From the NCBI RefSeq assembly GCF_000151315.2, contig NW_011887300.1, positions 1,192,037 through 1,256,036 of the forward strand: 64,000 nucleotides of DNA. Direction: 5' to 3'. The notes under the pieces were generated by a model. It made no database searches. It worked only from the letters and a program-made list of their open reading frames with translations, and was not told the DNA's origin. This stretch comes from Capsaspora owczarzaki ATCC 30864 (Eukaryota; Opisthokonta; Filasterea). Positions 1 through 64,000 of this stretch are shown here, piece by piece (the first letter of the stretch is position 1; the number at the start of each line of letters is the position of its first letter). The position numbers and the translations under genes were made by a program.

Positions 1-729
1 TGCATAATGCGGCATTTCCTGCGAAAACCAAGTTCCGGGAGCAGCTTAATGTGAGCGCAAAAAAGCTCGATTCTCAGACAATAAGACCTCGCATCAAGAG
101 TATCCATCCATCAATGCATGCAGTGCACGTTCCTATCTCAATCTCACCTTTGTCCTAGTGTTACTATCGGTACTATCACTGTCAAGAGTCTCAGTCGTGC
201 TGTCAGTCGCAGTGCTTGAGATGGAGCTCAAAGTCGACCGCTTCTGCTTCGTTCTTGCGCTACCCTGCAGCGACGATGCTTGTGACGACGATGCCTGTGA
301 TGATGATGATGACGAGCCAGACTCGGGGGCCTTGGACAGCGGGGTGGCTTGCTTGGCTTGCTTGGCTGGCTTGGCTTGCTTGGCTTGCTGAGGATGCACT
401 GAGCTCGAGATTCCGCGACGGCCAGCAGCGCTTGGCACAGCTCGAATGCGACTGCCGCTGCTAAAAGTGTCAGTGCAACGACCCGGCTGAGCGCGGTAGG
501 CTGCAGGGGCCAACGCGGCGATCGAGGCGTGGTTTCGAACTCTGGCTGCAGCAGGAAGCAGATCCACTGCGCGAGCTGCAATGCCAGCGACACTCACGGA
601 ACGCAGTGCGGCAAGCGTGGTTGATACAGTAGGAGGGTTGATGAATGTGAGGTGCAAGTGTGGAGAAATCGAACAATGGACCAAGCCAAGAAAAAAAAAA
701 AAGACTGAGAAATGCTCAGAATGCACCAC
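1..729 (-). CDS. Edge of an unidentified gene, probable mitochondrial precursor (partial)
   Basis: An open frame runs on the minus strand from about 729 down to 148, where it meets a good donor (AAAG|GTGAGA). The matching acceptor (TTTTCGCAG) is at 19-20, so the next exon occupies 1-18 and leaves the window. The coding stretch is rich in Ala, Arg and Ser, has few acidic residues at first, and contains RAVPSAAGRRGISSS, which looks like a mitochondrial cleavage region; then come AKQA repeats and a Ser-rich tract. No in-frame ATG exists in the stretch (the frame opens with GTG), so the true start is probably in an upstream exon; an ATG directly followed by GTACGT at 833-837 is one candidate. No family is recognisable from this part alone. 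Confidence 0.4.
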
Positions 730-906
730 AAAAACTGCAGCAAGTCAGCTCCACATGAGTATTCAGAACAGCCACCATTCTCGTCAATCACGTCTTGGAT
801 GCAGCGTCCCGGCCTCCAAATATCAACCACGTACCATGGATAGGTCACATACACTGGTGGTTGTCAAAGGGGCGCGGGAACGTCGCCAAGGGCCGGGGTG
901 GCAAGA

Positions 907-907
907 G

Positions 908-942
<35 letters not shown>

Positions 943-1020
943 ATTGGAAAAACCCATATGCAGTTTTTGTGGTGAATGGGTTGTATGGGATTGGATTGGA
1001 TTGGATTGGATTGGATTGGT
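907..1020. repeat. Poly-T tract and TTGGA tandem repeat
   Basis: A run of about 30 T is followed, near 987-1020, by head-to-tail GATTG/TTGGA pentamers. No gene is supported across 838-1100. Confidence 0.8.
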
Positions 1021-1099
1021 TTTGAATGAAGTCAACCCTCACTTGTGTACTCTCGTGTAACACAAGGACGAGTCCCTTTTCCCTCAATCTTTGTGTGAG

Positions 1100-1260
1100 G
1101 CCTGATGGTGCACTTTTCTGAGCATTTTCATTCGTGAGCTCTCTTTAACGCCGCCTGTTTGAAAAATCACCCACTCACATGAATCAGTCAACAAGTGAGA
1201 TTCCTTCCAGTCAGCCGCCGTGTTCACTTTGAGGGTCTCAGCAAAGGCCTGCGCTTTGAA
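1100..1260 (-). pseudogene. Decayed LRR exon-intron module
   Basis: This stretch contains CACCCACTCACATGAATCAG, GTGTTCACTTTGAGGGTCTC and AGCAAAGGCCTGCGCT in the same order and spacing as the minus-strand LRR exons of the gene at 19966-22163, for example around 21420-21520. The frame is not maintained and no flanking LRR exons remain, so it looks like an orphan piece of one repeat module. Confidence 0.55.
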
Positions 1261-1555
1261 CGTTCATCCGGTTTCCTGACTGAACCTCCAATTTGATCGG
1301 CTTTTGTTTCCCTGCAAATCGATCGCTCTCACATCATTCGCTTTCATGACTCTGTCACACAACTCGCGCTGTTTATCCTCGTCTCACTTTCTCATCTCAA
1401 ACGACAGCCTGCGCTTCAACGTTGCGTGTCGTGGTTTCCTTTTCCAGTTTGGCTGTTGTTTCCCTTCCAACCGATCACTCCCACAACCATCCCTCTCCAC
1501 CCAACGAAACTCGCGCTGTTTATTCTCGTCTCACTTTCTCATCTCAAACGACAGC
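1249..1555. repeat. Imperfect tandem duplication (~150 bp) in villidin leader
   Basis: Two adjacent copies can be aligned, about 1249-1408 and 1408-1555. The right halves (1361-1408 and 1508-1555) are nearly identical over ~47 bp, including CTCACTTTCTCATCTCAAAC; the left halves are more diverged. It lies in the presumed promoter or 5' leader of the villidin gene. Confidence 0.75.
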
Positions 1556-1753
1556 ATTCGAAACAACGCGCAAAACAACAAACAAATATCAACAATCGCA
1601 GAATTTCACGAATTTTCTTCCAAATTTTTTCACTCTTTTTTTTTTCTTTTCCTTTTTTTCCTTTTTTTTCTTTTTTCTTTGAACTTTTCAACAAAAACTC
1701 GGTCAAAAACAAGCAAACAAACAAACAAACAAAAACGACAACAACACAAAGCG

Positions 1754-9269
<7,516 letters not shown>

Positions 9270-9506
9270 ACGTGACATTGTGTTGGTGTGGTATCATCAT
9301 TTTTGAATACATTTACTCTTGTACACAAGGCGATTGTTTGCCAGAATAAGAGATGGTGGATATTTCCCCATTTCAAGTTGCAGTTCTATCGCGCAGGATT
9401 CGAACTGGGGTAAGGGCGCTGACAGCGAGCTGGATGCGGCTCACCTTGAAAAGCGAGTGCTTTCCCTCGACGCCGCATGCTCGCCGCGCAATTTTGATTC
9501 CACAAA

Positions 9507-10223
9507 CTATATTTGATAGTTGCGAAACTGTTGCAAGAGACTGGCGGACGATCGTTGAGGTTTCTCATTCAATGGTGTTGGATTGGACGCAGATTGCAAT
9601 CGTTCCTGCACAGCCGAGTGCGACTCGATTGCAGGTTCCGGGCGCGCCTTCGATTGCCAATGCACCGACTGCAATATGACAAAGATCATGAGCGGTCCAA
9701 GTCAAACGTTTGCAAAGGTTTCAGGTGGCGTACGCGCGTGGGAGAAGAGTGAGTTTGCATTACCGAGTGCGCAGAGTCGCCGTGGGCCAGCCACGACTCA
9801 AACTGAAGCTGAAGGCCACTCCTGTACCATTGCTCGTACTTTGAGCGCAGCTGCGGGTCCAGCAGGACTTGGTACGCGCGCTGAATGAGGGCAAATTGGT
9901 CATTCGTGCTCGATTTCGCTTGTTCTGCAGCCGCTCGTGCGTCCGATGCCGTGCTTGCAATGTCAGATGGGTTGCTTGACTCGGTGTCTCGGGCTGGAGG
10001 CTGCTTGTCGGGATGCAGGCGGAGCGCCAATTGTCGGTACTCGGCACGAATTTGATCATTCTGAGCAGATTTTGAGCAGATTTTGAGCAGATTTTGAGCA
10101 GATTTTCCAATCTGCATCAAGTCACGAGTCCTTTACATTGCTGCTGGCATCGCAGTTGAGTATTGCAAAATAGTCGATCGGGTTGAACTCGCCTCGCTTG
10201 TGCAGAATCTCGTCAACGTTCAT
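9507..10223 (-). CDS. DNAJC12: DNAJC12-like J-domain co-chaperone
   Basis: Three exons (10137-10223, 9764-10060, 9507-9668; all phase 0) encode 181 aa; human DNAJC12 has 198. The start MNVDEILHKR leads into a J domain (YFAILNCDASS, then RLHPDKQPPAR with the HPD motif), followed by the family signature after the J domain (KYEQWYRSGLQLQFESW and SSVHW, compare human DHWRRSQ and TSMHW). The C-terminus LLQQFRNYQI matches the conserved LRKFRNYEI end of DNAJC12. The protein has no signal peptide or membrane segment, so a cytosolic HSP70 co-chaperone is expected; in animals DNAJC12 serves aromatic amino acid hydroxylases. The gene is convergent with villidin (237 bp apart) and divergent from Smaug. 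The long Ser/Ala insertion inside the J domain after HPDK is unusual. Confidence 0.87.
10063..10106. repeat. Four perfect 11-bp tandem repeats in DNAJC12 intron 1
   Basis: GAGCAGATTTT is repeated four times directly against the 3' splice site of the 76-nt intron (minus-strand reading). Only the copy next to the exon produces the AG used as acceptor. Confidence 0.9.
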
Positions 10224-11061
10224 TTTGAAACATAAGGAAAGGAGTGAGCATCGAGATAATTTGCACAGCGCTGGAAAGGCGTTTATCAAGCACAACTAGC
10301 TCAGTTTGCAGTCCTATGGAGCTCTGTACCATACTATTTGAGCGATGCACACGCGTTGATTGCCTTCGATCTCGGCTCATTCGTTGATTTTCTCTGTAAA
10401 AACGTTTTCTTGACCCCGCACGCTATCTGTTGGCACGAAGGACATGCCCGACGAGGTTGACAGCATCTGTAACAAGCTATTCCTGCTCGAGGCGCTGTCT
10501 CGGCTCACCTCGGGCGGCGTTCGAGTCGCTGGTTGTCTCTGTCTCGTTGTCTCTGTTTTCTGCCTCTATCTCGTTGTCTCTGTCTCTCTGTTCTCATTTT
10601 TTGTGTGCGTGCGAGTCAAACAAGCTTCAAACAAATCCAGAATTTTTTTCATAGTCTAGGGAAGGGTGCAAAAATCTGAGAGAAAGATAATCCGAACCGA
10701 CACACACACAACAGCCGTCTCCCTCTCTGTTCTCCTCGAGCGTCCAGCCGATATTGTGTGTGCAGTCCATCCACGTCGGGCTACTATACTATTCTGTGAT
10801 TTCCTTTTTGCGACCATTCAAGCTCACTCGTTGTTTTCTCAATCTTTTTTGTTGTTTGTTGTCTGCTATTTAGTTAGTGGATTCGTATCCTCTTTTTCTT
10901 GAGTTTTTTTTCTTCTTACGTCCTTCTAACCCTTTTCTTTCGCAATCTCCTTTTTTTTGACCTTTTAGTTAGTGGGGTGGTATCCCACTCCATTCCCGCT
11001 TTTCCCCCTCTTTCTCCTTACTCTCCCTCACTCTTCTTCTTCCCTTACCCAAACAGTCATA
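10224..11061. promoter_or_regulatory. Shared divergent promoter region of DNAJC12 and Smaug genes
   Basis: This 838-bp interval separates two divergently oriented starts. It holds TC-rich stretches and a near-repeat, TTAGTTAGTGG...GTATCC, at about 10871-10890 and 10966-10986. An ATG at 10444 opens a short frame beginning MPDEVDSICNKLFLLEALSR that looks coding for about 30 codons and then becomes low-complexity; it may be an upstream ORF or a leader exon. No classical TATA element is evident. Confidence 0.4.
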
Positions 11062-11802
11062 ATGTCACTGTTCAACAACAGCGGCACGAGCGCCGCACTA
11101 CCAGCCGCAGCATCATCAGCATCATCAGCATCAGCAGCATCATCGTCCCCATCCTCAACAACGATCAGCAGCAGCAATCCGACTGCTACAAGCAATAGCA
11201 ATAGCAATAGCAATGGGAATAGCAAAAGTAGTCATAGTCATAGTAATAGTAATAGCAATAGTAATAATAATAATAATGATAGCAGCAGCAGCAGCCTGAC
11301 TCCGAGTCAGCCTCAGCAGCCTCAGCAGCCTCAGCAGACCAGCAGCAGCCGCAGCTTCCGCGAGCACGTCCAGGCAGTCCACAGTCACTTTGGCCAGCTG
11401 AGCAGCGCCGTTGAGCGGACGGTCGTCGTCCTGTCGCTGATGCACTCGCTGCCAGCCGCGCACTCGCTCTTTGTCACGACCGCGCTCGCTCACCAGCGCG
11501 CAGACGAGCACCGCGAACTGCAGGCACTCCAGCGCACCATCAACGATCCAGGTAAAAAAAGGAAGCAAGTCGAAAGCGATACCAGGAACGGATACAAAAA
11601 AGGGTCGTTGTCTGAGAAGTACAGAATGACAAAAAAGGAAGACACAGACAGGGATGTCAAGTTAACATTCACTTTGGAAAAAAACAACAAAAGAAAGCCA
11701 AACAAAAGGATCGCGTTTTGAATCTGAGCTGCTCTGAGCTTCTTGTCGTTGTTGCTGCCGATCATGATCCGTTCGTTTTGCAAGTCTCGTCGTCTCACCT
11801 GT

Positions 11803-11833
<31 letters not shown>

Positions 11834-14731
11834 GCTTTTTGGATTTTTGTGACAGAATTCTTGCGCCAACTGTTTGCGTCGAGCGAGCTGGCTCTGATTG
11901 AATCTGCGACCGAGCAAATGCTCGAAATGCTGCCACTGATCATCATCCCTCCGGCCTCTGCGCGAGGGATGGCGACTGCTTCAAGCACAAACGCCACGGC
12001 TGCTCGGAGCGTCGCCTCCTCCTCGTCATCGTCGTCCGTGCCAGCGTCGAGCACTGCAGTGCACCCCACGATTGCTGTCGTTGAAGAAATCGCACGGTGC
12101 CTGTCCAAAGCCTTTGCTCATGCATTCAAGCAGAAAGACCCGGAAAGCAGCCACTTTGCCAACTGCCGAACGTTGCTGTCGTTGGCGCTTGTCCACCCAG
12201 CGTTTGATGACACGCAGCGTGAGGTGCTCCTCCGGTGGCAGCATCGATTGGTGACGCTTGTGCAGCATCGTCGAAGCGCCATCGTGCTCGAGACCCACAC
12301 TTCCTCCGATTCGCGTCGCACCTCAAGCAGCTCTGTCGCAACAGACCCCGTTTCATCTGCGACCAGTCACCATGTGGCCAGCTGGGCTGGAATCACATCA
12401 CCGCTCTCCAACTCGGCTACTTCCTCCCTTGTCTCGCAATCGACCTCGAGCGTGTTTGGCCGGCCCACCTCTCTCACCATGATGAACACCACTAGCATGG
12501 GCTTTGGTGGCGCCCTCAGTGGCAGCGTCGGCGGCGGCGTAGGCGGTGGTAGTAGCTCGAGCAGCATCCACGGCATGCCCGGCGGCTTGGTCACCTCGCA
12601 TTCGTTTGGCGGGACGCCCTCTTTGAACAGCGTCCTGTCCTCTGCATCGCCATCGACCATGTTTCACAATTCCCCCTCGGCATCGTCGTCCCCATCCACC
12701 TCGATCGCCAGTATTCCGAGCCATCACAGCTATGGCGGGCCCATCGGCTGGGCAACTCCGCTCATGCCGACAAGCTATTTGGCCCCGGAACCCAGCCCTT
12801 CCCACCAAGCACGCCAGAGTGCTCCCAGTATCAGCTTTGGCGCTGCGTCGTTGCAGCCCTCGCCGATACTGCATCCCACACAAGCGCCGCTCCCAACGTC
12901 GTCGAGCTTCAACTCATTGCAAAGCGTGTCGTACACGCCGCCCTCCCAGGCCAGTGCACTACCCAGCCTGTCGTTTGACGTCAACGCTTGGGGCAGTTCG
13001 ATTGGTTCGCCTCATTTGCTCGTCGACGCGTCGTACGGATTCCCGGTTTCTACCGTGCCAAGCATGGCGCCACCCAATCCCGCCAGCCTTTACACCGGTG
13101 GGTCTTCCATGCTCATTCCCACGCCAGCTCCAGGCATGCCGTCGGCTTCCCCGTCTGCGGTATCGACCGCCCCAGCGTCCGTCACGAGCGCGCCGGCTGC
13201 GACATCCGCCTACAGCTCGTCCGCTCTTCGTCAGCCACCGTCCGCACCATCTTCGGCTGGATCCCGATCACTTCCGCGACAGGATACTGGCGAAAGCGAC
13301 GACGTTGACATGGATGATGAAATGAATCCACGTTCCGCCTACGCGTCGCCCGGATTCCTTTCGCCCACAGGCTTTACGACGCCGATGAGCAAGTCTCCGC
13401 GCAACAGCACGACTGATTTGCATAGCAGCATGAAGGGTGAGAGAGAGAACGCGCACGCACTTTACTTTTTTTTTTCGTTCTGACTTTTAGCGCTGTTTTT
13501 TTTTTCTGCGTTGGTAGATGTCCCGATGTGGTTGAAGAGCCTCCGGTTGCACAAGTATTTGGACCTGTTTGCGCCGCTGCACTACAACCAAATGCTTCAG
13601 CTGACAGACTCTGAGCTTCAGACGATGGGTGTGAGCGCGGCAGGTGCGCGCAAAAAGATTCTGCTGTCCATCCACAAATTGAAGGAGCGTGATCAAACGC
13701 TCGCCAAACTCGAGCAGGTATGTTGTTGTTCTCTTTGCCATTTGGCTAGAAGCGTGGAGTTTTGTGGCGGCTGTTGAATCTGATGTTTTCTTGTGTCGCT
13801 TTGTTTTTTCCCCTTTCAACAGCACATTGTGGATCCATCCAAATTCTTGAGCGCCATCGAGGAGCTCAAAACCATTGTGTGCGCTCCTTTGCACTCAGAC
13901 GCTGCAGATGACGCCGAGCCTGACACGTCTGCAGGGTCTACGGAATTTGCACACACAGTCATGCATGTCCTGAGTTGTGGCCATGATTACTTGATTGGGT
14001 CGCTTGACGCGCCAGAGCACCATCTGTCGGCGTTCTTGGTCTTGCTGGATAAGACCATGCGCCAAGAAATGTTCTCTGGCGAGCACCGGGCGCGCGCATT
14101 GCAGTGGAGGCAGGAGTGCGAGCAGTTGCTTCGAAGGAATGGCGGCGGGAGCAGCCACAGCCACGAGAGCGTGCTGTCACCCAGCTCCTCTCTGAGCGGG
14201 TTGAGTGGCGCTGCAGACACCACCACGGCTTTTGCAGCCGGCTCGCATTTACCTTCCACAGCGCGTTGGGCTGCTGTGTCTGCTGCAAATGTGGCGTCGC
14301 CCAACTCGCCCCAGTCGCCTGCTTCACTGGACGATCCGAGCTTTTCCGGCGCGGCCCCTCCCAAGCCACGACGCAACCGAGGTGCCAAGCAGCGTCCTGT
14401 TGCACCAGCCGGCAGCAGCAGCAGCAGCAACAACAATGCAGGCTTTGGTGGGAATGCAGGCAACCGAAATTCTTCGCGTTCTTCGAGTGGCACGTCCTCC
14501 CGTCGCATGTCCTCTGACGACATTCTTGGCGATGAGTCCGATGACCAACCGCTGACTTCATCGACAACAACCGCCCGATCGGGCAACTACAACGGCAGTG
14601 GTAAGGCATGCGAGGCGAAAAATGATGAGGCTCGTCTTTTGTTTTGTGCTTGTCTTCCTGGTAAATGACTAACGCCGACACATTCTTTGAACAAACTTTA
14701 TGGGGCAGATCGCATGTCAGCTGGGTTTTGA
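11062..14731 (+). CDS. SAMD4: Smaug-type post-transcriptional regulator (SAM domain)
   Basis: Five exons (11062-11551, 11856-13436, 13518-13717, 13823-14600, 14709-14731) encode 1023 aa. After a Ser/Asn/Gln-rich N-terminus, residues ~98-275 match the Smaug similarity regions (VERTVVVLSLMHSLP; CRTLLSLALVHPAFDD, compare human SRQLLSYALIHPATSLED). A ~430-residue Ser/Pro linker follows. Exon 3 is almost exactly the SAM domain (DVPMWLKSLRLHKYLDLF ... GARKKILLSIHKLKER), very close to human DVPAWLKSLRLHKYAALF. The segment after it (SFLSAIEELKTIV; HHLSAFLVLLDKTM; ALQWRQECEQLLRR) matches the helical region following SAM in animal Smaug. Known role: cytoplasmic binding to stem-loop SRE hairpins in mRNAs, causing deadenylation and translational repression. 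The last exon codes only eight residues. Confidence 0.92.
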
Positions 14732-15152
14732 CCACCTTCACCGACCAGTTCCTCACGATATTTCTCTCAGCATTTATTCCCTTGTGTGGCGCTTGACGCG
14801 TCGTTGAAACAAAAAAAAAATGAATCAATAGATTGTTTGTTCTGATCTTGCACTATCAGGCATTGTAAGGGACGGGTGAGTGTGCGGTCACAAATGGATC
14901 AAGCGGTGAGTTCTTTGCTTTACTGCCAAGTTATCCGAAAGATTTGTCAGTAACTGGTGGTGGGATGGAGTAAAATGCTATATTGGAGGATTACTTGCTA
15001 GACGAGACGAAACACATTGGGAGATGGGACACAATGTATGGAGGAGGGCAAACGAAGAAAATTTTTTCGAAAAGACGACTATTGGTACAAAATCACGCCA
15101 ACAACACACCGACAACTGTCAACTGCAACGATTGCCATCACTGACATGTTTG
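14732..15152. other. Convergent intergenic region, Smaug / forkhead
   Basis: These 421 bp lie between two convergent stop codons and should hold both 3' UTRs. No gene, repeat or RNA structure stands out. Confidence 0.6.
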
Positions 15153-17259
15153 TTACGATGACGCTGCAGGCGCAGGGGCTGGTGCTTCGTTGGCATTGCT
15201 GGCAGGGGCCTCGTCTGCGTGCGGTTGCTTGCCCTCAGGCGAGTCGAGACGGGCGCGCTTGGTATCACCAGTGGGCGTTGAATCGGCAGCATGCTTGCGG
15301 CTTGGGCTGGACTCGGTACCGCTGCTGACGTTGTTGGATGGAGCAGAGTGTGGCTGCATTTTGGAACCCGCATGGACGTGGAAAGTCAACGGTGCAGGTT
15401 GAGGTGGGGTCGGAACAAGACCGACAGGATGCAACATGCCCGACGAACCATCGAACGAGCCATTGTGCGGAGGCATTGGCGGCATGGCTTGCATGCCGAG
15501 TTGTTGCTGCTGTTGTTGCTGCTGCTGGTGCGCCGCCAGCTGTGCGCCAGTCGGAGTGGTGGGTGCAGAGCGGTTGCCGCCTCGTGGCGTACGGGGTGTC
15601 TTCTGGGCCTTGGCAGAGCCGCGCGGCGACAATTCCGAGCCTGCAGGCCATTCAACTGGCCGGCGAGGTGCGCGATTGTGGCGGCGTTTGAAGTTGGTGT
15701 CGGTGAACATGTACTGCAGGTTGGGGTCGATGGTCCAGAACGCGCCCTTGCCGGGTTCCGAATCCGGGCGCGGGACGCGCACAAAGCAGGGATTGAGCGA
15801 GAGGTTGTGCCGAATAGAGTTTTGCCAGCCGTTGTCGACGCGCTTGTAGTAAGGGAAGTGCTCAGTAATGTATGTGTAGATACCGTTGAGTGTCAGGCGG
15901 CGGTCGGCCGAGATATTGATGGCCTGGGCGATGAGCGTTGCGTACGAGAATGGTGGTTTCACAGACGGGTCGCCCTTGTAGTCAACGAGCGACTGCGGAG
16001 GATGGAGACCGTTGTCGTGGCCCTCTTCGTCCGACTCGTTCGGGCTCAAGGTGCCGGTAGGCGAGTGGGGCGAGACGCCGTCGCCACCAGCACCAGAACC
16101 AGCAGCAGCTCCAGCACGTGCCTTGCTGACAGGCGGCGTGTAGGACGGGAGGATGGAAAAGTTGCCAGTGCCAGAGGCAGACGAGCCAAGCGATTGAATG
16201 CCACCCAGATCAGAATGAGGCGCATCCTCATCGCCGCCAGGCACGGCCACCTGCAGCTTCTTCTTGGTCGGCTTGACGTTCTGCGAGACTGTGCCCAGCG
16301 GGAGCAAAAAGTAAAATCCCACGTCTCCGATTTGAATGAATGCTCTGTTAGAACAAGCCGGAGGAAGGAGATGAGACGACATTTGATCACGAAACTAAAG
16401 GGGAAACAGAGCAACAACAGCCCCACACTCGCAAAAAAGCAAAAGAAAAGAAAACCACCTACTTTGACTCGAGAGGCACCGGCGCACTGGCATTGTTGCA
16501 AAACTCATTGTCGACAAGCAGACCGTTCTTGCCAAGCGCGGAAATTTCAAAGTGGCGCATTGTAAAGTTGTATTCAATCTTGGCGTGGCGGCGGGAAATG
16601 AACTTGGATCGGCCAAGATCGACATCGACCGAGTCGACGTTATGCGAGGGTTTGCGACCAAGGGTGACTGAGAGCGAGCGGATGCAGTAGTCAATGGTCG
16701 GACCTTGGAGCTTGGCAAAGGCGGGCGTTTCCACCACTTCGAATGGAATGCCCTCTCCGGAACCAGGTGGTGCCGCACCCATGGGATCGGACGGATGGGG
16801 CATGTGTGGCGGCATTGCGGATGGATGTGGCGGCATCATATACGGCCCGCCGAGCACTTGCGGTGGCATCGGAGGCATGGGCGGCGGCGGCGGCGGCGGT
16901 GGCGGAGGAGGCGGAGGCAAGCCGCCAGGAGCAAAGAGCGGGCCGGGCGCTTGGTGGTGATCCATGCCGTAGCTCGGGTGCCCGTTAACAAAGGGAGGCT
17001 GCTGAGGATACATGTGTGGGGGGTTTGGTGGCATGCCTGGGCGCACCATCCCAGCCATCGCCATGCCGGGCGGCGGCGGCGGTTGGCCGTACGGGTTGGG
17101 GTACATGTTGTATCCCATCGGCGCAAAGGCTTGTGGTGGTGGCTGCGCGTACATGTAAGGGCCAGGTTGCTGCATCTGTTGCGGCGGCGGTGGTTGTCCA
17201 GGGTAGTACTGTTGCGGTTGACCGTACATTGCTGGCTGCGGCATGGGTTGTTGTTGCTG

Positions 17260-17291
<32 letters not shown>

Positions 17292-17673
17292 ACATGTCAC
17301 CGGAAGGCTGCTGCTGTTGCTGTGATGGTTGCTGCTGCTGCTGCTGCTGTTGTTGTTGTTGTTGTTGCTGTTGTGATGGCTGCTGCGGTTGTTGCGGGGT
17401 GAAGGAGGGGTCTTGGGATTGCTGGTGCTGTTGGGGAGGCTGCTGCGGCTGCTGTGGCTGTTGCTGTGGATAGCCTCCCATTTGCATGTAGTTGAGCGGG
17501 TGCATGGGGGCGCCGTGCATGTAATAGGGCGGTTGTTGCTGTTGCTGCGGCTGCTGTTGATAGTCTGGCTGAGGAGCGCCTCCCTGCTGCTGCATATACA
17601 GTTGTTGCGGAGGCGGTGGTTGTTGCTGTTGCGGAGCGGCGACAGCACCAGCGCCAGCGGCAGAGTCGCTCAT
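15153..17673 (-). CDS. FHA-forkhead transcription factor (FOXK / Fhl1 type) with polyQ N-terminus
   Basis: Two exons (16463-17673 and 15153-16344) encode 800 aa; the intron is in the FHA domain. The first ~300 residues are Gln/Pro-rich with long Q runs (codons around 17230-17400), a polyP/His stretch and Met/Pro/Gly-rich sequence. The FHA domain spans ~315-425 ([50 protein letters not shown]). The forkhead domain lies at ~527-630 ([46 protein letters not shown]). FHA plus forkhead is the architecture of animal FOXK and fungal Fkh/Fhl1, nuclear factors that couple phosphothreonine recognition to DNA binding. The FYFLLP ending of the FHA resembles Fhl1, so I do not choose between the two. The ATG is the first in frame before the Q-rich region. 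Confidence 0.9.
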
Positions 17674-18255
17674 GTCAGGGTAAGCTTTTGATGTGTTCAG
17701 TTGGCAAAATCGTCTTGTGTGATGGTACTTTGCCCTGCCACGTCCGAGAGCGAATGAATGAATGAATGCTTTGGCGACCAAAAGTGTGCCTGCGTTGTTT
17801 GTTTGTCTTGTCTGAGAGCTGTCTTGAAATCTTGGTGTTTTGTTTGTTTGTCAAACTCTTTGATTGTTGCTTGTTTTCTTTGACTATTTTTTGACTTGAA
17901 GTTGAAATTTCATCAACTATCTGTTCAAAAAACCAAAAAAACAAAAGTCAGATCACAAAAACGCAAAAGGAAAAAAAGAAAAAAAAAAGAAAAAAAAAAG
18001 AAAAAAAATGGAAGGAATGAAAAAAAAAAAACCCAAAGCAATGAAAATCAAATGGAAAAAAAAAAAGAAATAGAAAAAAAAACCCCACAAGGGCGGGAAA
18101 TGCGATCGAATCGCAGTCGCAAATCACGAGCAGAGCGACGATCGGGGCGGAGAGATGCAGCGAGAAGAAGAAGAAGAGCAGCTCAGCTCTGACAGACGCC
18201 GCAGACGAGCGAGCGTGCAACGTGGGAGAGAATGCTGGAAAAGACGGAAGTTACA

Positions 18256-18288
<33 letters not shown>

Positions 18289-18570
18289 AGGGCAAAAAAT
18301 CGAGATAAAATTCGTGGTAATTGTCAAAAAAATCAACGTGGCACCGTTGGAATAAAACGAAAAAAAAAAAAAAAAAAAAAAAAGAGAGAAGTGTAGCTCA
18401 ATGCAAAGAAAGCAAACGACGACGACGACTCCCACACGCGTGTCCGCCAGCCCCACGCAGCATGACATGTCAAAGCCGAGAACACGGGCGAAAGGGGGCA
18501 AATCGGGAAGGAGGGAAGGAGGCGGACGAGACAAAGGACGAGGGCCCAAACAAGCAAAGGGCAACACTCC

Positions 18571-18614
<44 letters not shown>

Positions 18615-19308
18615 CCAAAAGGCGCGCAGCTATGAAAATAAACGCCATTGCCTTTGTATTTATTTATTTATTTATTTGTATTTTTTATTTTTCATGGATG
18701 TGTTTGTTTGTTTGTTTTGGTGGAAGCCTGCTTGATTTTGGTCCAGCCAAATGGCGCGTGTTGGGTCGTGCAGACAACAGCGACTGCACCGCCATCAGCT
18801 GGACACGCAGCCCTCGCTTGCAGCGGAGGCCGGCAGACGCATCAAACGTGCAAAGCGAACAGAAAGCGAAAGTCATGATAATGCATTTTTTTTTGTTTGT
18901 TGTGTTTTTTTTTTTCATTTGTTTGTTTGTTTGTTTTGTTCTTTCAAGCTGTTCCAAGAAGCCGAACGAGGCCGAATCAACACCAGACAGCGCCATTCGA
19001 AGCACACCATCGGACTGCGGGCGTCGAGGAGAAGGATGAGCAGCAAGTCGCAGGGGGGGGGGAAAGTAAAAAAAAAAAAAAAAAGATAAAGAACGATAAA
19101 AATAAAAAATAAATAAAAAAGCCAAAATAAATAAATAAATAAACAAATAAATATACGCATTACAAAAAAAAAAAAAAAAATAGACTGCCAATCAGAGCCC
19201 AAAATAAAATACGCAACGAAGCAGCAGCAGAATCCAAACATCCGTCATGAGCAGATACAGCGTGATGGACGGTAGAGTGGAAAGCGGAGAGCAGGCGAGC
19301 GCGTGTGT

Positions 19309-19355
<47 letters not shown>

Positions 19356-19965
19356 ACGGAAAAAGAAAAAAACGATCTTGAACTTCAAAACCCCCCTCCA
19401 TTATGAACCACAACAACAAACAAAGTCCAAACTGACAGGATGGAGAGCAAAGAGCAGCGAGCAACTTGCTGCTGACTGTCGCAAGTGCGGCGTCATTGCT
19501 GTGGGTTGAGGAAGAAAAGGAACCGATTGAAAAAACAAAAAAATCAAAAAAGCCGATCATCAGATTTGTTTTTGTTTTTGTGTTGAACTGATCAAGCAAA
19601 GTGTGTTTTAAATTAAAATCGTTATGGTCAGAGATCGTTCGACGAAGATGCGAGTCTTGGGTAGAATGATACAAACAATGATGGCTAAGCAATCGACTTC
19701 AAAGACAAGCGTGAACCGCGCTCCAAGCGTCATTGGCAGGCTCATCCACACCCGTCCATTTGACCATGTACCAGAGCTTTCCTTATCAAACAAGAAGGAT
19801 GTATTGAGAAGCAGGACAAGCTCCAAAGCAGGTGACGAGAATCACAACCAAGCAAGCAACTTGGTCTGCTTTCGAGTCTTGCGTAGAACACGGTTTTTTT
19901 TTTTGTTTCCAGCCTTGAATGGACTTGCGGTTTGCACCAAAAGATTAATATTCCACAGATTGGTG
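17674..19965. other. Gene-free 2.3-kb interval rich in homopolymers and short repeats
   Basis: No convincing gene is present. The interval holds A tracts at about 18255-18286, 18359-18384 and 18570-18612, TTTA repeats at 18655-18682, AAAT/AAAC repeats at 19120-19155, and (TTG)n at 19307-19355. Two GC-richer islands (about 18730-18870 and 18945-19050) are not open for long and could be non-coding leader exons of the forkhead gene. The right part, about 19600-19965, is the presumed 3' UTR of the LRR gene. Confidence 0.6.
19307..19355. repeat. TTG trinucleotide repeat
   Basis: About fifteen TTG units occur in intergenic DNA; the long Leu or Asn/Gln frames over it are artefacts. Confidence 0.9.
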
Positions 19966-22006
19966 CTAGATGTATGCAAGAGTAAGCGATTCGATGCCAA
20001 CCTGCATACCATAGACGCTGGGTTGAAGCAAAACCTCCCAGCCCTCGCGCAGTTGTTCAAAGATAGGATGGCTGCCTGGCCTGAGCAACACGAGGCCAAT
20101 GCTTGAATCGATGCGAGTTGGTTTCACAGCACACTGGTATCGAGCAACACCTCGCCCATCTCGAACGCTCAATTCAAAACAAACGCCAAGTGTGGTGTCG
20201 GGGAATTGCATCTCACGAATCACTTGAATCGCTTTCATACGAATCGGGCTTCCAGTGACATCCCGAGGCACTGTAACGCTCAGAGGTGGGTGGTTCTTGT
20301 CTTCGAAAAATTCATTTCCTCTGGTGTGCTGCACGCCTTGCCAGTAGTGCGCGTCCTCCATAATAATATCGGCAATCTCGGCTGGAAGTGCTGGAAGCGA
20401 TGCGGATTGATTCTCCAGCTCCAACCCGCTAGTCAGCAAACAGAATACGGTCTGCAGGTCTTCAGCAGTTGCCACTCGCGGAAGCCAGGAGAAAACAAGA
20501 GGGTTGATCTGCAGTTCGGAACTAAGCAACGAGCAAGCAAGATACAGAAGCAATCAGCCGGATCACTGACACGAGGAAGTTTGCATGGCCATCAACGGCT
20601 TCGGTTGGCAAGGACAACTTACAAAAGTTCTCTAAAACCGTTGACTTTGCGTGCCTCATCAAGCGCTTGACTCCCACGATTGCCAATGCAATTCCATCTT
20701 AAACTATCGCTCATAGGGTGAGCAGATGACAAATTGGCAAGCTCTTGCTCCATGTTCTCCGCGCATCGCCACTTACCTGAGCTCGATCAGCATCTTGTTC
20801 ACTTTGAGTGTTTCAGCAATCGCCTGTGCTCCAGCATCGCCAATCCGATTCTTGTCCAGACTGTCCCCTCGACCAGTTAGTACTCGGAATGACCTCTACT
20901 GGATCACTTCCTCACATGCATCAGTCAAAGTGAGAGATGGCTTACTTGAGACGCCACAATGTCTTGTTCACTTTGAGTGCCTCAGCAATCGCCTGCGCTC
21001 CAGCGTCGCCAATCTGATTTTCATGCAAACTGTTGTTTTGATTCCATTAGTGAGCCACTCTGAATGTTCTGCCGGCGCCTCTCGCTCACAAACATCAGTC
21101 AAAGTGAAATGACTTACAAGAGCTGAATCAGTCCCCTGTTGACTTTGAGTGCCTCAGCAATCGCCTGCGCTCCTGCGGCGCCAATCTGATTCGCGTTCAG
21201 TCTGTCCGTCCTCTCCGTCCGTGAGAATTCTAAAACGCCTTCTGCTAAATCACCCACTCACATATGCATCAGTCAAAGTGATATGCCTTACCCGAGATAA
21301 ATCAGCGTGTCGTTCACTTCGAGCGCCTCAGCAATCGCAAGCGCTCCAGCATAGCCAATCTGATTCTGATGCAGCCTGTCCACATCCCCCTCCATCAGTG
21401 AGCACTCTGCTGGATCACCCACTCACATATGCATCAGTCAACGTGAGATGACTTACATGAGCGTAGTCAGCGGCGTGTTCACTTTGAGTGCCTCGGCAAT
21501 TGCTCGCGCTCCACCTTCGCCAATCTGATTCGTTTCCAGCCTGTCCGTCCTCTCATCAGTGAGCACTCTGCTGAATCGCCCACTCATACGCGCCATTCAA
21601 AAAGTGAAAAATGCCTTACTCGAGAATCAGCAGCGTCGACACTTTGAGTGCCTCGGCAACCGCCTCCGCTCCAGCATCGTCAATCTGCTGCTTGTTCAGA
21701 CTGTTCTCCATTTCACCGCAAATTTCCCAAATCACTTTGCCCGTTTTTTTTTTTCCTTTTCTTACAAGAGACGTTCACGCGTCTTCCAGACTTTGTTGAA
21801 CAGCCCGCGCTGTGTCTTGGTCATGTTCTGATACAACAGCAGGAGTTGAGATCAAAACAAACAACAGGTCACAATGGGTTTTTTTTTTTTTTTTTTTTTT
21901 TTTCCCTTTTCCTTTACCTGAACGATCGCCTCCACGGCGGCTGGGGAGAGCTCGCTGGCGGCACTGCTAGAGGCTGCGGAAGACGCGTCGGCAGCATCGC
22001 TCGCAG

Positions 22007-22050
<44 letters not shown>

Positions 22051-22163
22051 ACTGCTAATGCGACTACTACTTCCCGTGCTCGCTGCTCTCGGACTTGCCT
22101 TGCTGTGTTTTCGCGACGAATATACTCCCACAGGGTCAGCCTTCTCTTTTTGCCCCGTACCAT
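19966..22163 (-). CDS. LRR protein with unknown C-terminal domain
   Basis: Ten exons close in frame: 21918-22163, 21766-21827, 21620-21700, then 84-nt exons 21457-21540, 21292-21375, 21118-21201, 20946-21029, 20777-20860, then 20623-20703 and 19966-20521, giving 481 aa. Residues 1-82 are basic (MVRGKKRRLTLWEYIRRENT) followed by a polyalanine run. Residues 83-103 (MTKTQRGLFNKVWKTRERL) resemble the N-terminal motif of the LRR-kinase-RING proteins in this window. Seven LRRs of the ribonuclease-inhibitor/NLRC3 kind follow, one per exon (NQIG..GA.AIAEALKVN). The last 185 residues (LPAEIADIIMEDAHYWQGV ... RDVTGSP..MKAIQVIREMQF) form a domain I cannot name; LPAEIADIIM recalls an F-box start, but this is weak. 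No kinase or RING is present. Function unknown; no signal peptide or membrane segment is seen. Confidence 0.85.
22009..22050. repeat. GCT/CTG trinucleotide run encoding polyalanine
   Basis: About 14 units in exon 1 of the LRR gene encode an uninterrupted Ala tract on the minus strand. Confidence 0.85.
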
Positions 22164-22691
22164 TTTGAAGAAAGAAAAAAAATGACTGGGACGAGTGACA
22201 AAACGGGACAAAGTGGACAACAAATGAGGCGATGAGGAGTGGACGTGGAATGAGTTCGAGGTGGGGACCGAGGGGAACAACGCATGTTGCTTGAATCTGA
22301 AACAGAATGAAAGCAGAACCAAAGGCCGGCACTCAGACAGCTGCTCCACACCCGTTACACTGATGGACAGAATGAACTTACTGCAGCTTCGTTCAGTACG
22401 GCTGTGCAATGCATTCACAAAACGCTTCTTTCTTGCTTTGGTTTTGTTGTGTGACTCGATTTTTTGTTTTTAATAAAAAAAAGAAAAGAAAAAAAAACCA
22501 GCAGACTCAGAAAGAGACAAAACCGCACACACGCACACACACACACACACAAGAAAGCCAAACGATCAAAAGCAAACAAACCAAAAAACAAAACACAGCA
22601 TGTCACCGAGCTGAAATCATACCCCATTCGGAATAGGGGACCAAATAACATCAGCCAAGGCTTTAGTTTTTTTCTTTTACTTGATGTTCGC
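22164..22691. other. Intergenic interval, promoter of LRR gene and 3' flank of septin
   Basis: This 528-bp stretch has A-rich runs and a CA repeat near 22528-22550. No gene is supported. Confidence 0.6.
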
Positions 22692-25089
22692 TTAGATTGA
22701 GCTGTCAGCAACAGAGTTGCCGCCAACCTTCACGACGGCCTTGGGAGCGGCAGCCTGTGCGGGGGCAGCAGCAGGTGCAGGTGCGCCACCACGCAGCTTG
22801 GCAGCACGGAACTTCTCATAGTGAGTGAAGTGGGTGACATCGATCAAGTCTTGCATGTGGGTTCTGAAGGCCAAAGATAAAAGAGAAACAAAAGGTGAGC
22901 CACATTTCCTTTTTCTGGACTTTTTCCATCTTGAACAACTCCCCCCCCACTTACCGGATGAGCATGTCGCGGAGGTTGGAGAACTCGCAGTGATCCTTGT
23001 TCTCGACCTCGATAAAGCCCCACTTGGTCTTGCGGCCAAGAACGCCCTGGCCGTTGACAATGACCTCCTTGTCGCTGCCAATGACGGCGAACGGCAAGAG
23101 CTCGCTGAGCTTGGAGTTGATAGCCTTGTCCTCCTCGTCGTCGTCCTCGTTCACGTTGGGGTAAACGTTGATGGCGTGCTGGTCGAGGTCCTCAACAATG
23201 CGCTCCTTGAAGGCGGCACGCTCCTCAAGAGTAAGCGTGTCAGCCTTGGCAATGACGGGGATGATGTTGACCGACTTGTCGAGTTTCTGCAGAAAAAAAA
23301 ACCACAACGAAAAACAGCAGGTTACAACCATGAAAATGAGAATTGAAACATACATTCTCAGACAGACGCTTCCCTTGCAAGCCACGACACCCCTCCCCCG
23401 CCATAACCAGCAGCAACGCTCACCTTCATGAACTCAATGTCGATGGGCTTGAGCGAATGGCCGGTGGGGGCAATGAAATAAATGCAGGCGTGGATGCGCG
23501 AGTCAACGGGGGCAATGTTGCGGACGACGGCGCTCTCGTCGGCAAAGTACTTTTCGTTGAGCTTGTTGATGTGATCGAGGATGGGCTGCCACGAGCCGTC
23601 GTTGTTGATGTGATCGCCGAATCCGGGGGTGTCCGAGACAGTCAGACGAAGGCGGACGTTCTTCTCCTCAATGACGTGCGAGACAGAGTGGATTTCCACC
23701 GTCTTGGGGATCTTGGCGTCCTCAGCACCGGCAAGGGTCGAGCGGGCAATCTTGCTTCGGAAGAGCGTGTTGACGAGGGTCGACTTGCCGAGGCCAGACT
23801 CGCCGACAACCATCAGGTTGAACTGGAAACCACGCTTCATGGCCTTGCGGTTTTGTTGCTGTTGGAGCTGGTCAAAACCAACATAGCCGCCAAGCGCAGT
23901 GCGCAACTTGCCCCAGTTGGTCGATCGTGACAGGTGATCGGCCATCATGGCCTTGAACTCGTCAAGCGAGATGCTGCCGCTTCGGTCAGAGTCAGCCTTG
24001 GCGAGCATCTCGTCCACCTCTGCATCGGTCACCTTGCGGTCGAGGAGCTTCTGGACGGCAGTGCCGAGCTCGTCGCGGTCAATGCTGCCGCTGTGGTCGG
24101 TGTCGATCGAGTTGAAGGCTTGCTCGATGGCTGCGAAGAAGAAGAAGAATCAACAGTGAGTCAGAGCGCAAAACGAACAAAGGACATCCAATCCAAACCA
24201 ACTCAACACGGTCCAGCCGTGTTTTTTTTTTTGGTTGTTGCTGTTCTTCGATTGCTTGTTTCAAACTGCAGTGATCCATTCAAACAGCTAGGAAACCAGA
24301 GCAAAGAGAGCGATCGAAAACGAAACGAATGCTGTTCCAATCAAAACGCGCTTTCGAGCTCTTGTTTGTTGTTTTTCTTCGCTTCTTCCAAAACCAAACC
24401 GAGTCTCCAACAATCTTCACAGAACAGAATCTTCAAATGTCGACTTCAACAAACGATTCACTTGCAAAAAAAAAAAGCAGAAAAAAAGAAAAAAAAAAAA
24501 AAAAGAGAAGAAAACCAAAAAAGTGGAAAAAAGAAAAAAAAAACCGTTTGTTTGATTTTTTCCATGGATTTTTGGTTTTTGATTTTTCAGTTTTGTATGG
24601 TTTTTGCATTAGAAATTGACAAAAAAAAAAAAAAAAAAAACAGCGATCTTTTCATTTTTTTCCTTCGTTGTTTTTGTTTGTGATCGTTTTTCGAACAAGG
24701 CAGCGGTTTTCGCGATTGTTGACGCTGAAATGCAACGAATGCAAGACGAAGCTTGTCTTCGATGACGAAAGTCAGCCTTTTGAAACGAGAAAAATCAGCG
24801 AAAAAGCAAAAAAAAAAAAAAACCCAAAAAAAAAAAAAAAACCGGAACGCAAACAAACGAGAATGTTAAAGAAAAAGACCGCAAAAATAATAAAAATAAT
24901 AATAATAAAAAGAAAGAAATAAATCATGTTGGATGTTTTTGATTGTTGAAGGCAACGTCGGCTGCTGTTGTTGGGAACGCGAGTGCGACGCGATCAGACG
25001 CGATCAGACGCGACGTAAAGGAAAACGCAGGAGATGGACAAAAAGACTGAGCGACGACACGAAACAAAAAAAGCGAGATCGAACGAACG

Positions 25090-25124
<35 letters not shown>

Positions 25125-25621
25125 AAGGATTCAAAAAAAAAAAAAAACACTCCAGAAAAGCCATCGAACAAAGCAGCAAAGGTTTGAGGAAGAAGAGGAA
25201 GAAGATGAAAGTTGAAGCGGACAAGTTGAAGCGGAGATCCATCGACGAGCAAAGAGAAGGCTGCGAAAAAGCATTGGCGGCAGTGGGAGGGCAGTGGATT
25301 CAAGGGGGGGGGGATTTTGGGATTGATTTCGACGGCCCTGCTTCGGCTTTGGTTGATGGATGGATGGATCAGGCTGAAGTGGGAACTTGCTTACCCTTCT
25401 CCTGCTGCGAGGTGAACTGTTGAGAGGGACAAACGGGACAGAGGGAAAAGGGAAGGGGAGCGGGGGGGGGTGAGCAGGATGAGGGCGATCGCAGAAGGAT
25501 GAAGAAGAAGAAGAAGGAAAAAAAAAAAAAAAAAAAAAGGGATACAAACCAAAGCAAAATCAGTGAGAAGCAGCGTAAGGAAAATCAAAAGAGAAAGCGA
25601 GTAACTTACTTGAACAACCAT
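22692..25621 (-). CDS. Septin GTPase with two N-terminal EF-hands
   Basis: Five exons (25610-25621, 25395-25416, 23424-24130, 22955-23286, 22692-22863) encode 414 aa. The first two exons are tiny (12 and 22 nt) but phases fit: MVVQ + FTSQQEK + AIEQAFNS. Residues 21-32 (DTDHSGSIDRDE) and 58-69 (DSDRSGSISLDE) are two complete EF-hand calcium loops. A septin GTPase domain follows: P-loop GESGLGKST at 121-129, switch DTPGFGD, G4 motif AKAD, and the septin unique element (CEFSNLRDMLIRTHMQDL). The C-terminus is Ala/Pro-rich and lacks the usual coiled coil. Septins form filaments at cortex and division sites; here assembly might respond to calcium (inference). The 1264-nt intron 2 (24131-25394) is full of A tracts. 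Confidence is high for the septin and for the junction, since both EF-hands and the GTPase share exon 3. Confidence 0.92.
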
Positions 25622-26584
25622 TGTGTATCAAGAAATTTGCCTGAAAAAATAAAAATAAAAAAAGACTGATTTTTTTGTCAGTTTTGTTGTTTGGTTTCGA
25701 GTTAGTTTGACGATTGAAACTTGGAATAGAAGTCTGGAATCACTGACGAAAAGTATGCTAGAATGAATGTAGGATCAATCGTATCCCGTAGAATGAAACC
25801 AAAAAAAGAGGGGGCGGGGGTAAGAACTCATTTTCGCTCGCTCGCCTTTTCCCTGCTGCCATCATCTTGAACGCTCCACTCGAGCGAGCCAGCAATTACT
25901 CTGTTGATCTAGCTCGAGACCCTGGTACATCTGCGCAAGAATTCCGTACGCTTCTCAACCAAGAAATCGCTCTCACCATACTGAGCAAAAATGCCTCGGT
26001 TGACGCGCATCATCTGGAGACATTCAAGCGTGTCCTTGAAGCAAACGCTATTCCTTACGAGACATGGGACCTTTCACAGAGGATCAGCAACTGGCATGCA
26101 GACTTTCCAACGCGTTGCACGTACGAGCAGTATGTTGATATTTGGCGCGCGCTCACGATCACCGACCACCGTGGCGACCGCCAATTGAGCGCCTTGGACC
26201 CTCAGGAGCATCTCCTCTCAATGGTTTCAATTGGTCTGAAGGTCTAGGACGGGCACCTGAAGGCTCCTCCGAAGCGGGGATGAATGGAAACCGATTTCAT
26301 GGGTTGATGATTTCTGGAAGACTTTGCTTCTGTTGATGAATCCGGAAGAGTTTGCTTGCTGTCTGCTTGTCCTAACTGCTGGTTGCTTGTTCCTGTCTGC
26401 TTCCTGCTTGTTCCTGTCTGTTTCCTAGTATTTGTGCCTGCAGTGCTTCTTCCATTGAGTTTTGCAGCGACTTATCCCGCACGTGTTCTCGCTCAGTGAG
26501 TGATCACAACAGCACACAATGCTTCAAAATGAATACAGCACGAAAAACCCTTTTCCCCAAATGCAGGTCACTCTCACTTCATTG
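25622..26584. other. Intergenic interval between septin and ligase genes
   Basis: This 963-bp interval serves two divergent starts. It contains one coding-like open stretch (25867-26247, listed separately) and, near 26380-26430, imperfect repeats of TTGTTCCTGTCTGCTTCC. No other gene is seen. Confidence 0.6.
25867..26247 (+). CDS. Open reading frame without ATG, possible exon or gene remnant
   Basis: 126 codons are open in a frame whose composition looks coding (LNQEIALTILSKNASVDAHH, RCTYEQYVDIWRALTITDHR). There is no ATG near its beginning, and no family is recognised. It may be an exon of an unplaced gene with an upstream start, or a remnant. It sits between the septin start and the ligase start, so if real it would be a small gene inside their shared promoter. 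Confidence 0.3.
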   Translation: MNAPLERASNYSVDLARDPGTSAQEFRTLLNQEIALTILSKNASVDAHHLETFKRVLEANAIPYETWDLSQRISNWHADFPTRCTYEQYVDIWRALTITDHRGDRQLSALDPQEHLLSMVSIGLKV

Positions 26585-29500
26585 ATGGCTCAGCGCGGCA
26601 TTGCGTACGGTTTTGCAATGCAAATCCCACTCAATCATCCTTGACTCGCATCTCTCCAAACCCTCAACCCTCCATCGTCCAATGCTCATCAAACAAACCA
26701 TATCTTTTGTCGAATCCGACCCATTTTGACTGCTTCCCCCCTTCCCCCTCCCTCGAAATTCACCCTCAATGCAACATGTATGAAATAACGCGGGAAAACT
26801 CAAAATTTGGCGGGAAAACTTCTTGTTCGTTTTTTTTTTGTTTGCAGATCGTTCTTCAAGCGACCCGCTGGCGCCCCCGCGGCACCCGAGCCGGCTCCAG
26901 CTCCAGCTCCTAAAATACAGCAGGCTAGCAAGAATCCAGCGCCGGTCAAGGCGGTCGTCCAGCCAAAGCGGATGCGGCTGATCACAGACGACGAGAGCGA
27001 TGACGAGGACCAGACCTCCACGCTTGCGGAGGCTGCGCTTGAGGCGAGCGATGCGCAAGACCGTGCTGCTGCTGATGCTGCCGCTGCTGCTTCGGCTGCT
27101 TCGGCAGCGCCTGAGGTGCTTGGACGCGGTCGGTCGACCCGAGCCACACGCCGCCGAGCCGTTTCAGACGACGAGGAGGAAGATCAAGCAGCCGCTCCCG
27201 TCAAGCCCACCGCTGCCCCAGCGCTTGCCCAAAGCAGCGTGCTTCACGACGACGCCGAGCAGACCCCGGCCACTGAGCACGACAGCTCAACGCCAATGGA
27301 AGTCGAAGAACCCAAGGCCTTGCCTGCAAGTCCCGCCAAGCCGGCATCGTCGACCGGCTTTGCAGTCGCTGCATCAAAGTCCAACAAGGCGCAGAGCATG
27401 ATGGAGTTTCTGGGAAAGAAGCCAGCGCCGGCTGCAGCTGCGGCCAAGTCGTCGTCGAGCAAGGACAAATCGACCAAATCAGCCCCTGCGACCAAACTCT
27501 CAGCAGCTCCGAACAGCCATGCATCAAAGTCGACCACTGCTGAAGCCAGTGCGGCAACCGCTATGGACACGAGTGATGCAGCTGCCCCAGCGTCATCGCC
27601 ACGTAAAGACAACCCGTCAGCCGCGACGGTCGCCGCCGCCGACGAAGACCAAGCCGCCGAGTCCCTGCTCGACATGGACGCGCAAGACATGAGTCAAGAC
27701 GCTGCAGACCCTGTTCCTCAAGAGCTGCCCAAGCCAACGTCGTTCCTGTTTGGTGGCAAGCAGGCCGCCAAAGAGGTTGTCATCAATTACACTCCCGACG
27801 CTCCTGGGTACCATCCCATCAAGGATGCCTTCTGGAAGCAGGATGAGCTGTGAGGATGTCGATGATGTCGATGTTGTATCATCGTTGCCGGTGCTTACTT
27901 TTATATTCCTTGATGTTGTCATCAGAGTTCCGTACGCCGCGTTGGCGAAGACGTTTGAAGCGATCGGATCCACCACAAAGCGGTATGTCTATGACAGATG
28001 AATGTGCCTCATGCGCCTGAATTCGTGTGAAAAAGCAGCAGCGGTCTTATTGTTCCCATGCTTTGACAGCCTTAAAATCATTGAAACGTTGGCCAACTTT
28101 TTCCGATCTGTTATTATTCTCTCACCGAATGACCTCGTTCGATGCGTTTACATGTGCACCAACCGAGTAAGTCACCAATGACGCTCCCTTTGCTCTCAGG
28201 CCCGCGACGACCTTTTTTTTTTTTTTTTTTTTTTTTTTGACTCGTGCTTTGCTGTTGTGCAGATTGCTCCTCCCTATGAAGGCTTGGAACTCGGCATTGG
28301 CGAATCTCTTCTCATGAAGGCCATCGCTGACGCCACTGGCCGTGATATGCGCCGCATCAAAGCTGACGCAGAAGCGAAGGGCGATCTCGGCATTGTCGCG
28401 AAAGAGTCGCGCAGCAGCCAAAAGACCATGTTTGCGCACAAAACTCTGACTGTGGAAGCCGTGTTTAAGAATCTGCGAGAAATCGCCTCCATGACCGGTC
28501 ACAGTGTCATGTCCAAAAAGATTGTCAAGATCAAGGCCATGCTTGTTGCTTGCAAGGAGTCAGAGTCCATGTTCCTCATTCGTTCGCTCGCTGGCAAGCT
28601 TCGCATCGGACTGGCCGAGCAGTCTGTTCTGGCGGCGCTTGCCCGTGCGATTCTTCTCACCCCACCGCGCATCAATCCCGCGAAAGCTCAGGTCGTGGAT
28701 GCTAGCAAATCCATGAGCGAGGCCGACCTCGCAGCAGAGCTGGAGCGCGCCACCTTGGCCGTCAAAACTGTCTACTGGTAAGTCCACTGGTTTGTTTGGG
28801 AGTTTGCGAACGTAATTGTCTGCGTGTTGCCCCCCGCTCTTCGTCTCTGTTCTCACCATTGCGCGTTTCACCCCGTTTTGCAGCGAACTGCCAAATTACG
28901 ATGTCATCATCCCAACGCTGCTTGAAGTTGGCTTGGAGGAGTTGCAAGTCCGATGCACGCTGACACCTGGTATGTGTCCATGTGCCCTTTGTTCGGTTTT
29001 CGGCTGCTGTCACTGATTTCTTCTCGCGTGCGTTGTCCTTGTTTAGGCATCCCACTGAAGCCGATGCTCGCCCATCCCACGAAGGGTGTGTCTGAAGTTC
29101 TCAAACGCTTCGAAGGCATGACGTTTACTTGCGAGTACAAGTACGACGGCGAGCGCGCACAGGCAAGGCTATTTTTTTTTTTTGCTTAAACCTGGATGTG
29201 TGGATGTGTCGCGCAACGCTCTCACTTGCGCCTGCGCCAACAGATTCACATGAAGGAAGACCGCGTCGTCAACATCTACAGTCGCAATTCGGAAAACAAT
29301 ACTTCCAAATATCCCGACATTATTGAGCGCATTCCCAAGGTGAGCGATTGCCTTGTTTCTGTCCTCGGTCTCAACTCCGCTCACCAATCTGGGCTGTTTG
29401 AATACTCCAGTCTCTCAAGGACACTGTCAAGTCGTACATTCTCGACTGCGAGAGTGTGGCCTGGGACACTGAAAAGAAGCAGATTCTGCCCTTCCAAGTC

Positions 29501-31031
29501 CTCAGCACTCGAAAGCGCAAGGTGAGTCTCATTGCTCAATCTGAAACTGCAACCACACACGACCACCCCTGACTCAACGTTCGCGCTCTCTAGGACGCGG
29601 ATGTCGCCGAGATCAAAGTGCAAGTCTGCCTGTTTGCGTTCGATCTGCTCTACCTGAACGGCGAGGTTGTGTTGATTTCGCTTTCGTGGCTCCATCCCTC
29701 CTTTTCGGTTCTTCTGACACTCATTTCCCCGTGTCTCGACTCGAACAGTCCCTTGTCAAACAGCCACTCAAACGCCGGCGCGAACTCTTGCGCGAGCACT
29801 TTGCAGAGATTGAAGGCGAGATCATGTTTGCCACGTCCATGGATGGCACCAATACCGAGCAGATTGAGGAGTTCCTTGACCAGTCCATCAAAGGTGCGTG
29901 TCTTTCTTGTGATTGTTCCGGGTCGAGATGCCCCTTTGGATTTGCATCAGCTCATTGCACCATGTTCTCGTGGGTGCCTTCTCAGCTGGCTGTGAGGGTC
30001 TCATGGTCAAGACTCTCGAGCAAGAGGCCACGTATGAGATTGCCAAGCGATCCCACAACTGGTTAAAAGTGAGTCAACAAATTGAACTTTGGACATGTCT
30101 GGCTGCTTTTGTTGCGCTGATCCCTGATTTTCCAATCTTCGTCCGACACAGCTCAAGAAGGACTACCTCGACGGTGTCGGCGATACGCTCGATCTGGTTG
30201 TTATTGGAGGCTACCGTGGCAAGGGCAAGCGAACCGGATTTTACGGCGGTTTCTTGCTGGCTTGCTACGACGAGGAAAATGAGGAATACCAGTCCATCTG
30301 CAAGGTATGGCACAACATTGCAGTTCGTTGGGATGATGTGTTGCTATGAAATTTGTCCTCCGATGCCGGGGCTCACCGTCTTTATGCTTGATATCTCATT
30401 CCAGATCGGAACTGGGTTTAGCGACGAAGATTTGCAGCGCCACTCGACCTTTTTCAAAGACCACGTCATTTCTGGACCAAAGTCCTACTACCGTGCAGAT
30501 GACACACTGGCTCCTGATGATTGGTTTGACACGGTCCAGGTGAGAGTGCCATTGTTGCTGAAGCGGTGGTTGTTGTCATCATTCGAGATGCTGACAGTCA
30601 TGTTTTCCTCGCAGGTGTGGGAGGTTAAGGCTGCAGATCTTTCCATCTCTCCCGTCCACAAGGCTGCAGCTGGCTTGGTAGGTCGCTTGATCAACCATCT
30701 TTAAGGCCCAAACTGCGCAGCTCATGTGTTGTTTGAAACTATGTTTTTTTTTCTCAGGTTGATCCCGAAAAGGGCATCTCCTTGCGCTTCCCACGCTTTT
30801 TGCGCATCCGCGACGACAAATCCACCGAGCAAGCGACAAATGCGAGTCAGGTACGTGACACTGCGTTCGTTGGTCTGAAACCCTTTGAGCAGGCGCTGAG
30901 TTTTAATTGATCAATCCGCCACTGTTTCCCCCCCCCCCTTGCGTTCTATATAGGTGGCCGACATGTACCGCAGCCAACAGTTGCTCAACCAACAGGGCAA
31001 AGGCGCAGAAGACGAAGAAGACTTTTACTAG
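26585..31031 (+). CDS. LIG1: DNA ligase I (ATP-dependent replicative ligase)
   Basis: Seventeen exons: 26585-26604, 26848-27849, 27926-27982, 28070-28166, 28263-28777, 28884-28969, 29047-29162, 29244-29339, 29411-29521, 29594-29665, 29749-29893, 29986-30068, 30152-30304, 30405-30539, 30615-30677, 30758-30850, 30954-31031; 973 aa (human 919). Exon 1 is 20 nt and, joined to exon 2, gives MAQRGIASFFKRP, a canonical PCNA-binding PIP box (QxxIxxFF). Residues ~15-320 are disordered, Ala/Ser/Lys-rich. Then come the DNA-binding domain, the adenylation domain with catalytic Lys624 in [11 protein letters not shown], and the OB-fold ([20 protein letters not shown]). The end EDEEDFY resembles the acidic human tail. 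Nuclear enzyme that seals Okazaki fragments and repair nicks. Intron 7 is GC-AG. The gene is tail-to-tail with the old yellow enzyme gene, 83 bp apart. Confidence 0.96.
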
Positions 31032-31114
31032 GCGTATGGAAGCGTGTTATAAAAAAATCAGCTCGAAATATCAGTTAAAAAACACCACACATCATTTTAA
31101 ACAAATCATAACTG

Positions 31115-32353
31115 TTAAAGGGCCAATGCGGGCTCAATCAGGCCGACGGCAGTCTGTTGCGAATCCTGCAAGGCAGCCAGCTTATCACTCAGGGGAAGGC
31201 TGGCCTCTGCTTGACCAACAATCTTGGCCAGACCCGCGGTCGCTTGCTCGCGCGTGAGGAAAGGATAGTCCGTGTAGCCCTTCTCGTTACCACCGTAGAA
31301 GGTCGAGCGATCGTAAGGGTTGAGCTCTGCTCCGAGCAGGTAGCGGACGGGCAGGTCGGGGTTGGCAATAAAGTGGCGGCCAAAGGCGATGGCTGCGAAC
31401 GCGCCGCTTGCGACCGCTGCATCGGCCGTTTCGCGCTCGAACGACGAAGCGCCAATGACGGGGCTGGTGGAGAGACGGGCCAAGGTATCACTGAGTTTGG
31501 CAACGTTGGATACGGGCACGAGCTCGGCTTGGCCGCGCGGGTCAATCAGGTGAATGTAAGCGAGCTTGTACTGGTTGAGGCGAGTGATGACGGCCGAGAA
31601 GGTCTCAAGGGGAGTCGGGTGGAAGACGTCGCACGAGTCACCAGCGGGGCTCAGACGGATGCCGACACGATCGCTGGGCCACTCTTGCAGAACAGCATCG
31701 ACGACTTCGAAAAGGAAGCGGGCGCGGTTCTCTTCAGAGCCGCCATACTTGTCGGTACGGATGTTGGACTTTGGCGAAAGGAACTGCTCAATGAGGTAGC
31801 CGTTGGCGCCGTGGATTTCAACGCCATCAAAGCCAGCCTCGCGAGCAAGCTTGGCGCCGTGACGGAATTCTGCCACGACGCCGAGAATCTCCTCCTCGGT
31901 GAGTGCGTGCGGCACTTCCTGATCGAGCTGGCCCTTCATAGTGGCCGCCTTGGAGCCATCGGCGATGGCAATGGCGGAGGGAGCGACGGCAAGCTGGCCG
32001 GTGAAGGCAGAGTGGCCGACGCGACCCGTGTGCCAGATCTGGCTGACAATCAAGCCTCCCTTGGAGTGCACGGCGTCAGTGACCTTTCGCCATCCAGCGA
32101 CCTGCTCGGGAGTGAAGATGCCGGGCGTGAGCGGATAGCCCTGCGCGCGAGCAGACACGACGGTGGCCTCCGTGATCAGCAGACCACCCTGGGAAGCACG
32201 CTGCTTGTAGTACTCGACAGCCATGGGCTGCGGAACATTGTCAGGCGAGTTGCGCATGCGCGTCAGTGGCGCGAGCACGACTCGGTGAGCCAGGTTCAGG
32301 GCGCCCAGCTTGGTCGGGGTGAAGAGGGACAGCTTTTGCAGTGCGGCGGACAT
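31115..32353 (-). CDS. Old yellow enzyme family NAD(P)H:flavin oxidoreductase
   Basis: A single uninterrupted exon encodes 412 aa from ATG 32353 (MSAALQKLSLFTPTKLG); a longer frame upstream lacks an ATG. The FMN-dependent TIM-barrel signatures are all present: HRVVLAPLTRMRN, QIWHTGRVGH, FDGVEIHGANGYLIEQFL, KSNIRTDKYGGSEENRARF, and AIAFGRHFIANPDL. HGAN carries the His/Asn pair that binds the substrate carbonyl; length is normal. Enzymes of this family (OYE, bacterial NemA, plant OPR) reduce activated C=C bonds of enones; the natural substrate here cannot be told. No signal peptide is present. It is the only intronless multi-domain-length gene in a window where neighbours have 2 to 17 exons, which raises the possibility of transfer from bacteria or retroposition (inference). 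Confidence 0.95.
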   Translation of the reverse strand: MSAALQKLSLFTPTKLGALNLAHRVVLAPLTRMRNSPDNVPQPMAVEYYKQRASQGGLLITEATVVSARAQGYPLTPGIFTPEQVAGWRKVTDAVHSKGGLIVSQIWHTGRVGHSAFTGQLAVAPSAIAIADGSKAATMKGQLDQEVPHALTEEEILGVVAEFRHGAKLAREAGFDGVEIHGANGYLIEQFLSPKSNIRTDKYGGSEENRARFLFEVVDAVLQEWPSDRVGIRLSPAGDSCDVFHPTPLETFSAVITRLNQYKLAYIHLIDPRGQAELVPVSNVAKLSDTLARLSTSPVIGASSFERETADAAVASGAFAAIAFGRHFIANPDLPVRYLLGAELNPYDRSTFYGGNEKGYTDYPFLTREQATAGLAKIVGQAEASLPLSDKLAALQDSQQTAVGLIEPALAL

Positions 32354-33548
32354 GTTTGTAGAGTTGTTGTCGCTTGGATTGTTCGTCACGAGCAGGATGA
32401 GAAGCACAAAGAATCGAACGAGATTAATTTTTGAAACAAACGAGGTTTTGTTTGGGTTTTTTGTATGTTCTGCTCAGAAGCAAATTCAACACAAAGTACA
32501 AGTGAGCAAAATCAGACAGCAAAATAAAAGTTCAAAAAACATTCAGTTGTGTGACTGAAATCGAGTGAGACGTGTGAGCCGGCGATTTTTTTGGACTCTT
32601 TTTCTCCATCTCAACCACAATGCGACACCAAACACAGGTCTGAGCGGCTGACTGAGATGACTGTGACTGAGAGCCGACTCTCCCGCTCACCCACTCCTTC
32701 ACTTCCTGCACTTCCTTCACTTCCTTCACTCTTCACTCAACACTTCCTTCACTCTTCACTCAACAACGTTTCGTGCTTGTCAAAGTGTCGATTTTTTCGA
32801 AACTTTTACCAAAAACAACAAAATGAAGACTGAATGTTACAAACATACAAAAACGGTTTGGGTTTAAAACAAACCGCACTGGAAATCTCCGTGATTGTGG
32901 CAACGGAAAAAGCAGCGGAAAAAGCAACACGCAAGCGGAAAAGCAAGAAGAATAGAGAAACATGTGGATCGCAGCATTGCAAGATGGAAACGGCGGAAAC
33001 GGCGGAAAAGGCGGAGGAAGGGGGCAAAAGAGGGAAGAGAACGGATCGAAGCCGAAAGAAGCAACAGTTTTACCAAACGACCCTACACAGAACGTTGGTT
33101 GCTCTGCTGCTTGACGACCTTCCGTCTGAGATGCCTTCCAGGGCCAAGACTGGACCCTACTCGACATCCATCAGGACCACCTTCAATGGCGCGGGAACGT
33201 CGGCGGGGAGAGGCGGGGAGAGGCGGAAAATGCGACCGCCGAATCACGGAGCATTTGCTTTTTGTTCGGTCGCGCGACCTCGTGGGAATAGGATCAGACA
33301 AGTACGAGTCCAGTTGCAAAGGGAGGTGAAAGCGACATGCTATGCTGGCACTATGACTAGCCAACAAGGAAAAAAACAAGCCGGGGTATCATTGTTCATG
33401 TGCGACCGCGGTTGAACGACAAAAACCGTTTCAACAAAAAAAGAGTCGGTCGGGAACGGACGGATTCGTCATTGCGAATGATTTGTTCAGTTCACGGAGA
33501 TATTCTACCACGGAGAGATAAACAGCAGTCAAATCATGGCAGCCCGAT
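32354..33548. other. Intergenic interval upstream of old yellow enzyme gene
   Basis: About 1.2 kb without a convincing gene. CTTCCTTCACT-type repeats lie at 32698-32765 and GGCGGGGAGA repeats at 33198-33222. Open frames here have skewed composition and no family signature. Confidence 0.6.
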
Positions 33549-33815
33549 TGGATTGGATGCAACAATGATTGGGAATAAGCAAGGGCAAATGGGCAGCTGA
33601 AACAAAGGTTTCAATGACAATCATCTCGTGCGACTCTTCCACCAGACTCAGGTGCGCATAGAATGCCTCAATGGTGGATTAGATGCAACAATGATTGGTA
33701 ATAGTAAGCAGGGGCAACTGAAACAATGGTTTCGCTCAGCCGACAACGCGCTCAATGACAATCATCTCGTCCGTCTCTTCCTCCAGACTCAGATGCGCGT
33801 AGAAGGCCTCAATGG
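33549..33815. repeat. Tandem partial duplication of the IBTK gene 3' end
   Basis: Copy B (about 33674-33815) spans the last codons and 3' flank of the IBTK gene. Copy A (about 33549-33673) repeats it downstream at ~85-90% identity by eye: both contain TGCAACAATGATTGG, a GGGCAA/ACTGAAACAA block, AATGACAATCATCTCGT and CCAGACTCAG.TGCGC. Copy A lacks the ~20 bp that in copy B carries the stop codon region. Confidence 0.8.
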
Positions 33816-36800
33816 CAGCAATGGCCTTCTCTTCAAGCTGGATCAAATCGAGCGCCTTGCGCTTGACGGCATCGGCGTTGTACGCGAGTTGGCGCTGCTC
33901 TTGATGAATTTGGGTCAAGGAAACTTGCTTGGCAGGCGACGCTGGTGATGGTGCAACCGCTGGTGCTCGGCCCAAGGACGGGAAATGGTTGGTAGACAGG
34001 GTCTGCTGGACTGCCGCAGGCGAAGCAGACTTCCAGGCGACCGAAGCACCAGCGGTCGCCGTCCGAGATTCCGGAACGGCAGGCTCCGTGTGCTCGGCGA
34101 CATCGCGGCTTTGCGACCGCTTGCGCTCCCGTTGTGACAGTTTTCGATCGCTGCCCTTGGCTGCCCAGGTTTCCAAGGCGGCTTGGGCTGATGGTGCGGC
34201 CGCCGGCGACTTGGGCGCAAAGAGAATGCTGGCTGCCGTTTGCGGCGAAGCGGGGCTCAAAGGAACACTTGAAGGTAGTAGTGGTGGAGTTGTACCAGAT
34301 TTTGACGCGACTGCGGCACCAGGTAATGCTGCAGTAGTCGCCGCCGGTGAAGCCTTCTTGGACTTGGCGTCTGGGACTGGTTTCTCCTGAGCAGCCTTGG
34401 CGGGCTGGGATACCGGAGCGGTGTGCACAGTTGGCTGCTGCTTTTGTGCCTGCTTTGGTTGTTGTTGCTCAGACATGATGGAGCGCAATGAACTCGCAGC
34501 CGCCCCACGACCGGCTTTGCTGCCCGCCACGGTGGACGCAGTTGCAGGAGCAGCTGGTGCACTCGTCGCCGCCCACGGTGCTGGTGTCGGCAAATCCGAG
34601 GTGACGGTCGGCAACGGCGGAGAATCACCGCCACCTGCAATCTTTCGCAAAGCCTCGTCTGGGTTGCTCAGGTCGACGCGAATGCCGCGTCCTCCCTTTT
34701 TGGGTTTCGCCACGGGCCCAGCAGGTTCCTCCACATCCAGGCTTTGCTGCTGGATTTGTTTGCGTTTGGCCACTTCCTCCTGCAGCTGGGCGGCTTGCTG
34801 CTTTTGGCGATCGCTAAGTTTGGCAGCCTTCTTGCGAGACTTTTGCTGTTGTCGCTGAGCCTGATCGGCTCGCTGCTGCCGCTCGTCGTCATCCAGCTCC
34901 ACAAACGAGGCTGCGAGGGCTGCAGCAAACTCGGCATCTTCCTGCTCTTGGAGTTGACGGGCAAGATCACCGTCGTGCGCTACAGGCGCTGGCGGAGCTT
35001 CCTCATCAGAGTCGTTGTGCTGAGCGCTAGTGGAAGCGCCTGCCGCGCGTTTTCCGTTCGCAGAAGAGCGCATGGATCCAGCAGGCATTTTTTCGGCCGA
35101 GCGTTGGGGAATGGCTGCAGCGGCAGCAGAGTGGAATGACATCAAGTCCACTTGGGTGGGCCGCCTTGTAGGAGGCAGGGTGCTGCGATACCGACGCCCA
35201 AGCTCATCTAAAATCTTCTCGCTCGCATCTTCGGCCAGCTCAGGCAAGTCGGCGAAAAAGGCGTCGTTCGCATATGGCGAGTCGCTCGAAAGACCAGACT
35301 CGACCGGCGTCAAATTGGCGGGCTTGCTGCCTCCAAGCAGCGACTCGAGTTGGCGTGCTTCGAGCACAGCCTCCAAATTGTGCAAAATAAAGGAGAGGCA
35401 CGCCTCCTTGAGCTGGGTGCACTGATAGACTGCCGCCATGTCCAAGAACGACACCACGGTCTTGATGTCGACGCACGTCGCTAATGCCCCTTCGCAGAGT
35501 GATTTCAGCCGCTCGAGGAGCAGGACGTTCGCGACGACAAGCACTTCGAATGCGAGTGGAACGTTGACGGCGAACGCGCCAGAGACGGGATCGCGTGCAG
35601 TCAAATCTACGCTGTCCGTGTACATGTAGTCGACCAGCACCGTCAGTGCACGCAGCGGTGTAGGCGATGGTAGTCCCAATGCCGGCCGTGCGGCGCCCGT
35701 TTCCGACCAAAATGGCGAGCCAAACATGGCAGCAAAGTACTCGCAGCGAGCGACAAGAATCGCCTTGTGCACGGGAATGTGTTCGTCCTCGGCACTGAGC
35801 AAGTCGACATCTGGCGTGCCAAGGGTTACTCGGAAAGTCGGAATGGCACCCCTCAGCGAACGGCGACCCATGTAGCGGGTCTCGAGCTTGGAGCTGAGCA
35901 AGGTGTGCAGTTCGGTCATTCCATGCTTGAGTGAAAAGTCACACAACGTGCGCGCGATCTCGTGAGATGTCAACGCTTGGTGCTCAGAGTCCGCGTCGCT
36001 CGGCGGAGCCGTGAAATGGTCTTGGGAGGACGAGCGTGCCTTGTTGCCCTTCTTTTTGCCGCCGCCTTCCTTGCCTGAAGCCTGCCTTGACTGAGACGTG
36101 GTGGGACGCTGCTTGGACTCAAGAGGGAGCTCAAGCAGGTCGCAAGTCCCCGTGTAGAGATACTCGAGCAGGGCAAGCAACGCCGCCTGAGGTAACTCGG
36201 GCACGAGGAAGGCTTCCATCACAGACTTGGTCGGAGACTCGCCTTCTTCATGCGCACTGGAAGGAGTGGGAGCAATCAATTCGTACGATGTTTGCGGCAG
36301 AGCGAAGGGATCTGCCGCCGCAGCCGCGAGCTCCTGTGTGAGCGCTTCGTCCTTTTCCAACGCGCCAAACCATTGCGGTGCCCGGGACGCGAGAATTGCA
36401 GTATGCGCGGGTATGGTGCCATAAATCTCTGCATCAGAGGATACGAGGTGCATGTCACTCGTAAAGCTGGAATGCGACGTAAGCAACGCCCCGAAATCTG
36501 TGCGTGCTTGCGAAGGCAAAACCTTGACACGATCTGGGCCGCGCGCGTACATGGTGGCGCTCGTCACGGCAAGAAAGTGCGATCCTTGAGGATTGCACGA
36601 CACGGACACCGTCCGGTGCAAATTGCGAGTGCGGTAGACGTTTAGCGTTGGGACGGTCAGCGCGTCGACCAAAGAAGGGTGAAGCGTGAATGGCGCGGGA
36701 ACGAGGTTGTGGCTCGTGGCGAGTGCCTTTGCTTTGGCAAGCATGCGATCGAGATCTGGGCTGTTTCCCACATACACATTTCCCTCCGCTAGAACGAATC

Positions 36801-38937
36801 AGACCAAAAAAACCCCCAAACAAACAAACAAACAAACAAACAAATAAAAGTAAGAATAACGGCTCAGACCTCAAGTACCACACAAGCGTGAACAATACTC
36901 CTTACCACTCACGACGGCCATCTGATTAACACCCATCGCCACATCAATCACGTTGAGAGCGCGCTGGCTACCAAAAGCCAGATGCACAAATTGCGTGCCC
37001 AGCCAAGGAAGCCAAATAAACAGTGAACCATCCGTTGCAACGCAAAGGAGAGACGAGCCATGTCCAGCAACAATTCGAAATGGCACTGGCTTCCGCTGGC
37101 GAAACACGACGATATTTGGTCGGAAGATTCTGAAGGCACGAATCAAAAGAAGTGAGCTCGAGAAATTAGACGTTGTCGATCGAGCCGGAGCAAAAAAAAA
37201 AAAAAAAAACTCGCAAAAAACTCACGTCGTGGGAAGTCGGAGGCGATGAACGGCATAGCTGTGACAAACGAAAATGTCTCCCACCGAAGTCAGGCACGCA
37301 GTGAACGTGTCAGAAGCCACGACTTGCGAAATGCGTCCCGAAGTTGGAGCGACTGCTGGGACGGCCTTGGGTGCCAAAATGCGCGGGTCTCTTTGAGCAT
37401 GGCCTGAACGACAACAACATCAGCACAGGCGGATTCATGTCAGACATCTGGAACTAGCTCCACAATTTTCAATCGACTGCTTACCGAGCTGCCCAAAGTT
37501 TTGACCACAAGTGTACAGCTCTTGCTCGGAATAGAACGCAGAGTGGGTGCGCCCACAGGCAACGCCAATGATGGGGACTTTGCGTTCTCGTAGCGCTTTG
37601 ACGAGTTGCGGTTTTGGGCAGTTGGCGTGCGGACCAACAGGAAGGCCAGCTACGCCCAGTTGGCCGTGTTCGTTGCTGCCAAACGTAAAGACCTCACCCT
37701 TGCTGGTCACCACTGCCGAGTTGTCACGCGAAACGGAAACGGCCGCGCAGGCCTTGCCGTCGAGCAGTCCACCAACGCGGCGAGGCACAATGACAGTGTC
37801 ATCGCAGTCGTGACCAAGGCGGCCTCCCAAGCCAAACCCGCAAGTGTAAACCTCGCCTGCATCGGTTAGAAAGGCCGAGTGAAAGCTGGACGTCACCGCA
37901 GAGACGATTCGGGCTCGGGGGACCATGCGAACGAAGGCGTCCACGCGATCCGGATGGTTTCGGTCTTCCGCCCCAACATGTCCGAGCGTGTAGTTTCGAT
38001 CGAGTCCCCACGAGAATACGTCTGCGCCCTCCAGCAGCTGCTCTGTGGATATTAGCATGTCATAGAATGCCAATGCGGATGATGGCTTGTCGAAAACGGA
38101 GGATGATGAAGAAGGAGCTGGTTCATCGGCAGACGCGGCAGACGAGAGAGATGCTGATTCATGCTGGTCGGAGGCAGCTGGAGAAGAGGCAAAGGCAGCA
38201 TCACCCACGACAGGCGACGAGCGTCGTAGTGGAAGGGCCAGCGGTGCCACTGGCGTCGGTCGAACGCGGAAGGGCCACTCGCGATCTCGCGCAATCAAAT
38301 CCAACGGAGTCATCCCTTCAGCGTCTTTCAGATGGACGTCTGCGCCTGCCGCAATGAGCAGGATTGCTGTTTGAATCTGGCCCATGTACAGCGCACGATG
38401 TAGACTCGACCAGTTCGACTCGGCATCGACTGCATTGACCTGCGCGCCTTGTTCCAGCAACCACGTCGCTGCATGGATGTGATCACCGGTGGCAGCCAGC
38501 ATTAATGCAGTAATTCCAGAGCCACTTGGTCTTGCACTTGTGCGATTGACGATATCGCTAACACCTCGTCCTTGGCCAGTAGTGCCATGTACTTGTAAAG
38601 TGCTTGAACTTGCATTGGGAGCACGATTGAGCAATCGTGGCCTCGACTTGACTTCGCTCGAACTCGCGCTTCCGCCGCCGCCGCGCTGGCCATGGGTAGC
38701 AGAGGTCCCCGCCGAGCTTCCCTGGAGCTGGGACGGGTGGCTGGCGAGGCGATCGTGGAGCTCGGCGAGGTCGTCGCGGCGGCCCAGCTGCGCAGCGAGC
38801 AGAAACACCTGGAACGCCGCGTCCGCCGCACTCAACGGAGATGCATCAGAGCCCATGGGATGCGCCACAGGAGCGTGGTGCGCGCGGCCGTGGTGGTGGT
38901 GCTGTGGCGATGGCGTCGACGATGGCGAAGCGGCCAT
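33736..38937 (-). CDS. IBTK: IBTK orthologue (ankyrin, RCC1 and two BTB domains)
   Basis: Four exons (37485-38937, 37226-37403, 36906-37129, 33736-36788) encode 1635 aa; human IBTK has 1353. The N-terminus is Ser/His-rich, then ankyrin repeats at ~145-215 (GSGITALMLAATGDH; ESNWSSLHRALYMGQ; DAEGMTPLDLIARDR), RCC1 repeats at ~285-560 (DVFSWGLDRNYTLGH; VYTCGFGLGGRLGHD; VFTFGSNEHGQLG), and two BTB domains starting near 725 and 939 (IPVHKAILVARCEYFAAMFG). A long disordered region follows, then a C-terminal block (ALDLIQLEEKAIAAIEAFYA ... EEETDEMIVIERVVG) closely matching the human tail (LALIQIEEHAIQDLLVFYEA ... FVIVER). In animals IBTK is a CUL3 substrate adaptor and was named for binding BTK. The conserved tail and identical domain order make orthology firm; whether it acts with CUL3 here is inference. 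Confidence 0.93.
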
Positions 38938-40558
38938 TTTAGGAAGGCGGCTTTCTGAGAAAGCGAGATAATGATAAATGAGAATAATGAGAAGTGACGA
39001 CGGAATATAGATGGAAAGTCAATGTGGAGGTGGAAAGGCTGAGTACAGTAACAAACGTTGAAAGTTGAAGGAAGATTGAAAGTGGTGCGTTGTGTCGCGT
39101 TGATGAGACATGTCCGCATTCATGGCGCGCGTTTGGACAAGCTCGTTAAGATGGAAATATGTTTGTTGCTTGATTGCAAGTGAAAGCGGTGATAAGAGGT
39201 GCTCGCGGGTAGCAGTTTGATTCAAGCGAAACTTTCAAACATTGCGGTGAGGCTTGGACTCGAGGGGCGGCACGAATAAGCAATCATAGCTATAGCATTA
39301 GACTACCACTATAGAATTTAATAGATTTGACCGAGTAAAAGGCATGTAGCTCAAAGTAACAACAAAATCAAGCACTGCAGTTTTTTAAGGCACAATAACC
39401 AAAGGAAAGCCATAATTACAATTTTTGTAGCGACTTGCGATTTGGGGCATAAGATTGCATAAATACATGGAAAACACTACGTCTTACATATGGTGTTGCA
39501 CTGGAGTTGGCAGCTTTTACTCGTGAAGCGATACAGAAAGGTTGCTCAACTCTGACAAACAAAAACAATGAAACTTTTCAACCGTTCTGCTGAGGCACTT
39601 GAGCTTGGAGTCCTTCCGCAGTATGAGAACATGCAACGAGCTATATATTGTAGTTGACAATACAGAGGTACATGTAATTGCTCACCTGGAAGGCGACGAG
39701 AGCGAAATTTGCCGCCGTTCAGCATTACTTTCCTGGTTCAGCACCTACTCGGAGCCCTGCTCACTGTTAAGCAAATCCCGCAGAAGTTTATGCTAGCTCA
39801 ACCTAACCCGTGATTGTTTCTGCCTCGTAATCCACTTCATGGAGGTCCTTGTTGAAAAACCCCAATGTTTCGTTGATCAGCAATACAACCTTTTGCCGTG
39901 CGTTTCTCAATCAGCCGAGTCGAGGCTTCTTCCCCATTTGTGTACCGTTTGATGAAAGCACAACGTCCCGCAACAGGTACGAGTCGGTACTGAATGTGAT
40001 GGTTGTGCTGTGCTTCGAGCAGATTGGTGATGAAGAAGCGAAACGCTTGATCGTGTATCCGATATTGTCGCAACTTGTTCGGTGAGGCCTCTCGCTGTGA
40101 AATACCAACCGTCGTTGCTTTGGGGTTATGCCTCGGTGCATTGTCAGACTGGTGCCTCTCAAAATCAAACAGAGCGGTCCAAACATTGCGCCCACAAGCA
40201 TCAATTCTCATTTTCGTTCTGTTGTGCTACCATCGCATCGCCAATCCACGCTGAATTTCGCGCTGCAAGTAAAGAGGGGAAGAGGAGATTAGAAAACGAA
40301 TAGAGTCGGTTTGAACGACTAAGCGCAACGCGCTCAGCTGCTGGTTCAAGACGAACGCTGAGCTGCCTTGCTTCAACGGAAAAGTCAAAATTGCATGTCG
40401 ATTTCAACTTGGGTCGTTTTGCTCGTCTGACGATGAACGTGAAAGCCGACCACGAAGGTACTTGTGTCGATCGTTAGGGAAAGAGATGATAGGTTGAGGA
40501 CTGAGATGAGATCTCTAGTCTTTTTTTTTTTTTTTTTTTTTTTCAAAAATCTTCCAAA
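38938..40558. other. Intergenic interval between IBTK and LRR-kinase-RING genes
   Basis: This 1.6-kb interval is the promoter side of both divergent genes. It contains a 29-bp block (about 40014-40046, including GATTGGTGATGAAGAAGCGA) identical to the broken LRR copy at about 44247-44280, so a second LRR-module remnant. A T tract at 40520-40543 precedes the kinase-gene start. Open frames at 39599-39796 and 39837-40211 have no recognisable product. Confidence 0.55.
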
Positions 40559-43500
40559 ATGTTGTTAGATCTATATCAGAATATGAATCAGAGACAGCGC
40601 GAGTTGTACGATGAAGTCAAGAATGCGAATGGAGAGCTCGAGTAAGAGAAAAGCCCGAGTTGATTTGGAACACAGTTGTTGACAGCGCGAGTGTGCTGAC
40701 GAGAGTGGAGGGAATGGTCAGCCTGGAGCTAGGTCAGATTGGCGATGAAGAAGCGAAGGCGATTGCTGAGGCACTCAAAGTGAACAATACAGTGACTGAG
40801 CTCTTGTAAGTCATCTCACCATTGCTGGTGCATGAGAGTGGGCGATTCAGAAGAGCGCTCATTGGAGGGGATGGACAGTCTGCAAGAGAATGACATTGGC
40901 GATGTTGGAGCGCAGGCCATTGCCGAGGCACTCAAAGTGAACACGAAGTTGACTACGGTCTAGTAAGTCATCTCCCTTTGACTGATGCATGAGAGTAGGT
41001 GATTCAGAAGAGTGCTCATTGATGGGGGGATGTGGACAGTCTTTACAACAATCTGATTGGCGATGTTGGAGCTCACGCGATCGCTGAGGCACTCAAAATG
41101 AACACGACGCTGACTACGCTCTAGTAAGGCATCTCACTCTTATCGGTGCATGAGAGTGGGTGATTCAGCAGAGTGCTCACTGATGGAGGGGATAAACAGT
41201 CTGGGCAAGAATCAGATTGGCGATGTTGGAGCGCAGGCCATTGCTGAGGCGCTCAAAGTGAACACGACTCTGAAGGAGCTCTAGTAAGCTGGATTGCGCT
41301 TCAGAATTCCGATCGTGCGTGTATTAGCGCTCAAATTTGAACTAAATTACGGAAACTTCTAGTCTTGAAAGGAACTTCATTTCCGAAAATGGCATCAAGG
41401 CCTTGAATCAAGTCGGCAACAGATCATGCAAGCTTTGGTAATTTTGACATGCTGGCTCTGCAATCACAGTTGGATGGACAGCAGCACTTACCTGCGTTGG
41501 ATTTTAAACAGGACGGACGATCAGCGCAAGCCGTCACCTGCTCAACTACAGGAGATGGCGTCTCGCGCCGCTCAAGCCCGTCCCAGCGTGCTGTTAGATC
41601 AGAATACGAATCAGAGACAGCGTCAGTTGTACGATGAAGTCAAGAATGAGAGTGGACAGCTCTAGTAAGATAAAAGTCCGAGTTGATTGGAACACAGTGT
41701 TGACAGCGCGAGTGTGCTGACGATGATGGAGGGGAACAGTCTGGATCAAGAGCGGATTGGCGATGAAGAAGCGAAAGCGATCGCTGAGGCACTCAAAGTG
41801 AACACGACGCTGACTACGCTCAAGTAAGGCATCTCACTCTTGTTGGTGGATGCAAGTGGGATTCAGAAGAGTGCTCATTGATGGAGGGGATGGACAGTCT
41901 GCAACAGAATCAGATTGGCGATGTTGGAGCGCGGGCGATTACTGAGGCACTCAAAGTGAACACGACGCTGACTACGCTCTAGTAAGGCATCTCACTCTTG
42001 TTGGTGCATGAGAGTGGGTGATTCAGACGAGTGCTCACTGATGGAGGGGATGAACAGTCTGAGTGCGAATCAGATTGGCGATGTTGGAGCGCAAGCGATT
42101 GCTGAAGCACTCAAAGTGAACACGACGCTGACTTGGCTCTTGTAATCTATGTCACTCTTGCTAATGCATGTGAGTGAGCGATTCAGACGAGTGATCACTG
42201 ATGGAAGGGATGAACAGTCTGGACAACAATCTGATTGGCGATGTTGGAGCGCAGGCGATTGCCGAGGCACTTAAAGCGAACAAGACGCTGAAGGCGCTCA
42301 AGTAAGTTGAATTGCGCTTCAGACTTCCAATCGTGCGTGTGTTAGCGCTCAAACTTGAAACTACATTCCGAAACTACTAGTCTTGAAAGGAACTTCATTT
42401 CCGAAAATGGCATCAATGCTTTGAAACAAGTCGGCAACAGAACATGCAACCTTTCGTAATTTTGACATGCTGGCTCTGCAATCACAGTTAGATGGAGCGC
42501 TGCACTGACCTGCGTTGGACTGTCATACAGGACGGACGATCAGCGCAAGCCGTCACCTGCTCAACTACAGGAGATGGCGTCTCGCGCCGCTCAAGTCCGG
42601 GCCACCATTCCAACAACTAAAGATCCGCAAGTTGCCCGTTCTGCAGCCGGCATGCCACACGCGGCTCCAAGTTCCAGCTACGCTGCTTCTGCTCCGACGC
42701 CTCCGCCCCGTCCTCCCAAACCTGCAACGTTACGAATGTCCAGTTCCAAGTCAAGCGCGCATCAGGATATCCGTCAACTGCAAGCTCGCATTGCCCAGCT
42801 CGAACTCGAGCGCCAAGCACCACCAACAACCTCTGCTGTCCCCATCCTCTCCAGCATTCCGCGAGTGTCGTTGCAAGTTCTGTCACAAGCCACAGCGCAG
42901 TTTTCAGAGTCTAAGCGCATTGGTGGAGGAGGATTTGGCAGCGTCTACTCTGGAGTCTGGAGCGGTCAGCGAGTTGCTGTCAAACGCTTGGCAGCGGATT
43001 CAACCCAAGGCGTCGCTCAATTCGAGGCAGAGCTCGAAGCCCTCTCGCGTTTCCGTCACCCGAATATCGTCACCATCATGTGCTATACCCAGGAAGGCAA
43101 CGAGCGCTGCTTGGTCTACGAACTGATGGCCAACGGTTCTGTTCGCGACCGTCTCGATCGCAAGGGTGGCACGCCTGCATTGAGCTGGCAGCAACGCCAA
43201 AATATTGCGACCGATATTGCAAATGCTATGCACTTTGTGCAAACTGCCATTCCGCGTCAGCCGCTGTTCCACCTGGACCTCAAGACAGACAATGTACTTC
43301 TGGACGCTCACTTCAACGCAAAGGTCGCCGACTTTGGTCTGACGCGCTCTGCGCCAGCTCAAGTAGATGCGCACAGTTACATTCGTACGCAGACTGTTCA
43401 AGGAACCCTTCAGTACATTTGCCCACAGTACCAACACGAAGGCAAGGTCTCCGTCAAAACTGACGTGTACTCGTACGGCATGATTCTGCTTGAGCTCGTT

Positions 43501-43938
43501 ACTGGACAGCAGCCCAGCATCGACTTGATGTCTACCGTTCGACACCAGCTGAAGCGGAGCCGTAAAATCGATGCACTGCTTGACAAAGCCGTTGACTGGA
43601 GCAGTCAAGACAAGGAGTCGGTTCAAGTCATCGCCGAGCTTGCGGTTGATTGCCTCGATCCCGCACGAGTCTATCGACCATCGTTCGGCGAGGTCCTGAG
43701 ACGATTGTCGGGGGAAGAAGCTGAAGTAAATGAGGACGAGCCGATCGAAAACAGTGATCGCGAGTGCTTGCTTTGTTGGAGCGCCCCGACGAATGCCAAG
43801 CTGATGCCGTGCTGCCACGCATGTGTCTGCGTTGCATGTGCTCAAGAAATGATACAGCGTCGAGACAAGTGCATGATTTGCCGCGTCCCTCCGACCGCCT
43901 TTGAAACTGGCAAATACAACCAGACTTTTGTTCCGTGA
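40559..43938 (+). CDS. LRR / non-RD protein kinase / RING protein with duplicated LRR block
   Basis: Thirteen exons: 40559-40641, 40722-40805, 40879-40962, 41040-41123, 41200-41283, 41363-41437, 41512-41664, 41740-41823, 41898-41981, 42058-42141, 42218-42301, 42381-42455, 42531-43938; 821 aa. Each 84-nt exon is one LRR (IGDVGAQAIAEALKVNTTL). Exon 7 fuses the linker seen before the kinase (TDDQRKPSPAQLQEMASRAA) to a second copy of the N-terminal motif (NQRQRQLYDEVKNESGQL), so LRR block and linker occur twice. The kinase (~478-740) has IGGGGFGSVYSG, VAVKRL, HLDLKTDNVLL and DFGLTR; the HRD arginine is Leu, a non-RD kinase of the TKL/IRAK-RLK kind. A C-terminal C3HC4 RING follows (~772-812: CLLC, MPCCHACVCVACA, CMICR). 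No signal peptide or membrane helix. Likely intracellular, combining sensing, phosphorylation and ubiquitin ligation (inference). Confidence 0.88.
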
Positions 43939-44054
43939 GCCTTTCTGTTGTTTCTTGTTGATGATGTTCTGTAGCTGTAGATGTTGCTGTTGCTGCTTGC
44001 TGTTGTTGTTGATGTTTGTTGTTGCTGCTGTTCAAGTCACGCATCCATAAATGC

Positions 44055-44295
44055 TGTCGAAATGTCAACTTCAGATCGTTTTGCTCGTCTGACGATGACC
44101 ATGACGGAAATCTGATGATAGATCTATGATCAAGTCAAGAATAAGAGTGGAGTGCTCGAGTAAGAGAAAATCCCGAGTTCATGATTATTGGAACAGTATG
44201 ACAGCATGTGTGCTGACGAGAATGGAGATGAACAGGCTGAACACAGGGAGCAGATTGGTGATGAAGAAGCGAAACGCGATCGCTGAAGCACTCTC
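44055..44295 (+). pseudogene. Truncated LRR-kinase-RING gene copy
   Basis: Directly downstream of the intact gene, this stretch repeats its promoter-proximal sequence (CGTTTTGCTCGTCTGACGAT, as at about 40417-40436), then part of exon 1 (GATAGATCTATGATCAAGTC; GAGTGCTCGAGTAAGAGAAAA with the donor), the intron, and the start of the first LRR exon (CAGATTGGTGATGAAGAAGC), and ends. The ATG region is damaged, part of exon 1 is missing, and no kinase part remains. Confidence 0.7.
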
Positions 44296-44382
44296 ACCTT
44301 GATTTTCTGCATTCTGACAATGAATTCAGTCTATCTTTTTTAATCTTGTTCATCTGAGAAACATCAACAAACAAACAAACAA

Positions 44383-47069
44383 ATGTCGCTCGCGCGGAAG
44401 CCAGTTTCTCAGATTCCTTCCAATTCCGGCGCTTCTTCGCTGATCTCAGCCGGCGCGAGTTCCAGCATTGCGCCGTCGACGTCATTGCTGCAGTCCCAGC
44501 AGCAGCAGGACAAGCAGGCCGTCGAAGCCCTTGCCAAGGAGAACCGAGAGCTCAAAGCCAAGCTCGAGTCGCTCGAGCGGGACAACCGCGGGCTCCGGAA
44601 GGCCGTTTTCGACCTCAGCATCAAGTATGCGTCGCTGAGTGTGCTGAGTTTGTTGGCTGAGCGGCGGGGTCGCAGGGTTGCTTGGAAGGGGGGGGGTGAA
44701 AGGGACGAATTCGCAGGAACTCGAGTTTAAAGCGGGTCATATTTTATACTGAATCTTAACTATTTGCATGACGTTCAACCTACCTTTTCCTTGCCTCGCG
44801 TTCATACTAAAGAGTGGACATGCTGACCGAGCGCGATCGCCGCACTGGAAAGGCCGCCGCGGCCGCCGCCTCCGCCGTTTTCGACATTGACACTGTGCTC
44901 GAGCCCCCGCAGGCCCAGGCAGCCGCACTGGCGTCCTCGCAGCCGCAGCCGAGCCAGTCCCAGCGCGGCGTCTCCAATTCGCCTCAAATGCAGCAGTACA
45001 GCCAAGGCCGCGACCCGCAGGCCGCTGCCGCTCATGCTGGAGGTGCAAGTGTGCATGCCGCTGCCAATGCCCATGGGACGGCGGCGGGGTTGGACCTCGG
45101 ATCCGCGCCCAACTCTCAATCGGGGACGCCCAAAGCGACCGCCCAGCCATACGCGCTCGCTGCTGCAGACGATGCATCGACAGCACAAGCGTCATCTTCG
45201 TTGGCATCGTCGTCGTCGTCATATCCGTTGCAGCAGCAGCCAGCGGTGCATCACACGGCCGTTGCAACCGGAATCAATTCTCAATCCGGCGGCGGGATGC
45301 GAGATTCCGTCACTACGGTTCGCGATCGGCTCCGTGACGGCAGGCACTTTGCTTACAAGCACGAGCTGAAGGTGAGTGGAGGGTTTGAGGGGGGGAGGGT
45401 GATGACGGGTGACATGATTTTTGAGAATTTGCGTTCTCTCACCCGCGTTTGGATAACATGCATCGCGTAGGGGCACACGGCAGCTGTCTACGCGGTGCAA
45501 TACTCACCTGACGGCAAAGTGCTTGCCTCGGGATCGCTGGACAAGACGGTTCGCGTGTGGGATTCGCTGCTGCAGCGGCAGCTGGCGTTGTTTGAAGGCC
45601 ATCGCACGAATGTCGCCGATCTCTGCTGGACGAACGACAGCACCATGCTTGCATCTGCGTCCTATGACCAGAGCGTCAAATTGTGGGATGTCAACGGCTC
45701 CAAGCATGTCTCGACCCACGAGGTCGCCGGGTGTGCCATGACAGTCAAAGTCGATCCAACGAGTATGCAGGAGTTTTTAGTTTTTCTTGTGGTGTCTTGA
45801 GTTAGTTGGTCTGTGTGTGAAGTGCAAACCCTCATTGTGCTTGCTTCTCCTCTAGATAACAACATCATGTATGTCGGCACAAGCCGCAATATGATTTACC
45901 GCATCGATCGGCGGCAGGCTGAGCCGGCATCCAAGTTTGCCACCGTTGAAGGCATGGTCAATGCCCTGTACGTGCCTTTTGGAGTCGGGTACCGTTGTCG
46001 TGGGCTGAATCGGTTCATCAGATTGGCTTACTTTGGGTGAATTTGCGCTGCTCGTTGGTAGTGTTGTCTTTCGTGACGGCGAGTACATCATGTCGGGTGA
46101 CTCACAAGGAAGCCTCAAAACCTGGGACGTGCGCAATGCTCGTGTCTACGCGAGCGTGCTCAACGACGAAACGCGAAAAGCCATTTCGCACATTCATATG
46201 TCCTACCGCAAAACCGAGTCGGGTGAGTTGTTGAGTTTTTGCAATCATCAACAGGTAGATTGGAGCCCTAATCATCGATTTCTCCTTGCGCCTTACAGAT
46301 GAAGAGGAAGAGCGGTATCTTGCAGTCAATAGCTACGACAATGGTAAAGTTTTTGACAGGTTTCATGGCGATTTTTGGTCGGATTGTGTGAAACCAACGC
46401 TTACCCCTCGTTTGACAGTGTTGCGAGTGTACAATCGGGGATCAATGCCTCCCAAGACACCTCTTAGTTTGCAGCATGCTGTTAAAGGCCACGCTAACAA
46501 GAATTGGCCCATCAAAAGCTCCTTCTTCCATGGCATTTATCGTGAGTGGACGTCGTTTTTTGTGGTTGTGCACATTTGCGTCGTCTTGTTGAATTTCGGG
46601 TCGCGTGGTGACTGAATTTTATGTTGCGTTCGTAGATCGAACTGCTCAATCCCAATCGTCGGCGACGGATGATCTGAGCGATGTGCTCGAATCAAATGCT
46701 GCCTTGGAAGAGTAAGGCGTGCCGTCACAATGCTCGAGAGAGCTTCTGTCGACCCGCAGATGGACTTGTTGCTCACTTGCTTACGTCTGGGGTTGCGCCG
46801 TTTGTCACACCAGCACAAAGAACAAGGAGCGATCGGTTCATAGCACGTTGCTGTTGGCGACCGGTAGCGCAGACGTTGCCGCGTACATTTTCGACGTGGG
46901 CGGCCCAGCTGGTTCGCACGAGCTCATTCAAAAACTCGAAGGCCATTCCGACCGTGTGTACGCTGTCAATTTCCACCCAATGGATCCCATTCTTGCAACA
47001 GCCTCCGCCGACACGACTATTCGAATCTGGACTGCGCGATCCACGCGGCCTCAGATGGATTTATCGTAA
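44383..47069 (+). CDS. Coiled-coil and WD40 repeat protein, family unresolved
   Basis: Nine exons (44383-44624, 44813-45371, 45471-45762, 45856-45967, 46062-46222, 46299-46343, 46419-46541, 46636-46711, 46814-47069) encode 621 aa. Residues ~45-80 form a leucine-rich coiled coil (LAKENRELKAKLESLERDN), followed by a ~170-residue Ala/Ser/Gln-rich linker. From ~267 on there are about seven WD40 blades (GHTAAVYAVQYSPDGKVLAS, VRVWD, VKLWD, LKTWDVRN, and the last GHSDRVYAVNFHPMDPILAT, IRIW). The block GHANKNWPIKSSFF between blades is distinctive. The layout recalls WDR91 (endosomal) or ATG16-like proteins, but I cannot decide; a scaffold role is all that can be inferred. The exon 1 donor is GTATGC; joining to GTG GAC ATG is needed to keep the frame. 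Confidence 0.8.
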
Positions 47070-47561
47070 TCGTTGCTCCCTTCATCTTGTTAACAAATAC
47101 ACCAGCAGCAGTATCAATCAACAGGAGCTCTTTCTCGTTCGTTGTCGATGCGGATCAAATCAAGCCAGCGCTGAATAAAATCAATCTTTGCTTGAAACGA
47201 CAGCTTTCTCCTTTCAAAGTACGAATCGCTTCTCGAATGGCAAACATTGTACCCCGGTTCCCTATGTCTTCTCACGGATGTACCATCGCACCATCTCTGA
47301 GCGAGACTACGACACTCGGATGGCGTTGGGGCTGAGCTGTCTCCAATTCCTTTGCTTCGACTTCCAAGACAGCTCAATTCCATCCGACACTCCCATTCCC
47401 CACTTCCTCAATCATTCAAGACCATGTCATCTCCTTTCCTTCTCAGACAAGGCCTCCCACCCCCCACCCCCGCGCCCCAATCACAGATCACTTTCCAAAA
47501 GTCAAATCCACAACCACTCTTTTTTTTTTTTTTCTTTTTTTTTTTCTGTGTTGTTTTTTCA
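47070..47561. other. Intergenic interval between WD40 and AKT-like genes
   Basis: These 492 bp hold the WD40 gene 3' UTR and the AKT-like promoter; a T tract ends just before the ATG at 47562. No other gene is seen. Confidence 0.6.
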
Positions 47562-50500
47562 ATGAGCCAGCAGCAGCCGCCTTCGCCCACCGCATCTGCG
47601 CCGCCGCTGTCGACGGCCGCCGCCGCAGCGCCGTTGTCCTCACCGTCCGCCTCACCATCAGGCGCAGTCGCAGTCACCGGACCGGCAGCAACAGGCGCAC
47701 CAACAGGAGCAGCAGCAGCAGGAGCAGCAGGATTGGGGTTGGAGTCACTCTCGACGCTCTCGCTGCCCTCGCTCGGCTCGACCTCGTCCGTCTCTTCGTC
47801 CTCGTCGTCCTCTGCAGCAGCTGCGCTCGGTGCAGGCGCGTCGGGCACCGTGCTGCTCAAGGAAGGCTGGCTGGACAAGCAAGGTAAGCCAATAGTAACA
47901 AACACAAACAAACAAAAAAAAAAAAAAGAAAAAAAAATCAATGCAAAAGCAATACAAAAGCAATACAATAAAAGTCGAGTTTTTATTTATTTATTTTATT
48001 TATTTTGGCTGGATTTGCATTACGGTTTTATTTATTTATTTTGGCTGGATTTGCATTACGGTTTTGATTCTTGTTGATCTGATTGAGCGACGAATTTGAA
48101 GAGTCAGAGCTGGACTTTATAGGGGGAAGAGAGCGGGTTGAGAATCCTTAGGGTTAGGGGCGAGGAGCAAAGGAGGAGAAAGAGAGCGGGTTGAGAATCC
48201 TTAGGGTTAGGGGCGAGGAGCAAAGGAGGAGAAAAGTCAAATCGATTTAGAAAGTGGCGATTATACTCTCGAGTGAACTTTTGTTTTTTTCATCGCTACA
48301 TCTTACACTTGACGTCAACTCCTTCACCTGCTTTCAATGCTTTTTTTTTTACTTGTTCAACACAGGCGCACTGTTCAAAAAGTGGGTTTCGAGGTACTTT
48401 GTCCTGCGCAACTACATTCTGAACTATTACCGCGATCCGAGCAAGGTAATACAGCTGCACTTTTGAAAGCCAGATCGAGTAACATGTTGGTGCAGTCTGA
48501 GAGGGACGGAAGCTATGGCGATGGAGCACGTCCAGTGCTAAACCAATTGGAACTGGGTCGAAAATTTTGCATTCAAGTTGTCTCCTGTCTATGAATGCGC
48601 AAACTCACCATTCGCACAAACCAACACAGGGCGGCGATCCAAGCAGCACGATCGACTTGCGCAGGTGCAAAGTGCAGACGGTGGGCACGGAGAACGAGTT
48701 TGTCATTATTCTGCGCAATGACCATCGCGTCAATCTGCAAGCCAAGACGGCCGAGATCCGAGATTCCTGGATGGCTGCTATTACCGAAGCCGCCGAGAAG
48801 ATTGTGGCCAATGTGAGTGTTGGGACTTCAGTTGTTGAACAAGGAGAGGCAAATTTCGGTTTGCTTACCTTTTTTTTTTGTTCACCTTGTCGTTTTAACA
48901 GCAAGCGGAGCTGGGATCAAACACCCAAGCAAAACCCCTCGACGCAGAGGTGATTGAGCGCATGATTGGACAGGAGGAAAAGCGGTTGGCCGAGCTCACC
49001 GAAAAGTACGAGAGCTTTTACGATCCACCGGCAACCCTTGAAAACGTAAGTCATTGAGGGGCAGCTGCCTTGGACGCCCTGCATTTCGACAACAACAACT
49101 CACCTCGCCTTCCCTCCTTTGTGATAAACTTGACAGCAATTGATTGTGCAACAGCAGCGCATCAAAGAGCTGAAAAACACGTTGGTTGTCATTCGCGAGA
49201 AGCCACCGCCGCCCCCAGACGTGCGCAACCCGATTCCAGGTTTGTACTCCATGCATGACTAGTCTACGGCTCTGTTTGTGTCAAGCTGTCGCCGCTGTCA
49301 CTCACCCACAAACCAACCGCTTCCAGATCTCGAATTTTGCTCGGACCCGACCGTCACTGCTCGTCTGGGCCCGCAAGACTTTTCATTCTGGAAGGTTCTT
49401 GGCAAGGGCACCTTCGGCAAGGTTATCTTGGCGTCCAAGAACGACACCAAGCAAGTATACGCCGTCAAGATTATCAAGAAGGCGGCCGTCGTCGAGAGCG
49501 AGCAGACCATCTCGCACACTGTCACGGAAAACCGCGTCTTGAAGATTTTAGAGCACCCGTTCGTCGTCAAGCTCTTTTTCGCATTCCAAACGGACGACCG
49601 TCTGTTCTTCGTGATGGAGTACATTAACGGTGGCGAGATTTACACGCACCTGAAGCGCGCTGGACCGTTCAGCGAAGACAAGACGCGTTTCTACCTCGCC
49701 GAAATTGGCTCTGCACTGACCTATTTGCATGCCAAGGGCATCGTTTACAGGTACGTGTTCCGACGGTTCTCTTTGCTATTTGTGATTTTTCCAAATTCCA
49801 CTGCTCATGCTGTTCTTCTTGCAATTTTTTTCCCCGATGGGCAGAGATTTGAAACTTGAAAACTTGCTCTTGGATCACGACGGCCACATTCGCATCACAG
49901 ACTTTGGCCTGTCGAAAGACAACCTGCAGCCCGAAGACAGAACTGCCACGTTCTGCGGCACTCCCGAGTACATTGCGCCAGAGGTGCTAGAAGACGACGA
50001 TTATGGTCGCTCTGTCGATTGGTGGGCGCTTGGTATTGTTTGTTACGAAATGCAGTGCGGACACACGCCATTCCGCGCCAAGACGATTGAGGGCTTGTTT
50101 GAGATGATTCTCTACGAGCCCATCAACTATCCGCCACATTTCAGTCCCTTGACCCTGTCTCTGCTTCACGCGGTGTGTTTTCCCAAGCGATTGTGATGTT
50201 TGTGGTTGTTGAAATTGTCTTTGGCTGACCTGATTGTGTGTGATTTTTTTTCCAGCTGCTTGTCCGCGACCCGCGAGATCGCCTGGGCCGTGGCCCTTCT
50301 GATGGTCAAGAGATTCTCAGGCATCGCTTCTTTGCCTCGATTGATTTCGACAAGCTTCTTGCTCGGCAGTTGACGCCGCCATATGTCCCGCCAGTGGTAA
50401 GTTTCTCTGTGCAGCTTTTACCACGAATGGTCTCGCACCGTTGCATCATTGTCTCACCTTTTCTTGCTCTGGCTTCCATTCAGACTTCGGAACTCGATGT

Positions 50501-50633
50501 CAGCAATTTTGATGTCAAATTCACAAAGATGCCAGCAGTGTTGACACCCAACCAGCGGGTTGTTGGTCACGACGATGATATTTTCAAGGGCTTTACTTAC
50601 CAGGGCAAGAGCGATCTGACGACAGACGCATGA
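47562..50633 (+). CDS. AKT: AKT/PKB-like AGC kinase with PH domain and coiled coil
   Basis: Nine exons (47562-47883, 48366-48445, 48630-48812, 48902-49045, 49137-49239, 49327-49750, 49845-50172, 50256-50396, 50484-50633) encode 624 aa; human AKT1 has 480. A ~98-residue Ala/Ser-rich leader precedes a PH domain ([21 protein letters not shown]). Residues ~205-265 form a helical, probably coiled-coil insert ([39 protein letters not shown]) not found in animal AKT. The kinase starts ~293 ([32 protein letters not shown]) with activation loop [20 protein letters not shown], so Thr454 corresponds to AKT1 Thr308. The C-tail ends FKGFTYQG, a hydrophobic motif with Thr613 at the Ser473 position. Known role: PI3K/PDK1/TORC2 effector at the plasma membrane. 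Orthology to AKT rather than SGK or S6K rests on the PH domain and activation loop. Confidence 0.9.
47981..48066. repeat. Duplicated ~38-bp unit in AKT-like intron 1
   Basis: TTTTATTTATTTATTTTGGC-type sequence followed by TGGATTTGCATTACGGTTT occurs twice in a row. Confidence 0.85.
48129..48234. repeat. Two perfect 53-bp tandem copies with telomere-like core
   Basis: The unit starts GAGAGCGGGTTGAGAATCC, contains TTAGGGTTAGGGG and ends AAAGGAGGAGAAA. Both copies lie in the 482-nt intron 1 of the AKT-like gene. Confidence 0.92.
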
Positions 50634-50992
50634 GCCGTTTGTTTCGTGGGCTGTTTTTGATGCTTGTTTTTTTTTTCAGTCTGTTTTGATGAGCTTGTTG
50701 TTTTCTTCCGTCTGCATTGTTTTTCCTGGCGCTGGACGCTGGCATCCTTGTTGTTTCGTTGGTCCGCTGTCCCTCTGCAGCTGTGGTTACCAACCTCGAC
50801 CGTTTCTCTCAGTTTTACTCTTTCCCCGTCCCTCCACCCACAAATCGTTGTCTGTCTTGCCGATCGATAGTGTACTGTTTGTGTGTTTGTATTCGTTTAC
50901 ATGTACTTCAAACGCATTACATTTTGTTACACGTGAAGGTTGGTTTTGTACGAGTGCTACGACACGGCACTGCATTCTCCAAATGAGCAGCT
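50634..50992. other. Convergent intergenic region, AKT-like / CMTR1
   Basis: 359 bp between two facing stop codons; presumed 3' UTRs only. Confidence 0.6.
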
Positions 50993-52585
50993 TTAATAAT
51001 GGGGACGATACTCATCGCGACGGTCGGAATTCGAGTTTCCATGTTGCGGACGACGAGGCCGGTCATCATATCGTGGTGGCCGATCATCGTATCGCTGTCG
51101 ATCGTCGTATCGCGGCCGATCGTCATGCCGCGGCCGATCGTCATACCGCGGCCGATCGTCATACCGTGGCCGATCGTTGTATCGCGGAGGTCCGCGGTCG
51201 TTGTACCGAGGCGGTGCGCGGTTGTCGTGGTGGCGTGGAGGAGATGGCATGCGTTGCGTCGGTGGGGGCAGAGGCAAGAGTCCGGCAGGGGGTTCGCGCG
51301 CGGCTTGTGCGCGCATCTGCTCCTGCGCCTTCTCGAGATGTCGCTGTTGCAGCGAAGACCCGGACGCAATGGGTTCCGGAGGAGGCAGGTTGATTCGATC
51401 AGCGATGCTGCCAGAGTTGTGATTGTGGTCATCATGATGATGGGAATCGCGGTTGCGGTAATCCCTGTTGGCCTGGTAATCGTTACGACCGTGCTCTCGT
51501 GGTGATGCAGCGTCGCGACGGTGGTTGTTTCCGTGATCGTAGCGATTGTGGTGGTTGCGGTCTCTGCCTCGCCCTCGCCCATGGTTGCCGCCTCCGCGAT
51601 GGGACTGGCCGCCACGAGAGCGCGCTCGAGAGGCGGGAACACCCCAGAGCTCGAGGCATTTCTCGGCCACGGCGGCCTGATCAACCGTTTCAAGAGTCGG
51701 ATCTTCGGCGTACTTTAACAGCAACTCTAGCGCTTCGATTTGCATGCGTGCAAGCGACTCGTTGGACGACCGCAAATAGTGGATGAAACTGGCGTCAAAC
51801 TGCTCGGGTGCCACAATCTGGGTAATGTCATCGCACCCTTCCCGGGACCAGCCAGGAAGCTTGTGAAGACTGTCGTTGACGTTGAAGAGGTACTCGATGA
51901 TGGCGGAAGGGGTTTCGGCTTGAAAGTCCTCGCACACAATGTATCGCTCCGAGTTGGCGGGACGGCTCGTGAATGGCTTGATCAGGCACGTTCGGCGGAA
52001 GAGTCGCGACATGATGTAGACCAGTCCAGCGCTGAACGGCGTGAACAGATCAAACACTTTGCAAATGAACGTCCCGCCCGGCCCCAGGACGACAAGACCC
52101 GTCAAGAATTGGCAGAGTAGCAGCTGCTTGAGGTGCTCTTCCTGGAAGTTTTCATCGCCTCCAACGCCAAATCCACCGTCGCCGATGCAAAAATGGGCGC
52201 CAACTCCATTGCTGCCGTCACGCACCGTCTGGGCAAAGTGGCGAATGTTGTCGGAGGACAGCATGTTGCCTGTCTTGTCTGCGCCATAGCACGCGTGAAA
52301 GTCGGCCTGGATGCACTCAGGGTGGAAGAGGTGTGGAGTGAAATCTTGGTCGCCTCGCAGAGTAAAACCAAACACTTTGCACAACTGTGGACGGCGCCAG
52401 AGCATGTACTCGGAAAAGCCGCCGGGGCCTGCGCAGATATCGCAAGCAATGACCACTTGGTCTGCTGCCAGAGTGGCGGCGAGTGGTACGCGGTCGGCCA
52501 TGCTTGTGGTTTTTGTTGTTGCAGAATTGCCGTCCAGCTCGGTCTCATTGTCGCTGGTTGGGACATTCGGCGATTGTTGGTCTAT

Positions 52586-52634
<49 letters not shown>

Positions 52635-53818
52635 GCAGTGGCCTTTTGATGTTGAACACGGACATTGTCGTCTGCATGATTGAGCGAAATAATCTCAAAG
52701 ACATGATCGAGATTCGCCATTTTGAGTGCCGCGCGGTTGATAAAGGCGCTCTTGCCAATGGATTCGTGCGGATTGGCTTTGGATCTCGCGTTCTTGAACT
52801 TGTGCTCTGGCATGCCGTCAAACACTGTCTTTGCTGCAAACAGCTTTCGAACCAGCTCGCTGTCGCAAAAAATGTTGTAATCGATCGGGCCGTGCGGTTC
52901 GACGACCAAGTCGCGGTCTGCGTCCAGTACGAACGGCTTGCTCTGCTCCTCGCTTGGGCGCTCCAGCCAGACAACCTGGTTTTGCTGGTGAGGGATTGGG
53001 CGCGATAAATCCACGACATGTCGGATGGGTGCAGGAGCAGCCATGCCCAGACCAAGACGATCGACGTTTCCTTCCGGCGCAATCGGTTCCGCGATACCTA
53101 CCAAATAATCATTGCGTGTTTCGTAAGCAAGCACGACAATCGAGGCATGACAGCGACTGTCAAGTCGATAGATTCCGACCGAGTATCTAAGATGAGCTCT
53201 TTCTGAGTATGTTTTTACCTTGTTCTGAGGCACCGAGACCTCGTCCGGCCGACCAACCATGTTTACGCTATTATTTACCATCGCACACAAGAAATTCAGA
53301 CACGTCATAACACATACAATCAGCATACTGCAACACGCAGCAGAGTGTGTGGAAGTTTCCATTGCAATCCAGTCGGTCCCACTTTCATCTCTCCCCCCCG
53401 TCGCCAACCTTCCGCCCGTCTCAATCTCCAATGTTTAAACTTGTCTTACCAGCATACGCTCGCCAAAGTTGAGCGGTGCTGCTGCGACTGCCCGCGACTG
53501 AGATTGGTCGTCCTCGCTCGTCTCCATCAACGTCGCTGCCGTCGACTCGTCCACTTTGCCCGATCGCTCAGCATCCTCAACATCATTGTCATGCAATGGG
53601 TTGGATGAGCCGAGTCCGAGTCCGAGTCCGAGTCCGCCTCGCTCGTCCGAGTCCGAGTCAGAGCCAGAGCCATCGTCAAACCGTTCTCGCTTCCTGCTGC
53701 TGTGATGGTCGTGAGGATGGCCGTCGTCATGATGGCGCTGCGGTGCTGCGTCGGGGTCGGAGGGCGAGGCGCGGTCGAGATCCGAATGGGCGCGCTTCAA
53801 ACCGTGCTGCTCAGACAT
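50993..53818 (-). CDS. CMTR1: Cap-specific mRNA (nucleoside-2'-O)-methyltransferase 1
   Basis: Three exons (53450-53818, 53219-53267, 50993-53097) encode 840 aa; human CMTR1 has 835. An acidic, His-rich N-terminus precedes a G-patch split by introns (HGWSAGRGLGASEQ|GIAEPIAPEGNVDRLGLG); the 49-nt middle exon was placed by this motif. The RrmJ/FtsJ methyltransferase domain has FINRAALKMANLD (catalytic Lys), CDICAGPGGFSEYMLWR (SAM site), CIGDGGFGV (catalytic Asp) and GGTFICKVFDLFTPFS (catalytic Lys), then TSRPANSERYIVCEDF. It methylates the 2'-O of the first transcribed nucleotide to give cap1, in the nucleus. A polyalanine run interrupts the domain near 52590-52635. The C-terminus differs from animals: in place of the guanylyltransferase-like and WW parts there is a tail with repeated RYDDRP units (minus strand of about 51001-51200). 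Confidence 0.94.
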
Positions 53819-53993
53819 GGATCTGAGAAAGAAGAAGAAGAAGAAGACTGAGGGCTGTCAAGCGCACGCAGTGTTGTTGATTTGTGCTTTTAGGAATAGG
53901 TTGTTTGCTAGTCAACGCGAGTGGAAATAAGCATCGTCGAAGCGCAGATAAGTTGACAAACGAACAACACAATGAAACAGAGGCTGTGACTTT

Positions 53994-54024
<31 letters not shown>

Positions 54025-54292
54025 TTCAAGCAAAAGATCGTTGTTTTGCACACCCGAGCAAAAGCAAAAGCAAAAGCAAAAGCAAACGCAAAAGGGGCGA
54101 GAAAACAAAACAAGCCTCGTGTTGAATCCTGCAGCCCGAAAACACACTGGCAAAACAAAGCGAAAATAACTTGCAAATAGATTTAGATGGGCATCTTCAA
54201 GCGTTGCCCTCGGAGAACTGTCGTGCAAAACGATAAAGACACGCGAGTGATGAGCAAACGAAAACCAAACGAAAAAGAAACGAAGCCCAAAC
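53819..54292. repeat. Intergenic interval with CAA and GCAAAA repeats
   Basis: This 474-bp interval is the CMTR1 promoter and KDEL receptor 3' flank. It holds an AAC/CAA run at 53996-54023 and five or so GCAAAA units at 54057-54090. No gene is seen. Confidence 0.75.
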
Positions 54293-56450
54293 CTAGGCAA
54301 ACCATGCCGTACCCTTTGTAATGTAGAGGTAGAAAAAGTCGCAGTAGAGAACAGTCTGAATGATGCCGGCGAACACGACGATGGCATCAAAGTGGTCTTC
54401 CTCAAAGTAGCGGTAAACCCAGTTGAGGAGATACAAGGCGCGGTATGCACCAAGAGCAAAGAGGTAGTGTGAAGTGACGCTCTCTGCCTCGCCAGTCTTT
54501 TGGATCATCCACAATTGCGGCATGATGGCGACCGACTCGAGGTAGATGGAGACAGTCCAGAGCAACTGAGGGTGTGTGATGGTTTTGGTTGCAATGTGAG
54601 AAAAACAAGAAAACAACATTTGAAAAGCAGCTCCAGCTTTGTGGTGGGCCTTTTGTTCTCACCTCGACGGGATCCCAGCTGTGGTTGAAAATGAGAGCGA
54701 GGATAACACAGGCGCCCAGGGGATATTGGAGCGGGAAGTTATCGACGTTGTGGTCGTACGTCGCGCGGAACTTTTTGAAAATCAGATAGCAGGTGCCGTA
54801 GGACGAGGTGATGAACAGAATCTTCATGACCGTGTTGTACAGCGAAATGTACGTCGTGAACAAGTCCAAGTAGCGGAGCGTGAAAACGAGCGCAAAGAGT
54901 CCCTGGCTGCGCAGCGAGATGCCTGCAAAGCACACACAACAAGAGCGAAGGAATTGAATGAGATGAAGACAACCAACAATCGACAAGACAACAGAAGAAG
55001 CGTGGAGTTGAATGCGATGGTGAGGATGACGAAAAGCGCGAAAGTGAGAATGCGATCGAAGAAGAGGGTCGTATTCAACGGAACCTCATCGAAATGCCAC
55101 CCCATATACGATATGATGGCTCTCAAGCAAACGATCGTGTGCAGCACAACAGAACGTTGATGCGACAATCCGCGTTCGCCAGACAAGAAAGCGGTCCAAC
55201 GAGTCCATTGGTCGGGAAACACGACTGTCCGGCTTCTGCAATATCCGACAATAGTTGCATAGTACTGGACTTGGATTCACCGATGGGAACTGTTTCACGA
55301 CCTTGTCGACGTGCGATTTGCACCACTCATAGTACCATAGTACCATAGTACCATCATAGTAAAACTTGACCATGGGAACGATCGTACTACTATCATAGAG
55401 CTTGATCAAACTTTCCGCTGGGACGACCATTGGGGACCATCCCTGAGACTACTACCATCGGACTTGACCCAGACTTGGTGAACGTATCGTACTTGTTCTG
55501 GTTCTATGGGACTACCATTGCCACGTCTTCCTGCTTTCCCGACTCGCACTCTCGCTTTCCGTCTCTCTCTCCAAGCATTGACTGCCTTTTTCCCAAACTC
55601 TGACACAACGAACGCAGCCTTCGTTTCTTTCCCAACAACTGCTCGAACGAACGCTGGACCTTCGAAGTTCAAGCAAAACGGCTTCAATGCATTGGCAATG
55701 GAAAAACGAGAGTCTCGCTCTGTGTCTCTCTCTCTCCACAAGTCCAGCTCCAACGCCGACCATCGCACAACAGACCGCGAGAACGCAGCAATTCGGAGCG
55801 TCACAGTTTGGCAGGAGGAGGAGCGGCGACGACGATCATGAATCAATGCAGTCCATTGCCGCGCTCTCGTTCTCTGTCTCGCTGTCTCTCGTTCTCTGTC
55901 TCTCGTTCTCGCTCTCGTTTCTCTGTCTTTAAGAAATCAAGTTGTAACGAGACAAAGAACGACAAAAAAAAAGACAGAAAAGAAAAAGAACGAAAAAGAA
56001 GAAAAATCCATTGAAAAACCATTGCAAACAAAAAAAAAAAAAAAAAAATTCACTCATAGAAAAACCATTGGAAAAAGAAAAATCGAGATCGCTTTTTTTT
56101 TTTTTTTTTGGCTGGATTTGCATTAGACTTTCTTTCTTCTTTGCTTTTTTTTCAATGCAACCCGCGTTTTCTTCCTTCTTTCAATGCATTGCGTTGCGTT
56201 GAGTTTTTGAGTAGTTTCAGTTTTTTTTTTCTGAGCAATTCTCAGCGATTTTGCTGGTTTTGTCGGTTTTTTCCGATTTTTTGTTTTCCTTGCTTTTTTG
56301 TTTGAATGTTCCACGACAATGTGTGCAGTGTACAATGTATGCTTGTGCGTGTGGGCTACCTTTGCAAGAGCGGGTCGTCCAGATCTTCCAGAGGAGGAGG
56401 AAGATGGCGACGACGTGGCTCAAATCGCCCGCCAACCGGAAAATGTTCAT
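54293..56450 (-). CDS. KDELR: ER lumen protein-retaining receptor (KDEL receptor)
   Basis: Three exons (56360-56450, 54663-54922, 54293-54565) encode 207 aa; human KDELR1 has 212. The sequence is very conserved: [110 protein letters not shown]. Seven hydrophobic segments are present. It cycles between Golgi and ER and returns proteins with KDEL-like tails by COPI transport. The human C-terminal lysine-rich tail is absent; the protein stops at TKGTAWFA, so the KKxx-like retrieval signal is not obvious. Intron 1 is long (1437 nt) and full of T-rich and CTCTCGTT repeats; short open frames inside it are artefacts. Confidence 0.94.
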
Positions 56451-56726
56451 GCTTTGAGAAGAAACGAAGACTGAATCCCCTTTTTTGGGAATCTCACCGT
56501 CAGTTATTCAGTCTCATGCTGTCTCTGTCACCGTCACTGTTACTCGCTGGCCTGTCACTGGGGGTGCGTGTGGCGAAATTGTGGCAAAGTTGCGAGGTCG
56601 AGAATCAAGGAAAAATAAGCAGGAAAAAACAAACAAATCGAGCACACACACACACACACACACATAGACAAAGACTCCTCGAGATGCGCAATGCACAAAT
56701 GTTTAAAATAAGCGTCGAACATAGTG
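56451..56726. other. Short intergenic spacer with CA repeat
   Basis: 276 bp between KDEL receptor start and receptor kinase stop; CA repeat at 56643-56663. Confidence 0.6.
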
Positions 56727-60855
<4,129 letters not shown>

Positions 60856-62014
60856 TCACTAGTTTAATAACCAAACAAAAAAAAAAAAAAAAATGCAGAA
60901 AACAATATTGTTAAAAATAACAAAACGCCAAATTTTTCAACCAAACCAGCACCAAATAAAGTAATCGAGCTCAACGCCTAAATTTGTACTTTCGGGTGTT
61001 TTTAGCGTTGGGACTTTAGCATTGCATTGCTTTTTATGGGTTTGTGTGTTGGTGCTTTGTCCATCGCCGCACAGTTCGTCGCTGCACAAAGCCGCATTGG
61101 CACTCCGCTTGCATGCGTCCATTGTAATGCAGAACGGCAGACCGGCGCGTTGCTGCTGCTGCTGGGTCACCCAACAAAACGAAACCTCCGCTTTGCGATT
61201 TTTTTTAAATTGGTTTTGATTTTATCATATCATTGAAACTCTCTCATTCCAGTCGGATCTCGCTCGACGCGACGCACTTCAAGTCGAGCCGTATTAGAAT
61301 GGGTCTCATGTTTGTTGGGGAAGCGGGGTCGGGGGTGGCGCCGTCACGGGACGGACACCGCTTGGCAACCACCCGCCCGCGCCCAAGCAAGCAAGCACTC
61401 CTTCGCCTCACCCGCCTCCGCTTCATCCCCCCCCCCGCTTTGCTGCCAACCGCCCCAACAAGCAACAGTATCAGCACCATGGCAGCTTGTGCAGCTTGCC
61501 GAGTGTTGTGTGGATGGCTTCGGCCACAAAGTAGTCCCGCCTCAAACACAACCCGCACAAAGATCCCAGCTTTTTGCAATCACGAACCGACCTCGGCAAA
61601 AAACAAAAACAACAACTGTGTTCCGACGCACGACCAAATCAAGGCAAAGTGAGCTGTAAGTCGGTAAATCGCACAAGCGGCGCGGTGGGCAAGCGGGGAA
61701 TGAGCGATGATGATGGAGTCGTTGGGTCGAACATGTCGCTGCGAAAATGGTCGCTTCTGCACCGCTGTTTATGACTCGGTACCATGGCGAGCATGGCACA
61801 ATTCGATGCCTGCATCGTGCATGGGCCAGCAGCCACCACCATCGTGCATGTCCTTGGCCCCGCACGGTGTGGTTTTCGACAGCTTTTATGGATGCAAACA
61901 GCAAGCAGCAACAGCAACATCTACAGAACATCATCAACAAGAAACAACAGCAAACAGCAAACAGAAACAGCAAACAACAACATCATCCAAGAATCAAACA
62001 AACAACAAAAAGGC
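60856..62014. other. Intergenic interval, receptor kinase promoter and LRR-kinase-RING 3' flank
   Basis: About 1.16 kb. The right end (about 61870-62014) has the same CAA/GCA-rich sequence as the 3' flank of the first LRR-kinase-RING gene (43939-44060, opposite strand), including ATGTTCTGTAGATGTTGCTG-like sequence. The rest, including GC-rich frames at 61233-61652, shows no recognisable gene. Confidence 0.6.
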
Positions 62015-64000
62015 TCACGGAACAAAAGTCTGGTTGTATTTGCCCGTTTCAAAGGAGGTCGGAAGGACTCGGCAAACCATGCACCTGTCTGGACGCTCGA
62101 TCATCTTTTGAGCACACGCAACACAGACACATGCGTGGCAGCACGGCATCAGCTTGGCATTCGCCGGGGCGCTGTAACAGTACATGCACTCGCGTTCGCT
62201 GTCTTCGACAGCCTCTTCCTCGTTCACTTCAGCTTCTTCGCCCGACAATCGTCTCAGGATCTCGCCGAACGACGGTCGATTAACTCGCGCTGGTTCAAGA
62301 CAATCCGCGGCAAGATCGGCCCCGATCATCTGTGCCGACTCCTTGTCTTGAGGGCTCCAGTCAATCGCCTTGTCCAGCACCGCATCGATTTTGCGGCTCT
62401 TCTTAAGCTCGCGCCGAACGGTACCCATCAGATTGATACTGGGCTGCTGTCCCGTAACGAGTTCAAGCAGAATCATGCCGTACGAGTACACGTCCGTTTT
62501 GATCGAGACCTTGCCGTCGTGGTGGTACTCTGGGCAAATGTACTGAAGCGTTCCTTGAACCGTTTGCGTACGAATGTAGCTGTGTGCATCCACTTGCATT
62601 GGCGCAGAGCGCGTCAGACCAAAGTCGGCGACCTTTGCGTTGAAGTGAGCGTCCAGCAGCACATTGTCCGTCTTGAGGTCCAGGTGGAACAGCGGCTGAC
62701 GTGGAATGGCAGTTTGCACAAAGTGCATAGCATTTGCAACACCGGTGGCAATGTTTTGGCGTTGCTGCCAGCTCAATGCAGGCGTGCCACCCTTGCGATC
62801 GAGACGATCGCGAACAGATCCGTTTGGCATCAGCTCATAGACCAAGCAACGCTCGTTGCCTTCCTGGGCATAGCACATGATGGTGACGATATTCGGGTGA
62901 CGGAAACGCGAGAGGGCTTCGAGCTCTGACTCGAACTGAGAGATGCCTTGAGTTGAATCCGCTGCCAAGCGTTTGACAGCAACTCGCTGACCGCTCCAGA
63001 CACCAGAGTAGACGCTGCCAAATCCACCGCCACCGATACGCTTGGACTCTGAAAACTGCGCCGTTGCTTCCGACAGAACTTGCAATGGTACTTTCAGAAT
63101 GTTGGATAGGAAAGGTGCGGCAGAGATTATTGGTGGTGCTTGGCGCTCGAGTTCGAGCTGCGCGATGCGAGCTTGCAGTTGACGGATCTCTTCGGTGGAG
63201 TCAGTTGGTATCGCGGGACCCGCGTTCGCGCTGCCACGGGGTTTGGAGGCAGGGGCAGGAGGGGTCGGAGAAGATGGAGCGTGGCTGGAACTTGGAGCAG
63301 CGTGTGGCACGCTGGCTGCAGAACGGGCAACTTGCGGATTTTTAGTTGTTGGAACGCTGGGACGGACTTGAGCGGCGCGAGACGCCATCTCCTGTAGTTG
63401 AGCAGGTGACGGCTTGAGTTGACCGCCCGTACTGTTTAAAATCAAACACAAGTAAGTGCACCGCTCCATCCCATTATGATTGCAGAGCAAGCATGTCAAA
63501 ATTACGAAAGTTTGCATGTCCTGTTGCCGACTTGTTTCAACGCATTGATGCCATTTTCGGAAATGAAGTTCTGATCAAGACTAGACGTTTCGGAATGTAG
63601 TTTCAAGTTTGAGCGCCAATACATGCACGATCGGAATTCTGAAGCGCAACTCGACTTACTAGAGTGTTGTCAGATTCTTGTTCATTTTGAGTGCTTCAGC
63701 AAGCATTTGTGCTCCAGCATCGCCAATCTGATTCTCGTCCAGACTGACCATGGCCTTCATCAGTTGAATCGCCCACTCTCATGCACCAGCCGAAGTGAGT
63801 TGCCTTACTAGAGCCTGGTCATCGTTGTGTTCACTTTGAGTGCTTCAGCAATCGCTTGCGCTCCAATATCGCCAATCTGATTCACACCCAGACTGACCAT
63901 CCCCTCCATCAGTGAGCACTCTTCTGAATCACCCATCACATACACCAGCAAGAGTGAGGTGTCTTACGAGAGCGTAGTCAGCGTCGTGTTCACGGAAAGA
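62015..64000 (-). CDS. LRR / non-RD protein kinase / RING protein, 5' part beyond window
   Basis: The last exons are present: 63969-64000 (partial LRR), 63809-63892 and 63660-63743 (84-nt LRR exons), 63506-63580 (short terminal LRR exon) and 62015-63431 (linker, kinase, RING). The encoded sequence is closely similar to the gene at 40559-43938: QLKPSPAQLQEMASRAAQV, GGGGFGSVYSGVWSGQRVAV, HLDLKTDNVLL (non-RD), DFGLTRSAP, and RING CMYC, MPCCHACVCVACA, CMVCR, then ETGKYNQTFVP. The kinase regions are nearly identical, while the linker (residues about 20-85 of the last exon) differs more. The 75-nt exon and the following intron are also alike in both genes. The number of LRRs and any LRR duplication cannot be known here. 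Same inferred role as its paralogue. Confidence 0.88.

What the first reader, a model, noticed from the sequence alone, without database searches (positions are those of the whole stretch)
40559..43938. LRR + non-RD kinase + RING in one polypeptide
Seen: the same protein carries NLRC3-like LRRs, a kinase with HLDLK in place of HRDLK, and a C-terminal IAP-type RING. Known: non-RD kinases of the TKL/RLK group are enriched among innate-immune receptors in plants and include IRAK relatives; RING domains of this kind confer E3 ligase activity. Inference: one molecule could sense a ligand through LRRs, phosphorylate and ubiquitinate partners, a compact recognition pathway in a unicellular organism. 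I know of no described animal protein with this exact order.
Basis: partly seen in the sequence, partly recalled or inferred. Interest (0 to 1): 0.85.

Follow-up and report, generated by a model that had tools for sequence, protein, structure and literature searches.

The report
LRR-kinase-ubiquitin-ligase recognition receptor family
A single-celled relative of animals carries a large gene family in which one protein joins a variable binding surface, a signalling kinase and a likely ubiquitin ligase, and the binding surface shows signs of being pushed to keep changing, as in self/non-self recognition systems.

Summary
Observation confirmed. Window 40433-43938 (+) encodes RI/NLR-type LRRs, a TKL/IRAK-like kinase with HLDLK, and a C-terminal C3HC4 RING; kinase and RING share one exon. 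The organism is Capsaspora owczarzaki.

It is a family: the kinase-RING exon has 89 matches in its genome, 23 open from kinase into RING. Relatives put the cassette behind LRR-Roc-COR or SH2; metagenome proteins behind ankyrin, WD40 or ARM repeats.

In 43 closest LRR-exon pairs, replacement-type bases at four beta-strand-face positions diverge 1.62 times as fast as flanking introns (CI 1.33-1.97; held-out median 1.51), structural positions 0.16 times. Same-codon dN/dS is not above 1. Kinase dN/dS is 0.14. This resembles fungal het-d/het-e repertoires. No NACHT, BIR or death domain was found, and no clear TM segment: it works like an intracellular recognition receptor without belonging to NLR, IRAK, RLK or IAP families. 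Immunity itself is inferred.

The parts
40433..40457 (+). first coding exon of the deposited isoform (MNVKADHE)
   Evidence: P0002 reproduced exactly from window exons
40722..41283 (+). LRR block 1: 84-nt one-repeat exons 40722-40805, 40879-40962, 41040-41123, 41200-41283
   Evidence: AG..GT bounds, phase 2, LRR match; AF2 confidence about 90-98
41363..41437 (+). LRR block 1 capping exon (75 nt)
   Evidence: spliced to 42531 in P0002
41512..42455 (+). LRR block 2, skipped in P0002: exons 41512-41664, 41740-41823, 41898-41981, 42058-42141, 42218-42301, 42381-42455
   Evidence: open in the 821-aa join; duplicate of block 1
42531..43938 (+). last exon: linker, TKL kinase and C-terminal RING in one open stretch, stop included
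42904..43701 (+). kinase domain (Pfam match, residues 478-743 of the 821-aa model)
43756..43893 (+). RING C3HC4 (Pfam match, residues 762-807)
   Evidence: zf-C3HC4_3 8e-10
43882..43935 (+). 18-residue tail after the last RING Cys, ending in TFVP
   Evidence: R46, G55, T60, F61 invariant in the 12 rows of A3
62018..63433 (-). kinase-RING exon of a second family member (82% identical); LRR exons continue past the window end
   Evidence: C9:1254054-1255469; L012 exons match P0004

Best explanation
A cytosolic recognition receptor that carries its own signalling. The LRR horseshoe binds diverse ligands with the concave face of its beta-strands; binding changes assembly of the protein, the non-RD kinase phosphorylates itself or nearby partners without activation-loop control, and the C-terminal RING, likely a dimer, adds ubiquitin to the receptor, the ligand or partners, to pass the signal or remove the target. 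New specificities come from duplication and exchange of one-repeat LRR exons and selection on about four positions per repeat. Shown: domains and order in this protein, gene family, intact catalytic and zinc residues, conserved kinase, fast-changing LRR face, more similarity within arrays than chance. Inferred: ligand binding, activation, E3 activity, dimer, and that the purpose is defence or self/non-self discrimination.
For: 43 disjoint closest LRR-exon pairs with alignable introns: bases 1+2 of codons x25, xs, x1, x2 differ at 0.294, flanking introns at 0.181 (ratio 1.62, CI 1.33-1.97); helix-side variable positions 0.76, structural 0.16; between genes 1.69 (1.36-2.08, 32 pairs); RING loci 1.70 (1.35-2.12, 39 pairs). 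The textbook exposed set of xxLxLxx (x24, x25, xs, x1, x2; set recalled) gives 1.43 (1.16-1.73). Choosing the top four codons in half of the arrays and testing in the other half gives median 1.51 (5-95% 1.11-1.98) over 198 usable of 200 overlapping splits. dN/dS against all-codon S at x1, x2, x25: 1.70 (1.35-2.15), 69 pairs. x25 and xs are in the predicted strand in 4 of 4 repeats, x1 and x2 within three residues after it. The output is conserved: median dN/dS kinase 0.14, RING 0.27, 105 pairs of 18 sequences, one gene in there twice. Nearest exon lies in the same array for 0.198 of 212, expected 0.064, largest of 1000 shuffles 0.151. Closest solved kinases SYMRK, BAK1, FERONIA, BRI1, IRAK4; LRRs match a NOD2 structure (5irm; identity recalled), ribonuclease inhibitors and NLRPs.
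Against: No ligand, expression, kinase or ligase data. dN/dS with S from the same codons is not above 1: 1.26 (0.84-1.88) in 69 pairs and 0.79 (0.38-1.73) in the 32 pairs of at least 88% identity. In the first, overlapping 146 pairs, dN/dS was 1.05 at x1,x2 and 0.75 for x1,x2,x4,x24,x25. The four positions were picked; x4 (0.32) and x24 (0.64), also on the face or beside it, are not fast. Within-array pairs alone are not significant (1.42, CI 0.76-2.23, 11 pairs). One strain only. RING-less relatives are more numerous (42 of 62), so sensing needs no RING. P0004, P0013, P0017 and P0023, of 24 relatives scanned, reach hydropathy 1.62-1.67 somewhere, borderline for a membrane segment. [quoted passage not shown] Which isoform is made is unknown.
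Confidence: 0.5

Rival explanations
1. A diversified substrate-receptor E3 ligase family: the LRR face picks substrates (own or foreign proteins) for ubiquitination, the kinase primes the substrate or controls the RING, and selection acts on substrate choice (as recalled for expanded F-box families). No receptor signalling.
For: RING has all eight ligands and an Arg after the last Cys in the 12 rows of A3; LRR face diversifies; [quoted passage not shown]
Against: 42 of 62 deposited relatives have the kinase but no RING by pattern, so the kinase is the constant output; SH2 and Roc-COR inputs look like signalling inputs.
Confidence: 0.22
2. Recognition of kin, prey or host cues rather than microbes: the repertoire sorts self from non-self or prey during aggregation or feeding, by sensing ingested or transferred molecules.
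For: The closest evolutionary analogue is a fungal allorecognition family with four selected residues per repeat (PMC1805685, abstract); Capsaspora aggregates (PMC13171883, listing) and responds to prey proteins (PMC12422584, passages).
Against: No polymorphism data; no clear membrane anchor for contact recognition.
Confidence: 0.2
3. Relaxed constraint and gene conversion in a multicopy family that gains and loses copies; the variation is not adaptive.
For: Degenerate fragments flank the gene at 40017-40046 and about 44076-44277; same-codon dN/dS is not above 1.
Against: Relaxation alone should not lift replacement-type bases above the intron rate; kinase dN/dS 0.14 shows working genes.
Confidence: 0.06
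4. False join: LRR exons and kinase-RING exon belong to separate genes.
For: No RNA evidence was available here; the 821-aa and 638-aa models differ.
Against: P0002 is an exact splice of the window, though its basis may be prediction; 12 deposited Capsaspora proteins carry all three domains without Roc-COR.
Confidence: 0.02

Closest known systems
Podospora het-d/het-e (NWD) family and fungal NLR repeats
   Same: Paralogous family, concerted evolution of repeats within and between genes, four repeat positions at the interaction surface under diversifying selection (PMC1805685, abstract and section titles; PMC4986451, abstract)
   Different: WD, ANK or TPR repeats with a nucleotide-binding domain; PMC4986451's abstract says no LRR motifs were found; no kinase-RING output (recalled)
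Animal/plant NLRs (NOD2-type LRRs)
   Same: RI-type LRR sensor, apparently cytosolic
   Different: No NACHT/NB-ARC found; LRRs N-terminal
IRAK and plant RLK kinases (IRAK4, BAK1, BRI1, SYMRK)
   Different: No death domain, no clear TM or ectodomain; HLD instead of HRD (HRD in these is recalled)
Roco proteins (LRRK2 type)
   Same: LRR plus TKL-group kinase; close paralogues P0021 and P0022 have LRR-Roc-COR-kinase-RING, P0017 by precomputed domains. LRR-ROCO GTPases have been proposed as immune receptors in a brown alga (PMC4053784, passages)
   Different: Window protein has no Roc-COR
KEG (plant)
   Same: RING and kinase in one protein with repeat domains (PMC5385374, passages)
   Different: Ankyrin and HERC2-like repeats, no LRR named there; RING N-terminal (recalled)
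LRSAM1
   Same: LRR plus RING E3 that marks intracellular bacteria (PMC10032600, passages)
   Different: No kinase (recalled); SAM motif in its name
MGRN1, CGRRF1, MEX3C, IAP and MDM2 RINGs
   Same: C3HC4 with closest sequence match; aromatic residue near the C-terminus resembles IAP/MDM2 tails (recalled)
   Different: No BIR; the profile matches end before most of the tail

Membership tests
NLR (STAND) | NACHT or NB-ARC domain | tested here: not met
   none among the 12 Pfam families at E<=0.01
NLR (STAND) | LRRs C-terminal to the switch domain | tested here: not met
   LRRs of RI type are present but N-terminal
IRAK | IRAK-like TKL kinase | tested here: met
   paralogues named TKL/IRAK by NCBI
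IRAK | N-terminal death domain | tested here: not met
   none in Pfam scan
LRR-RLK | transmembrane segment and ectodomain | tested here: not met
   max 19-residue hydropathy 1.22 in P0002; hydropathy only, no dedicated predictor
Non-RD kinase | residue before catalytic Asp is not Arg | tested here: met
   HLDLKTDN
Roco | Roc-COR tandem | tested here: not met
   absent in window protein, present in P0021 and P0022
IAP | BIR domain | tested here: not met
   none in Pfam scan
RING E3 ligase | eight zinc ligands in C3HC4 spacing | tested here: met
RING E3 ligase | ubiquitin transfer | not testable with these tools
   needs bench assay
Diversifying recognition repertoire (het-d/het-e like) | positive selection at interaction-surface repeat positions | tested here: inconclusive
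   replacement-type bases exceed introns, also held-out; dN/dS with same-codon S is not above 1
Diversifying recognition repertoire (het-d/het-e like) | repeat exchange and variable repeat number | tested here: met
   within-array similarity above shuffles, which recent duplication could also give; 3 to 28 LRR exons in 18 of 20 fetched stretches, none in L022 and L026; some stretches may hold two genes
Diversifying recognition repertoire (het-d/het-e like) | polymorphism between strains | not tested
   one strain only

The most novel reading that the evidence does not exclude
A separate class of intracellular recognition repertoire in protists: a kinase plus C-terminal RING output cassette fitted with interchangeable sensors (LRR, LRR-Roc-COR, SH2, ankyrin, WD40, ARM), whose repeat sensors evolve by exon exchange and positive selection, doing in one polypeptide what NOD, RIPK2 and XIAP do as three proteins in animals (pathway recalled).
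Probability: 0.38. Interest if true: 0.85.

Novelty: new variant of a known kind. Interest (0 to 1): 0.66.

Why it matters
If right, a close unicellular relative of animals holds a recognition repertoire built without the usual NACHT or death domains, with sensor, kinase and ubiquitin ligase in one chain. That bears on whether animal innate immunity was assembled from such modules or arose beside them, in an organism for which transfection has been reported (PMC6001378, title and start of abstract only), so it can be tested.

Tried and rejected
Considered and dropped: NLR (no NACHT), plant-type RLK (no clear TM), IRAK with death domain, Roco member, IAP member, false exon join. 'Non-RD therefore immune' dropped: the motif is family-wide.

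Led nowhere: the rows listed by paper searches showed no description of the family; others returned mostly papers without Capsaspora and are weak tests. The genome paper is not held. The structure re-alignment shows kinase chains and did not test LRR or RING. Rfam found nothing at its gathering cut-offs. No filasterean other than Capsaspora is named among the 120 rows shown of each, but only about 8000 candidates were scored each time and several rows are unnamed, so absence is not shown. The owners of the metagenome proteins are unknown.

Rows dropped: A3 aligns 12 of the 20 RING pieces printed. Left out were closely similar pieces and also P0022 (no Arg after the last Cys, no TF tail) and P0189 (Tyr there, cut short); P0182's RING-like stretch was not printed there. 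P0221 and P0223 also lack that Arg. In some searches (set A) pairs with poorly alignable introns were dropped (43 kept, of 61). The LRR exon search kept only 84-nt exons scoring 11 or more of 27 against a consensus. Set A pairs are chosen on the whole exon; set C, chosen on structural codons, gave 2.27 (1.82-2.77) for the face but 1.19 (0.94-1.46) for the helix side, a less clean control.

Full report
1. The observation. The window lies in a 27.46-Mb, 29-contig genome; its best named protein matches are Capsaspora owczarzaki ATCC 30864. At 40559-43938 (+) thirteen GT..AG exons join to an 821-aa protein with LRR, kinase and RING domains. Kinase and RING are in one exon, open from 42466 to 43938, so that pairing needs no splicing. 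Each of eight LRRs sits in its own 84-nt exon entered in phase 2. Window exons 40433-40457, 40569-40641, 2-6 and 42531-43938 give P0002 letter for letter. Both forms keep the frame. Whether P0002 reflects exon skipping or a prediction choice cannot be told here.

2. A family. The kinase-RING exon has 89 matches in its own genome, a lower bound. By my reading of that table, 23 run without stops from within the kinase into the RING; one more does so with stops (C4:829503); at C8:1148620/1149805 and C9:849336-850609 neighbouring rows together cover both; on C10 two rows do so about 4 kb apart, and another row there is RING only. One of the 23 is at window 62018-63433 (-). Of 62 deposited Capsaspora relatives, 20 have the RING by pattern (P0010 and P0011 look like variants of one gene); 53 read HLD, 2 HRD, 2 HFD, 1 HLN, and 4 did not match my pattern. 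The kinase tree (80 rows) puts RING-bearing Capsaspora kinases other than P0057 in one clade (25 rows, 99/94) beside a RING-less clade, mostly LRR-kinases (43 rows, 100/100); six rows inside the first clade lack the RING by pattern. An ankyrin-kinase-RING metagenome protein and P0057 branch outside both. This suggests that the kinase-RING cassette is older than the Capsaspora expansion and that the large RING-less clade lost it; some placements are long-branched.

3. Interchangeable sensors. Pfam scans show SH2-kinase-RING (P0014, P0018), LRR-Roc-COR-kinase-RING (P0021, P0022) and COR-B-kinase with two RINGs (P0015) in Capsaspora, and ankyrin-kinase-RING (P0026) in a metagenome. Further metagenome proteins are ARM-WD40-kinase-RING (P0221) and a kinase-RING with a coiled-coil-looking N-terminus (P0223); both read HLGL where the catalytic Asp should be, so they look like pseudokinases. 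P0218 has eight WD40 stretches and the kinase (25 of 58 families shown); its RING is among its precomputed domains and visible in its sequence. P0014 and P0018 carry FLVR, the phosphotyrosine-binding motif (recalled).

4. Selection on the LRR face. Among 212 LRR exons from 20 arrays, codons x25, x2 and x1 are the most variable (3.83, 3.76, 3.50 bits). The predicted model of P0002 (mean pLDDT 80.5; LRRs about 90-98) puts x25 and the split codon xs in the beta-strand in 4 of 4 repeats, x1 and x2 within three residues after it; such residues face the concave side in LRR proteins (recalled). In 43 disjoint closest pairs, bases 1+2 at the four positions differ at 0.294, introns at 0.181, helix-side variable positions at 0.137, structural positions at 0.029. 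The ratio to introns is 1.62 (1.33-1.97). It holds between genes (1.69, 32 pairs) and in RING loci (1.70, 39 pairs), not significantly within arrays (1.42, 0.76-2.23, 11 pairs). I picked the four positions, so two checks were added: the textbook exposed set x24,x25,xs,x1,x2 gives 1.43 (1.16-1.73), and choosing the top four codons in half of the arrays gives a median 1.51 in the other half (5-95% 1.11-1.98; 198 usable of 200 overlapping splits). Against this: dN/dS with S from the same codons is 1.26 (0.84-1.88), and 0.79 (0.38-1.73) in the closest pairs, while with all-codon S it is 1.70 (1.35-2.15); an earlier count on overlapping pairs gave 1.05 at x1,x2 and 0.75 for a wider face set. Kinase (0.14) and RING (0.27) are under purifying selection. 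Nearest exons fall in the same array three times as often as expected (0.198 against 0.064), from exchange or recent duplication.

6. Comparison and novelty. The pattern matches the fungal het-d/het-e family, where four residues per repeat are under positive selection and repeats evolve in concert (PMC1805685, abstract). The abstract of PMC4986451 says fungal NLR repeats are WD, ANK and TPR, with no LRR. Membership in NLR, IRAK, RLK, Roco or IAP fails on a tested defining feature each. Pairwise fusions are known (KEG, LRSAM1, Roco). I saw no paper on the triple; searches are the fair tests, in an open-licence library that lacks the genome paper. Hence 'new variant of a known kind', with a bolder reading given separately.

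Noticed in passing
window 23358-24149 (-): EF-hand pair (Pfam 2.2e-17) and septin GTPase (1.1e-49) in one open frame: a possible calcium-binding septin.
   Followed up: partly
window 15153-17850 (-): Forkhead domain (frame 15153-16394) next to an FHA-bearing frame (16459-17850), perhaps one FoxK-like gene.
   Followed up: no
window about 20776-21540 (-): Five LRR exons of the same type with no match to this kinase nearby; orphan or decayed member.
   Followed up: partly
window 40017-40046 and about 44076-44277: Degenerate fragments of the same gene family on both sides of the gene.
   Followed up: partly
window 37435-39018 (-): Ankyrin plus RCC1 repeats in one frame.
   Followed up: no
P0014, P0018 (Capsaspora): SH2-TKL kinase-RING proteins with FLVR motif, like a Cbl-type ligase (recalled) with its own kinase.
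   Followed up: partly
P0017, P0021, P0022 (Capsaspora): LRR-Roc-COR-kinase-RING: LRRK2-like Roco proteins ending in a RING; P0017 by precomputed domains only.
   Followed up: partly
P0218, P0221, P0026 (metagenome, unnamed): WD40-, ARM/WD40- and ankyrin-kinase-RING proteins from unidentified organisms.
   Followed up: partly
L028 / P0001: One 1270-aa deposited protein with three kinase domains in a row; one of the three groups with the RING-bearing clade.
   Followed up: no
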